From: Puniceicoccales bacterium Verruco_02
GTDB taxonomy: Bacteria; Verrucomicrobiota; Verrucomicrobiia; Opitutales; Oceanipulchritudinaceae
Direction of reading: 5' to 3'
Assembly: GCA_001604585.1 (NCBI GenBank)
Contig: LVBW01000014.1
Span: 271 to 64,270, forward strand
Length of the DNA stretch: 64,000 nt
The number at the start of each line of letters is the position of its first letter. Position 1 is the stretch's first letter. Positions 1 to 64,000 of the stretch are shown here, piece by piece. The translations under genes were made by a program, and so were the position numbers. Below the pieces are notes generated by a model. It searched no databases. It had not been told where the DNA came from and was given only the letters and a program-made list of their open reading frames with translations.

Positions 1-927
<927 letters not shown>

Positions 928-1715
928 GCAGAGCACCAGAGGCGCTCTGTTCAGAGGTCCTGTATATCGTTATAGTATAACGCTTGGACTACTGTATTTA
1001 ATTAAAGAATTGATCGGCGACCATTCGTTCGCCAATCGCACAAAATAACTTTCAAAGAACTTCGCTTTAACACTCATAAGGCGAATCCTCATAAGTGGGA
1101 AAGATGCCGATAAAGACACTTTTCGTTTCGCTCGTCAATAGCTTTTTGAAGTTTTTTCGACTTCCGCCATATTCGCTAGCGAACTTTCCGTTTGCCTTCC
1201 CGCCACGCTTAACGCACAGCAAAAGGCCAGCCTGACCGTGGCCATACTTTTTGGCTTTCACCAAAGGCCACTCTTGTTACGGAACTTGCGCCAAAAGGCC
1301 TTGCCTTTCAGCTTCCGAACAAGGCTCTTTGCGATGGAACTGCATAGGCCGCCAGTATCAGTCAACTGGCCCAACCTGCTTCCGCCGGGAAGAGCTTTGC
1401 TCGCATAAGCTGGCGCGGCACAGTCAAAGCCGCAAAGCGACCAAAACCACACCCAACCGAGCTTTCCGCCATCCTTGTCAGACTCTTAGCTTGGTAAAGA
1501 ACATTTTCACAAGCGCCACACCCCAAAGGAGCAAATGACACATGTGAAAGACCCCTGAACAAATCACTTTTTCACTAGCCCTCAAGCTTTTTTTGAAGAA
1601 TCGGCGCTTATTCCATAATTCATGAAGCTAATTACTTATACATCAACTACTTGTGCCGATGGAAAAAATCATACTTTCGGCGCTCTCCACTCGCTCACTG
1701 CGTTCAGTCCTGCTT
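928..1715 (-). promoter_or_regulatory. rRNA operon leader and upstream region, no gene seen
   Basis: About 790 bases separate the 16S 5' end from the sensor gene. Short open frames here have no recognisable product. Read on the minus strand there is a boxA-like antitermination element (AGTTCTTTGAAAGT, 1048..1061). A weak promoter candidate has TTGACG (complement of 1133..1138) and TTTATC (complement of 1109..1114) 18 bases apart. A short palindrome, CGTTATAGTATAACG, lies near 970..984. The region presumably holds the rrn promoters and the precursor processing stem, but the exact start cannot be fixed by eye. Confidence 0.4.
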
Positions 1716-2759
1716 CTAAATGCGCGACATCTGCTCTAGGCGTCGCTCCATACGCTTGCGCTCGCTAATGTCGGACATCGTGACAATCCAACCTACGCGG
1801 CCCTTGTCTTTGCGGTCCAAAATGTAGGTGCGCACATCCTGCTCTCGCCCGTTGACGCTCTGCTCGAAGCTAGTCTTGCCTCCCTCGGGGAGCAGTCTGG
1901 CGGCCACCTCCGGGGGGAAAAGCTCCGTCACGTTGCGCCCTAGGCAGTCGTTGCCAAGCGCCAGCAGAGCGCGGGCACTCTCGTTGGCCTCGCAAAGATT
2001 GTGCATACGGTCGAATACAAAGATGGCCACCGGAAGCTTCTCCACGATGAAGTCATTGGCCACGGTTGTCAGATTGATGATATTCTGATGAACCACAGCA
2101 AGATAGACGACAAAGGTGGTGGCGGCCAGAGAGAACGGGGTAAGGTCCAGACTACCCCAAGGGCTATTGCCTGACTGATATAAGAAGCTGGCTACATAAG
2201 GGAACAGTGTGGCCAGCATCAGCAGCATCGCGTGCTTGCGAAAGATCCTGCCCCTTAGCTCGCTGTACATGGCCAGCATCAACAGCCCGCAGATGCCACT
2301 ACCGTAGGTGAAGGACAGGTTCACATAGTACCAAATACCGCGCGTGAAGGTCAGGGTGTTGTATTTCGCGTCGAGGGCGGGGTCTATGTAGATCAGGCCA
2401 AGATACTCGTCAAAGAGACGGAAGATTACCGTAAGAACCGGGATGACCCAGATAAGCACCCGGAAAAGGCCCTGCCTGAACAAAGCGCCCCTGCCAGTAT
2501 AGCGCACAACAAACTCAACCCAAAACGCTGGCATAAGCGCCACACCCATGTACTGGACCTTGCTCCACGCGAGCATCCCGGCAATGCCCACCGAGGAAAG
2601 CTCCCCGCCATAACCGCCGCAGTAAACACCCACCGACACCATGCAAAGGCCGAAAGAGCGAAACTGCGTATCCCCGGCACGCGCCAGAATATATACACCG
2701 AGGACCACCGCCAGAATGGCAAAGGTCCAAAGGGTGAGAATCATCATTACCAGACTCAT
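1716..2759 (-). CDS. 7TM-PAS sensor protein lacking an output domain
   Basis: The first ~225 residues form about seven hydrophobic segments of the type found at the N-terminus of some histidine kinases and diguanylate cyclases (histidine kinase N-terminal 7TM region). A PAS domain follows at about 232..335, starting near LPVAIFVFDRMHNLCEAN and ending in the usual SDISERKRMERRLEQ linker. The protein stops four residues later at MSRI. In GGDEF proteins this is exactly where D-x-LTGL-x-NRR begins. No kinase or GGDEF sequence follows in any frame before the rRNA leader. It may be a truncated diguanylate cyclase or a stand-alone membrane sensor. It is transcribed toward the rrn operon. No strong ribosome-binding site precedes the chosen ATG. 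Confidence 0.75.
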   Translation of the reverse strand: MSLVMMILTLWTFAILAVVLGVYILARAGDTQFRSFGLCMVSVGVYCGGYGGELSSVGIAGMLAWSKVQYMGVALMPAFWVEFVVRYTGRGALFRQGLFRVLIWVIPVLTVIFRLFDEYLGLIYIDPALDAKYNTLTFTRGIWYYVNLSFTYGSGICGLLMLAMYSELRGRIFRKHAMLLMLATLFPYVASFLYQSGNSPWGSLDLTPFSLAATTFVVYLAVVHQNIINLTTVANDFIVEKLPVAIFVFDRMHNLCEANESARALLALGNDCLGRNVTELFPPEVAARLLPEGGKTSFEQSVNGREQDVRTYILDRKDKGRVGWIVTMSDISERKRMERRLEQMSRI

Positions 2760-2931
2760 GGCAGTGCGGAGAAGGCTGGGAAATACTACGCTTCAGTCTG
2801 ACAGGGCCAGCGCCGCTTGAGCAAGCACGCACTTGACGACATAAGTGCCAAAGAGGCAAAGGTTCACATAATTTTTATGGCTGCACAGCGCCGTCCGCTC
2901 TGATAATGTGCACTACATCAACGCGCACGGC

Positions 2932-3738
2932 ATGTATCAGGACTACTTCGGATTCAGCGAAATGCCCTTCAGCATCACGCCCGACCCCCGCTTCCTGTAT
3001 CTAAGCCCCGCCCATACGGAGGCCCTCCAACACCTGCGCTACGGGGTGGCAGAGCGCAAGGGCTTCATCGTGATTAGCGGCGAGGTCGGCTGTGGGAAGA
3101 CCACCGTATGCCGCGCCCTGCTGGCCGAGCTGGACAGCGCCCGCTACGACACGGCCCTGATACTCAACCCCCGCCTTAGCGAAACGCAACTGCTCAAGGC
3201 CATATTGAACGAACTGGGCGAGGTTAACACAGGGCGCACGCGGGTGGAAATGACCAGCAAGCTGAACGCGCTACTCTTGGACCGCGTGGATAAAGGGCGC
3301 GACGTGGTGCTCATGATCGACGAGTCACAAAACATGTCCTTCGACACCATCGAGCACCTGCGAATGCTGTCCAATCTGGAGACCGACACGCAAAAGCTCC
3401 TGCAAATCATCCTCATAGGTCAGCCGGAACTGGTGGCGATGCTGCGTCAGGAACGCCTTCGCCAGCTTCGCCAACGCGTGCAGGTATTCTGTGAACTGGC
3501 TCCGCTCGGCTTCGAAGAAACAGTATGTTATATCCGGCACAGATTAAGCGTGGCAGGCGGCAAGGGCAGACCCCGATTCAGCCCCCGCGCCTGCCGCTCG
3601 ATATTTCGCGCCAGCAAGGGCATACCGCGCATAATCAACCAACTCTGCGACAAGGCGCTGCTGGCCGCCTACGTCCGCAATGCCGACACGGTGAACTGGT
3701 GGGACGTGCGCCGTGCTAAAAAGGAGACCCGTCTATGA
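2932..3738 (+). CDS. ExeA/GspA/MshM-like AAA ATPase
   Basis: This 268-residue AAA ATPase belongs to the family that helps assemble the type II secretion or MSHA pilus envelope complex. The N-terminus MYQDYFGFSEMPFSITPDP matches the family start, so ATG 2932 is preferred to an in-frame ATG 24 bases upstream. Walker A is GEVGCGKTT at about residues 50..58 and Walker B is VVLMIDE ending near residue 131. It overlaps the next gene by four bases (ATGA), which indicates translational coupling with a GspB-like partner, the usual A/B pair. No other Gsp operon genes lie beside it; a GspF homologue and a pseudopilin lie more than 50 kb away. Confidence 0.88.
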   Translation: MYQDYFGFSEMPFSITPDPRFLYLSPAHTEALQHLRYGVAERKGFIVISGEVGCGKTTVCRALLAELDSARYDTALILNPRLSETQLLKAILNELGEVNTGRTRVEMTSKLNALLLDRVDKGRDVVLMIDESQNMSFDTIEHLRMLSNLETDTQKLLQIILIGQPELVAMLRQERLRQLRQRVQVFCELAPLGFEETVCYIRHRLSVAGGKGRPRFSPRACRSIFRASKGIPRIINQLCDKALLAAYVRNADTVNWWDVRRAKKETRL

Positions 3739-4523
3739 GCCTGATACACGACGCATTGAAAAAGGCCGCCAGCACCCAACAGGCCCAAGACGCCGGACCT
3801 AGCCCATCCCCATCCCCCACTGCGCCGATTAAGCCGGGCGAACCATCGGCATCGCTGCTTCTTGCGCAAGCAATTGGCATCGTGATACTGCTCCTCCTGC
3901 TACTAGGGGTAGGCATATGGTGGATATGGGGCGGACTCAACAGACAGCCCGAGCAAGAGCCGCCGCCAGCCCCGAGCGTGTCGGAAACTAAGGCCAGCCC
4001 CACGACGCCCCCGGACATAAGCAAATCCGCAAAAATCGAGCCTCCAGCCAGCCCGAAGCCCGCTCCAGCGCCCTCTCCCGCCCCGGCGAATGCCGACAGC
4101 GCCAGCGGATGGGAACCCTCCGAAGACCTAGTCAAAGCCGTCATGGAAACCCCGCTTGTAGGCGGCACCCAGGAAGAAGACATAGTGGAAATACTGGACG
4201 CCCAGCCAGCGGGCGACACCGCCCCCGCCCTGCAAGCCGAACAGTCTATGCCCGCAGCTCAGATCATTGAAGTATCCCGGCCCGCCCCAGCGGCACAGCC
4301 GCCAAAGGCCAATGCCGCGATACAGCGCCTTGTTAAGGCAATTGAGATTCGCGGCGTAGGGCGCGGCAGGGTGTTGCTCCTTCTACCCGGAGCGGGCGAG
4401 GCTGTCGCCTTCCAGCCCGGCGCCCTCGTTGACGGAGCAAGCGGCCTGTATCTGGAAGCAATAGAAACGGACAGAATAACATTCCGCGACGCTCAGGGCC
4501 GCAGCTACGAAAAGGCGCGCTGA
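3735..4523 (+). CDS. GspB-like membrane protein, partner of the AAA ATPase
   Basis: The protein has 262 residues and starts MSLIHDALKKA, the hallmark of GspB/ExeB proteins. A short cytoplasmic tail is followed by one transmembrane helix (about 41..66), a long Pro/Ala-rich periplasmic linker (about 70..195) and a small C-terminal domain of about 60 residues. The C-terminal domain contains RGVGRGRVLLLLPG and resembles the GspB C-terminal region. The start codon overlaps the ATPase stop in an ATGA overlap. By family, it would sit in the inner membrane and link ATP hydrolysis to placement of the secretin or peptidoglycan-crossing complex. Assignment rests on the N-terminal motif, architecture and context; the linker is low complexity. 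Confidence 0.75.
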   Translation: MSLIHDALKKAASTQQAQDAGPSPSPSPTAPIKPGEPSASLLLAQAIGIVILLLLLLGVGIWWIWGGLNRQPEQEPPPAPSVSETKASPTTPPDISKSAKIEPPASPKPAPAPSPAPANADSASGWEPSEDLVKAVMETPLVGGTQEEDIVEILDAQPAGDTAPALQAEQSMPAAQIIEVSRPAPAAQPPKANAAIQRLVKAIEIRGVGRGRVLLLLPGAGEAVAFQPGALVDGASGLYLEAIETDRITFRDAQGRSYEKAR

Positions 4524-4609
4524 AAGCGAAGCTGGAGAGCCAGCATACACCCCGCCCATACGAGGCGCGAAACCGCCAAAGCAACAATAAACACTCACAT
4601 CGCTTGCAA

Positions 4610-4640
4610 GCTTGCCCGCGAAAGGGCAAGCTCTGTTTCG
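4610..4640 (+). terminator. hairpin after the GspA/B-like pair
   Basis: GCTTGCCC (4610..4617) pairs with GGGCAAGC (4624..4631) around a GCGAAA loop. The following bases are only moderately T-rich, so the terminator is plausible but weak. A TTGACA box at 4641..4646 directly after it could belong to the eno promoter, but no convincing -10 box sits at the right spacing. Confidence 0.5.
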
Positions 4641-4690
4641 TTGACAGCCATGCACATGGCATTCAGGACTGTTTCCAGTCATGCCCGTGA

Positions 4691-6082
<1,392 letters not shown>

Positions 6083-6110
6083 TCCTCCAAGACACTCAAA
6101 ATTCAAAGCA

Positions 6111-6146
6111 AAGGTCCGGCTCCAACAAAGGGGCCGGACTTTTTTT
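6111..6146 (+). terminator. rho-independent terminator of eno
   Basis: GTCCGGC (6114..6120) pairs with GCCGGAC (6133..6139), followed directly by seven Ts (6140..6146). Leading A residues can extend the stem into the T run. It lies about 30 bases after the eno stop. Confidence 0.9.
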
Positions 6147-6227
6147 ACACCCCATACAAACATGCACAAGACAGAGCGGCACGAACTGCGCCAAGTGACA
6201 AACTCCGCAAAAAATACAAAAACTCCC

Positions 6228-6255
6228 TTGACCTTCATCCCGCGAATGCTAGCTT
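6228..6255 (+). promoter_or_regulatory. candidate promoter of tRNA-Arg
   Basis: TTGACC (6228..6233) and TAGCTT (6250..6255) are 16 bases apart. This places transcription start a few bases before the mature tRNA 5' end. The -35 match is good and the -10 match is partial. Confidence 0.4.
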
Positions 6256-6273
6256 CTGCAACTTCACTTGTGT

Positions 6274-6350
<77 letters not shown>

Positions 6351-6378
6351 GCTTTTCAAAGGCGACACAAGAAGCGCG

Positions 6379-6402
6379 GCTCCCGAAAAAGGGAGCTTTT
6401 TT
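6379..6402 (+). terminator. terminator after tRNA-Arg
   Basis: GCTCCC (6379..6384) pairs with GGGAGC (6391..6396) around GAAAAA, followed by six Ts. This is a compact intrinsic terminator for the tRNA transcript. Confidence 0.85.
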
Positions 6403-6473
6403 GTTGCACAGACGTCAATACAAGGCCCTTTCCGCACTTCCAATCGTTCCAGCTTGGGCATAAACTGCTATCC

Positions 6474-7133
6474 ATGCAGCCCGATTCATTCAAGGCCGAC
6501 AGGGAACGATTCGACCGCGACGCCGCCCTCTGGGACGGCTGCCCCAACCCGCACCGCGCAGCCCTTGCCAGCGCATGTCGCGAAGCCCTAGCCGGGGTAA
6601 TCGAAGGCTTTGCCACATCTCCCAGCCTCTTCGACTACGGCTGCGGCACAGGCGCTGTATCTCTCCCTCTGGCCCAAATGTGCGCCAGCATCACAGGTTG
6701 CGACTTTTCCGAAGGAATGCTCGCACAGTTCGCCAAGAACGCGGCCTCGCTCGGCCTTGACAGGGTGCGCACCCTGCAACTCGACCTATCGGGCGAGGCC
6801 CCCATCCCGCCCGAACGTTACGACATTGCGCACTGCGGCATGGTGATGCACCACATTGTGGACATTCCCGCCTTTTTCTGCCGCATAAGCGAAGTGCTCC
6901 GCCACGGGGGCACGCTATCCCTGATCGATGCCGAACCCGAAGATGGCAGCTTTCACGACGACAACAGCGGAGTGGCTCACTATGGACTGAATCCCGACCA
7001 ACTCTGCCAGCAGCTCGAAGGCATGGGCTACGACATCATCCACTCGCGCCGCATCCACACGGTGGAAAAGCCGCGCGCAGGGCAAATGAAGCCCTACCCG
7101 ATCTTCCACATCGTAGCCCGCATGCAGGACTGA
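6474..7133 (+). CDS. class I SAM-dependent methyltransferase
   Basis: The 219-residue protein has a Rossmann methyltransferase fold. Motif I is FDYGCGTGAVSLPLAQ at about residues 51..66, an acidic/aromatic motif II follows in GCDFSEGMLAQF, and a motif near IAHCGMVMHHIVD marks the post-strand 4 region. The start is placed at ATG 6474 because an upstream in-frame extension would run into the tRNA gene and its terminator. The domain type resembles small-molecule (ubiquinone/menaquinone- or tellurite-type) methyltransferases. The substrate cannot be told from sequence. It stands alone between a tRNA and a transporter. Confidence 0.85.
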   Translation: MQPDSFKADRERFDRDAALWDGCPNPHRAALASACREALAGVIEGFATSPSLFDYGCGTGAVSLPLAQMCASITGCDFSEGMLAQFAKNAASLGLDRVRTLQLDLSGEAPIPPERYDIAHCGMVMHHIVDIPAFFCRISEVLRHGGTLSLIDAEPEDGSFHDDNSGVAHYGLNPDQLCQQLEGMGYDIIHSRRIHTVEKPRAGQMKPYPIFHIVARMQD

Positions 7134-7147
7134 CCGGCGCATTGCGC

Positions 7148-7174
7148 GCAAAATGCCTATCGCAGGCATTTTGC
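7148..7174. terminator. hairpin between methyltransferase and YeiH genes
   Basis: An 11-bp perfect stem, GCAAAATGCCT (7148..7158) and AGGCATTTTGC (7164..7174), has a 5-base loop. No clear T run follows, so it may act as an RNA end or weak terminator. Confidence 0.55.
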
Positions 7175-7227
7175 CGTAACCGCATTTTTCGCGTGAACGC
7201 AAAGCCTGACAGTGCTAGAGCTGCGCA

Positions 7228-8184
7228 ATGAACGGGGAGACGAGGAACAACAACTCCAACGCCGAAACGGCGAAAAAAGCGACTTTCGCTTTACTCGGGG
7301 CATTAACGCTTTCGCCCTTCGTCAGCACGGGCATGGCGCTGGCTGCTGGCATAGCCTTCAGCCTGGCCTTCGGAAACCCCTGGCCAAAGCAAAGCGCCCG
7401 CCTTGGCAAGATACTGCTACAAGTCTCGGTCGTGGGCCTTGGCTTTGGCATGAATATCGGCGAAGTGTGGCGCGTAGGCAGCTCGTCGCTAATATTCACG
7501 GCACTAGGCATCACCTTCACGATGGCCTGCGGGCTGCTCCTTGGCCACATGATGGGCATAGGCAAACGCAGCTCGGCGCTCCTCAGCTTTGGCACGGCAA
7601 TCTGCGGCGGCAGCGCCATTGCGGCAATGGCCCCGGTCATAGATGCAGACAGCGACGAAAGCGCCGTGGCCCTGGCAACAGTCTTCACGCTCAACGCAGT
7701 GGCGCTGTTCGTGTTTCCCCCGCTCGGGCACATTTTCGGCCTTGGTCAGGAGCAGTTCGGCACCTGGGCAGGAATGGCCATCCACGACACAAGCAGCGTC
7801 GTAGGCGCAGCGGCCAGCTACGGGGCCGAAGCCCTCGCCATCGGCACTACGGTCAAGCTCTCCCGCGCCATATGGATTGCACCCGTGGCCCTTATAACCT
7901 CGATGATCGTGCGCAAGGGCGGCAAAGTGCGCGTTCCCCTGTTCATTGTCGGCTTCATAGCGGCGGCGGCCCTAGCCGGAGCCACGCCACAGGCAGCGCC
8001 TCTCTGGCACGGCGTGGCCGCCGTGGCAAAGCAGAGCCTCGTCCTCACTCTATTTCTAATAGGTGCCGGTCTCAGCCGCCCGGTGCTTCGCAAGGTAGGC
8101 ATACGCCCGATGGCACAGGGCCTCGCGCTCTGGCTCATCGTCAGCCTTCTGACGCTGGAAGCGGTGCGCAATGGCTGGATCTAG
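7228..8184 (+). CDS. YeiH-family putative sulfate exporter (UPF0324)
   Basis: This 318-residue integral membrane protein has about nine to ten hydrophobic segments. Family signatures are clear: LLQVSVVGLGFGMN near residue 70, GTAICGGSAIAAMAPVI near residue 130 and GMAIHDTSSVVGAA near residue 185. The YeiH family is annotated as a conserved transporter; sulfate export is proposed for relatives but weakly tested. The N-terminus before the first membrane segment is a short polar stretch rich in Asn. The gene is a single unit, convergent with the AspT-like gene. Confidence 0.88.
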   Translation: MNGETRNNNSNAETAKKATFALLGALTLSPFVSTGMALAAGIAFSLAFGNPWPKQSARLGKILLQVSVVGLGFGMNIGEVWRVGSSSLIFTALGITFTMACGLLLGHMMGIGKRSSALLSFGTAICGGSAIAAMAPVIDADSDESAVALATVFTLNAVALFVFPPLGHIFGLGQEQFGTWAGMAIHDTSSVVGAAASYGAEALAIGTTVKLSRAIWIAPVALITSMIVRKGGKVRVPLFIVGFIAAAALAGATPQAAPLWHGVAAVAKQSLVLTLFLIGAGLSRPVLRKVGIRPMAQGLALWLIVSLLTLEAVRNGWI

Positions 8185-8245
8185 CTAAGGGCACCCTTGC
8201 GAGCAGCAGACGCCAGGCGAATTATCAACCACCAGCTTAAGCTCC

Positions 8246-9847
8246 CTATGCTCCGCCAAGAATAGCGCCCAACATCTTTGCCGCCACCGTCATCATGATA
8301 AGGGCCACCGGGTAGGCCGTGGCATAGCTAACCACCGGTTCCTGCGAATCGCTGCCCGCCGTCAGCGCGCCAAGCGCCGGGGTGCTCGTCATGCCTCCAC
8401 ATATGCCCCCAAGGGCCTGCATACGGCTCATCTTCATAAGTCGCCTTGCATACGGGTAAGCAATGAGCAAGGGCAACAGCGTCACCACGGCCCCTGCCAA
8501 GAGCAGGACCGGACCTTCGTGCGATATGGTGTCCACCATGCCCCGCCCGCCGGAAATGCCCGCGTCGGCAAGAAAGAGCACAAGGCCAAACTCCTGAAGG
8601 AGCAGGCGGGTGGGACGCGGGATATGGCCGACAATTTTGCCAATCCTGCCCATTCTGCCAAGTATCAGCCCGGCAAAAAGCGGCCCGCCAGCAACACCCA
8701 GCGTCATCTGCGCACCCTCGAAGCCTAGCGGCAACATCCCAAGTAAAAGCCCCAAAGACATGCCCAGCGCCAGCGATACAAGGTCTGTGTAGTCAAGAGC
8801 CTGCGGCCTGTGCCCCACTCTTTCGGAAAAGCCGTTCAAATCCCCCGGACGCCCGACCACGGTCAGAATGTCGTACTTCTCAATGCGCGTTTCCGCGTCC
8901 GGCACGAAGGTCTGGTCCATGCGCGTAACTCTTGTGACGACCACCCCATGTCTCTCCATCGCCGCCAGCTCGCGCAAGGTGCGGCCAGCTACGCAGGACC
9001 TAGTTACGGCCAGCCTGCGCCGCTCGTTTTCGGTGTCCAGAACGTAGGGCATCTCCACACGCCTGCCGATGAACTCGCAGGCCCTCTGTATGGAGCGCGG
9101 CCTGCCAACAAGGAGTAGCACCTGCCCCGGCGAGAACACATCCCCTGCCTCAAGCGGGCGCAGACGCCCTTCCGCAAGTACGCGAGAAATCTGACAGCAG
9201 CTAATGCCTGCAACGTCCGCACTGAACACGGCACGCCCATACAGGTTCGGGTTCCCCACCTCCACAAGTGCGTTGCCAATGCCCTTGTCCGGCTCTGCCT
9301 CGGCGCTTGGCGCCTCCTCGCCACCCTTGCGTACAATGCGCGGAAGAAGCTGCACAAAGAGCACTACGCCCACGACTCCGAACGGATAGGCCACGCCGAA
9401 GCCGACGGCCACTTGCTGGGCAAATTCTCCCCCATCCTCCGTGGCTGCGGCCAAAGCCGGGGTACTTGTCAGGGCACCGGCAAATAGGCCCGTTGCCAAG
9501 CCGCCGGGAATGTCGAAGAGCTGCGCAGCAGCCCATGCGATGAATGCGCCGCTGCCAACGATAAGCACCGCAAGCCTTGCCAAGGTGCCACCCTCTCGCG
9601 CCAGAGCCTCGAAGAAACGCCCCCCGGCACCAATACCTACGCAGTAGACGAACAGGGCCAGCCCTAGCCTGCCCGTTCCGCCGGGAATGCTTAAACCAAG
9701 GTGCCCGGCAAGAAGGGCTACGAATATGACACCCGAGCTGCCAAGACCAACGCCCTTGATGCTGATATTTCCAAGAAGCAGGCCAAGCCCCAGTATGCAT
9801 AGGAGCACTAGCAGCTCGTTGGCAGATAGAATTTGGAACACTTCCAT
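8246..9847 (-). CDS. AspT/YidE-type transporter with two TrkA-C domains
   Basis: This 533-residue membrane protein belongs to the aspartate:alanine exchanger family (AspT/YidE). It has two homologous membrane halves of about 150 residues. The halves carry GALTSTPALAA and GGMTSTPALGALT, the paired signature of the Asp-Al exchanger repeat. Two cytosolic TrkA-C-like (RCK_C) domains lie between them (about 200..365). ATG 9847 is preferred to an upstream in-frame ATG because GGAG sits seven bases before it and the protein then begins just ahead of the first membrane helix. The substrate is not determined. A dyad TGGCA-N6-TGCCA lies 25 bases upstream of the start. Confidence 0.88.
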   Translation of the reverse strand: MEVFQILSANELLVLLCILGLGLLLGNISIKGVGLGSSGVIFVALLAGHLGLSIPGGTGRLGLALFVYCVGIGAGGRFFEALAREGGTLARLAVLIVGSGAFIAWAAAQLFDIPGGLATGLFAGALTSTPALAAATEDGGEFAQQVAVGFGVAYPFGVVGVVLFVQLLPRIVRKGGEEAPSAEAEPDKGIGNALVEVGNPNLYGRAVFSADVAGISCCQISRVLAEGRLRPLEAGDVFSPGQVLLLVGRPRSIQRACEFIGRRVEMPYVLDTENERRRLAVTRSCVAGRTLRELAAMERHGVVVTRVTRMDQTFVPDAETRIEKYDILTVVGRPGDLNGFSERVGHRPQALDYTDLVSLALGMSLGLLLGMLPLGFEGAQMTLGVAGGPLFAGLILGRMGRIGKIVGHIPRPTRLLLQEFGLVLFLADAGISGGRGMVDTISHEGPVLLLAGAVVTLLPLLIAYPYARRLMKMSRMQALGGICGGMTSTPALGALTAGSDSQEPVVSYATAYPVALIMMTVAAKMLGAILGGA

Positions 9848-9871
9848 GAAAGACTCCGGTTGATTACCTAA

Positions 9872-9887
9872 TGGCACCATAATGCCA
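9872..9887. promoter_or_regulatory. dyad TGGCA-N6-TGCCA upstream of AspT-like gene
   Basis: TGGCA (9872..9876) and TGCCA (9883..9887) form an inverted repeat with a 6-base centre. A dyad with the same arms and spacing occurs at 13945..13962. It is a possible operator; the binding protein is unknown. Confidence 0.35.
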
Positions 9888-9998
9888 ACAAAGCAGAGCC
9901 AAGATTCTGGCAAGCGGGTTACCCGTCAAGCCAAGAGTATATCCGTTTCACTGCGAATGGCGAACATAAGCGACTCGGGGCGCCACTTGCGGCGACCA

Positions 9999-10925
9999 CT
10001 ACCAACCATACACTCCAGCCGCTATCAGGCTCATCGCATCAAGCGTTCGCGAGCCGGGTATGTTCAGGAAGTTCGCCGGTACTAGCAATATGCGGTCATT
10101 CTTCACCGCTTCCACCCTGCCCCACACTTTGTCATCCTTGAGCCGGGCCACACGCTGGCGAAATGCCCCATGCTCTGCCTCCTCCAATGGAAGGGGCAGT
10201 ATGATGAAGTCGGGCCTCTCTGTCAGAAGCGCTTCCATTGACAGCCGAGGCCAAGGCGAGGCCGCACGGTTGGCTATGTTGTCCAGCCCAAGGTCGCTCA
10301 ACATGTCATCCACCCAGCTTCCCCGGCCCGCGCTGCCAAGATACTCCGTGTCGTAGAGCAGGGCCACTTTCAAGCCCTTGCGCGCCAGTTCCACCTTTGC
10401 AAGCAGCTCTTCGCGCCGCCGCGACATATCCTGCAACACTGCATCCCCCTCTGCGCTGCGGCCCAGCACGCGACACATTGTTCCCATGTCGGCCATGACA
10501 TCGGAAAGGCCCTGATGCTTGAACATCATGCAGCGAATACCGGCCCCTTCGAGAGTGTCGTAAACGTGTCGAGGCGTCATCTCCGTACCCATCACAAGGT
10601 CGGGACCAAGACTTATTATGCGCTCTATGTTGGGCGACATCATGTCTCCAATGCGCTCCACGGCGGCCACCTCGGGACGGTCGCACCATTTTGTGACTCC
10701 GCGTAGCATGTCCACCTCGCCCAAGGCTACGAGCATGTCCGACACGCTGGGCGCAAGTGAGACCAAGGTCTTCGGTACCTTGTCTAGGCGCACCGTACGC
10801 CCACAGTCGTCCTCAGCCTCGTAATACGCCGCCGCCCCGCGAATGGGAGCCCCACCCTCTCCGCACGAACACAGCAGAACGGCGTAAAGGGAAACGAGAA
10901 CGGCAGACAGGAAAGGGATTCGCAT
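9999..10925 (-). CDS. BtuF-like periplasmic binding lipoprotein
   Basis: The 308-residue solute-binding protein is of the BtuF/FecB/FhuD class III type (helical backbone). It starts with a lipoprotein signal peptide, and the lipobox LLCSC gives acylated Cys at about residue 20. The family motif TLVSLAPSVSDMLVALGEVD lies near residue 50, followed by ERIISLGPDLVMGTEMT. ATG 10925 is chosen because the signal peptide begins there. Class III binding proteins deliver cobalamin, ferric siderophores or haem to an ABC importer. No permease or ATPase gene is adjacent. It is divergent from a DUF4465/TonB-receptor pair across a palindromic promoter region, so it probably shares their substrate. Confidence 0.85.
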   Translation of the reverse strand: MRIPFLSAVLVSLYAVLLCSCGEGGAPIRGAAAYYEAEDDCGRTVRLDKVPKTLVSLAPSVSDMLVALGEVDMLRGVTKWCDRPEVAAVERIGDMMSPNIERIISLGPDLVMGTEMTPRHVYDTLEGAGIRCMMFKHQGLSDVMADMGTMCRVLGRSAEGDAVLQDMSRRREELLAKVELARKGLKVALLYDTEYLGSAGRGSWVDDMLSDLGLDNIANRAASPWPRLSMEALLTERPDFIILPLPLEEAEHGAFRQRVARLKDDKVWGRVEAVKNDRILLVPANFLNIPGSRTLDAMSLIAAGVYGW

Positions 10926-10942
10926 GACTTGGGAATGCAGTT

Positions 10943-10995
10943 TTGACAGTTTTATGCCATTATGGCATTGACGGCATACTGGTGCCAATTACATT
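10943..10995. promoter_or_regulatory. divergent promoters around palindrome ATGCCAT-T-ATGGCAT
   Basis: The palindrome at 10954..10968 has two perfect 7-base arms around one central base. Toward the binding-protein gene, TTGGCA (complement of 10983..10988) and CATAAT (complement of 10959..10964) are 18 bases apart. Toward the DUF4465 gene, TTGACG (10968..10973) and TACATT (10990..10995) are 16 bases apart. The palindrome therefore covers the -10 of one promoter and abuts the -35 of the other, as expected of an operator controlling both. The plus transcript would begin very close to its ATG. Confidence 0.55.
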
Positions 10996-11005
10996 CCAAG
11001 CCCTG

Positions 11006-11782
11006 ATGAAAGCAAAACTCTTTTTCGCAACTCTCTTCGCCGCTCCCCTAATAGCCGGGGCGGTAACGATCAACTTCGAGGATCTGGCCCTGGCCGCCGA
11101 CAGTTCCTACAACGGCTCGGACAACGCGGGCGGCTTTGTCAGCGGAAGCGTCAGCTTCTCCAACAACTTCACCGACTGGGGAGGGGGCTACTCTTCTTGG
11201 GACGGCTTCGGCTATTCCAACAAGGGCTACGCAAAGCCTGCCACTGCTGGCGACTACACATACGAATTCAACACCGTAGCCAGCGACAACAGCACCTACG
11301 CGGTGGTCTATGGAAGCGCCTTCAGCTCTGCACCCACGATCACGCTAAACAGCGAAACGAGCACACCGCTCTCGATCGACATCGTGAACACGACGGTAAC
11401 CTGGTCCTCTCTGAGCTACGGCGACGGCTTTGCCAAACAGTTCGAGGCCGGGGACTGGTTCAAGCTGACAATCAGCGCCTTCGACGCAGTGGGCGACTTC
11501 ATCGCCAGCATCGAAACCTTCCTTGCAGACTTTACCGACGGCAAGAGCTACATAATGGACGAGTGGACGACGGTTGACCTCAGCAGCCTCGGCATGAACG
11601 TGGCAAGTCTTGAGTTCAGCTTTTCGTCCACAGACAACGGCATGTTCGGCATCAACACGCCAACATACGTTGCAATCGACAACCTTGTGGCCGTGCCCGA
11701 GCCTTCCACATACGCCGCCATTACCGGTCTGGCCGTCCTGGGTCTGGCATGGCAGCGCCGTCGCAAGGCAACTCAGGCATAG
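11006..11782 (+). CDS. DUF4465-type PEP-CTERM surface protein
   Basis: The 258-residue secreted protein has a signal peptide (ending near IAGA) and a body of DUF4465 character, rich in Asn, Ser, Tyr and Trp (NFTDWGGGYSSWDGFGYSN). The C-terminal PEP-CTERM signal comprises VPEPSTYA, a hydrophobic helix and RRRK. DUF4465 proteins commonly sit beside TonB-dependent receptors, and some relatives in Bacteroidota B12 loci are thought to bind corrinoids; that link is from memory and is not shown here. ATG 11006 starts the signal peptide. The stop lies seven bases before the TonB-receptor start, so the two form an operon. Sorting would need an exosortase encoded elsewhere. Confidence 0.82.
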   Translation: MKAKLFFATLFAAPLIAGAVTINFEDLALAADSSYNGSDNAGGFVSGSVSFSNNFTDWGGGYSSWDGFGYSNKGYAKPATAGDYTYEFNTVASDNSTYAVVYGSAFSSAPTITLNSETSTPLSIDIVNTTVTWSSLSYGDGFAKQFEAGDWFKLTISAFDAVGDFIASIETFLADFTDGKSYIMDEWTTVDLSSLGMNVASLEFSFSSTDNGMFGINTPTYVAIDNLVAVPEPSTYAAITGLAVLGLAWQRRRKATQA

Positions 11783-11789
11783 CTTACCC

Positions 11790-13838
11790 ATGAATTTTGT
11801 TATCGGGATGCCTTCCGCAAGGCAGGCCGGTGCTTCTGCGCTGGCCTGCCTGCTTGTTTGCACATATGCGACAGCCAATGAGGCACAAACAGCCTTGGAC
11901 GATGTGCTGGAATTGCCACCGCTCAGCGTCAGCGCAAGGCGCTTCGAGGCCGACAGCGCCCGCATCGCCGCCGCCATAACGCAGGTCGATGCATCCACAA
12001 TCAGCGCCAAGGCCGCAACAAACATAGCGGACCTCCTTGGCGAACTGGGCGTAACCTTGCGCTCCTACACAGGCAACCCCGCGCAGAGCACGATCGACAT
12101 GCGCGGGCACGGCGAGAGCGGCAACCTCAACACCCTCGTACTGATAGACGGGCGCCGAATCAACGCCCCGGACATGAGCGGCATCAACTGGCTGAACATG
12201 CCCCTTGTGAGCGTTGAGCGCATCGAAGTACTGCGCGGCAGCCAAAGCGCCATGTACGGCAACAACGCCGGCGGCGGCGTCATAGACGTGCGAACCTCCA
12301 TTCCGCAAGGAAGCGGTGCTGCGTCCATAATAAGCTACGGCAGTTGGGACACATGGACAGCACGCGCGGCGGCATGGACGGAGCTGACAGAGAAAGTGCG
12401 CTCAAGCACCGAGCTTGGCTTCATGGAAAGCGACGGCTGGCGCGACAACTCTTCCTACAAGACGCGCCGCATAAGCCAGAGCTTCCAAGGCAGTGCGGGA
12501 AAGCTGGATTGGCGGGCGAGCGCAGGCTACGACGACAACTGGTTCCTCTTCCCCGGCCCGCTGGACACTACTAGCTACTTGGAGAACCCACGCCAGAGCG
12601 GCTACTACCCGATGGGGGCAGACTATTATGCCCAAAGTGAGAACTACTACGCGAGCGGCGCGGCGGACTGGAAGGGGGATGCCCTGCAACTGCACGCAGA
12701 CCTCAACTGGAACCACGTCTTCAACCCCTGGAACATGGGCGCAGGGCTTGGCGCAGAACGCAGGCTCGACACTTGGAAGTTCGCCCCAAGGGCAAGGCTC
12801 GCGCTTGGCGATGCCACATCGCTGATACTAGGCGCAGATGGCGAACACGACTCGCTAAGCCTTGGCCTATTCAACGACATAGCGCACACAGATCGCCGCT
12901 CTCACTCCACGCTTCGCCGCACAACGGGGGGCCTTTACAGCAACCTATCCTGGAGCGGTCTTAGAGAAAAGAGCCTGACTGCCGACCTAAGCGCCCGCGC
13001 ACAGGCGCACAAACTCTACGACAGCTTTTCTGACGACACAGGCGAAAAGCCCGATGAAAAGAAGAACAAAAGCGGCAACGACACCGCTCTGAGCCTTGGC
13101 ACAAGCTGGCAGGCCACGGAGAATATCCGCCTCTGGGCAAGGGGCGACCGCTTCTTCCGCTACCCGGCCATTGACGAAATCGTGGCCTATCAGGGCTACG
13201 ACCTTAAGGTGCCCTTCAACAGCGAACTGGGTTCCGAATACGGCTGGGGAGGCGAGGCCGGACTGGACCTCACAATCCCGCACGCCATGTTCCGCATCAA
13301 CGGCTTTGCGCAGGAGGTGAAGAATCTCATCGTGTTCGACTACGTCAGTAACCTCAATGTCAACCTTGCCGCGGCCCGCAGGCTGGGTATGGAAGCAAGT
13401 GCACAGTTCGCCTACGGACAATTCAAAGGTGGCCTCTTCTACACACTCCTGCATGTGAAGCTTACGGACGGCAGCTACGATTTCGCACTGGATGCTCAGC
13501 ACATCAGCGGCAACTACTCGGGCAAGGAGCTGTATCTGGTACCGCGTCATCAGATATCCGGCCATGTGGAATGGACTCCGGGCCGCTTCTCGCTGCGTCT
13601 ATCAGGCCGCTACACGGGAGAGCAGTGGCAGGGCAACGACTTTGAGAACAAGCAGGACAAGATGCCCTGCTACTTTGTAATGGACGCCATTGCCCGGCTA
13701 AGAGTCAGCGAAAAGCTGACGCTCTTTGTGGCATCGGAAAACCTGCTCGATCGCCAGTACTCGGCCCTGCGCTACAGCGGCGTTTGGTACCCGGCAGCGC
13801 CAAGAAGCTACCGCTGCGGCCTGCAACTGAGCTACTAG
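11790..13838 (+). CDS. TonB-dependent outer membrane receptor, BtuB-like
   Basis: This 682-residue outer-membrane receptor begins with a signal peptide ending near ATANEAQT, followed by a TonB-box-like LELPPLSVSARR. The plug domain (about 50..160) contains TIDMRGHGESGNLNTLVLID and VERIEVLRGSQSAMYGNNAG. A long beta-barrel full of alternating aromatic strands ends in an aromatic residue (LQLSY), as is typical of outer-membrane proteins. The barrel size and plug resemble BtuB-type cobalamin receptors, but siderophore or haem uptake is possible. ATG 11790 is used because the longer in-frame extension overlaps the upstream coding region. It is co-transcribed with the DUF4465 gene. Confidence 0.88.
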   Translation: MNFVIGMPSARQAGASALACLLVCTYATANEAQTALDDVLELPPLSVSARRFEADSARIAAAITQVDASTISAKAATNIADLLGELGVTLRSYTGNPAQSTIDMRGHGESGNLNTLVLIDGRRINAPDMSGINWLNMPLVSVERIEVLRGSQSAMYGNNAGGGVIDVRTSIPQGSGAASIISYGSWDTWTARAAAWTELTEKVRSSTELGFMESDGWRDNSSYKTRRISQSFQGSAGKLDWRASAGYDDNWFLFPGPLDTTSYLENPRQSGYYPMGADYYAQSENYYASGAADWKGDALQLHADLNWNHVFNPWNMGAGLGAERRLDTWKFAPRARLALGDATSLILGADGEHDSLSLGLFNDIAHTDRRSHSTLRRTTGGLYSNLSWSGLREKSLTADLSARAQAHKLYDSFSDDTGEKPDEKKNKSGNDTALSLGTSWQATENIRLWARGDRFFRYPAIDEIVAYQGYDLKVPFNSELGSEYGWGGEAGLDLTIPHAMFRINGFAQEVKNLIVFDYVSNLNVNLAAARRLGMEASAQFAYGQFKGGLFYTLLHVKLTDGSYDFALDAQHISGNYSGKELYLVPRHQISGHVEWTPGRFSLRLSGRYTGEQWQGNDFENKQDKMPCYFVMDAIARLRVSEKLTLFVASENLLDRQYSALRYSGVWYPAAPRSYRCGLQLSY

Positions 13839-13944
13839 AAGAAGACCTACTCACTTTGTTAAGTCTCCGTTTTTAGCTATATTACGCAATAAAGACACTA
13901 TCGTGCCAATAAAAACTGGACGCGTGGTGTTGCGCATTGGAGTA

Positions 13945-13962
13945 TTGGCATCCTCCTGCCAA
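13945..13962. promoter_or_regulatory. dyad TTGGCA-N6-TGCCAA before the interrupted gene
   Basis: TTGGCA (13945..13950) and TGCCAA (13957..13962) form a perfect inverted repeat. It lies six bases before the ancestral start codon of the MITE-interrupted gene. It has the same arms and spacing as the dyad at 9872..9887. Confidence 0.4.
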
Positions 13963-13968
13963 CACAAC

Positions 13969-14399
13969 ATGGACTCTCACATGCTCTCTACGACTAGAGC
14001 ATTTTCCTGTTAAATGGCGCGGTCAGGCGAGCTGCTGGGAAAGAAGACGGCAAGGCTTTGCAGACAGGGCTGGGCAAAGGCCCTGCCCGTCTGCGAAACG
14101 CAGCCGAAACTTTTCCAGCAACTCGTTCTAGGAACAAGGTTCGCGCCGCGAACCTTGCGTGATTGCGCAAGATAACTGGAAAATGCTCTAGAGGCATCGC
14201 TCTTGCCACTCTGGCCTTCCTTTCGTTTTCCGCATCGCCGCTAATTGCAGGCCCTTACGCCCCCAAGGCCGAGACCGAGGGCATCACCGCCATACACATG
14301 AGCAGCACAGACTTTGTAGGCTGGGCAACAGGCGTTTACGAATACGTGCCCGGAACGGATGTCGCCGTCACATGGCAGACAACGGACAAGGCGGAATAA
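13969..14399 (+). pseudogene. broken paralogue of the 15888 surface protein, split by a MITE and truncated
   Basis: After removing the element between two TA dinucleotides, ATG 13969 reads in frame MDSHMLSTTRGIALATLAF and then a signal peptide ending SPLIAGPYAP. The next residues align with the intact gene at 15888 ([15 protein letters not shown] and [18 protein letters not shown] against GPYAPKAETEGITAI and DFVGWATGVYEYVPGTDV). The match ends near QTTDKAE, followed at once by a TAA, and the remaining ~250 residues are missing. An in-frame ATG inside the element (14163) could still start a 78-residue secreted peptide, but a functional product is doubtful. Confidence 0.8.
13994..14191. mobile_element. 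MITE-like element with 19-bp terminal inverted repeats
   Basis: The ends are CTAGAGCATTTTCCTGTTA (13994..14012) and its inverted copy (14173..14191), with one mismatch in 19. TA dinucleotides at 13995..13996 and 14189..14190 look like a target duplication, as for IS630/Tc1-mariner elements. The roughly 190-bp interior encodes no transposase and carries further inverted repeats, including CAAGGTTCGCG-C-CGCGAACCTTG and a GCAGAC-GGGC/GCCC-GTCTGC pair, so the whole element can fold on itself. It lies in the signal-peptide region of a surface-protein gene. Confidence 0.82.
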
Positions 14400-14401
14400 T
14401 C

Positions 14402-14723
14402 CTGCGAAAGTGGCCGAACCGGACAGTGCACTGCTACTGACATAGTCAACGGACAGCGTCAGATTAGACTCATTTATGCCAAACACGGACTCTGAGTAGG
14501 AACTTGAGGTGGCCGTGGCCGACACGTCTGCCCCGAAACTGTCTGCAACACTCGACAGGGATTACAAGTAGCGGGAGCCGTAGTTGGCATACAAGTACAC
14601 CGTGTTGCAGTCGGATACAATAACCCCATTCAAGGAGCCTCCGACCGGGCCTGACTGAGCCAGCCCATTGAGATCAATTGAGCCTGAGAGGGTTGTTACA
14701 ACGTCCCCTTCCAATATCTTCAT
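14402..14723 (-). pseudogene. decayed fragment of a secreted surface protein
   Basis: Read on the minus strand from ATG 14723, the frame gives a Gly/Ser/Asn-rich sequence (GDVVTTLSGSIDLNGLAQSG, then CNTVYLYANYGSRYL). An in-frame TAA follows, then about 55 more residues in the same frame (SVADSFGADVSATATSSS, NLTLSVDYVSSSALSGSA). The frame runs directly into the 3' side of the truncated paralogue on the other strand. The composition resembles the beta-rich PEP-CTERM proteins of this genome, but no family was recognised. The interior stop and abrupt junction mark it as a remnant left by a rearrangement. Confidence 0.5.
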
Positions 14724-15053
14724 GCAAAAGGCATGAATACAAACAAAACTGATTCCAAGTGCAAAACCTGATTATCCAGACATGCACTTAGGCTATGAAT
14801 ACAGGGATAATACACATCAAAAATGGTCATCCCATCGTATGCCACAGACGCGAAAGCGTGAACCACAATTCGTGCCATACGCGGTGGAGCACATTTACAA
14901 GCAAGCCCAAGCGTAATTCCCACATATACAAACGCCTTAATAGCATATAATTGCAATGCGGTAACGCCGTTATGCTTGTTCTTGATGCACTCTGCGCTTA
15001 AACTGTCATTTGCACATCCGTGCATGTTCTTGAACCCTCAATACAGCAGATCA
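14724..15053. other. intergenic stretch without recognised gene
   Basis: About 330 bases of more AT-rich sequence lie between the pseudogene fragment and the Vps62-like gene. No tRNA, terminator or convincing coding sequence was seen. It should hold the promoter of the Vps62-like gene, but no box pair with good spacing was found. Confidence 0.4.
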
Positions 15054-15665
15054 ATGAAGACAGAAATGACAGACATGCTTGCACACATCAACATGTCGAA
15101 CATGGGCCTGAAGGCCATTCTCAGCTCCGAATTCGAACTCATTTGGAACGACCGTGGCAGCGGCGCATCAAAAGACGGCGCGTTCTGGAAACCCAAGTCA
15201 ACATTCGACACACTCCCGATCGGCGCTCTGGCAATGAGCGGCTACGGCGACCCGGACAACAAGTTTGCCGCCCTGTGTATCGGCCCCGACGGGCACGACT
15301 CCAAGGCGCTGGCACATCCCATGAAGTTCGATCTGATATGGGCCGACCACGGCTCGGGCGCGGACAAGGACGGCTCCTGCTGGAGGCCAATTCCTCCCAG
15401 CGGCTACGTATCCATGGGCGACATGTTCATGAACGGATATGACTGTCCCAACCTAGACAGCGTATGGTGCGTCAGGCAAGACCTTGTGGAACCCACCAGC
15501 ATCGGCGAACTCATCTGGAACGACAAAGGCTCCGGCGCTGACAAGGACTTCGCGGCTTGGGAGATAGACGGCTTCCATGGCGACAGCAGATTCTCCTGCC
15601 CCTTCATCGGCAACAACGCCCACGAAAGGCCATCCGTCATTGTGTTCAAGCTTAAGAACATCTAA
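15054..15665 (+). CDS. Vps62-like (DUF946-type) repeat protein
   Basis: This 203-residue protein is built of three similar units, each with a core like LIWNDRGSGASKDGAFW (first), LIWADHGSGADKDGSCW (second) and LIWNDKGSGADKDFAAW (third). The pattern W-x-D-x-GSGA-x-KD-x3-W and the intervening PIGALAMSGYGDPD match the Vps62 family, best known from fungi and plants and patchily present in bacteria. No signal peptide is evident, so it is probably cytoplasmic. An alternative ATG lies at 15066. Function is unknown. It lies in the rearranged accessory region and ends at its own terminator, which fits acquisition by transfer, although composition is not obviously foreign. Confidence 0.75.
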   Translation: MKTEMTDMLAHINMSNMGLKAILSSEFELIWNDRGSGASKDGAFWKPKSTFDTLPIGALAMSGYGDPDNKFAALCIGPDGHDSKALAHPMKFDLIWADHGSGADKDGSCWRPIPPSGYVSMGDMFMNGYDCPNLDSVWCVRQDLVEPTSIGELIWNDKGSGADKDFAAWEIDGFHGDSRFSCPFIGNNAHERPSVIVFKLKNI

Positions 15666-15708
15666 TAGGCACCCACTCTGGTTTCCGAAAATGGGGAAAC
15701 CATACATT

Positions 15709-15743
15709 AGCCCCGCGCCTACCACAGCGCGGGGCTGTTATTT
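15709..15743 (+). terminator. terminator after the Vps62-like gene
   Basis: AGCCCCGCGC (15709..15718) and GCGCGGGGCT (15727..15736) form a perfect 10-bp stem with an 8-base loop, followed by GTTATTT. Confidence 0.8.
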
Positions 15744-15887
15744 CTCCCAAGACATGCGCCCACGAAAGTAGGAAACGCCAGCATAACTCAGCAGCGCACT
15801 GCCAATAATCTCGACAGGCGCCGGGCCACTTAACTAAGTAGTGCCTCGCGCATGTATTCATGCAAGCAACACTGGCACCCTTCCGTC

Positions 15888-16817
15888 ATGATGAACCACT
15901 CGCTGACACGTCCAGCATCCATACTTGCCGTCTTTCTCTTGGCTGCATCGACTCTTGATGCCGGTCCCTACGCTCCCGCTGCGGGCAAGATCGGCAGCAC
16001 GGCCATCCCCAAAGACGAAGCATCATTCATCGGCTGGGTTAAGAAGGTGGAAAGCTACGCCCCCGGCAGCAACGTGGATGAGCAGTGGAAGGACCTCAGC
16101 AAGGCACTTGGCGCACCGGGCAGCGACGTGTACGACATTGTTTCGCTAGGGCGCGGGGGCAACATAGTCCTATCCTTTGACAAACCCATAGCAGACGGCG
16201 AGGGCTGGGACTTTGCCGTGTTTGAAAACGGCTTTGCAGATGGCTATCTGGAACTGGCCTACGTGGAAGTGTCGAGCGATGGGGTGAACTTCGTTCGCTT
16301 TCCAAGCCACAGCCTCACGCCTACCCCAGTGGGCGCATATGCCAACAACATGGACGCCACCAACATAAGCGGGCTGGCGGGAAAGTATCGGCTCGGCTTC
16401 GGAACACCCTTCGACTTGTCGGTGCTGGCCGGGCAGTCTGGACTGGATATTAACTGGGTCAAATACGTGCGCCTTGTGGACATCGTGGGCGATGGGAGCT
16501 GCCGCGACAGCTTCGGGAACATCATTTTCGACCCCTACCCCACAATTGGCAGCGCGGGCTTTGACCTGGACGCGGTGGGAGTGATGCACTTTGCCTCGCT
16601 CCCGGTGCCAGATTTGCGCGTGGAATACACCAACGGCACCGTGACGCTGCGCTGGCAGGGACGTGCGGGCGTGAGCTACCTAGCGCAGAGATCCACAGAC
16701 CTAATCAACTGGAACAGCGCTCCGGCGGCTCTTTCCGGAGTGGACGGCGAGATGACAATCACAAGGGACGCGCCCGACGAACAGGTGTTCTACCGTGTCG
16801 TGACAAGCTGGGAGTAG
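15888..16817 (+). CDS. secreted surface protein of the GPYAP/VFENxF family
   Basis: The 309-residue protein has a signal peptide ending near [10 protein letters not shown] conserved domain (about 27..245) contains [65 protein letters not shown] and [16 protein letters not shown] small C-terminal beta domain with [10 protein letters not shown] follows, as is common in verrucomicrobial secreted proteins. There is no PEP-CTERM tail. Homologues are generally seen with DUF4465 proteins and TonB receptors, as here. ATG 15888 (or the next codon, also ATG) begins the signal peptide. It is the intact paralogue of the MITE-broken gene. The role is probably surface ligand binding; the substrate is unknown. 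Confidence 0.72.
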
Positions 16818-16928
16818 GGATGCGCCCCAAGAAGAGGCCCGCCACAGCGTCCGAAAAAGAAATCAAAGTTGCTAGAGCTGGCCGTATTGCAAAGGATGCT
16901 GGCAACCATCCTCCGCATCCCGCACTGA

Positions 16929-18113
16929 ATGCACGACAAAGAAAAGATGAACACGCAGGCAAGCGCTGCATCTGCGAAAGTTGAGTTCTGCTCCCATACG
17001 CAGTTCGGCGGCTTCCTTGATCGGATCGTAGCGCACCTGCGCGCGCGGGGCCACGACGCCAGCCAGTATTACATGATCTCCGAGTCCGACTATCGGACAA
17101 GTCGCGGAACGCTAGAACGACTCTGGCTACGCCTGCGCATGTTCGCCCTATTCCCGACGCGCCTTGCGCTACATGCCATGTTAGCGCGTCCGGGAACGAT
17201 ATTGGTCGTGACTTCTAACCCGTTTTTCGCGCCACTTGTAGCCAGACTATTCGCCCGAAGCAGCGTCACGGTGGTACACCTGCTTTACGATCTCTATCCC
17301 GATGCGCTTGTGTATGGCGGAAAGCTGCGCAACGACTCTCCCATTTGCCAGCTGATAGACCGCGTGCAGCGATCAATGCTACGCCGGTGCAACGCAAACG
17401 TACTCCTAGGAGAACACCTGCTCGCTCATGTCCGTTCGCGCTACGGCGAACCACACAATCCTGTAATAATCCATGTTGGGGCAGACGACGAAACATTTGC
17501 CGCCCCTCTGGAACACAAGTCCACATCAGAGATGCCCCTGCGCCTGTTATACTGCGGCAACATGGGCTACATGCACGATACGGCTACGCTCGGCACTGCG
17601 CTGCGCTCAATGGCCTCAGAGGATACCATGTCGTCGCTTGATTTCCGCTTTCACGCTTCTGGCCGCGGTTACGGACAATTCCGCGAAGAGCTTGCCCATT
17701 CTGGTGGCACAACCGCGGACAATATACACCTTGCAGGCTTTTTGGACGCGCAAAGCTGGAGCCAGGAAATGTGTGCGGCAGACATCGCACTTGTCACAAT
17801 GAAAAACGGCAGTGAGAAGGTGGTAATGCCCTCCAAAACCTACTCTGCGATGCAGGCAGGGCAGGCCATACTGGCGATAGCACCGGCCGAATCCGACCTA
17901 GCCCTACTCGTGAACAAGCACGACTGCGGCTGGGTGATAAAGCCGGGGGATTCGCAAGCCCTCGAAGCACTGCTGCGCTCTCTACCGCAGCGCCGCGATG
18001 AACTGCGCCGCAAGCAGGAAAATGCCCTTCAGGCCGCTTGCAGACACTATTCGGGTGCCGTCGTGGCCGGGCACTGGGCAACGCTTATCGCGCAATTGCA
18101 TTCATCCCGGTAA
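16929..18113 (+). CDS. family 4 (GT-B) glycosyltransferase
   Basis: The 394-residue protein has a GT-B fold. The N-terminal half has GGFLDRIVAHLRARGHD and a donor-side helix VVHLLYDLYPDALVY. The C-terminal GT4-type half has LRLLYCGNMGYMHDTATL near residue 200, then SKTYSAMQAGQAILAIAP and a final segment WVIKPGDSQALEALL. This order matches group 1 glycosyltransferases, although the usual E-x7-E motif is reduced (PSKTYSAMQAGQ). It probably adds a sugar to a cell-surface glycan or lipid. It stands alone, with no other glycan genes nearby. An alternative start ATG is at 16947. Confidence 0.82.
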   Translation: MHDKEKMNTQASAASAKVEFCSHTQFGGFLDRIVAHLRARGHDASQYYMISESDYRTSRGTLERLWLRLRMFALFPTRLALHAMLARPGTILVVTSNPFFAPLVARLFARSSVTVVHLLYDLYPDALVYGGKLRNDSPICQLIDRVQRSMLRRCNANVLLGEHLLAHVRSRYGEPHNPVIIHVGADDETFAAPLEHKSTSEMPLRLLYCGNMGYMHDTATLGTALRSMASEDTMSSLDFRFHASGRGYGQFREELAHSGGTTADNIHLAGFLDAQSWSQEMCAADIALVTMKNGSEKVVMPSKTYSAMQAGQAILAIAPAESDLALLVNKHDCGWVIKPGDSQALEALLRSLPQRRDELRRKQENALQAACRHYSGAVVAGHWATLIAQLHSSR

Positions 18114-18169
18114 AACTGGCCCGCTGCACAATTATCGGCACGTTGTCGAGCAAAGGCTCAAGTCAAAGC

Positions 18170-18255
18170 TGGTACCGGAGGTGGGACTTGAACCCACATA
18201 CCCGCGAGGGTGGTTGATTTTGAGTCAACTGCGTCTGCCATTTCGCCACTCCGGC
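18170..18255 (-). tRNA. tRNA-Leu (anticodon CAA)
   Basis: On the minus strand the acceptor GCCGGAG (from 18255) pairs with CTCCGGT (18180..18174), then discriminator A and encoded CCA ending at 18170. The anticodon arm GTTGA-CTCAAAA-TCAAC gives CAA. A long variable arm (CACCCTCGCGGGTAT) marks a class II tRNA. The RNA is 86 nt. Confidence 0.96.
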
Positions 18256-18365
18256 AAGAAGATCCGAAAGCAAATACATGCATGAATTGCCCACGCTTGG
18301 AAAGCACGAAACACGCGCAAGGCAAACATGAAGTCCAACTCCTTCGCCAGCCGCCGCCCGACCTC

Positions 18366-19928
18366 TCAGACAGGCAGCCCCTGACCAGACTCTGCGGCAT
18401 CGGCTTGCGCATTTGCTGGAATCCTGTCCAACAGCTCTTCCATACTGCCCTCGCCCAAGGTATTCGCGGCAGCGTCTAGACGCTCGCGGTACAAATCAAT
18501 CACCCCGTCCACATCCTTAACAAGTTCCGTGCCCTTGTCCGAACCATGCGCCTCGTACATGCGGCGGAAACCCGGCAGGTCTATGCTTCGGAGCGGTCTT
18601 GCAGGGCTGAAACAAGTGCGCTCAAGGCCAGACTCGTCCCCATCGTCATCCAAGGCCGTCACAAGGCCCATGTCCACGAGCCGAGTCAGACTCTCGTTCA
18701 GAATGTTCGATGGAACACGCATCAACTCCGCCAACTCGTCCGCCGAAAGCGGAGGCTGACAACGCGAGAAGCGGCGGGCAATGAGCGCATAGGCCCCGAA
18801 GCTGATCGTTTCTCTGGCGCGCTCGCTGACATTCTCCCAAGCCCTCTGATCTGCCAAGAACTGGGCATTCTGCACTGCATACGTAACCTGACCGCCGAGC
18901 AAGAGGAAGGCCCAGAACAGATACAGGCCAAACATGAGAACCAGCACAATGCCCATCGACCCGTACAGGCTCTGAATGCGTATCACGTTGTTTATGTAGA
19001 GTATGGAAAGAAAGTTATTCAGCACCAGCAAGATGGCCGCGCTGAAGCCACCGGCGAGTGCAGGCAGAAAACGCACCCGCGTATTGGGGAAAAACTGGTA
19101 GAAAAAGGTTAATAGCAACGCCAGCCCCAACACCGACACGAGCGGCCCGATGAACACGAGCAGCCGCGCAAGGTGCTCGCCCATTGGCAAGGTGTCCAAC
19201 ATGCCCACGACCGTGGATGCCGACAGTAGCCCAATGAGCACAAAACCGGCCAAAACGCCAATGCTCAGAATGGCCCAGTAGAGCACGATGCGCCGCCCCC
19301 AAGCCCGCCCGCGCTTGACGCCCCAGATACCGTTGAGCGCGTTCTCTATGGCCACAAGGAGCGAAATGCCAATCCAAATGAGCAATATGCCGCCTATTGT
19401 ACCGGCGATACCCTTGCCACCCTTGTTTATGCCGCCAACGCTGCCGCGCACCCCATCTATCATGCGGCTAAGGAGCATATCGAAGGCATCGGCCATTTCC
19501 TCGGCCTGAAGGCTAGTCCCGGCGTCGATGGCGGGAGTGCTCGCTGGGTCAGACTCCTCCCCAGCCCCCTGCTCCACAGGTACAAGCGGCTCTGCCATTT
19601 CAGCAGCTCCACCATCCAGACGCACGTACTGGGCCACCGAAGGAGCCATGAACACGATGGCGCGCTTAATCTGGGCCTCCGGGTCGGCCTTGAGAAAGCT
19701 GCCCGTGAATATCACGATGACACCCAGAACCGGCGCCATCGCAAGGAGGGAGGAATAACTGAGCGCGGCGGCGCGGCTGAAAATGGAGTTATCCACCAGT
19801 CCGCGCCATAGAATCGTAAGAACGCGCATCAGGAGCAGGGTGCGGCGACTTCGCAAGAAGAGCCTGTCGGTCCAAAGCTCGTCGCCGAGCCTGCTGGCCT
19901 TGTGAAATAGTGCGCTTAAGCGTGACAT
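18366..19928 (-). CDS. YihY/BrkB-family membrane protein
   Basis: This 520-residue protein has the YihY/virulence factor BrkB fold (once called RNase BN) in residues ~35..360. It includes FSRAAALSYSSLLAMAPVLG near the first helix, then IWIGISLLVAIENALNGIWG, WAILSIGVLAGFVLIGLLSA and SLYGSMGIVLVLMFGLYLFW. An acidic insertion of about 60 residues lies between the first two membrane segments (about 105..160). The C-terminal 160 residues form a cytosolic region resembling a winged helix (LSADELAELMRVPSNILNESL), as in several long family members. The function of the family is unsettled. It starts 53 bases after the GYF-domain gene stop and may share its transcript. Confidence 0.85.
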   Translation of the reverse strand: MSRLSALFHKASRLGDELWTDRLFLRSRRTLLLMRVLTILWRGLVDNSIFSRAAALSYSSLLAMAPVLGVIVIFTGSFLKADPEAQIKRAIVFMAPSVAQYVRLDGGAAEMAEPLVPVEQGAGEESDPASTPAIDAGTSLQAEEMADAFDMLLSRMIDGVRGSVGGINKGGKGIAGTIGGILLIWIGISLLVAIENALNGIWGVKRGRAWGRRIVLYWAILSIGVLAGFVLIGLLSASTVVGMLDTLPMGEHLARLLVFIGPLVSVLGLALLLTFFYQFFPNTRVRFLPALAGGFSAAILLVLNNFLSILYINNVIRIQSLYGSMGIVLVLMFGLYLFWAFLLLGGQVTYAVQNAQFLADQRAWENVSERARETISFGAYALIARRFSRCQPPLSADELAELMRVPSNILNESLTRLVDMGLVTALDDDGDESGLERTCFSPARPLRSIDLPGFRRMYEAHGSDKGTELVKDVDGVIDLYRERLDAAANTLGEGSMEELLDRIPANAQADAAESGQGLPV

Positions 19929-19970
19929 GGGAGTATGTTATGGAGAGGGATGATTGTCTTACGTAAGCAA

Positions 19971-20918
19971 TCATGGAAGAATGCTTGGAAGAGCGCGTAG
20001 CAAACCGAAGGCCACTATGCCAAGAAAGGCAACGACGCCGCAGCCAAGCATCAGCCAGAAGTTGAGCGTAAGGGTGCATACATAGACGCCAACGCTGAAC
20101 ACGACCAAGCCGCCAAGTTGCGCCAGATCGGCCAGCTCGCCACTGGCCGCATACCCCGCGTATGCCATCCAGCCAAAGTAGCCAAGCCCCAGCATGAGGC
20201 GCAGTCTTAGCAAGGGATAGAACTGCGTCACGGCAAGTGCCAACATCAGGGCAAAGAACAGGTCCACGGCCCCCAGCACGTAATCCGGCCCCTCCAGCAG
20301 GAGCATCCAGTCGCGCTTGTCCTTGGCCATCGCCAGATCGAGCAGGCTCTCCCAGTGCGCTCCAAGAAGAGCAGCGGACGAAAGCAGCATCAGAGCGGCC
20401 ATCATCGGCAGCGACAGGGCCACGGCACGCTCCAGCCACTTGCGCTGAATACGCAGGAGGCGCATTTCCTCGGTGTTACCCTCGGCAGCGTCCAAAATGT
20501 CCGCTACTGCCAGACCGGAACGGTCCGGTATAGCGGCAAAGTCCAAAGTCGGGGCAGGTCTATCAAGGACCGGAGCCGGCGCGGATGCAGGGGCCTCGGA
20601 CCGCGGAACGGGCTTCAGATCGGGAAGCTGTGCTGCCGGGGCAGCATCTGGCACTGGCGACGCTCCGGCAGCCGGGGCCGGGGCTTCGACCTCCGCACCA
20701 CGGCGACGCAATGTGAGCTTCTTTTTTTCCGGGAATAGCACGGCGCAAAGCTCAGGACTGTCGCCTATTCGCTTCCAGTCCTGCAAGGCATCGTCGTAAT
20801 ACAGGCTCTGCCTGTCCAGTTGCCCGGCCTCGACCAAAGACTGGAGCTTGTCCACGGAGAACGGCCCGCGGGCATTCTCGGCATCCGGCTGGCGGACGAA
20901 GTATTCCTGTTCGGACAT
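19971..20918 (-). CDS. GYF-domain membrane protein
   Basis: The 315-residue protein begins with a GYF_2-type domain (about 5..60: EYFVRQPDAENARGPFSVDK, then DWKRIGDSPEL). A Pro/Ala-rich linker (about 75..140) follows, then four or five hydrophobic segments (about 175..310). ATG 20918 begins the GYF domain exactly; a longer frame upstream is less likely. GYF_2 domains are common N-terminal modules on bacterial membrane proteins and may bind proline-rich partners. No enzyme motif is visible in the membrane part. Confidence 0.72.
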   Translation of the reverse strand: MSEQEYFVRQPDAENARGPFSVDKLQSLVEAGQLDRQSLYYDDALQDWKRIGDSPELCAVLFPEKKKLTLRRRGAEVEAPAPAAGASPVPDAAPAAQLPDLKPVPRSEAPASAPAPVLDRPAPTLDFAAIPDRSGLAVADILDAAEGNTEEMRLLRIQRKWLERAVALSLPMMAALMLLSSAALLGAHWESLLDLAMAKDKRDWMLLLEGPDYVLGAVDLFFALMLALAVTQFYPLLRLRLMLGLGYFGWMAYAGYAASGELADLAQLGGLVVFSVGVYVCTLTLNFWLMLGCGVVAFLGIVAFGLLRALPSILP

Positions 20919-21005
20919 GATGACAATACTACACCATGCACGAAGCATCGCGCAAGGCATTGCACGCGGCTGATGCAGGACACTATCGCTGTGAACTAGC
21001 GGGCA

Positions 21006-21479
21006 TTACTTGCGGGTGGAGGAAAGAAGCTTCCAGCGCAACAAAGTGCCAAAGAGATACAACAGCCCAATGGCAAGACTGCCCAAGGAGGTTGCGGCCA
21101 CAAATCGGACAACACCACTCGGGGTCTGGGCAGGATAGGTTAATAGGAAGGGCATACCCGCCAGTCCGCGCACGATGAATATGCCTGCTATGACAAGCAG
21201 CAGCACGCGAAGGGCGGGAAGGCGGGGTCGCCCAACAGCGCCTGCGTATGCATACAGGGACCAAGTGCCAAGGATGAGCGTGATAATTAGGGTGAGAATG
21301 GCGGGAATCCAGGAGCCTTGTTCCGCCATCTCCGCCATTTTCGCCCCTGCCCCAGCAGACCTGTACATGTCCGGCCCGCCGATAATGATGCCAATATGCC
21401 AAAGGGCTATTAGCCCGACGATTGCCGAAGCAATCAGTAGTAAAACCCTGCCAGCCTGATGTTTGCCTGTATCATTCAT
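21006..21479 (-). CDS. small four-helix membrane protein, unknown function
   Basis: The 157-residue protein has four clear membrane segments, around residues 12..34, 58..80, 92..112 and 122..145. I do not recognise a family. ATG 21479 is chosen. A GTG at 21503 overlaps the nadK stop (GTGA) and would add eight residues; that overlap hints at translational coupling, so the longer form cannot be excluded. It probably lies in one transcript with nadK. Confidence 0.6.
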   Translation of the reverse strand: MNDTGKHQAGRVLLLIASAIVGLIALWHIGIIIGGPDMYRSAGAGAKMAEMAEQGSWIPAILTLIITLILGTWSLYAYAGAVGRPRLPALRVLLLVIAGIFIVRGLAGMPFLLTYPAQTPSGVVRFVAATSLGSLAIGLLYLFGTLLRWKLLSSTRK

Positions 21480-21499
21480 GATGATGCTCTCGAAGAACC

Positions 21500-22342
21500 T
21501 CACATCTGAAGATGATTGCCGCTCCAGCCCAGCTTTGTGTGCAGCAGCTTGAAATAGGTGTAGCCGGGCCTCAACACTAGGGGCAGACGGAATGGGGCCA
21601 ATTCCAGCTCCACGGGCATACCACCCTCGGCCTCGTCCTGAAAGCAGGGCATACCGTCGCTTGTCACGCTCACTGGCGAACCGCCGCCATCCACGCTTAC
21701 GCGCAACAGGGTACCCTCGCCCACGATAAGGCCGCGGTTACTCAGGGTGTGCGGACAGATGGGCGTCATGGCAAGCACCGGGGCGCGTGGATGAATGAGC
21801 GGACCACCGGCGGAAAGATTGTAGGCGGTGGACCCGGTCGGGGTGGACAGCACAAGCCCGTCGGCCACATACACATTCACCAGCTTTCCATCGGCCTCCA
21901 CACGCAGCCTAGCCACTCGGGAACTGGTCGAGCGTACGACAACGTCGTTCAAAGCGCAGAACATGCCCCCGCCACTGCTGCGACAAATTAGCAGGGAACG
22001 GTCGCTTAGGCGAAAATCCCCGGCAAGGAAGCTGTCGAAAAACGCCCTCGCCTCCTCCACCGTGAACATGGCCAGAAAGCCCAGCTTGCCCATGTTGACA
22101 CCGAGCACGCGGGTGCCCTCGCGCGCTGCCTCGGCAGCAACAGAGAGCAAGGTGCCGTCACCCCCGATGACGCAACAGGCATCCGCGCCCTTCAAGAGGC
22201 CAGCGGGCAAGGGATAGCCCGAATGTATGCGCACCTCCCGCCCGGCGGCCAGAGTGCGCGCGGCAAGCTCCTCTGCAAGCGCGGCTGCCCCGCTCTTGCA
22301 GGCATTTACAACGATGACAAGACTGCGAATAGCTGCTTCCAA
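21500..22342 (-). CDS. nadK: NAD kinase
   Basis: The enzyme phosphorylates NAD to NADP using ATP or polyphosphate. The protein has 280 residues, usual for the family. It has the GGDGT motif (VIGGDGTLLSVAAEA, about residue 60), the NMGKLGFLAMF segment, CALNDVVV in the conserved NE/D motif position, and the glycine-rich TPTGSTAYNLSAGGPLIHP near residue 170. Its stop overlaps the start region of a small membrane-protein gene. Confidence 0.93.
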   Translation of the reverse strand: MEAAIRSLVIVVNACKSGAAALAEELAARTLAAGREVRIHSGYPLPAGLLKGADACCVIGGDGTLLSVAAEAAREGTRVLGVNMGKLGFLAMFTVEEARAFFDSFLAGDFRLSDRSLLICRSSGGGMFCALNDVVVRSTSSRVARLRVEADGKLVNVYVADGLVLSTPTGSTAYNLSAGGPLIHPRAPVLAMTPICPHTLSNRGLIVGEGTLLRVSVDGGGSPVSVTSDGMPCFQDEAEGGMPVELELAPFRLPLVLRPGYTYFKLLHTKLGWSGNHLQM

Positions 22343-22432
22343 GGCTTGGGCCTCCCTCGTTAAGTGAGAAGCAGGCTACAAAAAGCACCCCTCGCGGGGC
22401 AATCATTATCGGGAGTTAGGCCCGCCCCCCCT

Positions 22433-23755
22433 TCAGCCCAGCCTTTCAAGCCTTGCCGCGCCTGCCCCGTCGTGGCCATCCACCCAAGGGCTTGCGCTTA
22501 CTCTGCCAGTTTGGACAAACCGCGGGTTGGCCATCAGGAACTCATCAACGACCTGTTCGTTCTCCTCATCATCAATGCTGCATGTGCTGTAAACGAGCCT
22601 GCCACCAGGCGCCAATAGCGTGGCCGCATGTGCCAGCAGGCGATCCTGAAGCGCGGCACAGTTGGCAAAGTCCTCGGGCTTGAGCCTCCAGCGCGCATCC
22701 GGGCGGCGGCGGAGCACCCCGCTGTTCGAACAGGGCGCGTCCAGCAGTATGGCGTCGTACTGCGCTGGAAGATTCCTCGCCCGCAAGCCATCGGCATTCA
22801 GAGCGAGCACGTCGCATTCCACGATTTCCACACTCGGGAAAGCCACCCCTGAAGCTGGCAGCCGGGCGAAATTCTCTCGCAGCCTGTCGCAACGCCCGCC
22901 CGGCAGGTCCACACATACAAGAAGACCGTCCCTATCCCCAGCCATACGCGGCAACATCAGCCTAGCCTTGCCACCCGGCGCGGAGCAGAGATCCAGAACC
23001 TGCATTCCGGGCCGCGGAGCCAGCAGCTCCACGCAAAGGCGCGTGGAAGGATCCTGCGCATAGGCGAGTCCCTCTTTGAAAAGCCTAGCCACAGGCTCCC
23101 AACCCCCGCCATCGTAAGAATAGTAGCCCGGCCAGCTCGCTGGCTTGAGGCAGGGCGGCGGCTCCACATCACCCTCAAGACGCAGAAAGACTTCGGCAGG
23201 CCGTTGGTCCCACTCCAGAAGACGTAGCATATTGTCATGGCCGAACTGCCTCTGCCAACGCCTCACAAGCCAGAGCGGGTGACTGTGTTGCAGGGCCAGC
23301 CGCTCCAGAGCGTCCGTACAGCGGGAAGGCGCATCGGCAATAGCCGCTGGCAGGCGGCGCAGCACGGCGTTGACAAAACCTTTCATCCTTGCAGGCAGCA
23401 GGGAACCGACCTTCGACACCGCAAAGTCTGTCACCTTTGCCCTGTGCGCGACATCGTCGGCAGCCTCAAGCAGCTCCGCCCCAGCCACAAGAAGAAGCGC
23501 AAGAACCTCCGGCTCTGGCGAACGAGGGCACAGCGCCGCCACACCGGCCCGCAGAAGCGACAGATTGCGCAGCACTGCGTAGAAAAGACTCTGACAACGG
23601 GCACGCTCCTTCCCGGAAAGCCCGCCCCGCTCCGCAGCCAGCAGTTCATCCGCCCGCCCCGGACTGCGCAGATAGGCGGCGCAAAGCTGCACCGCAAGGC
23701 ACCAGCCGTCATCGGCCCCGCATCGTTCATACTTTTTTGTAGTGTTGACCTTCAT
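22433..23755 (-). CDS. rsmB: 16S rRNA (cytosine-5) methyltransferase RsmB-like
   Basis: The 440-residue protein has an N-terminal NusB-like helical domain (about 15..150) and a Rossmann methyltransferase domain with motif I VLDLCSAPGGKA near residue 260. The two cysteine motifs are DAPCSNSG (motif IV) and YSTCS (motif VI, catalytic Cys). This layout is typical of RsmB/Sun, which methylates C967 of 16S rRNA. The linker between domains is shorter and less conserved than in E. coli. Transcribed divergently from greA. Confidence 0.9.
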   Translation of the reverse strand: MKVNTTKKYERCGADDGWCLAVQLCAAYLRSPGRADELLAAERGGLSGKERARCQSLFYAVLRNLSLLRAGVAALCPRSPEPEVLALLLVAGAELLEAADDVAHRAKVTDFAVSKVGSLLPARMKGFVNAVLRRLPAAIADAPSRCTDALERLALQHSHPLWLVRRWQRQFGHDNMLRLLEWDQRPAEVFLRLEGDVEPPPCLKPASWPGYYSYDGGGWEPVARLFKEGLAYAQDPSTRLCVELLAPRPGMQVLDLCSAPGGKARLMLPRMAGDRDGLLVCVDLPGGRCDRLRENFARLPASGVAFPSVEIVECDVLALNADGLRARNLPAQYDAILLDAPCSNSGVLRRRPDARWRLKPEDFANCAALQDRLLAHAATLLAPGGRLVYSTCSIDDEENEQVVDEFLMANPRFVQTGRVSASPWVDGHDGAGAARLERLG

Positions 23756-23787
23756 GCCAGCTTGTTAGAGACTAGTTGTTTCGCAGC

Positions 23788-25665
23788 ATGAACACAGAAG
23801 CCATCGAATTGCTAGTCAGCAAGCATCCTGATCTCAAAGGAGCGCGTGAGAAGCTGGAAGCGATGCAGCCGGGAGCCTACTGCATCCACCGTAGCTGGGG
23901 TATGGGCGTAATCAAGAATTACGACGTAAAGACCCAGCGCCTTGTCATCGACTTTGAGGAGGGGGACCGGAAGGGACACCAGATGGACCCCGCCTTCTGC
24001 GTTGACAAGCTGGACATCCTCCCACCCGACAGCATCCTCGTCCGCCAACGCGAGGAGCCGGACGCCATCGAGGAGATGATCAAGAAGAATCCGGCCGATC
24101 TTGTCGTGGAGGTGCTCTCGCACTGCCCCGACAACAGCGCCAGCCAGAACGAGCTGGAACGCCAGCTTCAGCGCGTGCTCGGCGAGCGCCGCTTCAAGAA
24201 ATGGTGGCTGGCAACGCGTAAGCTACTGGTCAAAGACCCGCGCGTGGCCGTGCCCTCGCGCAAGAGCGACCCCTACATCCTGCGCGATGAACCCGTCCGC
24301 GCCGAGGACGAGGTGATGGACGAGTTCTTTGAAACGAAGAACCCGCACAAAAAGATCGGCCATGCGGCACGCCTTCTGGCCCTCTCTGTAAGGCACGACG
24401 ACATCAAGGACGCCCTGCCCGACATCCTCAAGGAGCTGACCCAGTCGCTTAAGGAGACCAAAGTCCTCACCGAGGGCGAACGCCTTTTCGGCCTCTGGGT
24501 GCGCAACGACCTTGCCCGCTTCATCCACGAAGACCCAGAGCAGATAGAGCCGCGAACAGCGGACCTGCTGCGCGAGTCCCCCAGCCTTTCTCTCCTCGCC
24601 GAGAACATCCCCGGCACGCACTACAAGCGTTACCTGAACCTCATCGAGCGCAGCTTCAGCGACGATTGGGTGAAGATACACTTCGACCTTCTCAAGAACA
24701 GCTCGGGCAAGTTCACCACCGAATGCGTGAACTACCTGCTCGAAAAGGAGCTTGAAAAGGACGTTGCCGACGCGCTCGAACGCTGGCTCAACGAACAGAA
24801 CCTGCGTGGCCCCGTGCTGCTCTGGATAATCCGCAACCGCAAGAGCCGCAAGTACGGGGAGCTTATGGAAGGTATTCTAAACCCCCGCCTCCTCTCGGCC
24901 ATATTCTACGCCATCGACTACGAGGCGCTGCAAAACGCCAGCACCCGCCGCATCGCCCTAGCCGACGCAGTAAGCGACGACGCCCTGCTCATCGGAGAGC
25001 TGCTTGAAAACTCTTCGCTGGAAACAGCCACGGACCTAGCCACGATGCTCATGCTCAATCAGGGCTTCGAGGATCTGTCCAAGAAGAGCATACTGGCCCG
25101 CTTCATCAAGCTCTACCCGACGATCCAGAGCCTCGTTGACCAGGGCGCAACAGCCGCCAAACAGCGCGCGCTCATCGTGTCTGCAGAGAGCTTTGCCGCC
25201 CGCAAGGCCGAGTACGACGAACTGGTGGGCAAGAAGATTCCCGAAAACAAGGAGGCAATCGCCACGGCTCGCGAGCACGGCGACCTTCGCGAAAACGCGG
25301 AATACAAAATGGCCCGTCAGGAGCAGGAAACCCTGCTCGCCCGCAAGGACCAGCTGGAAGCGGAACTATCCCGCGCCCAGACCACGGACTTTGCCGACTC
25401 GCCGACCGAGAACGTGGGCGTTGGCAGCGTAGTCACCCTCAAGGCAGTGGCCGACAATAAGCGCAGCGCACGCTACGCCATACTCGGAGCCTGGGACAGC
25501 GACCCGGAACGCCACATTCTCTCCTACCAGACCGCCCTCGGCCAGAGCATCCTCTCCAAGAAGGTGGGCGAACGCGCCCTGCTCAACATCGGCAGCGAGA
25601 GCGAAGAGTGGGAAATCGCCAGCATCGAACGCTGGCCCGATAAAAAGGCAAGCTTCGGCAGATAG
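23788..25665 (+). CDS. greA: GreA-type transcription factor with long N-terminal extension
   Basis: The 625-residue protein has a GreA/GreB unit only in its last ~165 residues. The coiled coil (about 459..540) carries the acidic tip in HGDLRENAEYK, and a C-terminal FKBP-like domain follows with GSVVTLKAV. The first ~455 residues are mostly helical; the very N-terminus (YCIHRSWGMGVIKNYD) resembles a small beta domain. Ordinary GreA has about 158 residues. Similar extended GreA proteins are known in Verrucomicrobiota and related phyla. GreA rescues backtracked RNA polymerase by stimulating RNA cleavage. ATG 23788 is preferred to a TTG four codons upstream. Confidence 0.9.
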   Translation: MNTEAIELLVSKHPDLKGAREKLEAMQPGAYCIHRSWGMGVIKNYDVKTQRLVIDFEEGDRKGHQMDPAFCVDKLDILPPDSILVRQREEPDAIEEMIKKNPADLVVEVLSHCPDNSASQNELERQLQRVLGERRFKKWWLATRKLLVKDPRVAVPSRKSDPYILRDEPVRAEDEVMDEFFETKNPHKKIGHAARLLALSVRHDDIKDALPDILKELTQSLKETKVLTEGERLFGLWVRNDLARFIHEDPEQIEPRTADLLRESPSLSLLAENIPGTHYKRYLNLIERSFSDDWVKIHFDLLKNSSGKFTTECVNYLLEKELEKDVADALERWLNEQNLRGPVLLWIIRNRKSRKYGELMEGILNPRLLSAIFYAIDYEALQNASTRRIALADAVSDDALLIGELLENSSLETATDLATMLMLNQGFEDLSKKSILARFIKLYPTIQSLVDQGATAAKQRALIVSAESFAARKAEYDELVGKKIPENKEAIATAREHGDLRENAEYKMARQEQETLLARKDQLEAELSRAQTTDFADSPTENVGVGSVVTLKAVADNKRSARYAILGAWDSDPERHILSYQTALGQSILSKKVGERALLNIGSESEEWEIASIERWPDKKASFGR

Positions 25666-25700
25666 CCTGCTTCCACAACTACAGGCCATTGCGCCATTTG

Positions 25701-25735
25701 AACAGCCCGGATGCCCGACAGCGTCCGGGCTGTTT
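25701..25735 (+). terminator. terminator of greA
   Basis: AACAGCCCGGA (25701..25711) pairs with TCCGGGCTGTT (25724..25734), followed by a short T stretch. The stem is 11 bp and perfect. Confidence 0.82.
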
Positions 25736-25816
25736 GCTGATCTGAGGCTACACAAGGCGCCGGGGAACCTTTTCAGCCTTGCCTAGGAAAGACAATTGCG
25801 ATGAAATTGTCAGGCC

Positions 25817-27091
25817 ATGTTCACACATCCCAGACTCCCCCTATATATCGTTCCCTGCCTGCTACTCGCGCAGCCCTGCCTTGCCATATCGCTTGAAATC
25901 AACGGTGGCTCTACTGCCGAAGTCAAAGGAAACACAGACCTTGGGTCCAGCTCTTCGGACTTCATCAACGTAGGCTCCGCCAGCAACGCCAACACACTGA
26001 ACATATACGCCAGCCTGTCTGCCTACAAAACAACTGTGGGCGGCAACCAGACAAGCTTCCCCAGCCTACCCGATGTCACGCCCTACAACTACAACAGCGT
26101 CGAGATATTCGACGGTGGCTCGCTCAACCTGAGCGCGTACATGTATGTGGGCTACGCTGGAAGCGGCAACACCATAACAGTCAACAGCGGGGCAAGCCTC
26201 AATATCGGGACCTTCCTCCAGCTCAGCTACACAACGTCAGTATCCGGCTCAGATTCTGCATACGCCAGTAACTCTGTGTATGTGAACGGCGGCACCATGA
26301 GCGTGGGCACCTACGCATACGTTGGCAGCTCCTCAAGCAACAACCTCATCAGCGTCAGCGACGGCGGCAGCGCCACAATGGCGACGCTGCGAGTGGGCGA
26401 CAATTACAGCGAGTCCGGCAACGGCGTCATAGTAAGCGGCTCGGGCTCTACGCTAAGCGTATCCAGCTCTGGCAGCTACAACGGCGACCTGATCGTGGGC
26501 CGCAGGGGCAACGACAACTTCCTCACCGTGCAGGAAGGCGCCGCTGTGGACTGCGACAGCCTCGCTCTAGGGGCACTTTCGACAAGCAGCTACTCATCCA
26601 ACGGCAATCAGGTGCTCGTCACCGGGGGCAGCCAGCTCGAAATCCGTGGCAACCTGGCCATTGGCGCCATCAACAGTGGTTATGCCACCGAAGGCAACCG
26701 CGTGCTAGTGCAGGACGGGGCGCTTGTTGTTGTTGGAGGAAACCTCACGATTCAGGACGCTGGTGAAGGCGACGCAAATTACCTCTTCATCGAAGGCGGC
26801 TTCCTCGCATGGGCCGGCGACCACACGGCCACAGGCGACGACGCACTTGCGGCCCTCTTCGACGGACGAATAATGATTGGCGACGGCTCCGGCGGCATGG
26901 TGGCAGCCACGGCAGACACTCTTTCCTACTTCTACTGCGCATCCGACGCGGAAGGACTGGCCGCAACAGGCTTCGCAGGACTAAGCGGCTATACAATCCT
27001 AGGCGCAGCTGTGCCGGAACCCTCCACATACGCCCTGATGGGCGGCATCGCAGCATTGGGCATGGCACTGTACCGCAGACGCCGGGCGTAG
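25817..27091 (+). CDS. beta-helix-like PEP-CTERM surface protein
   Basis: The 424-residue protein has a signal peptide ending near CLAISLEI, a body of irregular repeats and a PEP-CTERM tail (VPEPSTYA, hydrophobic helix, RRRR). The repeats have a recurring pattern of about 30..50 residues such as N-x-I-x-V-SGGS-x-L-x-V-x-x-x-L-x-VG (NGVIVSGSGSTLSVSSSG, NGNQVLVTGGSQLEI, EGNRVLVQDGALVVVGG). This pattern is typical of autotransporter-like right-handed beta-helices seen in verrucomicrobial PEP-CTERM proteins. Likely surface-anchored or part of the extracellular matrix. No catalytic motif was seen. Confidence 0.8.
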   Translation: MFTHPRLPLYIVPCLLLAQPCLAISLEINGGSTAEVKGNTDLGSSSSDFINVGSASNANTLNIYASLSAYKTTVGGNQTSFPSLPDVTPYNYNSVEIFDGGSLNLSAYMYVGYAGSGNTITVNSGASLNIGTFLQLSYTTSVSGSDSAYASNSVYVNGGTMSVGTYAYVGSSSSNNLISVSDGGSATMATLRVGDNYSESGNGVIVSGSGSTLSVSSSGSYNGDLIVGRRGNDNFLTVQEGAAVDCDSLALGALSTSSYSSNGNQVLVTGGSQLEIRGNLAIGAINSGYATEGNRVLVQDGALVVVGGNLTIQDAGEGDANYLFIEGGFLAWAGDHTATGDDALAALFDGRIMIGDGSGGMVAATADTLSYFYCASDAEGLAATGFAGLSGYTILGAAVPEPSTYALMGGIAALGMALYRRRRA

Positions 27092-27215
27092 CAAGCAGCA
27101 GAAGCGCGACAGCAGCTTCACGAAAGTCCCCGCGGAGTAGAACTTGCCAAACACAGGGGGCGGCTGGGGACGCCGTCCCTGCCTGCAAGACGGTCAGCAT
27201 GTTAAGAACGCCCCA

Positions 27216-27246
27216 GCGCGGACGCCTCGGAGATGCGTCCGCGCTG
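27216..27246. terminator. bidirectional hairpin between PEP-CTERM gene and purH
   Basis: AGCGCGGACGC (27216..27226) and GCGTCCGCGCT (27236..27246) form an 11-bp perfect stem with a 9-base loop between two convergent genes. Confidence 0.75.
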
Positions 27247-27278
27247 TGTTGCACTATAAACTTTGTATTGACCCCTGC

Positions 27279-28838
27279 CTAGTGGCGGAAGTGGCGAATG
27301 CCGGTGAAGACCATTGCCATATCGCGCTCATTGGCGGCGGCGATGACCTCATCATCACGAACCGAACCACCCGGCTGAATGACAGCCGTAGCCCCGGCGT
27401 CCGCCGCGGCGATCAAACCATCAGGGAAGGGGAAAAACGCATCGCTGGCCAAGCAGGAACCCTTGAGCGAAAGCCCAGCCTCGCCCGCCTTCCAAACCGC
27501 GATACGCGAACTATCGACGCGCGACATCTGCCCCGCGCCAATGCCCAAGGTGCGCTCGCAACCGGCATAGACAATGGCGTTGCTCTTCACGTGCTTGACC
27601 ACCTTCCAGCCAAAAATCAGAGCACGCAACTCCTCCTCGGTCGGCGCACGCTTGGTGACGACCTTTAGTTCCGAAGTCTTCACCATGCGCAAGTCACGGT
27701 CCTGCACGAGCACGCCGCCGATGACGCTCCGCACATCCGTCAAAGCGCCCGCATCCAAGTGCCCCTTGGCCACCATAAGACGCAGATTCTTGCGCTTGGA
27801 AAACTGCTCCAAAGCTTCCGAAGTGAACGAGGGAGCGATGACAATCTCGCAGAAAATCGACCTAATCCGCTCCGCTAGCGCGGCATCGACGGCGCGGTTC
27901 ACAACGATGATGCCACCAAAAGGCGCCTGCCTGTCCGTCTCGAAAGCCTGATCCCAGGCCGTGGGCAAATCTTCCGCCGTGGCCACACCACAGGGGTTTG
28001 TGTGCTTCAAAATCGCAAGCGTCGGCCGCTCGAACTCGCCGATAAGGAAGGCTGCCGAGCTTATGTCGATGATGTTGTTGAACGACAACTCCTTGCCCTG
28101 CAACTGCTCGAAAGCCTCGTGAAAACTCCCGTAAAGGGCGGCCATCTGGTGCGGATTCTCGCCGTAGCGCAGACTCTGCGCCATCGGGAAAGACTGGGAA
28201 AACACCTTCGGGAAGCCCGAAATGGCGCCCGCCTCCGGCGCAAGAGCCTCCTCGGCCAGCTTCTTGGAAAGATACTCGGAAATAGCCTTGTCGTAACTGG
28301 CCGTCCGCTGGAACACCTTCAGCGCCAGCTCCTTGCGAAGGGCGGCAATCTTGCCCTCATCAGCCAGAGCCTCCAAGACGCGCTCATAGTCGCCAGGATC
28401 GCAAACAACGGTCACCGCATCGTGATTCTTGGCCGCGCTGCGCAGCATCGAAGGCCCGCCAATGTCAATATTCTCGATAGCCTCCTCAAACTCCACATGC
28501 TCCTTGGCCACAGTCTGTTCGAAAGGATACAGATTGACCACAACTAGATCTATCATCCCGATGCCATGCGAGGCGGCCTGTGCCATGTGCTCGGGCTTGT
28601 CGCGGCGACACAGAAGCCCACCGTGAACACGCGGATGCAGGGTCTTGACGCGCCCCTCCATCATCTCGGGAAAACCCGTGTGCTCCGACACATCCGTGAC
28701 GGGCAGGCCACGATCACGTAGCAGCTTGGCAGTCCCGCCCGTAGAAAGAAGGCGGAAACCGAACTCATTCACAAGGCGAGTGGCAAACTCTGCCAGACCC
28801 GTCTTGTCACTTACCGAAAGAAGCGCGAGCTTTTCCAT
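27279..28838 (-). CDS. purH: bifunctional AICAR formyltransferase/IMP cyclohydrolase
   Basis: Catalyses the last two steps of de novo IMP synthesis. The protein has 519 residues, normal for PurH. The N-terminal MGS-like cyclohydrolase domain has [13 protein letters not shown] and [15 protein letters not shown]. The formyltransferase domain has [10 protein letters not shown], the catalytic KHTNPCG and AFGGIIVVN. The C-terminus matches the family closely. Single gene, convergent with the PEP-CTERM gene. Confidence 0.96.
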
Positions 28839-29134
28839 CCCACAGTTTCAAGAATGTGATAGGCCCGGACGCAAGCAAGACTTGCAGCCAACACTCACAA
28901 ACAATGCTACGAAATGGAAAAATCCCGCCATTGCACTTGCAGGAATATGAAATACCTGTACCTATCGACACTTTTTTACGAACACGCAGCCTGAGGCTGC
29001 GGCAAGGCACGGAGATGACGCAGCTCCGGCCTAAGAGCCGCGAGCACCGGGCAACAGTAAATATATCGACGCCCTCGCCATCCCTCACAGGAGCGAGGTG
29101 GTGAGGACGCCGGATGGGGTAAGTGAGAGCTGGT
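28839..29134 (+). promoter_or_regulatory. long, structured leader before the SulP gene
   Basis: The ~295-base gap between divergent purH and SulP genes has no gene. Its second half can form hairpins: CGCAGCC-TGA-GGCTGCG at 28984..29000, and pairings of CCTCAC with GTGAGG and of CCTCGC with GCGAGG around 29075..29105. The last of these sits just before the start codon. No known riboswitch consensus was recognised. It may be only promoter and untranslated leader. Confidence 0.3.
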
Positions 29135-30817
29135 ATGAAACTGCCACGTTTCCGTCCGAAAATCGTCGATTCCCTCAGGGAATACAACGTCAACACCTTC
29201 GGGGCCGACCTTGGGGCCGGAATCACCGTGGGCATCGTGGCCCTGCCTCTGGCAATGGCCTTTGCCATAGCCTCTGGCGCCCCCCCACAGACGGGCATAA
29301 TAACAGCCGTCATAGGCGGCTTCATTATCTCCGCCTTTGGCGGGGCAAAGGTCTGCATCGGCGGCCCAACGGGGGCCTTCGTTGTAATACTCTCGGGCAT
29401 ACTGGCCACTTACGGCTGGAACAGCCTGATGGTCTGCACGATCATGGCAGGCATCTTCCTGCTCGTTCTCGGCTTTACCGGCCTAGGCAAGATAATCAAG
29501 TTCATGCCCTACCCGGTGACGATGGGCTTCACAAGCGGCATAGCCGTGCTCATCATGAGCACACAGGTGAAGGACTTCTTCGGCCTTAGCGTGGAGAAGG
29601 TCCCCAGCGAGTTCTTTGCCAAGATGGACGCGCTAATACGCGCAATGCCAAGCATATCCATAACGGCGACTCTGGTATCCATAGGCACCTTTGTCTTCAT
29701 CCGCTACTGGCCCAAGAAGCTGCACCGCTACGCCCCCGGCACGGTGGTGGCCATCATAATAGGCACCCTCATAGCATACATACTCAAGCTGCCGATAGAA
29801 ACCATCGGCTCCCGCTTTGGCGAAATCCCGACGGGCCTGCCCCTGCCATCGCTGCCGGAAATTGACTTCAAGAGGCTGCCATCGCTTGTGCAGCCAGCCA
29901 TAACAATCGCCCTTCTGGCCGCCATCGAGTCTCTACTCTGTGCCGTTGTGGCCGACGGCATGGTGGACGACCGCCACGACTCCGACCAGGAACTGGTCGC
30001 ACAGGGACTGGCCAACATTGCCTGCCCCTTCTTCGGGGGCATAGCGGCCACAAGCGCCATTGCCCGCACAGCGACGAACGTGCGCTCGGGCGCAAAGACT
30101 CCCGTCGCAGGCGTGATCCACGCCGTGGTGCTGCTGCTCATCCTGATGCTTGCCGCGCCGCTGGCCGCCTTCGTCCCGCTGGCCTCGCTAAGCGCGGTGC
30201 TGCTCAATGTTGCCCTGCATATGGGCGAGTGGCACAACTTCCGCCGCCTGCGCAGTTGGCCCGGCAGCGACGCTGCGGTATTCCTCTGCGCCTTTGTCCT
30301 GACCGTGGCCATAGACCTGACCGTGGCCGTCGAAGTGGGTGTAGTCATGGCGGCCCTGCTATTTATAAAGCGAGTGTCCGAAATCAGCGACGTGACCGCC
30401 GTCGATTCGCAAAGCGAGGAGGAGGGCGCACATCACTCCCTGTCGGGCAAGGACATACCCGAGGGGGTGATGGTGTACAGCATGATGGGATCGCTCTTCT
30501 TTGGTGCGGCCTCCAAACTCGAAACCATACTCCAGCGAATGAAGCGCGAACCGGATGTTCTCATCCTACGCCTGCGCAAGGTCATGAGCATGGATACAAC
30601 GGGCCTTAACGCGCTCGACAACCTGCGCGAAAAGCTGCAAAGCCGTGGCCGCTACATGGTACTAAGCGCCCCGCAGCCCCAGCCCTTGCAAGTGATGCAT
30701 CGCTCCGGCTTCATCGACAAGCTGGGCGTAGAGAATATCTGCCCGGACATCGATGCAGCCCTTCGCCGGGCCAAGGAGATACAGGCCCAGAAGGCCCAGA
30801 AGCCAACAGCGGAATAA
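29135..30817 (+). CDS. SulP-family anion transporter with STAS domain
   Basis: The 560-residue SLC26/SulP transporter probably moves sulfate or bicarbonate. It has about 12 to 14 membrane segments, the opening motif ADLGAGITVGIVALPLAMAF, IGGFIISAFGGAKVCIGGPT, and ATSAIARTATNVRSGAKTP around residue 310. The C-terminal cytosolic STAS domain (about 445..550) carries VLILRLRKVMSMDTTGLNAL. ATG 29135 is preferred to a GTG four codons upstream. The ion cannot be decided from sequence. Ends at a strong terminator. Confidence 0.9.
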   Translation: MKLPRFRPKIVDSLREYNVNTFGADLGAGITVGIVALPLAMAFAIASGAPPQTGIITAVIGGFIISAFGGAKVCIGGPTGAFVVILSGILATYGWNSLMVCTIMAGIFLLVLGFTGLGKIIKFMPYPVTMGFTSGIAVLIMSTQVKDFFGLSVEKVPSEFFAKMDALIRAMPSISITATLVSIGTFVFIRYWPKKLHRYAPGTVVAIIIGTLIAYILKLPIETIGSRFGEIPTGLPLPSLPEIDFKRLPSLVQPAITIALLAAIESLLCAVVADGMVDDRHDSDQELVAQGLANIACPFFGGIAATSAIARTATNVRSGAKTPVAGVIHAVVLLLILMLAAPLAAFVPLASLSAVLLNVALHMGEWHNFRRLRSWPGSDAAVFLCAFVLTVAIDLTVAVEVGVVMAALLFIKRVSEISDVTAVDSQSEEEGAHHSLSGKDIPEGVMVYSMMGSLFFGAASKLETILQRMKREPDVLILRLRKVMSMDTTGLNALDNLREKLQSRGRYMVLSAPQPQPLQVMHRSGFIDKLGVENICPDIDAALRRAKEIQAQKAQKPTAE

Positions 30818-30850
30818 GGCCAAAGGCATCGCCATCATGACCGCCGATCA

Positions 30851-30898
30851 GCCCGCCGCGCCATTTGCATTAAGATGCTGGCGCGGCGGGCATGTTTT
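30851..30898 (+). terminator. terminator of the SulP gene
   Basis: GCCCGCCGCGCC (30851..30862) and GGCGCGGCGGGC (30880..30891) form a perfect 12-bp stem with a 17-base loop, followed by ATGTTTTT. Its position argues for the downstream ATG at 30914 as start of the next gene. Confidence 0.8.
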
Positions 30899-30913
30899 TG
30901 CATCTTTTCTTGC

Positions 30914-31603
30914 ATGGACGGAACGGACACCACGTACGGCGAAACCCTGACTCTGGAACGTAGCGCAAGCGCAAGACTCTGGGCAGAGCTGCTCTTGGTC
31001 TTCGTTGGCCTGCCGGGCCTGCTCTTTGCCGTGCGCGGCTCGGTGCGCGGCTTGATAATCCCGCTCATAATGCTGGCGGGCCTTGTCTGCTGGCTCTTAC
31101 TTAGGCGCACGCCCGGCTTTGACATGCAAAGGCTATGGAACGGGCGGGACTTCTGGCGGCACTTTGCCCGCACCCTGTCGGTCATGCTGCCGCTGGGCCT
31201 TTTCTGTACGGCCTTTTCCTGGTACTACGAGCCGGAACGCTTCCTCGCCTTCCCCTTGAACGCCCCGACTTTCTGGCTAGTTGTAATGTGCTGCTACCCA
31301 GTGCTCTCGGCCTACCCGCAGGAGCTTATCTACCGGGTGTATTTCATGCATCGCTACGCCCCACTCTTCCGGCGTCCTTGGCAGCTCATGCTGGCCAGTG
31401 CGCTGGCCTTCGGCTGGGCGCACGCCTTCCTTGGCAACTGGATAGCGCCCCTTTTCACGGCGCTGGGCGGCCTGCTCTTTGCGCGCACTTACCTGCGCAG
31501 CGGCAGCCTGCTGCAAACCGCGCTGGAGCACGGTCTATGGGGAGACCTGCTCTTCAGCGTGGGCATTGGCTGGTACTTTTACGCAGGCTCGATCGGGGCC
31601 TAA
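30914..31603 (+). CDS. CPBP-family intramembrane protease
   Basis: The 229-residue membrane protein is of the CPBP (CAAX protease and bacteriocin-processing; Rce1/Abi) family. The motifs are YPQELIYRVYFMHRY (motif 1, a single-Glu variant of EExxxR), FGWAHAFLGNW (motif 2) and ALEHGLWGDLLFS (motif 3). The QE-LIYR variant is found in a known subgroup. About six membrane helices are seen. The substrate is unknown. ATG 30914 lies beyond the upstream terminator. The stop overlaps by four bases with the stop of the small NSS subunit on the other strand. Confidence 0.8.
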   Translation: MDGTDTTYGETLTLERSASARLWAELLLVFVGLPGLLFAVRGSVRGLIIPLIMLAGLVCWLLLRRTPGFDMQRLWNGRDFWRHFARTLSVMLPLGLFCTAFSWYYEPERFLAFPLNAPTFWLVVMCCYPVLSAYPQELIYRVYFMHRYAPLFRRPWQLMLASALAFGWAHAFLGNWIAPLFTALGGLLFARTYLRSGSLLQTALEHGLWGDLLFSVGIGWYFYAGSIGA

Positions 31604-31761
31604 GGAGCGTCCTCTTCGTCGTCGCCGGGGTCCATCAAGTCGATGCCAGTCATGTGGCTTCCCTTGTCCTCTATCAGCAGAACGCAGATGATGCAGCCTG
31701 CAAACAGCAGCGTTGCAGCCCCCACCGACAGACTCAGCACCAGCCATCCGCCCCAGCTCAT
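31600..31761 (-). CDS. small membrane subunit of the NSS symporter (MetS-like)
   Basis: A 53-residue protein with one membrane helix (LVLSLSVGAATLLFAGCIIC, then VLLI) and a short acidic tail (DPGDDEEDAP). Its ATG overlaps the symporter stop (ATGA), indicating translational coupling. Small single-helix partners of this kind (as MetS for MetP in Corynebacterium) are needed for some bacterial NSS carriers. Assignment rests on size, topology, position and coupling, not on a strong sequence signature. Confidence 0.72.
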   Translation of the reverse strand: MSWGGWLVLSLSVGAATLLFAGCIICVLLIEDKGSHMTGIDLMDPGDDEEDAP

Positions 31762-33515
31762 CGCCTGCCCTCCTCTTTTGCAGCCCTGTCAGCGACTTGC
31801 TCGTAGTGGGCACGCGAGCGCATGAGCAAGAGACCAAGCCCCAGCACAAGGGCCAGCATGGCAAGGCTGAGCAGCGCCACCTTATCCTGAACAATGAATA
31901 TGTCCCTTACGTATGCACTTACATCCCCGCCGTCCATGTTCAACAGCTCGAAGTAGATCCACATGCCGAACACCGTCAGCAGGAACAGCGGCGTCACCCA
32001 GCGCAGAATGAAGCGGTAGGCCCCCGGAACGCCGATTGCAGCACCCCGGCGCATCTCCGCCATGCCCCTGTCTATACCCATCACCCAGCTAAACACCACT
32101 ATCTGCATGGAGGCCAGGACGAACACCATGAAGGTGCCAACCCAGAAGTCTATGGTGTCCAGCGCCTTGAGATCCTTGCTGAAGTAGGCCACAAAACTGG
32201 CCCCAACTGCCGTCACATAGCCCAGTATCGCCACGCTCTGCCTGCGCGTTATGTGCATGGACTCCTCTAGAAACGCTATTCCCGGCTGCAAGAGGGACAG
32301 CGAACTGGTCACCGCCGCCAGAAAGAGAAGGAAGAAAAACAGCGCCCCAAACAGTGCCCCGCCGGGCATTTGGCTGAACACCAAGGGCAGCACGTTGAAA
32401 CCCAGCCCGAAGGTGCCCATGCCGGCCACCCCCGCCACGCCAAGAAAGGCCACTGCGGCGGGTATGGTGATGAGGCCACCGAGGCTAATTTCAGCAAACT
32501 CGTTGGCACTCGTGGCGGCAAGGCCGCTCAACACAATGTCGTCGTCCTTTTTCAGGTAACTGGCGTAGGTCAGTATCAGGCCAAAGCCCACGCTGAGGGA
32601 AAAGAATATCTGCCCCGCCGCAGCCACCCAGAGCTGGGGATTGCGAAGCTGCGTCCACATATCGCGCACAACCACGCGCCGGACGGGGTTGTTGCGCGCA
32701 AGGGCGCGGGCCTCCGCAATGGCCTCTTCGCCGATAAGTTCGCGCTCCAAGACCCATTCTGCCCGTCCAGCCTCGTTGAAGACCTGCTTTTCAAGCAGCA
32801 CTTTCTCCGGGTTCCACATGAAGCCAAGGCCATTCATCACGTTGTCGTGCGGACGGGCAAGGTTTGGAGTCCCAAGGGTGAGCACGCGCACAAGGACGAT
32901 GACTGCCAGAAGGAACAGCATGGGCATGGCGTATTTGCAGAACCATTCTATGCCACGAGAAATTCCACGGTATATAAGGACAAAGTTCACCACAAAGCAG
33001 AGAGTCAGATATGTGCCCACATGGCCGAGGCCGAAGCCGAAGCCATCGCCATTGCCCGTGATCCCCACAAAACGACCAAAAAAGGCCCCGGAATCCGCCA
33101 CCATGTCAAAATCCATCGCCCCAGAGCAGAAGTTGACCGCGTAGCCAAGGCACCAAGCCTCGATATTCACGTAGTACATGTATATGATGACAGGTACTAG
33201 CATCTGCAAAAGGCCAGCGTAGCGCATACGGGAACAGCGCGTGAGAACGACCAGTATCGAGGGGCAGGAATGCGCCCCGAAGCTGCCACCGCGCCTGCCC
33301 ATGGTCCATTCCACCCAGCAGATTGGCAGGCCAAGGAGCAGGAAGGCCACAAGGTAGGCCACCATGAAGGCCCCGCCTCCGTACTGCGCCACCTGCCCCG
33401 GAAAGCGCACAAAGTTCCCAAGACCAACGGCCCCACCAGCCACGGCAAGAATGACGCCCATGCGGGAATTCCAATACTCCCTGCGACGCGGCCTTGCCTG
33501 TAGAACTTCGCTCAT
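31758..33515 (-). CDS. neurotransmitter:sodium symporter (NSS) family transporter
   Basis: The 585-residue NSS carrier imports amino acids or amines with sodium. The first helix has the family motif GGAVGLGNFVRFPGQVAQYG with the unwound sodium/substrate site, followed by GGGAFMVAYLVAFLLLGLPI. About 12 membrane segments follow. An insertion rich in charged residues at ~255..290 lies in the extracellular-loop position before FSLSVGFGLILTYASYLKKD, the sixth-helix sodium-site region. The gene is directly followed by, and overlaps, a tiny membrane subunit. Confidence 0.92.
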   Translation of the reverse strand: MSEVLQARPRRREYWNSRMGVILAVAGGAVGLGNFVRFPGQVAQYGGGAFMVAYLVAFLLLGLPICWVEWTMGRRGGSFGAHSCPSILVVLTRCSRMRYAGLLQMLVPVIIYMYYVNIEAWCLGYAVNFCSGAMDFDMVADSGAFFGRFVGITGNGDGFGFGLGHVGTYLTLCFVVNFVLIYRGISRGIEWFCKYAMPMLFLLAVIVLVRVLTLGTPNLARPHDNVMNGLGFMWNPEKVLLEKQVFNEAGRAEWVLERELIGEEAIAEARALARNNPVRRVVVRDMWTQLRNPQLWVAAAGQIFFSLSVGFGLILTYASYLKKDDDIVLSGLAATSANEFAEISLGGLITIPAAVAFLGVAGVAGMGTFGLGFNVLPLVFSQMPGGALFGALFFFLLFLAAVTSSLSLLQPGIAFLEESMHITRRQSVAILGYVTAVGASFVAYFSKDLKALDTIDFWVGTFMVFVLASMQIVVFSWVMGIDRGMAEMRRGAAIGVPGAYRFILRWVTPLFLLTVFGMWIYFELLNMDGGDVSAYVRDIFIVQDKVALLSLAMLALVLGLGLLLMRSRAHYEQVADRAAKEEGRR

Positions 33516-33679
33516 CGACAGGCGAGATATACGCCAGATGAGCCAAGAATAGAAGAACAGAATTACCCCGTAAAACTCTGGCCTGCATTGTTATACGCCG
33601 CCACGTCCAATGTGTACAAAGTGGTGCCGTCAGAACGCGCTGGTTCCGGCGGCACCACGGGTCACTATTTCATGGGGTG

Positions 33680-33703
33680 CTGGGGATTACGGTCCCCAGT
33701 TTT
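33680..33703. terminator. hairpin CTGGGGA/TCCCCAG
   Basis: CTGGGGA (33680..33686) and TCCCCAG (33693..33699) with loop TTACGG are followed by TTTT on the plus strand. It lies just downstream of the coiled-coil gene on the minus strand, where the T run is absent, so direction is uncertain. Confidence 0.5.
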
Positions 33704-33709
33704 GCCACA

Positions 33710-34036
33710 CTAGGCGTACCACTTGTACATGCTGCCATCGTCGGGCGTGGCTTCGCCTGTCACCTGCTCTTCAGGCGGAGGAGGCGGAGGCGGGGGTGGC
33801 TGATCTTCCGCCTTCTTGGCCTGTGCCAGTTCCTTTTCGAGGGCTGCTATCTGGGCTTCGAGAGCCTCGATTTCGTCCGCATTGTCGCTGTCGTCGGTAG
33901 CGGTCTGTTCCAGCGTTGTTATCTGCCTTTCCAGAGACTGGATCTGGCTGCGTATGGAACTGGCGCTCTGACCGGACGAGCCGGACGATGACGAGTACGC
34001 CGTGTATCCCGACCCCGTAACGGATGATATATCCAT
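33710..34036 (-). CDS. small coiled-coil protein, FlxA-like at best
   Basis: The 108-residue protein has a Ser/Gly-rich start (SGYTAYSSSSGSSGQSAS), a strong heptad coiled coil of about 50 residues (IRSQIQSLERQITTLEQ, then IEALEAQIAALEKELAQAKK), a run of nine prolines and a short tail ending MYKWYA. The Gln/Leu heptads with a Ser-rich start resemble FlxA-like proteins, but that is weak. ATG 34036 is the first good start; longer frames run into the divergent neighbour's leader. No signal peptide. Function unknown. Confidence 0.55.
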   Translation of the reverse strand: MDISSVTGSGYTAYSSSSGSSGQSASSIRSQIQSLERQITTLEQTATDDSDNADEIEALEAQIAALEKELAQAKKAEDQPPPPPPPPPEEQVTGEATPDDGSMYKWYA

Positions 34037-34153
34037 TGTATCAGTACTATGATTTGGGGGAGACGCTACTTTCATCGGCCCGATTCTGCCAAAGGTAAAG
34101 ACTTTTTGCGTCCGCACCGCCTCGCAACACACACAGCTTGCCCTCGGTGCGCA

Positions 34154-35296
34154 ATGAATGCAGCATTTGCTGCCATAGTGAAGCTCATCGACCGCCATGT
34201 GCTCTTCCAGTGCCTTCAGACTTTCATGATGGCTCTCTGCGCCTTTGTGGGCCTGTTGCTGCTTCAGAATGTGTACGACAACCTGAAGGACCTTGTGGAG
34301 TTCGGCGCCGGGCCTTGGGAGATTCTTCGCTACTACGTTGTGCTACTGCCCGGCTATCTGCCCTCGGTGCTGCCGCTTGTGTTCATGATTTCCATCCTTT
34401 TCAGCCTAGGCCAGCTCCACCGCAACAGCGAGATAACCGCCATGAGGGCCTGCGGGCTGGGCATGTGGCGCATTACGCGCAGCCTCTGGCTGTTGGGCGC
34501 CCTGCTGACGGCGTCCCTCTTTGCGCTCAACTCCAAGCTCGTCCCCTGGAGCGTGGAGCAGGCCCGGCTCATCTGGGACAACTACACCTTTGCCCGCGAG
34601 CTGGAAAGCCGCGGCGCAGATCAGGTGGGCCTAGTGAGGGCGCTGGCGTACAACGACTTTGGCTCGGGCAGACTCTGGTTCATAAACCGCTTCAGCGAGT
34701 ACAACTTCCGCGCATACGGGGTGACGGTCAGCCAGCTAGACAAGGAGGGGCGCGAGGCCACACGCACGATGGCCAGCGAGGGATATTACGACGAAGTGGC
34801 AGGGCACTGGGTGCTCATGGCTGGGCGCATCCTCAGCTTCGACGCCGCAAGCGGAGAGCCTGTCTCGTCCATCCCCTTTGTAAAGCGCAGCTTTGAAGAG
34901 CTGCGAGAAGACCCCAAGCTGATGCAGCTGCGCGAAAAGCGGGCAAAGGATTTGTCCCTGCTGGAGCTGCGCAGCGTGCTCGCCAGTATGCCCCCCAATG
35001 GCGACCCGGAACGCAATGCCTACCTTGTGCGCTACTACTCGATGGCGGCCAGCCCGCTGATCTGCCTTGTGATAGTGGGCATAGCCGTGCCCTTCGCAAC
35101 GAGCGGAGTGCGTGTGAATCCGATGGTGGGCACAAGCAAGGCAATGGGCCTGTTCTTTGCCTACTATGCGCTGTCCAACATCGCGACTACCCTTGGCAGT
35201 CAGGGCCGCATTGCGCCGCTCTTGGCCGCCGCCCTGCCCCCGGCCTCTGCGGCATTGCTGGCCCTGTGGCTGGCCCGCCGCTCAAGGTTCGCATAG
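34154..35296 (+). CDS. LptF/LptG-family permease (YjgP/YjgQ)
   Basis: The 380-residue inner-membrane protein of the LPS export ABC transporter extracts LPS and passes it to LptC. It has three N-terminal membrane helices (the start is LIDRHVLFQCLQTFMMALCAF; LPSVLPLVFMISILFSLGQL near residue 75), a periplasmic beta-jellyroll of about 150 residues and three C-terminal helices. Whether it is F or G cannot be told; its partner is not adjacent. ATG 34154 begins the first helix; a longer upstream frame lacks family similarity. Confidence 0.85.
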   Translation: MNAAFAAIVKLIDRHVLFQCLQTFMMALCAFVGLLLLQNVYDNLKDLVEFGAGPWEILRYYVVLLPGYLPSVLPLVFMISILFSLGQLHRNSEITAMRACGLGMWRITRSLWLLGALLTASLFALNSKLVPWSVEQARLIWDNYTFARELESRGADQVGLVRALAYNDFGSGRLWFINRFSEYNFRAYGVTVSQLDKEGREATRTMASEGYYDEVAGHWVLMAGRILSFDAASGEPVSSIPFVKRSFEELREDPKLMQLREKRAKDLSLLELRSVLASMPPNGDPERNAYLVRYYSMAASPLICLVIVGIAVPFATSGVRVNPMVGTSKAMGLFFAYYALSNIATTLGSQGRIAPLLAAALPPASAALLALWLARRSRFA

Positions 35297-35370
35297 CCGC
35301 AGGCTGCCAAGCCAGTGATGCGTCCCTGCGCAGCGGGCGCGCTGGATAGAATACATTGGGCGTACATAAA

Positions 35371-35421
35371 CGATGCCCGCCGTGCACACAAAAAGCACGA
35401 CGGGCATCGCCCCGTATTTTT
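35371..35421. terminator. bidirectional terminator between lptF/G-like and peroxiredoxin genes
   Basis: CGATGCCCG-C-CGTGC (35371..35385) pairs with GCACG-A-CGGGCATCG (35395..35409), with one mismatch, then CCCCGTATTTTT. It lies between two convergent genes. Confidence 0.78.
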
Positions 35422-35437
35422 GCTTTGCCCCAAAGTG

Positions 35438-35911
35438 TCAGTCGATAAGCGCGGTGCGAATCCTGTTAAAGTCCGGAATCTTCGTGGGATCGTCGCTGCA
35501 TTCGGCGTAGGTGATTATGCCTTGCTTGTTGATTACAAAGGCCGCCCTCTTGGCCACGCCCTTGAAGCCAAGAAGCTCCGTGTAAAGCACTCCATAGGCT
35601 GCGGATACCTCCTTGTTGAAGTCCGAAAGAAGCGGAATCTGTATTCCGGCGCTCTTGGCAAAGGCCTCTTGAGCGAATGGGCTGTCCACGCTTATCGCGT
35701 AAACAGAGGCGTCCAGCTCCTCGTATTCAGCCAGTCCGCCGCTCACGCTGCAAAGCTCTTGAGTGCAGATGGATGTGTATGAAAATGGAAAGAACAATAG
35801 CAGGGTCTTGCGCGTTCCGACATTCTCGGCGATACTGATTTCCTTCAGTCCATCGGCGCTCTTGCTCCTGAGTTTGAAAAGGGGTGCCTTGTCTCCGACT
35901 TTTAGGCTCAT
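35438..35911 (-). CDS. AhpC/TSA-family peroxiredoxin
   Basis: The 157-residue thioredoxin-fold peroxidase reduces peroxides. The peroxidatic Cys lies in FFPFSYTSICTQELCSV near residue 50. The family start is VGDKAPLFKLRS and a conserved Arg/Trp region follows near KRAAFVINKQGIITY. A second Cys four residues after the first suggests a BCP/AhpE-like or atypical 2-Cys type. No dedicated reductase is adjacent. Confidence 0.9.
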   Translation of the reverse strand: MSLKVGDKAPLFKLRSKSADGLKEISIAENVGTRKTLLLFFPFSYTSICTQELCSVSGGLAEYEELDASVYAISVDSPFAQEAFAKSAGIQIPLLSDFNKEVSAAYGVLYTELLGFKGVAKRAAFVINKQGIITYAECSDDPTKIPDFNRIRTALID

Positions 35912-36083
35912 GTTGTGTGATGACTCGGGGTGTATTAGCTCGGCTAAACGGGTGCCGTGTTTATCTTATGAAACCTTGCACCTCTTTTCTATTCCGTCAA
36001 ACGGGAGACTAATTTTCTCTCCTACGCGATACAGATAGGCATGTGGTGAGCCGATGTCATCGGACCACGGGGCGTGGATGGCG

Positions 36084-36119
36084 TACAGCAAAGGGCCGCG
36101 GCACCCTTTGCCGCGGCCC
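36084..36119 (-). terminator. terminator of the candidate 6S RNA
   Basis: On the minus strand GGGCCGCGGC (36119..36110) pairs perfectly with GCCGCGGCCC (36102..36093) around a 7-base loop, then TTTGCTG. No protein gene ends nearby on this strand. Confidence 0.65.
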
Positions 36120-36275
36120 ATGCAACCACTAGACCAACCCTATTCTATCGCATTTCCAAGCCTGTCCGAGAGTATTCATCGGGCCTCCGGGGTTTCCGTC
36201 CCCGGCTGCTCTGCCGGTGTTTCCTCAGACACTATCTATATCGGCACTAAGGAGTTGGGGTTCACTGCAAGACAG
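36117..36275 (-). ncRNA. ssrS: candidate 6S RNA
   Basis: Read on the minus strand, the ends close in a stem: UGC, AACC and CCAAC (36269..36254) pair with GUUGG, GGUU and GCA (36138..36121). The 5' half carries CCUUAGUGCCGAUAUAGAUA with a small hairpin GUGU/ACAC nested in GCCG/CGGC. The 3' half carries GGACAGGCUUGGAAAUGCGA. These parallel, in the same order, the E. coli 6S segments CCUGAGCCGAUAUUUCAUA and GAGAAGCCUUAAAACUGCGA around the central bubble. A GC-rich hairpin (CCGGGG/CCCCGG) sits at the apex. A terminator-like stem follows at once. 6S RNA binds sigma-70 RNA polymerase as an open-promoter mimic. The call is by eye and needs a covariance-model check. Confidence 0.5.
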
Positions 36276-36407
36276 GTTTAAATTCGGCTTTTACAATTCC
36301 TTTACGCAAGGAATGGCTGTGTAAAATGCCAGCTCTGGAAGCACGGAAAACTACAGCGGGCAGTCTCCCGCCTGCACCAAGGTAAACGCATGCCTAGCAA
36401 GCTCTTA

Positions 36408-36854
36408 CTAAGAGCCGTAAGTCTTGCGGACCTTTCCGGGGTCGGCCTTGCGAATCACGGGCATAGCGCCCATTCGGGCCACGGGCATGGACACCTTCAG
36501 AAGAAGCTGCTCGTTCTCGCGATCTATCATGAAGATCTTCATCAGCTTGTTCTGCGCAGCCTCTATCTGACGCCGCGTTGCCTCGCCAACGCTCGCCCCG
36601 CTCTCGCGTATCAGGCGCAGGCGGTCAAGGCTCTCGTCAAGGCGCGGCAATAGCGCCCTCTTTCGCTCGACAAAGCCGGAGTCGGGCACATTGCCCGTGG
36701 AGCGGAGGATGCGGTTCTCCTCCATGACAACGGACAGCACCTCGTCGCAAAGCGCGCTGTGGGCGCGTACTGTTTCCTCGGCATTCACTATGGTGGCAAA
36801 TGATGAGCTTATGTGAAGGGGCAGGCAAGCGCAGTATGCGGAGGACTGCGTCAT
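36408..36854 (-). CDS. small helical protein, possibly FlgN-like
   Basis: The 148-residue, mostly helical protein has heptad-like stretches (ALCDEVLSVVMEENRILRS, then RRQIEAAQNKLMKIFMIDRE). The pattern of a bundle that ends in an ILxKxxMPV-like tail resembles FlgN-type or other small chaperones. No flagellar genes are nearby, so the function is open. It begins 12 bases after the MazG-like gene stop and is probably in the same transcript. The first ~20 residues are not typical and the true start may be further in. Confidence 0.5.
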   Translation of the reverse strand: MTQSSAYCACLPLHISSSFATIVNAEETVRAHSALCDEVLSVVMEENRILRSTGNVPDSGFVERKRALLPRLDESLDRLRLIRESGASVGEATRRQIEAAQNKLMKIFMIDRENEQLLLKVSMPVARMGAMPVIRKADPGKVRKTYGS

Positions 36855-36866
36855 GCAGGCAGGCTC

Positions 36867-37235
36867 TTACAGCTCGTTGTATTTCTTGGCAGAGCCTCTG
36901 GCCTTTTCAACGGGATACTTGATGCCGTTCACGCGTATCTTGTCCTCGATAGCCTTTGCCACGTCGATACCCGTAACGTTGGCAAACTCCAGAGCGTAGA
37001 TGAGTATGTCGGCAATCTCCTCGCGCACCTTGGGGCCTTTCACCGGGTCGTCCACGAGGTTACGACTCTGCGAAGAGTCCAGCCACAGGAAATGCTCCAT
37101 CAACTCGGCAGCCTCCGCCGCGAGCGCCATAGAAAGGTTCTTGGGCGTATGGAACTGGTCCCAGTCCCGCTCTTGGGAAAAGAGCCGGATGCGCGTCTTG
37201 AACTCCTCGAAAGTAGTGTCGGCGTCGCTGGTCAT
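36867..37235 (-). CDS. MazG-like nucleotide pyrophosphohydrolase
   Basis: The 122-residue all-alpha NTP pyrophosphatase is of the MazG/RS21-C6 (dCTPase) type. The metal-binding motifs are AAEAAELMEHF (ExxE) near residue 40 and EEIADILIYALEFAN (ExxD) near residue 73. The N-terminus has FSQERDWDQFHTPKNLSMAL, the typical dCTPase opening. It hydrolyses nucleoside triphosphates to monophosphates, cleaning the nucleotide pool. Upstream of the small FlgN-like gene, likely co-transcribed. Confidence 0.88.
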   Translation of the reverse strand: MTSDADTTFEEFKTRIRLFSQERDWDQFHTPKNLSMALAAEAAELMEHFLWLDSSQSRNLVDDPVKGPKVREEIADILIYALEFANVTGIDVAKAIEDKIRVNGIKYPVEKARGSAKKYNEL

Positions 37236-37624
37236 GGGAGGACCATTCGCTATGCATACTACTGCCCCATGCCTGCTTGTGAAAGCGCAAAATAGGGCGC
37301 GAACGACAAAAAGTCGAAATTAACACTTTCGTGAAACTAGTACCTGCGGACCCGCGTTTGCCTGAGTGAATCTGACTGGAGCTGAGCGCCTGCTCCCCAT
37401 CGAAGGGATGCGGCAAATGGCCGGAAGGATGAGTAGTGGTATTATCATAGGGTTAGTGGGGCGTTCCGGTGGTGCGGGACGCCCCTCTTGCGTACAGGCC
37501 GGGCGCACTCGCCAACAGCGGCTTCGTAACAAGAACGGCATTGGCGGGCAATGAGCAAAATGTTAACTCACTTGCACCCTGCGGCAACTATGCTAGTCTT
37601 GTCATGTCAGGTGGCTCATCTTTA
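37236..37624 (+). promoter_or_regulatory. intergenic region before the protein kinase, with hairpin
   Basis: About 390 bases lie between divergent genes. A hairpin GGGGCGTTCC/GGGACGCCCC (37458..37485), followed by TCTTG, may end a short transcript. No other gene or clear promoter pair was seen. The candidate start of the kinase at 37625 is preceded by AGGTGG ten bases upstream. Confidence 0.35.
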
Positions 37625-39481
37625 ATGGCAGAAGACCAAGACAGGACCATTTACCAGTCTTCGCCCGGCACGCCCCCGGGCATGGCTCTATGTGCAGGAA
37701 GCAGGCTCGGCGACTATGTGCTGGAACGCTTCCTTGGGGCCGGTGCGATGGGCGAAGTGTTTCAGGCCCGCCACACCAAGCTGGACAAGGTATGTGCTCT
37801 TAAGATTTTGCCTCCCGCTCTGGCGGAAGATGAAGGCTTTCGCAAGCGTTTCGAGACTGAGGGCCGCGCACTTGCCAAGCTGGAGCATCCCGGCATTGTG
37901 CGAGTATTCAACGCAGGCGAGTCCTGCGGCAGGCACTTCATTGCTATGGAATACCTCTCTGGCGGCAGTCTGGAAGACAGGCTGAAAGCTGCCGGAGGCC
38001 GGATACAGCCCTGCGAAGCGGCCTCGATACTGATGGAACTACTCGAAGCTCTGTCCTCGGCCCACGAAAACGGCATTGTCCACCGCGACATCAAGCCCGC
38101 AAACCTGCTCTTTGACGCAAAGGGGCGCTGCCGAATCGGTGACTTTGGGCTGGCCCTTCTGGCAGGCGATAACTACATGCGCAACATGGCCCGGCAAAGC
38201 GTTCTGGCCTCCCGCACAATGGATGCCACACTTGCCATGCCAAGCCATGCCGTGCAGGTGGATGCCTTGGCGGGCACGGTGGACTACATGAGTCCCGAAG
38301 TGCGCGCCGGAAGGCAGGCCGACGCCCGAAGCGACATTTACGCGCTGGGCGTAGTTGCCTACATGATGCTTACCGGGCGCAAGCCTCTGGGCCTTGCGCG
38401 CGCCCCGTCGGCCCTTGTGCCGGGCCTTTCCAAGGCATGGGATCTGTGGGTGGCCCGCTGCATGGAGCAGGAGCCGGGCGAACGCTTCCAGAGCGCGGCA
38501 GAGGCCCTGAAGCTGCTCCCCGCCTGCCCCGAAAGGCAACACCGCTTCAGCAGGCCAATGCGCGCTCTGGCCGCTCTTGGAGCAGCTTTATATCTGTTTA
38601 TTGGCTTCGAGCTACGCGGGATGATGGGCCTAGTCGAACTGGTGTCGGCGATTCTCCCCGGCGGCCTGCTTGTCAGCATTCTGCTGGCTGTTGCCCTGCA
38701 AAGACCTCGCCTTGCCAGAGCGGCCTCCCTGCTCTTTGCGGGGGCGCTGCTGGCGCATCTGCTTCTGGCCTTGGCCGCCAGTCTTAGCTTCTGCAATGCG
38801 ATAAGCCGTGAAAACGAGCGCCAGCGCGATCACGAATATGTGCAATCCCAGCTTGAACAGGCTGAAGAAGCCGTTAACAGCGCCCGCTGGGAAGATGCCG
38901 AAGCACTGCTGCGAGGGGTTCTGGCCTTTACTGGCAGCAATCTGGAACAACAGGCGCGCGCGCGCGATGGCATCCTCGCTGTCGATGAAGGCAGGAACGC
39001 TGCGGCTATAAGCGGCGGGCTGCTCCTGCGCAGCCTCCCCGATGGCGCACTTGCCAGTGTGGACAATGGACCATCCTTTGCCCTTCCCGGTGTCGTAAAA
39101 GGCCTTGCTCCGGGCCTGCACATGTTGCGGATAAGCCTCGACGGCTATCGCAGCGTGGAAGAAGAGGTGCTGGTGCTGTCCGAAAAAGTAGTAGAGCTGC
39201 ACCCATTTGTCCTTGAGCCAGCTCTTGGCAGTCTGCTCCTAGAGAGCGAACCCGAGGGCATGAACTGGGAGTTTGTCTCATGGCCGGGAGAGTCGCCACC
39301 GCCCTACCTTGCAGGAAATACGCCTGCGATTCTGGAGGGGCTGCCCGTGGGTGACTACGTGATCATGTTCAGCCTCGGCCAACAGCAAGACCATGAGCAA
39401 CTCGTGCGTGTCGAAGATGGGCGTATGAGCAGCCTGCTGCACTATGCGGGAAGCGCCCTACCCCCAGCCGACGGGCTATGA
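37625..39481 (+). CDS. Ser/Thr protein kinase with membrane segments and PEGA-like tail
   Basis: The 618-residue Hanks-type kinase has its catalytic domain at about 28..305: the glycine loop LGAGAMGEVF, CALKIL lysine, catalytic HRDIKPANLL and metal-binding IGDFGLALL. Between DFG and the GTVDYMSPE motif there is a roughly 40-residue, Met/Ser/Thr-rich activation segment (MDATLAMPSHAVQVDALAG), longer than usual. Two or three membrane helices follow (about 325..410), then a helical segment and a C-terminal beta region with PEGA-like repeats (SLDGYRSVEEEVLVLSE). ATG 37625 has an AGGTGG Shine-Dalgarno; ATG 37604 is an alternative. Its stop overlaps the ribH stop on the other strand. Confidence 0.88.
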   Translation: MAEDQDRTIYQSSPGTPPGMALCAGSRLGDYVLERFLGAGAMGEVFQARHTKLDKVCALKILPPALAEDEGFRKRFETEGRALAKLEHPGIVRVFNAGESCGRHFIAMEYLSGGSLEDRLKAAGGRIQPCEAASILMELLEALSSAHENGIVHRDIKPANLLFDAKGRCRIGDFGLALLAGDNYMRNMARQSVLASRTMDATLAMPSHAVQVDALAGTVDYMSPEVRAGRQADARSDIYALGVVAYMMLTGRKPLGLARAPSALVPGLSKAWDLWVARCMEQEPGERFQSAAEALKLLPACPERQHRFSRPMRALAALGAALYLFIGFELRGMMGLVELVSAILPGGLLVSILLAVALQRPRLARAASLLFAGALLAHLLLALAASLSFCNAISRENERQRDHEYVQSQLEQAEEAVNSARWEDAEALLRGVLAFTGSNLEQQARARDGILAVDEGRNAAAISGGLLLRSLPDGALASVDNGPSFALPGVVKGLAPGLHMLRISLDGYRSVEEEVLVLSEKVVELHPFVLEPALGSLLLESEPEGMNWEFVSWPGESPPPYLAGNTPAILEGLPVGDYVIMFSLGQQQDHEQLVRVEDGRMSSLLHYAGSALPPADGL

Positions 39482-40036
39482 TTTCCAAGGCTGCTCTTCG
39501 TCGTCAAAGGGACTGTCCCATTCTTCCGGCCCTTCTGGCGCAGTGCCGAATATTTCGTCCAGACGGCGGACAAGCTGCACCTTGATGTCTGCCATTTCCA
39601 AGGCGCTGGCGGCAAACTCCGCCCCGCGATCCATCGCACCAAGGCAACGTTCCTCTGCCTGCTTGACATTGTTGACGTCGATTATGCCGTTAATAACCGG
39701 CACCTCGCTCTCGCGCGCAATTCGCTGGAAGGCCTCGGCGGTGCTGCGGGCTATGACGTCGTGGTGGCTCGTATCGCCCTTGATTATCACCCCAAGGGCA
39801 ATTATGCAGTCGAACTCACCGCTGGCTGCCAGCATCCCGACCACGTAGGGCGCCTCCATCGCGCCGGGCACGCGGATGGTCTCTATGTCCTCGGCCAGCA
39901 CACCGGCCTCGTCCAGAGCTCGCAGGGCGCTCTCCAGCAGGGCGTCCACATACTTCTTGTTGTAACGAGAGGCCACGATGCCAAACCGCAGTCCCTCGCC
40001 CTCTATCAGTGCCGCTTCCAATGGATCCTGACTCAT
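39476..40036 (-). CDS. ribH: 6,7-dimethyl-8-ribityllumazine synthase
   Basis: Catalyses the penultimate step of riboflavin synthesis. The core matches the family: FGIVASRYNKKYVDALLESA, the VPGAMEAPYVV loop, IIALGVIIKGDTSHHDVIA with the catalytic His near residue 95, and VINGIIDVNNVKQAEER. The usual length is ~155; here 186, with an acidic C-terminal tail (EGPEEWDSPFDDEEQP) of about 25 residues that is not part of the fold. No other rib genes are adjacent. Confidence 0.94.
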   Translation of the reverse strand: MSQDPLEAALIEGEGLRFGIVASRYNKKYVDALLESALRALDEAGVLAEDIETIRVPGAMEAPYVVGMLAASGEFDCIIALGVIIKGDTSHHDVIARSTAEAFQRIARESEVPVINGIIDVNNVKQAEERCLGAMDRGAEFAASALEMADIKVQLVRRLDEIFGTAPEGPEEWDSPFDDEEQPWKS

Positions 40037-40136
40037 GTATGTGGCCAGCTTACACCTTGCCGCAGGAGCGCGTCAACACAGGCGAAGCCAGCGTGTTGAG
40101 CTTGAGAGGGAAGCGTCAGGAGCATATACTCTGCAC

Positions 40137-40931
40137 ATGTCGATACGCATACCCCCGGAACAAGGCCCGAACCCGGAACTGGCCTACCTCGACGAAGCAT
40201 TCATGAAAAGCCCGCCCGCGCGCATGATACGCGTGCAGTGCGAGCTGCTGGAGGTGGAGCAGCGCCTCCGGGCACAGAACGTGCGCAACACCGTGGTGTT
40301 CTTCGGCTCGGCCAGGATGCGTGCGCAGGACGAATGCGGCGGCGACCCCGTTTACGAGCGCATGGCCCCGTATTACGAGGGCGCAAGGCGCTTGGCACAC
40401 ATGATGGCGAACTACTCCACGCGCCTGCCCGAGAGGAAGAAATTCCACATCTGCTCGGGCGGCGGGCCTGGCATAATGGAGGCGGCCAATCGCGGTGCCT
40501 TCGAGGCCGGGCATCGCTCGATCGCCCTGGGCATCAGCCTGCCCTTCGAGCAGTCGATAAACCGCTACGCAACGCCGGAGCTGTCCTTCAACTTCCACTA
40601 CTTTTTCATCCGCAAGTTCTGGTTCTTCTTCCTGACCCGCGCGCTGGTCGTCTTTCCCGGCGGCTTTGGCACGATGGACGAGTTTTTCGAGATGATGACC
40701 GTCATCCAGACGCGCAAGGCAAAGAAACACGTCCCTGTAATCCTATACGGAAACCAGTTCTGGAACGAGGTGATGAACCTGCCCGCCCTTGCAAAATGGG
40801 GCACAATCTCGCCCGAAGACCTGTCCCTATTCCACCACGCGGACAGCCCGGAGGAAGCCTTTGAAATCATTCGCGAGGACTTCGAGGCGCACTACCTGCA
40901 AATGCCAGACCCATACAAGCCCGAGGAGTGA
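40137..40931 (+). CDS. LOG-family protein (TIGR00730-type)
   Basis: The 264-residue Rossmann-fold protein is of the LOG/YgdH group. Its signature motifs are SGGGPGIMEAANRGAFEAG (about residue 105) and FPGGFGTMDEFFEMM (about residue 180). Members are cytokinin riboside 5'-monophosphate phosphoribohydrolases or nucleotide 5'-monophosphate nucleosidases. The longer N-terminal region (about 1..60) is typical of the large-form bacterial subgroup. ATG 40137 is preferred because the upstream frame overlaps ribH on the other strand. Confidence 0.88.
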   Translation: MSIRIPPEQGPNPELAYLDEAFMKSPPARMIRVQCELLEVEQRLRAQNVRNTVVFFGSARMRAQDECGGDPVYERMAPYYEGARRLAHMMANYSTRLPERKKFHICSGGGPGIMEAANRGAFEAGHRSIALGISLPFEQSINRYATPELSFNFHYFFIRKFWFFFLTRALVVFPGGFGTMDEFFEMMTVIQTRKAKKHVPVILYGNQFWNEVMNLPALAKWGTISPEDLSLFHHADSPEEAFEIIREDFEAHYLQMPDPYKPEE

Positions 40932-41017
40932 TTGCGGCTGCAACATCCCTTACAATCTGCCTTGCCAAGTTGAAGGATCTCGCTTGAATTTGTTGTCAAC
41001 ATCCCATTAGCACACAT

Positions 41018-41596
41018 ATGAAGATCCGCTCCCTATTCTCCTGCCTTGTCGCATTCGCCCTTGCCGGGACATCCACTCTGAACGCCGGACCGGCAGGGGC
41101 CGTCCTCACTGTCAACACTCTGGACAAGACCATAAGTTTTTCCGGTGCCACTGCCGCGACCCTCTCATATGTTTCCGATAACGATATCAGCGTGGCGGTG
41201 TGGAGAGCAGGGGCCAATTTCGGCACCTTGACCGGTGAGTATGAGATGCTGGAGGCAAACATCATTGCCGACACATCCGTCGCCTCTGCCATAAGCAATT
41301 CCTTCTCGATGTACGAGGACGGCGAACGGGTGCTGTTCAAGGTCACATTCTCCGGAGAACTGGCGAGTGCGAGTATATACAGCACTGGTGAGACCTACAG
41401 TTACAGCTCATGGGATGCGGCCGACATCGCCATATTCGAGTCGGTGATGGGAAACTACTCCTCCCTTTCGGCTGTCGGGTCATATCCTGACATAAGTATC
41501 TCCTTCGTCGGCGTGCCCGAACCCTCCACTTACGCGGCATTCTGTGGCATGGGCGTTCTCGGTCTTGCCATCTATCGCCGTCGCAAGAGCGCATAG
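41018..41596 (+). CDS. small PEP-CTERM secreted protein
   Basis: The 192-residue protein has a signal peptide ending near TSTLNAGPA, a ~130-residue beta-rich body without recognised domain and a PEP-CTERM tail (VPEPSTYA, hydrophobic helix, YRRRKS). The body is Ser/Tyr/Ala-rich with few charged residues. Likely surface or matrix protein; function unknown. It is a single gene between the LOG-family gene and infA. Confidence 0.75.
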   Translation: MKIRSLFSCLVAFALAGTSTLNAGPAGAVLTVNTLDKTISFSGATAATLSYVSDNDISVAVWRAGANFGTLTGEYEMLEANIIADTSVASAISNSFSMYEDGERVLFKVTFSGELASASIYSTGETYSYSSWDAADIAIFESVMGNYSSLSAVGSYPDISISFVGVPEPSTYAAFCGMGVLGLAIYRRRKSA

Positions 41597-41602
41597 CTTA
41601 CG

Positions 41603-41618
41603 GTCGCCCCAAGGCGAC
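41603..41618 (+). terminator. short hairpin after the PEP-CTERM gene
   Basis: GTCGCC (41603..41608) and GGCGAC (41613..41618) with loop CCAA; no strong T run follows. Confidence 0.4.
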
Positions 41619-41819
41619 AAAGCACCTCGCTTTCATTGGGTCCACCTCGCGAATTTCTCTGGGCTGACCTGTTTTTTTCGATTACTGGGAACTTTTCCGA
41701 TCCCAGCCTTGCGCATTTCCCTCAAATGGCTCAATTGTGATGCTCCCGGTCCGTTCGTTGACGGCTGGGCAAAGACTTGAACGGTCAAAGCAAGAGCGCG
41801 CGCATCACAAAAATAGTTT

Positions 41820-42095
41820 ATGGAAGATACGGACATAGTGGAGGTGGAGGGTAAAATCGTGGCAGTACTACCCGGAACGATGTTCCGAGTGGAGCTTTCC
41901 AACGGGCATCAGGTTCTGGCCCACATTTCGGGCAAACTGCGCAAGCACTTCATCCGCATCACTGTTGGCGACATCGTAAAGATGGAGATGAGCACGCACG
42001 ACCTTGACAAGGCGCGCATCACCTTCCGCCTGCGCAACCAGAGCTTCACCCCGCCAAATCCAGGCCAGAGGGGCAACTTCCAGCGCCGCCGCTAG
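41820..42095 (+). CDS. infA: translation initiation factor IF-1
   Basis: The S1/OB-fold factor sits in the ribosomal A site during initiation. The core of about 70 residues has [39 protein letters not shown] and [19 protein letters not shown]. At 91 residues it is about 20 longer than usual, with a basic tail ([13 protein letters not shown]). It is followed 74 bases later by nusB in the same direction, possibly as one transcript. Confidence 0.95.
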
Positions 42096-42169
42096 AGACG
42101 CCCGGCCGCCTCAGACCCTGAACCGGGCCTGTAAAGCAGCCCCGTGCCTACACATACCGCATACAGCCG

Positions 42170-42598
42170 ATGAGCCGTCGCAGAGACAACCGCGTAGCAG
42201 CAGTTCAGTTCCTATACATGTGGGAGGCCAACCCCCCCGCAGACCTTGCAGCCGAACTTTGCCGCTTTTTCAGCGAGCAGGAGCAGCCGCGCGAATACTA
42301 CAGCTTTGCCGAGGAGCTAGTAAACGGCACGGTGGAGCACATAGACGAAGTGGACGAACACATACGCAAGTATGCGAAGAACTGGGACTTCAAGCGCATT
42401 GCGCGCGTGGATCTGGCCATACTGCGCCTGGCCATCTACGAGATGCTCCACCGCAGGGACATCCCCCCGGTGGTTTCGATTAACGAGGCCATAGATCTAT
42501 CCAAGTCCTTCTCGATTCCCGACGCCAAACGCTTCATCAACGGCATACTCGACCAGTTCAAACTGACGCTCGACCGTCCCCTAAGAGACGCTGAGTAA
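42170..42598 (+). CDS. nusB: transcription antitermination factor NusB
   Basis: The 142-residue all-helical protein binds boxA RNA with NusE in rRNA antitermination. The family features include an N-terminal RRRDNRVAAVQFLYMWE, NWDFKRIARVDLAILRLAIY near residue 80, and VVSINEAIDLSKSFSIPDAK leading to the conserved FINGILD. It lies downstream of infA and is convergent with the DAHP synthase gene. Confidence 0.95.
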   Translation: MSRRRDNRVAAVQFLYMWEANPPADLAAELCRFFSEQEQPREYYSFAEELVNGTVEHIDEVDEHIRKYAKNWDFKRIARVDLAILRLAIYEMLHRRDIPPVVSINEAIDLSKSFSIPDAKRFINGILDQFKLTLDRPLRDAE

Positions 42599-42606
42599 GC
42601 AAAGCC

Positions 42607-43662
42607 CTAGGCAAAGCGCGGTGCCAGCCTCTTGTACACATCCTGCACAAGAGCCTCTGTCTCTTCCCAGCCAATGCAGGGGTCTGTTATCGACTGGCCC
42701 CAGTTAAGACATTCGAAAGGCTGAGGGAACTTCTGCGTTCCCTCAATGATGTTGCTCTCAAGCATCGCGCCGATGACACAGTCCTGCCCGCCAAGCACCT
42801 GCTGGACAAGATCCATCAACACCGCCGACATCTTCGTGTAGTCCTTGTTACAGTTGGCGTGCGAACAGTCCACCATCACCGCTGGCGTAAGGCCGTTCTT
42901 AAGTAGCAGCTCCTTGGCGGCAATCACATGAGCAGCGTCGTAATTGGGACCATTGTCGCCACCGCGTAAAATAACATGGCAGGAGGGGTTGCCTCGCGTG
43001 GATATGCAGCTTGCAAGGCCCTGATAGCTTATGCCGAGGAAAGTCTGCGGCTGGCGGGCAGCCTTTATTGCGTTGATAGCCGCCATGACATCGCCCGCAG
43101 TCGTGTTCTTGAAGCCCATCGGCATGGAAAGACCGCTGGCCATCTGCCTATGCGTCTGGCTCTCTGAAGTGCGGGCACCCACTGCCGACCAGCAGATAAG
43201 GTCCGCAATGTACTGGGGCGTAATCGGATCCAGAAGCTCCGTGGCCGTGGGAAGACCGATGTCAATTACATCGCGCAGGAAGCGGCGCGCCGTTGCAAGG
43301 CCCTTGGGAATGTCGGCCGAGCCGTCAAGGTCCGGGTCCATAATAAGCCCCTTCCAGCCCACAGTTGTGCGAGGCTTCTCAAAATAGACGCGCATCACAA
43401 TGTAGATACGATCGTGCACCTGCCTGGCCAACTCTTGCAGGCGGCGCGCATATTCCAGCCCGGCCACCGTGTCGTGTATCGAGCAGGGACCGGTTATAAG
43501 CAGCAGGCGCTTGTCGTCGCCAAAGATGATGTCGTTAATCTCCTTGCGACTCTCGGCCACAAACTCGGCCTGTGCATCGGTACGGGCAATGCGTCCGCAC
43601 AGGTATTCCGGCGCGGGCATGACTGCGGTCTTCACTACATTGACGTCTGATACTTGTCGCAT
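42607..43662 (-). CDS. 3-deoxy-7-phosphoheptulonate (DAHP) synthase, class I alpha
   Basis: Condenses phosphoenolpyruvate and erythrose-4-phosphate at the entry of aromatic amino-acid synthesis. It has 351 residues, the size of AroF/G/H. Motifs include LLITGPCSIHD near residue 57, YFEKPRTTVGWKGLI, GARTSESQTHRQMASGLSMP and VDCSHAN with metal-binding His. ATG 43662 gives the usual N-terminus. The fold matches the E. coli-type enzymes subject to feedback, but which amino acid regulates this one cannot be said. Confidence 0.93.
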   Translation of the reverse strand: MRQVSDVNVVKTAVMPAPEYLCGRIARTDAQAEFVAESRKEINDIIFGDDKRLLLITGPCSIHDTVAGLEYARRLQELARQVHDRIYIVMRVYFEKPRTTVGWKGLIMDPDLDGSADIPKGLATARRFLRDVIDIGLPTATELLDPITPQYIADLICWSAVGARTSESQTHRQMASGLSMPMGFKNTTAGDVMAAINAIKAARQPQTFLGISYQGLASCISTRGNPSCHVILRGGDNGPNYDAAHVIAAKELLLKNGLTPAVMVDCSHANCNKDYTKMSAVLMDLVQQVLGGQDCVIGAMLESNIIEGTQKFPQPFECLNWGQSITDPCIGWEETEALVQDVYKRLAPRFA

Positions 43663-43794
43663 GGCCTGAAAAAAGTGTTGGGCTGGCTCAAGGCGCAGCT
43701 TGCTGGCAATTCCAAAGCATCGTGCTCTGCGTGGAGCACCGTTCAAGGGAAAAATCGAGTACGCGGCGGGAAACAGGGCCTCTCAAGGCCGTAA

Positions 43795-44415
43795 CTAGCG
43801 CCCCTTGGCAAGCTCTGCGCCTTCGGGCAAGGCCGCCTCGCGCGGAACGGCGGCGTAAAGGGCACTTATGACGTATTTGATGACCACTTCTCCAAAGATT
43901 ATCTGAACAAGCAGCATCGGGGAGAATATCCCCGCAAAGGCAACGATGTTGAACAGCACCGAGTCCAACGGCACGCTCGCACTGTTGGAGCTAATTACGC
44001 GCACAGCCCATGAGCGGCGGCGCAGGCGATGGTATATCTCCGTATCGGCGGCCTCGGCTATCACAATGGCCAGCATCGAGGCTACGAACACCCTGGGGCC
44101 GCTCTCTGCGAGCGACACGGTGCTCTCCGCCATCCAGCCCCAGCCCCGGGCGCGGAAGTACTCCGTAAGAGGCATTCCCCAGCCGTAGGCCGCGCTTAGC
44201 AGCAGCAGCAGCGTCAGAATAGCCGTGATGCCAATGACCTTGTAAACGAAGCGCCGCCCGCCCGCATGATGCATACGGTCGCGCTGGGTGAAAGTGATGC
44301 CGAAAATGAGCGTGCCAACGGCCACCTGCCCGAACACGGGGAAGGGAATGAAGGCTGTTGCAGTCAGGTTGCCCAGAAGCACTGCCAGAATGTAGATGTA
44401 CGCCGCGCGAATCAT
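43795..44415 (-). CDS. VUT/YhhQ-type queuosine-precursor transporter-like protein
   Basis: The 206-residue membrane protein has about six helices. The segments SMLAIVIAEAADTEIYHRL and VISSNSASVPLDSVLFNIVAF match the VUT (vitamin uptake transporter)/YhhQ family, with the conserved N-S-x-S-x-P-LDS motif. Members import 7-cyano-7-deazaguanine (preQ0) or related precursors. No queuosine genes are adjacent. The gene follows the lipoate ligase-like gene on the same strand. Confidence 0.8.
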   Translation of the reverse strand: MIRAAYIYILAVLLGNLTATAFIPFPVFGQVAVGTLIFGITFTQRDRMHHAGGRRFVYKVIGITAILTLLLLLSAAYGWGMPLTEYFRARGWGWMAESTVSLAESGPRVFVASMLAIVIAEAADTEIYHRLRRRSWAVRVISSNSASVPLDSVLFNIVAFAGIFSPMLLVQIIFGEVVIKYVISALYAAVPREAALPEGAELAKGR

Positions 44416-44467
44416 GTGAATGGGCAGATGAACGCAAGTACGTAAACAAGGAAAGGAAAAAATGCTC

Positions 44468-45187
44468 CTAGCGCCTATTCAACCATGCATCGTTCGTCAT
44501 CATTGCAGCCGTTTCCTGCGCCAAGCCATCGGTATAGACCGGGGGAGCTGGCTCTTCAAGCGAGTCCGCAGCGAAGCGCAACTGCAAGCCGGATACAAAG
44601 AAAGCCTTGAATGCCGCCCAGTCCAGCTCCCCGGCAACGAGCCTGTCTATGGAGCCTTGCAGCAGCACTCCGCACCTGTTGCGCTTCATGGCCGCCCCGG
44701 CAATCTTCAGGCGGCTCTGAGGGTCGATGACATCGCAGGGTTCCGCGCCCGCAAAGCAGAGACCGCGCACCCGCCGAGGCATTCCGGGCAAGGTTGGCCG
44801 CTCCTCCTCTACGGGCTGAAGGCAGGCCGGGCGGCCAAGGGAGCACATGGAGTCGGCTATTGCCTGATGCACCTGACGATACACATCTATGGCCGGGGCA
44901 TGGTGCATTGGGTGACAGGCTGGCAGGACAAAGGCGAAGGTCCAGTCGTTACGGTGATCCACAAGGCCCCCGCCAGTGGGCCTGCGGGCCAGCGACGCGC
45001 CCTTGGGGCACTGGGCGCGTATCCACTCCTCCTTCTGGCTGTAGCCGAATGTGAAGCAGTCCGGCAACCATGCATAATGGCGCAGACGTATGAACTCCGG
45101 GCGCGGGTAGTTCTCCAGAAGGAGCAGGTCCAGCGCCATGTTCAGCGCGGCAGGGAAACGGCCTTCGTCAAAGTGTTCGAGCGTCAT
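44468..45187 (-). CDS. lipoate-protein ligase A-like protein (BPL/LplA/LipB fold)
   Basis: The 239-residue protein has the biotin/lipoate ligase fold. The motif RRPTGGGLVDHRNDWTFAF (about residue 68) matches the RRxSGGGxVxHD lipoyl-AMP-binding motif, and the Lys-containing segment SRLKIAGAAMKRNRCGVLLQ matches the catalytic lysine region. It could attach lipoate or octanoate to 2-oxoacid dehydrogenases or GcvH. The C-terminal accessory domain of E. coli LplA is absent, so it may act as an octanoyltransferase or need a partner. Confidence 0.82.
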   Translation of the reverse strand: MTLEHFDEGRFPAALNMALDLLLLENYPRPEFIRLRHYAWLPDCFTFGYSQKEEWIRAQCPKGASLARRPTGGGLVDHRNDWTFAFVLPACHPMHHAPAIDVYRQVHQAIADSMCSLGRPACLQPVEEERPTLPGMPRRVRGLCFAGAEPCDVIDPQSRLKIAGAAMKRNRCGVLLQGSIDRLVAGELDWAAFKAFFVSGLQLRFAADSLEEPAPPVYTDGLAQETAAMMTNDAWLNRR

Positions 45188-45270
45188 CAGGATGGGAAGC
45201 TGTGTGGTGCGGCCATATTCGCCATTCCAGCGTAATTGGGCAAGACTTGGCCTACCCTTACGCTCGTGGT

Positions 45271-45540
45271 TCAGCGCCGAAGTCTCGCCACTGTCGCCCC
45301 CCAGCCTCCGCTGGAGGCGTCGGCCAGGTGGAAGCTATCCACAATGGGCATCTTTTTCAGGTGGGAGTGCACCATCTCGCGCAGAGCACCAGTGCCCTTG
45401 CCGTGAATTATACGAAGCTCCAATATGCCCTTTTCACGGCAGAGCGGCAGGTACTCGTCCAAGAGGCTGCGCACTTCCTTGGGTCGAAAGTTGTGCAGGT
45501 CCAGCACCCCGTCGATGGGTTGTTCGATTGCTTCGTTCAC
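45271..45540 (-). CDS. Smr-domain protein
   Basis: The 89-residue protein consists almost wholly of an Smr domain: VLDLHNFRPKEVRSLLDEYL with the LDLH motif, then LRIIHGKGTGALREMVHSHL with the HGKGxG motif, ending in GGWGATVARL. Stand-alone Smr proteins are nucleases or nucleic-acid binders, some acting in ribosome quality control. Lies between pdxA and the lipoate ligase-like gene on the same strand, with 37- and 83-base gaps. Confidence 0.88.
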   Translation of the reverse strand: MNEAIEQPIDGVLDLHNFRPKEVRSLLDEYLPLCREKGILELRIIHGKGTGALREMVHSHLKKMPIVDSFHLADASSGGWGATVARLRR

Positions 45541-45577
45541 TTGCCCTCCGTCGTTAAAGTGGATGCGTGCGCATGGC

Positions 45578-46495
45578 TCAGGCCCCCAGCAGCTTGGCCA
45601 GTCTTACGGCGCAGGCGAAGGAGCTGTGACTTGCGATGCCCTTGCCCGCGATAGCGAAAGCCGTGCCGTGGTCGGGACTTGTGCGAATGTGGGGGAGGCC
45701 GAGTGTGACATTCACCGCGCTGTCAAATTCCAAGGTCTTGAGCGGACCAAGGCCTTGATCGTGGTACAGGGCCACAGCAACGTCAAAGTCGCCCGCCAGT
45801 TGGCGCTGGAAAACCGTGTCCGCGGGCAGGCAGCGGGAAAGATTGGGCCAGCGTTCGCGCAGACCGTTCAGGATGGGGTCGATATGGTCCCGCTCCTCGC
45901 TGCCCAGAAGACCGTGTTCCCCGGCGTGGGGGTTCAATCCGCAGACGGCGATTCTCGGCATCTTTGCCCCGTACGCACCGGCCAACTGGGCTGCTCTTTC
46001 CACGGCGCGGCGAATGACAGGCGCTGTCAGCGCTGCGGCCACGCTCATGAGCGGTATGTGCCAGGTGGCCAGCACGAGGCGCAGGCGCTCGCCCGCAAAG
46101 CCCATGCTAGGCTCCCCACCCCAGCGGGCTGCGAAAAACTCTGTGTGTCCGGGAAAGGGGAAGCCCACCTTGGCCATGCAGTCCTTGCTTATGGGGGCTG
46201 TGACAACCCCGCGGTAGCGCCCGGCAGCGGTGCCAGCGGCTGCCTCCTCCAGCGCCGCATAGGCGCAGCGCGCGCCCATCTGGTCGGGCCTGCCGGGACT
46301 TGGCACATAGCCGGGCTTGCCCACGGGGACGGCGCTTCCGGGCAGGGACATGCACCAGTCGCGAGGGCCGATGAATGCGCAGTGTGCGGCAAGCGACGGG
46401 TTCTCAGCGGCCCAGCCTTGGACAATCTCCGGCCCGATTCCTGCCGGGTCTCCGCAGGTGATGGCCAAGGGTCGCTCCACATGTTCTTCGATCAT
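45578..46495 (-). CDS. pdxA: 4-hydroxythreonine-4-phosphate dehydrogenase
   Basis: Oxidises 4-phosphohydroxy-threonine in pyridoxal phosphate synthesis. The protein has 305 residues. Signatures: LAITCGDPAGIGPEIV at the N-terminus, VVTAPISKDCMAKVGFPFPG, GHTEFFAARW, VCGLNPHAGEHGLLG and ALYHDQGLGPLKTLEF with metal-binding His. Usual length is ~330; some loops are shorter. First of a minus-strand run with the Smr and lipoate ligase-like genes. Confidence 0.93.
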   Translation of the reverse strand: MIEEHVERPLAITCGDPAGIGPEIVQGWAAENPSLAAHCAFIGPRDWCMSLPGSAVPVGKPGYVPSPGRPDQMGARCAYAALEEAAAGTAAGRYRGVVTAPISKDCMAKVGFPFPGHTEFFAARWGGEPSMGFAGERLRLVLATWHIPLMSVAAALTAPVIRRAVERAAQLAGAYGAKMPRIAVCGLNPHAGEHGLLGSEERDHIDPILNGLRERWPNLSRCLPADTVFQRQLAGDFDVAVALYHDQGLGPLKTLEFDSAVNVTLGLPHIRTSPDHGTAFAIAGKGIASHSSFACAVRLAKLLGA

Positions 46496-46552
46496 GGCAA
46501 TGGCTCCTTCTTGTCGTATGGCAGTTTACGTAATATCGGTACGCTTGTAAAA

Positions 46553-46590
46553 AGAGAAAGGCGCATTCGGGCTATACCGAATGCGCCTTT
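46553..46590 (-). terminator. terminator of carB
   Basis: AAAGGCGCATTCGG (46557..46570) and CCGAATGCGCCTTT (46577..46590) form a perfect 14-bp stem with loop GCTATA. On the minus strand it is followed by TCTCTTTTT. It lies 35 bases after the carB stop. Confidence 0.88.
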
Positions 46591-46625
46591 TAGTTAAGAA
46601 CTTATACAGCCGCGCTGCGCGCGGC

Positions 46626-49600
46626 CTACTGCGGACCGGCGGTGATTTTCTTCACCAGCTGCCCGTATTCCTGAAGTGGAAGGACGCGGATGGGATGCTT
46701 GCGCATCGAGAAGAGCGCGTTCACCGCTGTGCGCGCTCCGGTCATGGTGGTGAATATGGACAGGCCCTGACGCACGGCCTCGGTGCGAATGACGTTCTCG
46801 TTCTGGCGCGGTATGCTGCCAGAGGGCGTGTTGATAATCATGCAGAGAACGCCGTTCTTTATGTGGTCGATAATCGAGGGACGCGGGCCGCCGATCTTGT
46901 GGACCCTGGTCACGGGTACCCCGTTCTGCTCCAGCACGGCGGCGGTGCCGCTTGTGGAGTAGATGCTAAAGCCAAGCGAGACGAGGCGGCGGGCTATGTC
47001 CACGGCAATCGGCTTGTCGCTGTCCTTCACAGAAATGAACACGCTGCCCTTCTCAGGCAGTGCCGGGCCGACGGCCATCTGCGTCTTGGCAAATGCCATG
47101 CCTAGATCGCTGTCAAGGCCCATGACCTCGCCCGTGGAGCGCATCTCGGGGGTCAGCACAACTGGCGCGCCGGGGAAGCGCACGAAGGGGAACACCGACT
47201 CCTTCACCGCCCAGTAGGCGGGAATAATCTCGCTTGTAAAGCCAAGCTCCTTGAGCGTGGCCCCTGCCATGCAGAGCGAGGCCAGCTTGGCCAGCGGCAC
47301 GCCGATGGCCTTGGACACAAAGGGGACAGTGCGCGAGGCGCGGGGGTTTACTTCCAGCACGTACAGGTCATCGCCCTTGATGGCGTACTGCACGTTCATA
47401 AGGCCCACGACCTTCAGCGCCTTCGCCATAGCGTAGGTGGCGCTGCGCACATCGTGCAGCATCTTGCGGCCAAGGGTGTGCGGGGGCATGACCATCGCGG
47501 CGTCGCCGCTGTGCACGCCTGCAAACTCGATGTGCTCCAGCATTCCGCCGATGACCACCGTTTCGCCGTCGGAAATGGCATCGACGTCCAGCTCTATGGC
47601 GTCCTCAAGGAACTTGTCCAGGAGCACCGGCTTTCCGGGGGCAACCTCGAAGGCCTGCCTTAGCACGGCGCGCATCTCCTCCTCGTCATAGACGATGAAC
47701 ATGCCGCGGCCACCAAGAACGAAGCTCGGGCGCAGCAGGATGGGGAAGCCTATCTGTCCGGCGTGGTAGTAGGCCTCCTCCTCGTTCATGGCCGTGGCGT
47801 TGCGCGGCTGCTGAAGGCCCAGTTGGTCGAGGATTTCCTTGAAGAGCTGGCGGTCCTCGGCGGTGTCGATCATCTCGGGCTTGGTGCCGATTATGTTGAC
47901 GCCGTTCTGCTGAAGCTGGGTGGCGAGGTTGAGCGGAGTCTGCCCGCCAAACTGCACAATGGCACCAGAGCAGCCCTCCTGACGGTAGATGCTGAGCACG
48001 TCTTCGAGGGTCAGAGGCTCGAAGTAGAGGCGGTCGGAAGTGTCGTAGTCGGTAGATACTGTCTCGGGGTTACTGTTTACCATGACCGTCTCGTAACCTG
48101 CCTCGCGCAGGGCGAAGGAGGCATGGACGCAGCAGTAGTCGAACTCGATGCCCTGACCGATGCGGTTGGGGCCGCCGCCAAGAATCATTATCTTCTTTTT
48201 GTCGGACTTGATGACCTCGTTCTCATCCCCGTAGCTGGAGTAGTAGTAGGGAGTGTAGGCCTCGAACTCCGCAGCGCAGGTATCCACGAGGCGGTACACG
48301 GTCTTTATGCCCTGCGCCTCGCGTATGGCGCGGATTTCCTCGATGCCCTTGCCCCAGAGTTTGCCAAGCTGTGCGTCGGAAAAGCCCGCCTCCTTGGCTG
48401 TGCGCATGAGGGGGGCGTCTATCATCCCGTGGCGGACGGCATCTTTAAGCTGCTTTTCGATTTCGACTATCTCAAAGACCTGCTGGAGGAACCAGCGGTC
48501 TATGAAGCTTAGCTGGAATACGTCCTCCACGCTCATGCCCGCCATGAAGGCCCAGCGGATGTAATACACGCGCAGGCAGGTGGGGTGGACAAGGAAGTGC
48601 TTTATCTCGTCGAGCGGGGGCAGTAAATCGCCACCCATCTTGCCGCCGCAGCCAAGGCCCAGTTCGCCCGTTTCGAGGCTGCGAAGGGCCTTCTGGAAGG
48701 ATTCCTTGAAGGTTCGGCCAATGGCCATCGCCTCTCCCACGCTCTTCATGGAGCTTGTCAGGGTCTGGTCGGCCTTGGGGAACTTCTCAAAGGTAAAGCG
48801 CGGAATTTTCGTAACAACGTAATCGATTGTAGGCTCAAAGCAGGCCGGGGTCTGCTGAGTAATGTCGTTCTTCAGCTCGTCTAGCGAGTAGCCGACGGCG
48901 AGCTTTGCGGCAATTTTGGCAATCGGGAAGCCCGTGGCCTTGGAGGCCAGCGCAGAGGAGCGCGACACGCGGGGGTTCATCTCGATAACCACCATGCGGC
49001 CATTATTGGGATTGAGCGCAAACTGGATGTTCGAGCCGCCCGTTTCCACGCCCACCTCGCGTATGCAGGCGAAGGATGCATCGCGCATGAGCTGGTATTC
49101 CTTGTCGGTCAGCGTCATGGCCGGGGCCACTGTGATGGAATCGCCAGTGTGGACGCCCATGGGGTCGAAGTTTTCGATCGAGCAGATGACAACGCACTGG
49201 TCCTTGTGGTCGCGCATGACCTCCATCTCGTACTCTTTCCAGCCGAGCAGGCACTCTTCGACCATGATCTCGTGCGTGGGGCTGGCTGCCAGGCCGCGCT
49301 TGGCCAGTTCGTCCATTTCCTCGCGGTTGTAGGCCACGCCGCCGCCCGTTCCCCCGAGCGTAAAGCTGGGGCGCGAGATGATGGGGTAGCCGATTTGGTC
49401 CGCAGCCTCAAGGGCGGCTTCGACGGTGTGGACAATGCTGGAGCGGGCCACATCGAGGCCGATTTTCAACATCGCCTCCTTGAAAAGTTCGCGGTCCTCG
49501 CCCTTGTTGATCGCCTCTGCCTTGGCGCCGATAAGCTCCACGCCGTACTTGGCCAGATAGCCGCCCTCGTGCAGCTTCATTGTCAGGTTGAGCGCCGTCT

Positions 49601-49877
49601 GGCCGCCCAAGGTGGGCAGAAGGGCGTCGGGGCGCTCCTTGTCGATGATGCGGTCGAGCACGTCCACGGTCAGCGGCTCGATGTAGGTGACATCGGCAAA
49701 GTCCGGGTCGGTCATGATCGTGGCCGGATTGCTGTTCACCAGCACCACGCGGTAACCTTCCTCGCGCAGGGCCTTGCAGGCCTGTGTGCCGGAGTAGTCG
49801 AACTCGCAGGCTTGGCCGATGACGATCGGGCCGGAGCCAATGATTAGGATGCTCTTGATGTCGCTGCGCTTGGGCAT
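46626..49877 (-). CDS. carB: carbamoyl-phosphate synthase large subunit
   Basis: The 1083-residue subunit makes carbamoyl phosphate for arginine and pyrimidine synthesis. It shows two ATP-grasp halves: [20 protein letters not shown] opens the first and [20 protein letters not shown] the second. [20 protein letters not shown] and [20 protein letters not shown] are the paired metal and adenine-site motifs. A C-terminal MGS-like allosteric domain starts around [23 protein letters not shown] 49877 matches the family start. The small subunit gene carA is not within the window. Confidence 0.97.
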
Positions 49878-50202
49878 GGTTAAAATGTCGTGGGTGCTAT
49901 CGGGCGGGCGCTGACAAAGGCCCAAAATTCCCGACAGTAAACGAATCCCCCGCCCTCATCGCAAGAGAATTCAGGACTGCCGGCCAAGACAGGAGCCAAC
50001 AGCATATCGGGCATCTTGGCAAACAGTGGCCAACAATATGCCCTCGCATGGGCTGCCATACGGCTGCTCTGTTCTTGTACATGCTGAGGGCGGCCGTACT
50101 GGGCCGGCCGCCCTCTTTGTTAGCCACACAGGGACTGGTATCTCCCAAAACCACCCCGCGCAGCACAAATAACTCAAACCCAACTTATTAACATGAAAAG
50201 TG
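49878..50202. other. intergenic region between carB and the Cys/Met-rich protein gene
   Basis: About 325 bases. It contains the terminator-like stem at 50086..50115 and no coding sequence I can support. It probably holds the carB promoter on the minus strand. Confidence 0.4.
50086..50121. terminator. terminator-like stem GAGGGCGGCC/GGCCGCCCTC
   Basis: GAGGGCGGCC (50086..50095) pairs with GGCCGCCCTC (50106..50115) around a 10-base loop, followed by TTTGTT on the plus strand. On the minus strand it lies about 90 bases beyond the stop of the Cys/Met-rich protein gene and probably ends that transcript. Confidence 0.65.
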
Positions 50203-51270
50203 CTACTTGGCCTTCTTGTCGCTCTTTTGCTCGGGTTTCTGCTCGGGCTTCTGTTCCTTGCCGCCCTTGTCGTGCATGTCTTTCATGATTTTCTCGATGG
50301 CTGCCTCGCGCTCGGCACGGTCGTCTATCTTCATCGCCTCGCGTATCTGGCTTACAAAGTCGCGCCGGTCTCGCACGGGCATGTTGCGCATGTCGTCCAT
50401 CGCCTGCCTCATCCGTGCAAGGTCGGGATTCATGTGCGGAGGCGGCATCCCCTCGCCAAGGCAGGACAGACGCTCGCGCAAAGTGTCGCGCAGCTGGTCA
50501 CCATGACGGGCCAGCACCTCGCGGCGCACCTTTTCGAGGGACTCGGCATCAATGCTGCCCTTAATCTTATTCAGCTCTTGGGCAATCTCAGCGTTGATAC
50601 TGTCCCTGAGATCGTCTTTTCCGAAAACCGGCCCCGGACCGAAACCCGCAGCATTCTCGCCTTCATCATTCTGGCCAAACCTCATGCGAAAGGGACCGAT
50701 CGGGAAACCCAGATCCGGCCCCTGTCGTAGCGCGGCCAAGTCTTCCTTGAGTCGCTCGCCGTCGGCCTTGAGCTTCTCGATGTCGGCCTTGAGGTTCTTT
50801 TCAAATGCCTCGCGGGCCTTTTCGATACTCTTGTCGCCACGCTCCGCGACGGCCTGTATCCATGCCTTGCGTATCTTCATGGCGTCCATGTGGATCTGCT
50901 GCACCCTCTGGTCGAAGGGTTCGGGCAGCCTTGCGCCCATTTCGCCGCAGCCGCCGTCCATATCAGGACCGCAACCCTTGCCTGGGCCACCACGCATGTC
51001 GCAATTCATGCCCTGCCCCTGCCCCTGCCTAGGCCCGCAATCCATGCCCTCGTGCTGAGGGCCGCAGTTCATTCCTCCCTGCCGGGGGCCACCTGCCTTC
51101 ATTGCCTTGCCCATCATCGGGCAGCATCCGGCCGCGCCCTGCCCATCCATGTTTGGGGGCGGAGGAGGCATACCGCAGTCGCCCTGTGGTACCTGTTGCG
51201 CGCTGGCAGCGTTGGAAAAAGCCACAAGAGCGAGAACGGCCACTGCAGCCATATATCTGTTAAGTTTCAT
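50203..51270 (-). CDS. secreted Cys/Met/Gly-rich protein with helical C-terminal region
   Basis: The 355-residue protein has a signal peptide ending near SNAASAQQ. A short Gly/Met/Cys-rich segment (about 30..112) has eight Cys in units such as GGMNCGPQHEGMDCGP and GQGMNCDMRGGPGKGCGP. A long charged helical part (about 115..330) includes KARE and KLKADGERLKEDLAALR heptads, and the tail is Lys/Gln-rich. I do not recognise a family. The Met/Cys-rich part resembles soft-metal (copper) binding segments, and the helical part loosely recalls Spy/CpxP-like periplasmic chaperones. It is placed in the periplasm or outside the cell by its signal peptide. Confidence 0.65.
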   Translation of the reverse strand: MKLNRYMAAVAVLALVAFSNAASAQQVPQGDCGMPPPPPNMDGQGAAGCCPMMGKAMKAGGPRQGGMNCGPQHEGMDCGPRQGQGQGMNCDMRGGPGKGCGPDMDGGCGEMGARLPEPFDQRVQQIHMDAMKIRKAWIQAVAERGDKSIEKAREAFEKNLKADIEKLKADGERLKEDLAALRQGPDLGFPIGPFRMRFGQNDEGENAAGFGPGPVFGKDDLRDSINAEIAQELNKIKGSIDAESLEKVRREVLARHGDQLRDTLRERLSCLGEGMPPPHMNPDLARMRQAMDDMRNMPVRDRRDFVSQIREAMKIDDRAEREAAIEKIMKDMHDKGGKEQKPEQKPEQKSDKKAK

Positions 51271-51575
51271 CGTAATGCCAAGTTATTCAGTTGTTATCTC
51301 ACCCAGTATGCCAACTGACATGCAAGCAGCGCGCCAAACCTGGCTTAGCGAATGACTATTTCGTAAATCATTGACTTAGCTAGATATACAAAATGTCCCT
51401 GTCGCTCAGGCATGAGCCTCGCATGGCATTAGGGAAATATTCCCCGGCAATGTATGGGTTGATATTCCCCGTAGCGGGGAATATTCACCACCTCCAGCGG
51501 ACAGTATGCGCCAAACTACGCAGCATTCATAGGCGCAAGGAGCATGAAGGCATGAGCTGCATTCAAGGGCGCAGC
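51271..51575. repeat. intergenic region with repeats of ATATTCCCCG
   Basis: About 305 bases without a gene. The 10-mer ATATTCCCCG occurs at 51437..51446 and 51462..51471 and inverted at 51475..51484. The last two form a perfect stem with a TAG loop. The stem lies about 90 bases after the inositol-phosphatase-like gene on the minus strand and may end its transcript. The promoter of the Cys/Met-rich protein gene should lie in the left part. Confidence 0.5.
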
Positions 51576-52646
51576 CTAATGGTCCCTTCTCACCATGCCC
51601 CTTGGGGCAAGCAGCTTTATCTCCCTTACAAGCTCGGCCAGAACAGGACGCACGGTATTTGCCAGTTCCTCGTTGGCGTAAGCCACCCAGCACACGGGCG
51701 ATACGGTATCCATAGGTGCGCTTACCGGGCCGTTCAGCGGGTGCTCCACGATGCAGCCCGCCTCGCGGGCGAGCATCTCCACGCATATGTCGTAGGGATG
51801 ACAGACCAGAGTGGCCTCCAGCCCAAGGGCGCGAAGTGCGTATGGGCGCAAATCCCCCACCATGCGGTCGTGCCCGCACATAATTTCATAGAGCTGACCA
51901 CCGGTGCTTATGTACTGGTCGTCAAAAATCACCGGCGAGGCCGACTCGCCAAGACCCACTATTCGCTCCCATAGAGACTCTTCGAGCTGGGCCGTCATCA
52001 CGCGCCCCTCCGGGAAGAACTTTGAAAAGGAGGCGAAACTGTGCCGAAAATCTCTGGCCCTAGATGGTTGGAGGCGCACGGGGCGCACAGGACGGGCAGG
52101 GTCGCGCATATCGCAACTCTCGGCAACGATGCCCCTGCCCTTCACGGCGCTAATCTGATCGCTGCGCCACTGACGGCTGGTCGGCAACTCCGTCATCGCA
52201 GAGACAAGGATATGCTCCACACGGGCCACGCTTGCAGGGCCGGGCGCAACTGCACTGAGGCTCCACGCGGCCCTCTTGTCGTACATCAGTCCCCTTGTTC
52301 CGTCAACGGGGTCGATGATGAGCGTCATTATGGCCGGACCTTTGGCTGAAGAGGGCAAAGTAATCGTACCGTGCTCCTCCATTCCCTCCATCACAAGGTC
52401 CACAGGCCAGCGGGAGGGCCAGTTGGCCTCCAACCAGTCAATTATGAGCTGTTCCACGCATTTATCTATGGCGTAGATCGTGTCGGCAGGCGTCTGGGCG
52501 GCAACTGCGGCCAGATCCTCGTTCTGCCTGCCGTTGCGTTCGTTAACCAATGAATCGCGCAAGGCGCTCTGAAGGCGGCATAAAAGAATGCGCAGCTTCT
52601 CAGAGTCCACGTAATCAGGCAAAGTGCTATGCTGAGGCAGGGGCAT
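51576..52646 (-). CDS. inositol monophosphatase-family protein
   Basis: The 356-residue protein is of the inositol monophosphatase/FBPase/CysQ superfamily. The metal-binding motif IIDPVDGTRGLMYDKRAAWS lies near residue 112, and the expected Glu upstream is in VMEGMEEHGTI. The C-terminal half, with GDLRPYALRALGLEATLVCH, has an analogue of the usual G-x-x-WDxAAG motif only in degenerate form (YDICVEMLAREAGCIVEHPL). It probably dephosphorylates a small phosphate ester; the substrate is unknown. ATG 52646 is preferred to one 16 codons upstream because the family core starts soon after. Confidence 0.8.
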   Translation of the reverse strand: MPLPQHSTLPDYVDSEKLRILLCRLQSALRDSLVNERNGRQNEDLAAVAAQTPADTIYAIDKCVEQLIIDWLEANWPSRWPVDLVMEGMEEHGTITLPSSAKGPAIMTLIIDPVDGTRGLMYDKRAAWSLSAVAPGPASVARVEHILVSAMTELPTSRQWRSDQISAVKGRGIVAESCDMRDPARPVRPVRLQPSRARDFRHSFASFSKFFPEGRVMTAQLEESLWERIVGLGESASPVIFDDQYISTGGQLYEIMCGHDRMVGDLRPYALRALGLEATLVCHPYDICVEMLAREAGCIVEHPLNGPVSAPMDTVSPVCWVAYANEELANTVRPVLAELVREIKLLAPRGMVRRDH

Positions 52647-52873
52647 GACGCAGCGGTCGGAATGTAAAAAAAGAGTAATGTACCTGCGAATCATGTGAAC
52701 TTCAACAGACGCAGGATGATTCTTCGGAAATGGCGTTACGGATGTATAACGGACCTTTCCGGTAAAGCAATAGGCCCGACTGAGGTTAATTATTTACATA
52801 GATTCCCGGAACACCCCACCCAGCATCTCTCATTTGTAGTGACAGGAGAGCTTGCTACCCCTGTGATGTGAGC

Positions 52874-53038
52874 ATGAAATGGATGATAATCATTATGTCC
52901 ACGCTCGGCAGCTGGGCTGGCTGGAAACTGGGCGCATACCTCTCGGACGACCCAACGCTGGCCGTTATCATCAGCAGTATTGGCGCCCTTGCGGGCGTTG
53001 TGATCGGCTGGAAAATGGCGAACAACCCGAACAGGTAG
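52874..53038 (+). CDS. 54-residue two-helix membrane protein
   Basis: A small open frame encodes two hydrophobic segments: KWMIIIMSTLGSWAGWKLGA and TLAVIISSIGALAGVVIGWK. They are joined by a short acidic turn (YLSDDP), with a polar tail NPNR. The glycine spacing (GALAGVVIG) is typical of tightly packed small membrane proteins. It lies on the plus strand between two minus-strand genes, with sensible codon use and a clean start. Function unknown; it could also be a toxin-like or stress peptide. Confidence 0.6.
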   Translation: MKWMIIIMSTLGSWAGWKLGAYLSDDPTLAVIISSIGALAGVVIGWKMANNPNR

Positions 53039-53073
53039 CCTCGCTGCGCACGCCGCTACGGCAAAGCTGCCGC

Positions 53074-54267
53074 CTAGCGCATCGCTGCGGCGAGCAGTTC
53101 CTTGTCCATGTGCTCCATGACAAGGTCGCGGATTAGCGGAATTTTGTCCGTATCCTGCGGCTGGGTCTTGACCGTCATCGAGTATATGCGCGAGGCAGCC
53201 GTGTAGCTGTCCGGCTCGCATATGGCCACCGGCAAGCCCGTCCTCGTAATAAGGTCCATCATCTTGGGGTGCGGCATTATGCCGTGGGTCAGCATAATGC
53301 CTGCCGCTGCCTGCCTGCCTGAAATGGCCGTCGCCGCGATGGCTGCCAATATCACATCTTCGCGGTCTCCGGGGCAGATGATGAGGGTGCCCGGCTGAAG
53401 ATGGTCCACCACGCCCTTTGCGCTCATGGCGCCGATAATCACCTTGTCCACCCTCTGAAGCCTGCCCGGCTCCTCGGCATGTAGCCAGCGACCGGACAAC
53501 TCTTCGAGCACCTGCCCGAAGTTTGGCGCGCGCAGGCGCTTCTCCTCGGGAATCACAGCAAGAAGGGGCACGCCAAGCCGGGCTAGGCCGCGGCCAGCGT
53601 ATTCACGCACCACGTCCATTTTGTCCGGCAGCACCTTGTTGAGCACAGCGCCCACTACCTCCACGCCGTACTTGTCGAACAGGGACTTGTTGAGCGCGAT
53701 TTCATCGACGGGCCTGCCGATGCCGCCGCTCGAAACGATGATGGCCTTGGCCCCGAGAATGCGAGCCACCTGCGCGTTCGACAAATCGCACACCGCGCCC
53801 ACGCCCGCATGGCCGGACCCCTCTATGATTATCGCGTCCTTGGCATAGGCGGCGCGGTCGAACGCACGGCACATGCGGTCCACTAGGTAACGACTCTGGG
53901 TGGGATCTGTCAGAAAGCGGCGGGTGAAAGTCGGGTCGATGGCGATGGGACTCATTGCCTCGATGGGCACGTCGGTGTCGAAGACCGAGTCGAAGAGCAC
54001 GCTGTCCTCGTCGATCATAAGGCCGCCCACTTCAACAAACCTCTGCCCGATGGGCTTTATGTATCCGACGTGCCTGAACATCGTCGAGAGCACAAAATGC
54101 AGGCCAAGACAGGACGTAGTCTTGCCCTCGTTCTGCCTTGTTGCGGCAACGAATATGCGCGGCGTAGTCCGGTTTTCCGGCGTTTCCAATAAAAGGCGCT
54201 CCTCGTCGAGGACGAGATTGGCGGGCTTGCGCCTAGCCTTGCTGTTAGCGGCAGGGTTCTGTGCCAT
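53074..54267 (-). CDS. DRTGG-domain P-loop protein (N-terminal part of Pta as a separate gene)
   Basis: The 397-residue protein has an N-terminal AAA_26/BioD-like P-loop domain (RIFVAATRQNEGKTTSCLGL at about residue 37, then IIIEGSGHAGVGAVCDLSNA) and a DRTGG domain (about 265..370, with LQRVDKVIIGAMSAKGVVDH and GTLIICPGDREDVILAA). In E. coli Pta these two domains precede the catalytic domain in one 714-residue chain. Here the frame overlaps the end of the pta gene by 23 bases, so the regulatory part comes second, as its own protein. It may regulate Pta or bind nucleotide. Confidence 0.85.
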   Translation of the reverse strand: MAQNPAANSKARRKPANLVLDEERLLLETPENRTTPRIFVAATRQNEGKTTSCLGLHFVLSTMFRHVGYIKPIGQRFVEVGGLMIDEDSVLFDSVFDTDVPIEAMSPIAIDPTFTRRFLTDPTQSRYLVDRMCRAFDRAAYAKDAIIIEGSGHAGVGAVCDLSNAQVARILGAKAIIVSSGGIGRPVDEIALNKSLFDKYGVEVVGAVLNKVLPDKMDVVREYAGRGLARLGVPLLAVIPEEKRLRAPNFGQVLEELSGRWLHAEEPGRLQRVDKVIIGAMSAKGVVDHLQPGTLIICPGDREDVILAAIAATAISGRQAAAGIMLTHGIMPHPKMMDLITRTGLPVAICEPDSYTAASRIYSMTVKTQPQDTDKIPLIRDLVMEHMDKELLAAAMR

Positions 54268-55294
54268 ATAGGAAATGTCTGTCTATGGCCTGAGCGGCCA
54301 CGATGATGGAGGTGCCAAGTATGTCGTAGGCGTGCGCCCCTCGGCTTATCTCTGCCACGGGACGGGTAAGACCGGTAAGCACCTGCCCGTAACCGCGCGC
54401 CCCGGCGACAATCTGCACCATCTTGGAGACGATGTTGCCGCAGTTAAGATCAGGGAAGACGAGCACATTGGCCTGCCCGCCCACGGCAGAACCGCCAACT
54501 CCCTTCACAAGGGCCACACCCGGGACAAGGGCCGCGTCCACCTGAAGCTCGCCGTCGATCTCCAGACGAATGCCCTTCACAAGCGCCTTCTCGCGGGCCT
54601 TCAACACGGCGCGGCGCACCTTGGCGACACTCGGAGGCAGCGGATCGCGCCGGGCCTGAGTGGCCCAACTGAGCATAGCCACCCTCGGCAGAGAGCCAGT
54701 GAGATGCCCTGCAATGTCGGCTGTTGTAACGGCGATGTCGGCAAGCTGGTCTTCGTTCGGCTCTGGTATAACGCCGCAGTCGGAAAGAAACAGCGCCCCG
54801 TCCACGCCCAGCTTGTCGTTATCTAGGTCAAGAACGAGCATCGAGGAGGCGGACTTGACGTGCTCCTGAAGGGGGACTATCTGGAAAATTGGCCTCAAGG
54901 CACTCGATGCCTGAGTCGTGGCACCGGACACGAGCGCATCGGCCCTGCCCGTCATCAGCATCATGGCCGCGAAGTAGTTTTTCTGAAGCAGGCGGGCGCG
55001 GTTGCTGTCCACGTCGAACTGGCTGAACCTGGGCAGCTCCTGAATCATGGGCAGGAACAGGTCCAAGTCCTCGCTGCGCTCGGGCTCGAGTATGCGAATG
55101 CCGTCCATGCGCAGGTCCAGCCTCTCGGCGCGCTCCTTGATCTCTGCCCTGTCGCCCAAGAGAATGGGCACGCCAAGACGGCGCGTGGCGAAACTCCGCG
55201 CCGCCTGAAGGATGCGCGGGTCACTGCCTTCGGGGAAAACCACGCGCTTGGGATGCCGCTGAAGTTTATCCGCCAGTTTGTCTATCAGTGCCAC
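54245..55294 (-). CDS. pta: phosphate acetyltransferase, catalytic part
   Basis: Interconverts acetyl-CoA and acetyl phosphate. The 349-residue protein is the PTA_PTB catalytic domain alone. Signatures: RVVFPEGSDPRILQAARSFA at the N-terminus, GRADALVSGATTQASSALRP near residue 135, VANVLVFPDLNCGN-like GQANVLVFPDLNCGNIVSKM and RPVAEISRGAHAYDI. It has the size of short-form Pta as in Gram-positives. The last 23 bases overlap the DRTGG gene. Acetate kinase is not in the window. Confidence 0.94.
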   Translation of the reverse strand: MALIDKLADKLQRHPKRVVFPEGSDPRILQAARSFATRRLGVPILLGDRAEIKERAERLDLRMDGIRILEPERSEDLDLFLPMIQELPRFSQFDVDSNRARLLQKNYFAAMMLMTGRADALVSGATTQASSALRPIFQIVPLQEHVKSASSMLVLDLDNDKLGVDGALFLSDCGVIPEPNEDQLADIAVTTADIAGHLTGSLPRVAMLSWATQARRDPLPPSVAKVRRAVLKAREKALVKGIRLEIDGELQVDAALVPGVALVKGVGGSAVGGQANVLVFPDLNCGNIVSKMVQIVAGARGYGQVLTGLTRPVAEISRGAHAYDILGTSIIVAAQAIDRHFLYGTEPCR

Positions 55295-55429
55295 GTTTTG
55301 TAAAAATGTCGCCAGTGTGAGTGCTGCGCAAGGCTGTACATTTCACCCATCCTTGCTGCGTAACAAAGACTCACATCCTTCGGGATGGTTCCAGCGCAGC
55401 AGCCTGCGAGCGGAAACGAGGGGGCCACA

Positions 55430-56605
55430 TCAGCCCACGGCGTTGGCCATGTTGAAGATGGGCAGGAACATCGCGATGACTATGCCGCCCACCACAACGC
55501 CCAAGAACACGATGATTAGCGGCTGCATCAGGCTAGTAAGGGCATCGACGGTATTGTTCACCTCGTTGTCGTAAAAGTCCGCCACCTTGTCCATCATGCC
55601 ATCGACGTTGCCCGTCTGCTCGCCAGCCCTTGCCATATGCTTGACCGTTGGCGGGAAGTAGTCCAACTCCGCCACCGTGTCGGAAAGCTGCCCGCCCTGA
55701 CTGATGTCGCGGGTGATGTCGCGGCAGGCCTCCTCGATGTAGGTGTTGCCACTGGCGCGGGAAACTATTTCGAGCGCCCTGAGGATGGGCACGCCGCTGC
55801 GGAGCAGTATGGCGTAGGTGCGGCAGAAGCGGGATATGGACACTCTCTGTATCAGGGTGCCCACGACCATGACGTGACGAAGAGTCTGATCCTTAATGAC
55901 CCTGCCCTTTGGCGTGGCGGTGAACTTCTTCAGCCCCCAGAAGAACATGAAAAGCCCCACGGCGATGTAGTGGAAGTTGCTCTGGAGAAACTCGCTTATG
56001 TCGATGACGAACTGGGTGAACTCGGGCAGTTCCTTGCCGAACTCGGCATACATCTCGGCAAACTTCGGGATTACAAAGATGAGCAGCACGTTGACCAAAA
56101 TCGTTGCCAGCGTGATGACCGAGATAGGATACACCATCGCGCTTTTCACCTTCTTGGCCAGCTTGACCGAGTTCTCGAAGTACACGGCCACCTTGCCCAT
56201 CAGGCTGGCGAGTCCGCCGGAGGCTTCACCAGCCTCCACCATCGAGACAAAGAGGTTCGGAAAGGCGTTGGGATACTTGGCCACGGCCTCCGAAAATGCC
56301 GTGCCGCTTGCAACGTCGTTTTTCACCTCGCGAATTATGATGCGGAACACCGGGTGCTCTGTCTGCTCCTGAAGCGCGTCGAGGGCCGACACAAGGGCGA
56401 GGCCAGCGTCCAGCATCGAGGCGAGCTGCTGGGTAAAGGTGCACAGGATGGCCAGCTTTATCTTCGCCTTGCGGGCCTGCTTTTCGTAGGCACGCTGCTT
56501 GGCCAGTCTCTGCCCCTCCCAGAAGGACAGCTTGGCAGCGGATGTGCGGGGCTGAACGCGAACTTTGCGGGCCTGTGCGGCGACATTCTGGTTGATGAGC
56601 GGCAT
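55430..56605 (-). CDS. GspF/PilC-type inner-membrane platform protein
   Basis: The 391-residue protein has two T2SSF domains. The first starts FTQQLASMLDAGLALVSALD near residue 55, and the second is RFCRTYAILLRSGVPILRAL near residue 260. Each is followed by membrane helices, with three or four in total (VYPISVITLATILVNVLLIF; IIVFLGVVVGGIVIAMFLPI). GspF/PilC is the cytoplasmic-membrane platform of type II secretion and type IV pilus machines. The neighbours are rnr and pta, so it is separate from any Gsp operon. Confidence 0.92.
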   Translation of the reverse strand: MPLINQNVAAQARKVRVQPRTSAAKLSFWEGQRLAKQRAYEKQARKAKIKLAILCTFTQQLASMLDAGLALVSALDALQEQTEHPVFRIIIREVKNDVASGTAFSEAVAKYPNAFPNLFVSMVEAGEASGGLASLMGKVAVYFENSVKLAKKVKSAMVYPISVITLATILVNVLLIFVIPKFAEMYAEFGKELPEFTQFVIDISEFLQSNFHYIAVGLFMFFWGLKKFTATPKGRVIKDQTLRHVMVVGTLIQRVSISRFCRTYAILLRSGVPILRALEIVSRASGNTYIEEACRDITRDISQGGQLSDTVAELDYFPPTVKHMARAGEQTGNVDGMMDKVADFYDNEVNNTVDALTSLMQPLIIVFLGVVVGGIVIAMFLPIFNMANAVG

Positions 56606-56679
56606 CTTGTTGAGAGCGGTGTGAATACTAACAGTGAGACGACCTGTCGCAAAGGCTCATGTTGCAGATAGATACGGTT

Positions 56680-58995
56680 TTACGGAAATTTGCGGCGCTT
56701 ATGGGGTTCTGTCCTCGCGCCCCGGCGCGGACGCGGCCCACCGGCTGGAGCAAAGTCCATGATGCGCCGCGCCCTGTCCACGCGGACAACGCTGACGCGC
56801 AGGGTGTCGCCAATGCGAAAGCGCCGCCCGCTGCGCCTGCCTACAAAGGCCGGGCCGCTCTGGTCAAAGCTGTACAGGTCGTCTTTCAACTCGCTGGCCG
56901 GTATCATGCCAAAGGCCATGCTCTCTGAAAGCTCCACGAAGATGCCCCGCTTGCGCACATCCGTTACCACGGCCTCGAAGCTAAGCTCGGGACGACCAAG
57001 GCAGTTGCGCTCAAAGTATTCGAGCTGCTTCATCTTCACGCTCTCGCGCTCGGCCTGCGTTGAGTTCTGCTCGCTGAGGGATAGATGGGCGGCAATTTCA
57101 GCCAGCGCCGCCTTGTCGTAATGATGGGCCGTATCGGGCGCGCTTGCCGCCTTGCGCTGGCGAAGGCGGAAGTCGAACACCCGGTGCACGACTAGGTCGC
57201 TGTACCGGCGTATGGGCGAGGTGAAGTGCGCGTAGTCGCTCTTGTTCAGGCCGAAGTGCCCGTCGGCGTCCGCCCTGTAACAGGCCTGCTTGAGGCTTCG
57301 CAGAAACTCGGTCCTTAGTATGTGGCTCTGCGGATGCGCGCGGATTAGGTCCAGAGCACGGCTCATTTCCCTGCGCCCTGTAAGATCGCCTACGTCAAGG
57401 CCCATCGTGCGCAAATACTCGGCCAGTTCGTTCAGCTTCTCCTCGTCGGGCTTGTCGTGGACGCGGTGGATGAGCGGGAGCTGGGCGCGGCGTAACTCCC
57501 GGGCCACGGCCTCGTTGGCTGCGAGCATGAACTCCTCGATAAGCTGGTGGCTCTCATCGTATTCGAGCTTCTCGATGGAGCTGGCGTAGCCGTCCTTGTC
57601 CACATGTATGGCCATATCCGGCATGTCCAGATCCAGAGCGCCGCTGAACATGCGCCCTGCGCGCAGGCGTTCGGCCAGCTTCCACAGGGCGCGTATGTCG
57701 CCGTGCAAGCCTAGCAGCTCAGCGTCGGATAGTTCTGCTAGCGAGCGGCCCGCGTGCCCGGTCTCGTGCATTGCGGGCAGGGGCAGATTTTGAATCTTCT
57801 CGGCATCCTTTTCGCGCAGAAAGGCCAACGCCTGCCTGTAACTGAGGCGCTTGACGCTGCAAATCACCGTGTTGGCAAACTGTGTCCTGTCCGGCGATAG
57901 AACACCCTTTTCGTCAAAGAATACGAACACGCTCTTTGTCAGCCTGTCGCGCCCTTCGACAAGACTGCACAGGCCGCTGGAAAGCTTGTGCGGGAGCATG
58001 GGCACCACCGTCCCGACAAGGTAGGTGGAATTGCCCCTGCGCCGAGCCTCGGCGTCGAGAGCCGTGCCGGGGCGCACGTAGTGGGAAACGTCCGCAATGT
58101 GCACACCCACCCTCCAGCCTCCGTCCTCCTGCGGTTCGATGCTCAGGGCGTCGTCAAAGTCCTTGGCCGTGTCCGGGTCTATGGTGAAAACGCGTATCCC
58201 GCGCAGATCCTCGCGCCGGGCATAGTCTTCGGGGCGCAGCTCTTCAGGAATCAAGTCCAGCTCGTCCTCCACGGCCTTGGGGAAGCTGCTTGACAGCCCG
58301 TACTGGCCCATCAAGGCGCCGTACTCGGCCTCCGGGGTGCGCGCCCTGCCGTAGCTGGAGATTATCGCCCCCTCTGGGTTCATGTGAGGGTTATCCCAGC
58401 CAGACAGCTCCACAAGAACGCAGTCGCCAAGCCTTGGCACAGTTTCCAGTGCGAGTCCGGCAGGATCCTGCACCACAAAGTCCTGCTTCATGCGTGGATC
58501 GTCTGGCGTGACGCACCAAAGGCCCCCGCTGCGGCGCAGGGTGCCGGAAAAGCGACTTCGCGCCCTCTCCAAAACGCATAGAACGCTTGCGTAACGCGGC
58601 TCGACCTCGTGCCTGCGAAAGCGGCTGCCTCGCATTGGGATGATGCGGGATAGAACGCGGTCTCCGTGCAGGGCTGTGCCGCTTTCGGAGAGTTCCACCT
58701 TGAGGGCGTCCGGCCTTGGCCTGCCCTCCTCGGAATCGGGTATAAACAGCGCGGGCGAGCTTCCCGAGTGAAAGTGCATCCTGCCAAAGGCCAGTTCGCC
58801 AATCCCTTTGGCCAGGCCGAGGCGCTCCTTTTTCATGACCACGATGACCCCGGACATGCGCAGCTCGTCCACGGCCTCGCGGAACTCTTCCTCGCGCTCC
58901 GGCCCAATATCCATCTGCGAGGCCACCCTTGCCAAGGGCAGGGGCACGTAGTCCCTTGCCAGCATGAGTCGCACAATCTGTTCGGCCATCTGCAT
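56680..58995 (-). CDS. rnr: ribonuclease R (RNB-family exoribonuclease)
   Basis: The 771-residue 3'-to-5' exoribonuclease has an N-terminal winged helix (about 1..60), cold-shock-like domains, the RNB domain with the catalytic TIDPDTAKDFDDALSIEP near residue 275, and a C-terminal S1 domain (FEAVVTDVRKRGIFVELSES near residue 670). RNase R degrades structured RNA and takes part in rRNA quality control and trans-translation. ATG 58995 is followed two codons later by another ATG. The basic C-terminal tail (PRPRRGARTEPHKRRKFP) is short but RNase R-like. Confidence 0.92.
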   Translation of the reverse strand: MQMAEQIVRLMLARDYVPLPLARVASQMDIGPEREEEFREAVDELRMSGVIVVMKKERLGLAKGIGELAFGRMHFHSGSSPALFIPDSEEGRPRPDALKVELSESGTALHGDRVLSRIIPMRGSRFRRHEVEPRYASVLCVLERARSRFSGTLRRSGGLWCVTPDDPRMKQDFVVQDPAGLALETVPRLGDCVLVELSGWDNPHMNPEGAIISSYGRARTPEAEYGALMGQYGLSSSFPKAVEDELDLIPEELRPEDYARREDLRGIRVFTIDPDTAKDFDDALSIEPQEDGGWRVGVHIADVSHYVRPGTALDAEARRRGNSTYLVGTVVPMLPHKLSSGLCSLVEGRDRLTKSVFVFFDEKGVLSPDRTQFANTVICSVKRLSYRQALAFLREKDAEKIQNLPLPAMHETGHAGRSLAELSDAELLGLHGDIRALWKLAERLRAGRMFSGALDLDMPDMAIHVDKDGYASSIEKLEYDESHQLIEEFMLAANEAVARELRRAQLPLIHRVHDKPDEEKLNELAEYLRTMGLDVGDLTGRREMSRALDLIRAHPQSHILRTEFLRSLKQACYRADADGHFGLNKSDYAHFTSPIRRYSDLVVHRVFDFRLRQRKAASAPDTAHHYDKAALAEIAAHLSLSEQNSTQAERESVKMKQLEYFERNCLGRPELSFEAVVTDVRKRGIFVELSESMAFGMIPASELKDDLYSFDQSGPAFVGRRSGRRFRIGDTLRVSVVRVDRARRIMDFAPAGGPRPRRGARTEPHKRRKFP

Positions 58996-59046
58996 CTAGG
59001 CACAGCCTACATGCGCGCCGCCCCATCCGCAAGGAATCATATACAC

Positions 59047-59772
59047 CTAGGGTGCGTCCGTGGAGGACAGAACCTTCGCGCCGCTGTTTATGGCTTCCAG
59101 GATGTTGGCCGTGGGGCGCTTGGTCACGTAGTTGACAAGGACGCCATTGCCATCCTCGCCCTTGAGGTCGCGGTACCACACTACGTGGCCGTCGAGATAA
59201 GCCACATGCCCGCCCTCCCCGTTCCAGGCCGATGGGCTGGCAGCGGATGGACCGGCCCAAGTGCCGTCGCTCAAGAGGCCGCGAGACCATGCAACGGGCG
59301 TCGTCGATGGGTCCGCGCCCGAGGCCAGCCCGCTCACCACGCTCACGCTCAGGGGGAAGCCGTCAAAGTCCGGGTTTATTGTCCACGCACCCGCTCCGTC
59401 GCTATATGCAATGGTCTTGGGGCGACTCTCGCTATTGGCCGACACAAGGGGATCGTCTCCGTTGTAAAAGAGCGTCGCCTCGTTCAGTCCGCCGCTCTTG
59501 GCGAGCGTCAAGGCCCAGTCGTAGATGCTCGTGGCGTTGAGGGTTCGCGGAGTGCCGCTCTCGCCAGAGTAAGTGGCATAGGCTATGGCAATTTGGCGCA
59601 TGTTCTCGCCAGCCTGACTGCGCCGGGCGCTCTGGAGCACCTTGCCTACGGCTGGGATGAGCGCGGCTGTGAGGACGGCCACAATGGCAAGCACCGTAAG
59701 CAGCTCTACAAGAGTGAAGGCCCAGCGCCTGTGGGAGAGAGTCCCGGACATATTGCGTGCATAGGAGAGCAT
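59047..59772 (-). CDS. type II secretion-like pseudopilin (prepilin N-methylation signal)
   Basis: The 241-residue protein has a short basic leader (LSHRRWA), then FTLVELLTVLAIVAVLTAAL, the prepilin cleavage and membrane helix with the conserved Glu at +5. The residue before the cut is Ala instead of the usual Gly. The C-terminal region contains GGHVAYLDGHVVWYRDL, similar to the H-x9-DG motif of verrucomicrobial and planctomycete pseudopilins. ATG 59751 is an alternative start with a shorter leader. It could act with the GspA/B and GspF-like proteins elsewhere in the window. Upstream of rnr on the same strand. Confidence 0.85.
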   Translation of the reverse strand: MLSYARNMSGTLSHRRWAFTLVELLTVLAIVAVLTAALIPAVGKVLQSARRSQAGENMRQIAIAYATYSGESGTPRTLNATSIYDWALTLAKSGGLNEATLFYNGDDPLVSANSESRPKTIAYSDGAGAWTINPDFDGFPLSVSVVSGLASGADPSTTPVAWSRGLLSDGTWAGPSAASPSAWNGEGGHVAYLDGHVVWYRDLKGEDGNGVLVNYVTKRPTANILEAINSGAKVLSSTDAP

Positions 59773-59911
59773 GATTCAGCCTTATATTACCCCTTCCGGG
59801 TGTGTTGACTGCCAAGAAAAAGCAAAACAGGACGTAACGACAAATCAATCAAATAAGCACCTGCCCTGAAGCACGATTGCCAGCAGTGGTCCTTTATCGT
59901 AAGCATTTGCC

Positions 59912-60403
59912 ATGTCTTTGCGCGATACACAGGGTAAGGACGGCGACTCTCCGGGCGTCGTTGTAATGCCTCCGGCCATATTACTGCTCTGCCTTGTGGC
60001 GGGTACGCTGCTAATGCTCATCATCCCCAGCCCATTTCTTGCAGCATATGCCAAGCTCCGCCTTGCGGCAGGCGCGGCATTATCGCTCTCGGGCTTCGCC
60101 TTCATGATGTGGGCGCACGGTCTATTCACGCGACTGGGCGTGAATGTGAAAACAGTGTGCCCAGCCTCGCAACTGGTGGCACGAGGGGCATACGCATACA
60201 GTCGAAACCCGATGTACGTCGGGATGCTGGCCATGCTTGCGGGCATAGGCTTCATTTGCGGGGACATGGGCATGATCGCCATGTGCCTGCCCATGTTCGC
60301 ATATCTATCCCTGTATGCCATCCCTCGCGAGGAGGCCTACCTAGGGAGACGCTTCGGGACAGAATACGCAGCTTATCGGGGAAAAGTGCGCCGCTGGCTC
60401 TGA
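59912..60403 (+). CDS. isoprenylcysteine carboxyl methyltransferase (ICMT/PEMT)-like protein
   Basis: The 163-residue membrane protein has four or five helices. The motif GAYAYSRNPMYVGMLAMLAG near residue 92 and the C-terminal EEAYLGRRFGTEYAAYRGKVRRWL-type segment (EEAYLGRRFG, then YAAYRGKVRRW) match the ICMT/phospholipid methyltransferase family. By family it methylates a membrane-associated substrate with SAM; which one is unknown. Single gene divergent from the pseudopilin. Confidence 0.85.
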   Translation: MSLRDTQGKDGDSPGVVVMPPAILLLCLVAGTLLMLIIPSPFLAAYAKLRLAAGAALSLSGFAFMMWAHGLFTRLGVNVKTVCPASQLVARGAYAYSRNPMYVGMLAMLAGIGFICGDMGMIAMCLPMFAYLSLYAIPREEAYLGRRFGTEYAAYRGKVRRWL

Positions 60404-60579
60404 GACAAGTCCGACACGGCGATTTAATGCATTATTCGCGCGCCGCAAACACGCTTGAGCTTCTTCGTTCATTGACAATCGGCCCCCAAGCATTGCTCAA
60501 TTGATGCTTTTCCACGATGCTGCATCCGTGCCCCCTTCCGGCACCCGACATTCAACAAGGAAAGACCCCTTCCAAAGCC

Positions 60580-63024
60580 ATGAAAAACCCGTACGGTCAT
60601 TTCGACGACAAAGCCCGCGAATACGTCATCACGCGCCCCGACACCCCACTGCCCTGGCTCAACTACATCGGGCAGGAGGAATACTTTGGCCTCGTGACCA
60701 ACACAAGCGGCGGCTACAGCTTCTGGCGCGACGCCAAGCTGCGCCGCCTGACGCGCTACCGCTACAACGACATCCCCTACGACAGCAACGGCCGCTACCT
60801 CTACGTGAAGGACGGGGACAGCGTGTGGAACCCCGGCTGGAAGCCCACCAAGGCCAAGCTCGACAGCTACGAGTGCCGCCACGGCCTCGGCTACACCACT
60901 TTCAACAGCGCCAAGGACGGCGTGCGCGTCGAAATGAAGTTCTTCGTGCCCCCCGGCGAGAACCTCGAAATCTGGCGCACAACGGTGCGCAACGAAAGCT
61001 CCGTAAAGAAGAGCCTGCGCCTATTCTCCTTTGTCGAATTCTGCTTCTTCGAGGCGGCCAACGACATGAACAACCTCCAGCGCACCTTCTCCATCGGCGA
61101 GGTCGAGGTGGACAGGGGCGGGGCGGAAATCTACCACAAGACCGAGTACCGCGAGCGCCGCAACCACTACGCGCTCTTCGGCTGCACGGGCAAGGTGACC
61201 GGCTTTGACACCGACCGCGACACCTTCCTCGGGATGCACAACGGCCTGCACGAGGCCAAAGTGCCCTTCAGCGGCAAGGCCACCGACACGATCGCCCACG
61301 GCTGGAGCCCCTGCGGCAGCCACCAGATAGACATCGAGCTGGCCCCCGGCGAAGAGACCTCCTTCGCCTTCATCCTCGCCTACGTCGAGCAGACTGCGCC
61401 CAAGTTCATTGCCCCATTTGTAATCAACAAATCCTGCGGCAAGGCCATCATGGAGAAGTACGCCACGATCGAAGCCGTGGACGCCGCCTTCGAGCGCCTC
61501 GCCGCCTACTGGGCAAAGAACCTTTCCGCCTTCCAGTGCGAAACGCCCGACGAGCACCTAAACCGCATGGGCAATGTCTGGAACCAGTACCAGTGCATGG
61601 CCACCTTCAACCTGTCCCGCTCGGCCAGCCTCTTTGAAACGGGCATCGGGCGCGGCATGGGCTACCGCGACAGCAACCAAGACACGCTCGGCTTCGGCCA
61701 CATGATCCCCAGCCGCGTCAAGGAACGCCTCTGCGACATTGCCCGCACTCAGCTTAGCGACGGCACCTGTTACCACCAGTACCAGCCCCTCACCAAGCAG
61801 GGCAACAAGGAGATCGGCGGCGACTTTTACGACGACCACCTCTGGCTCATCCAGTCGGTCTGCTTCTACATTCAAGAAACGGGCGATACGTCCATCCTCT
61901 CAGAACGCATCGGCTACTATGATCGTAAGGACGATCCGGCCACGATGCTGGACCATCTGGAACTGTCCGTCGCCTATACGATGAGCCACCGCGGCCCGCA
62001 CAAGCTGCCCCTAATCGGCCATGCTGACTGGAACGACTGCCTAAACCTGAACTGCTTCTCCACCGAGCCGAACGAGAGCTTCCAGTGCGCCGGTGACGTG
62101 CAAGGCTCTCAGGCCGAAAGCGTGATGATAGCGGGCCTATTCCTCTACACAACGGACCTTCTTGCCAAGCTATACACATTCCTTGGCAAAGCCGCCGACG
62201 CGGACCGCATCCTGGCCATGCGCAAGGAGATGGACGAGGCCGTTACAACCAGCGGCTGGGACGGGGAATGGTTCGTGCGCGCCTACGACGCCAAGAGCAA
62301 TCCCGTGGGCAGCCAGGTCTGCGAAGAGGGCAAGATCTACATCGAAAGTCAGGGCTGGTGCGTCCTAGGCGGCAACGGCATCGAAGACGGCCGTGCGCTC
62401 AAGGCGATGGAGTCCGTACACAAGTATCTTAAGAAGAAGAGCGGCTGCGTGCTCCAGTGGCCCGCCTACTCGGAATACCATGTCGAGCTTGGTGAAGTGT
62501 CCTCCTATCCGCCCGGTTACAAGGAAAACGGCGGCATATTCTGCCACAATAACCCCTGGATCATCCTCTCGCTGGCCAAGCTCGGCCTTGGCGACCGCGC
62601 CTTCGAGTATTTCCACTCCATAGTGCCGAGCAAGAAGGAAGAAACAATCGAGGTTTACAAGGGCGAGCCTTACGTTTACTCGCAGATGGTGTCCGGCTCT
62701 CAGGGCCACGTCGAGGGCGAGGCCAAGAACAGCTGGCTCACCGGCACGGCGGCCTGGACCTTCCTCGTGGTCGCGCACGGCATCCTCGGCATCAAGCCGG
62801 ACTTCACGGGCCTGTCCATCGACCCCTGCATTCCCTCCACATGGCCGGAATTCAAGGTCCGCCGCGTCTATCGCGACACGACATACGAAATCACGGTCAA
62901 AAACCCAAAGGGAATCTGCAAGGGCGTAAAGAGCATGCTCGTTGACGGAACCAAGGTGCAGGGCAACATCCTGCCCATAGCTGCGGGCAAGACGCTCAAG
63001 GTCGAGATCGTACTAGGCGAATAG
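60580..63024 (+). CDS. GH94 cellobiose phosphorylase-like enzyme
   Basis: The 814-residue protein is a glycoside hydrolase family 94 phosphorylase, of the size of cellobiose phosphorylase (about 810 residues). The N-terminal beta domain has EYFGLVTNTSGGYSFWRDAK. The (alpha/alpha)6 catalytic part has RGMGYRDSNQDTLGFGHM, and GHADWNDCLNLNCFST provides the catalytic Asp. The C-terminus has SSYPPGYKENGGIFCHNNPW and TGTAAWTFLV. GH94 enzymes split beta-glucosides with phosphate, saving ATP. Cellobiose is the likely but unproven substrate; chitobiose phosphorylases are close. Codon use is heavily C-ending, suggesting strong expression. ATG 60580 fits the family start. Confidence 0.9.
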   Translation: MKNPYGHFDDKAREYVITRPDTPLPWLNYIGQEEYFGLVTNTSGGYSFWRDAKLRRLTRYRYNDIPYDSNGRYLYVKDGDSVWNPGWKPTKAKLDSYECRHGLGYTTFNSAKDGVRVEMKFFVPPGENLEIWRTTVRNESSVKKSLRLFSFVEFCFFEAANDMNNLQRTFSIGEVEVDRGGAEIYHKTEYRERRNHYALFGCTGKVTGFDTDRDTFLGMHNGLHEAKVPFSGKATDTIAHGWSPCGSHQIDIELAPGEETSFAFILAYVEQTAPKFIAPFVINKSCGKAIMEKYATIEAVDAAFERLAAYWAKNLSAFQCETPDEHLNRMGNVWNQYQCMATFNLSRSASLFETGIGRGMGYRDSNQDTLGFGHMIPSRVKERLCDIARTQLSDGTCYHQYQPLTKQGNKEIGGDFYDDHLWLIQSVCFYIQETGDTSILSERIGYYDRKDDPATMLDHLELSVAYTMSHRGPHKLPLIGHADWNDCLNLNCFSTEPNESFQCAGDVQGSQAESVMIAGLFLYTTDLLAKLYTFLGKAADADRILAMRKEMDEAVTTSGWDGEWFVRAYDAKSNPVGSQVCEEGKIYIESQGWCVLGGNGIEDGRALKAMESVHKYLKKKSGCVLQWPAYSEYHVELGEVSSYPPGYKENGGIFCHNNPWIILSLAKLGLGDRAFEYFHSIVPSKKEETIEVYKGEPYVYSQMVSGSQGHVEGEAKNSWLTGTAAWTFLVVAHGILGIKPDFTGLSIDPCIPSTWPEFKVRRVYRDTTYEITVKNPKGICKGVKSMLVDGTKVQGNILPIAAGKTLKVEIVLGE

Positions 63025-63088
63025 AAAGTTTACGAACCCCTCCACACAGCTCCATACAGGGGGCTGCATTCACACACGCACACATCAT

Positions 63089-63120
63089 GCCGGGATCTTG
63101 CAAGGATCCCGGCGTTTTGT
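63089..63120 (+). terminator. terminator of the GH94 gene
   Basis: GCCGGGATC (63089..63097) pairs perfectly with GATCCCGGC (63105..63113) around TTGCAAG, followed by GTTTTGTTG. Confidence 0.85.
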
Positions 63121-63207
63121 TGTAGCCTCACAAAGGTGGACAACGAATCTGCCCCTGCTTTGCGTTGCATATATTCAACGGCTGCGATTTGCTCAGCATC
63201 TAAATAT

Positions 63208-64000
63208 ATGCGCCGATACTCCTTCCCCTTTTTCGCCTTACTGCTCCTAGCCCTCCAGGCACTTGTTACAACGGCTAAGGCCAGTTACGACTTCTTCGAC
63301 CCCTCCTGCATCAGCACAGACGGGGGCACCCTGACCGGCACCACATCCTCCACATGGTGGTACGGCTGCACGCCCACAAGCGCCGGGATGCTGATGGCGT
63401 ATTATGATACGAACGGCTACAAGGGCTACTCGTTCTCCAACCTGATACCAGGCACCGCCCCATCGGCAGTGAATGGCTACAGCGCCGCCAACTCATCCTT
63501 CCTGCACGCAATCGCCAGTCAGGGCCACCAGCACGACTTCTACAACTCCGGCGAGGGCGGTCTTTACGCCCTGGACAGCGGCGGCGGCGGCGGCTACGGG
63601 GAAGTAAACGACGACCGCTACGATGGCCGCCCCTTCGACTGCCTTGCGGACTTCATGGGCACAAGCCAAGGATCGCGCGTAAACGGAGGAACGAGCAACT
63701 ACTACGACTATAACGGCTTCCGCGTATATACCACGGATTTCTACAATCACGGCATCTACGACGGCTATGGGCTGCTTGGCATCGAACGCTACATCCAGTA
63801 CTGTGGTTATGAGATAAGCTACGGCTTCTACCAAATGTGCGACGCCTTCCTGGAGGCCAACTTCCCCACGGCCACAGAGAGCGGCTTCAGCTACGCGGAC
63901 CTAGTGGCCGAACTGGACCAAGGGCGCCCGGTCCTACTCAGCTACTACGGCGAGGACGTTGGCGGGCATACGATGATAGCAGTCGGCTACGACAATAGCG
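63208..64000 (+). CDS. secreted C39-like cysteine peptidase (partial, 3' end outside window)
   Basis: An open frame from ATG 63208 reaches the window edge without a stop (264 codons). It starts with a signal peptide (RRYSFPFFALLLLALQALVT, cut near TAKA). Next comes FFDPSCISTDGG and WWYGCTPTSAGMLMAYYD with the probable catalytic Cys, then YSFSNLIPGTAPS. The last part seen has GGHTMIAVGYDNS with the probable catalytic His. Cys and His in this order are typical of C39-like (papain-fold) peptidases of secreted proteins in this phylum, often with a PEP-CTERM tail; whether it has one cannot be seen here. Secretion and peptidase activity are inferred from motifs. Confidence 0.72.
   Translation, partial: MRRYSFPFFALLLLALQALVTTAKASYDFFDPSCISTDGGTLTGTTSSTWWYGCTPTSAGMLMAYYDTNGYKGYSFSNLIPGTAPSAVNGYSAANSSFLHAIASQGHQHDFYNSGEGGLYALDSGGGGGYGEVNDDRYDGRPFDCLADFMGTSQGSRVNGGTSNYYDYNGFRVYTTDFYNHGIYDGYGLLGIERYIQYCGYEISYGFYQMCDAFLEANFPTATESGFSYADLVAELDQGRPVLLSYYGEDVGGHTMIAVGYDNS

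Follow-up and report, generated by a model that had tools for sequence, protein, structure and literature searches.

A probably exported orphan protein of one verrucomicrobial genus, in which the helical domain is conserved and the cysteine count of the front segment is not

In the 64,000-nucleotide stretch of Puniceicoccales bacterium Verruco_02 DNA analyzed here (hereafter, the window), the open reading frame at 50203-51270 (minus strand; ATG start; 355 aa) is a real gene whose helical part is under purifying selection. Its product is an orphan confined to the genus: the genomes searched contain no convincing relative elsewhere. What can be said most securely is that the helical domain of this protein is conserved, whereas the number of its cysteines is not. 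Orthologues are present in both other genomes of the genus (i.e., in all three examined), with 47% and 31% identity to this protein, and the stretches AV(A/S)xRGxKSIE and AMKI(D/E)D are common to all three. Compared with the orthologue in genome G002, the helical region (212 codons) has a dS of 1.98 and a dN of 0.41; in the helical part of the other two pairs, the values are 1.09 and 0.70, and 1.18 and 0.67, respectively. dS is greater than dN across the helical part in all three pairs, with dS values near saturation. We reject the reading of this frame as an artefact based on the orthologues, the codon pattern, and a GC3 (0.718) in line with 37 other window genes (0.735; sd 0.051).

Of the layout proposed by the sequence-only reading, a signal-peptide-like start (by eye) and a Cys/Met segment that leads into a charged helical region are supported. 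The gene begins with a presumed signal peptide (residues 1-24; 51199-51270, minus strand), judged by eye from initial K/R residues, a hydrophobic core, and ASA ahead of QQ; both orthologues have, likewise by eye, a comparable N-terminal start. The protein is thus probably exported and would reside in the periplasm. Next comes a low-complexity segment of Gly, Met, Pro, Gln, and Cys (residues 25-113; 50932-51198, minus strand), delimited by composition and AlphaFold pLDDT. The conserved, charged helical domain (residues 114-337; 50260-50931, minus strand) is defined by AlphaFold, conservation, and the codon test, and a Lys/Glu/Pro/Gln-rich C-terminal end of low AlphaFold pLDDT (residues 338-355; 50206-50259, minus strand) completes the protein. 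Together, the 242 residues of the helical domain and short tail are 40% charged.

All eight cysteines claimed for the Met/Gly segment are present (residues 32, 49, 50, 69, 78, 90, 100, and 108), as are the quoted units GGMNCGP, GMDCGP, and GQGMNCDM; a ninth, C270, lies outside it in the helical part. The 89 residues of the segment comprise 25 G, 12 P, 11 M, 9 Q, 8 C, and 1 H. Against a background of 37 hand-picked window genes (15,955 aa; 1.4% C and 3.0% M), the binomial chance of at least 8 C in 90 residues is 4e-5 and that of at least 11 M is 7e-5, figures that are flattering because the segment was picked after the fact. The best 90-aa window of this protein contains 19 C and M residues, vs a maximum of 14 among the other 37 genes. 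The description of this region as repeats holds for its composition but hardly for its DNA: of the three short tandem arrays in 50100-51400, only a 19-base CCCTGC run (51011-51029) falls inside the segment, and there are no direct repeats of 12 or more bases in 50900-51220.

The segment is low-complexity and variable. It has 89 residues with 8 C and 11 M here, 71 residues with 3 C and 11 M in one orthologue, and 32 residues with 3 C and 3 M in the other. Because length and cysteine number vary across the three proteins, the eight-cysteine set is a property of this species' protein and not of the family, which is known from three members. Homologues without the Cys/Met part had been named beforehand as evidence against the proposed buffer; the part occurs in every homologue, but it is shorter and has fewer cysteines in the other two.

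The sequence-only reading had called for a profile search for relatives, and convincing ones were found in this genus alone among the genomes searched. A protein search matched three of 89 genomes, all from the genus. Of 17 genomes of the family, the whole-protein profile matched five, including two weak matches. With a profile of the helical part, matches were recovered in seven of 372 genomes of the order (the three of the genus and four weak ones) and in two of 387 genomes of the phylum (its own and one weak match, to a protein that is OmpH-like by eye). A contig scan, whose outcome hinges on a pair of short peptide patterns, located two loci that are apparently the known orthologues (Zod_Metabat.372 and Verruco_01). 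None of the weak matches beyond the genus is counted as a relative: the phylum match (G405; E 0.0015) is OmpH/Skp-like by eye; that of G014 (E 0.0024 and 8e-4) adjoins an ABC-transporter ATPase, also by eye; that of G008 (E 0.0068) aligns to profile positions 38-87, which fall largely in the low-complexity part; and those of G526, G546, and G572 have weak E values only (0.002-0.007). A second match within G002 (E 0.11) is likewise not counted, and the best other match in the protein's own genome has an E value of 0.22. Plasmids, phages, and viral contigs were also searched, with no relative among them.

The claim that the protein belongs to no known family stands: no significant match emerged from Pfam (lowest E 0.051 across the three orthologues), NCBIfam (0.036), or PHROGs (0.047), and PADLOC gave no match. 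Sequence searches of the PDB were likewise without a significant match, the best E value being 0.062 for the profile and 0.11 for the protein. Among the literature matches listed, the titles and abstract openings contain no description of this protein, which is no proof of absence.

AlphaFold, given three sequences for the whole protein, predicts helices and a front that lacks structure (pTM 0.27); pLDDT is below 50 over residues 1-114 and about 30-35 in the front. Folded alone, the helical part has a mean pLDDT of 70 and a pTM of 0.32. These models are weak because just three sequences exist. The predicted helices form a hairpin at approximately residues 117-183, which is modelled with more confidence (block pLDDT 77-91 with the domain by itself), a pair at approximately 218-270, and three C-terminal helices at approximately 282-337. 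A Foldseek search of the PDB found no fold match, with best E values of 1.0 and 2.1 among the matches listed; the highest probability listed (0.84; E 2.4) belongs to a match over 67 columns with a helical part of the ABC transporter PCAT1. VIA-align gave Z scores up to 8.4 across unrelated helical hairpins and itself notes that such similarity is possibly just a common arrangement. Spy/CpxP-type proteins do not appear among the fold matches listed for these weak query models.

The gene lies between carB (277-base gap to the frame as listed) and an inositol-monophosphatase-like gene (305-base gap), beyond which are a DRTGG gene and phosphotransacetylase (pta). There is no metal gene among these four scanned neighbours, and none of eight window neighbours tested recurs near the orthologues, in surrounding stretches of 15 and 18 kb. 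The neighbourhood is neither metal-related nor conserved. Both orthologue loci share a divergent gene that is AMP-ligase-like by eye and 73% identical between them. A search of 49800-51700 identified no sigma-70-type promoter, and the RNA elements over gathering score in the window are an rRNA and two tRNAs, none of them near the gene, with no riboswitch in the window at that score. Approximately 90 bases past the stop codon is a strong GC-rich hairpin (50086-50115; 11 pairs, 10 of them G-C) with a T-containing tail on the plus strand, opposite to this gene and carB.

Elsewhere in the window, a short protein with LIWND/ADHGSGADKD-type repeated units (14976-15665, plus strand) matches Vps62 (PF06101; E 8e-17), which is known mainly from eukaryotes. 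Three plus-strand proteins (10943-11782, 25817-27091, and 41018-41596) have, by eye, a PEP-CTERM-like C-terminal sorting signal that consists of VPEPSTYA, a hydrophobic stretch, and RRR. A periplasmic binding protein (PF01497) is also encoded near a TonB-dependent receptor on the opposite strand (9999-13838).

We propose that the product of 50203-51270 is a lineage-specific, exported helical holdase or scaffold with a fast-changing flexible tail that perhaps binds soft metals or thiol-reactive compounds, a composite reading that we put forward tentatively and at less than even confidence. The conserved domain of approximately 220 residues would most likely act in the envelope as a holdase or scaffold, with amphipathic helical hairpins offered to client proteins or partners. 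The front segment, rich in Gly, Met, Pro, and Gln, would be a flexible and rapidly changing linker in which this species has gathered eight cysteines. DsbA, the one thiol oxidant covered by the search, was detected in none of the three genus genomes (G000, G001, and G002) and in eight of 14 controls; the thiols may therefore stay reduced in the periplasm. Reduced cysteines may, in turn, lend some capacity for soft-metal binding or thiol scavenging.

The protein could instead be a periplasmic sponge for copper, silver, or other soft metals, in which a disordered Cys/Met stretch wraps ions as SilE does, with the helical domain as carrier. The density of Cys and Met (8 and 11 in the 89-residue segment), above the window background, and the disorder predicted by AlphaFold are consistent with such a sponge, and SilE is the nearest idea for the segment: according to PMC5008109, SilE is disordered without metal and binds Ag+ through His/Met motifs. 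The likeness lies in a segment that is predicted to be disordered and offers many potential soft-metal ligands, Met among them, but that paper gives ten His for each of SilE and PcoE, whereas the three segments here have one, two, and one (this protein's first), short of the ten conserved His with Met motifs described there. The present protein also differs by its separate helical domain and by the lack of a metal gene among its four scanned neighbours. Other hallmarks of SilE and PcoE are folding upon metal binding and a gene located with a silver/copper efflux system. Gram-negative genomes are expected to encode at least some of Cu P-type ATPase, HMA domain, heme-copper oxidase, and DsbA. 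The copper search covered the first three, and each was detected in zero of three genus genomes, compared with 14 of 14 controls for Cu P-type ATPase, 13 of 14 for the HMA domain, and eight of 14 for heme-copper oxidase subunit I. The genomes are 94-97% complete, such that a single absence could be a gap; the same absence in all three is unlikely to be one. These results speak against a role in buffering copper for known copper enzymes or exporters. Copper buffering in general is weakly supported because the eight cysteines are not conserved (8, 3, and 3), the copper genes were not detected, and the neighbourhood is neither metal-related nor kept. Of the soft-metal binding suggested by the sequence-only reading, the copper part is thus disfavored, while the thiols may stay reduced and may bind other soft metals or compounds that react with thiols; the sponge as a whole we consider unlikely.

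Somewhat easier to accept, if still on the doubtful side, is that the front segment is a neutral low-complexity linker, for which being rich in Met, Gly, Pro, and Gln is enough, with extra cysteines acquired by drift, and that the helical domain is structural in the envelope. Such a linker would fit the great differences in length and cysteine number within one genus and an apparent dN that is higher in the segment (0.76 vs 0.41 in the helical region for the G002 pair, with an uncertain segment alignment). Pulling the other way, Cys and Met are present in all three segments, and in this species their density is above the window background. The helical domain itself might instead descend, with far divergence, from the periplasmic helical chaperones of the Spy/CpxP/ZraP group (LTXXQ and Metal_resist). 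Members of that group are exported, helical, and charged, with Met residues, a general plan that this protein resembles. Metal_resist matched seven of nine family genomes outside the genus (five over the cut-off) and LTXXQ two of nine, while both were zero of three in the genus, a distribution that would fit replacement. Nevertheless, PF07813 and PF13801 are unmatched at E values up to 10 in the three orthologues (HMMER filters drop most matches above approximately 0.1), and an hhalign comparison with six of the nine Metal_resist matches (probability 0.2%; E 0.29; 28 columns) indicates no homology. The helical domain here has approximately 220 residues vs family models of 100 and 125 positions, and it is preceded by a Cys-containing front segment. 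Spy forms a cradle-shaped dimer whose cradle contains Met (PMC12503329). With no family match and a negative profile comparison, we do not file the protein with Spy-like proteins; distant descent from it is, to us, very improbable. Helical hairpins are also a feature of Skp/OmpH proteins. The phylum match is weak and of a kind often given by helical sequences; the OmpH model is absent from Pfam matches at E values up to 10 in the three orthologues; and Skp has a beta body, whereas the model predicted here has no strands.

Returning to the holdase or scaffold that we favor, a bolder version would define a new periplasmic holdase family in bacteria devoid of both DsbA and the usual copper-handling genes, with the disordered Met/Cys tail serving to buffer soft metals or supply reduced thiols and so coupling thiol or metal stress to client binding; we regard this as improbable, if a little less so than descent from the Spy group. 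In summary, if the tail is functional, it would give bacteria that do without the usual oxidative-folding and copper machinery a reservoir of thiols or metal in the periplasm. If it is not, the gene would be a case in which the most striking feature of a lineage-specific exported protein, its cysteine motifs, is also the part conserved least.
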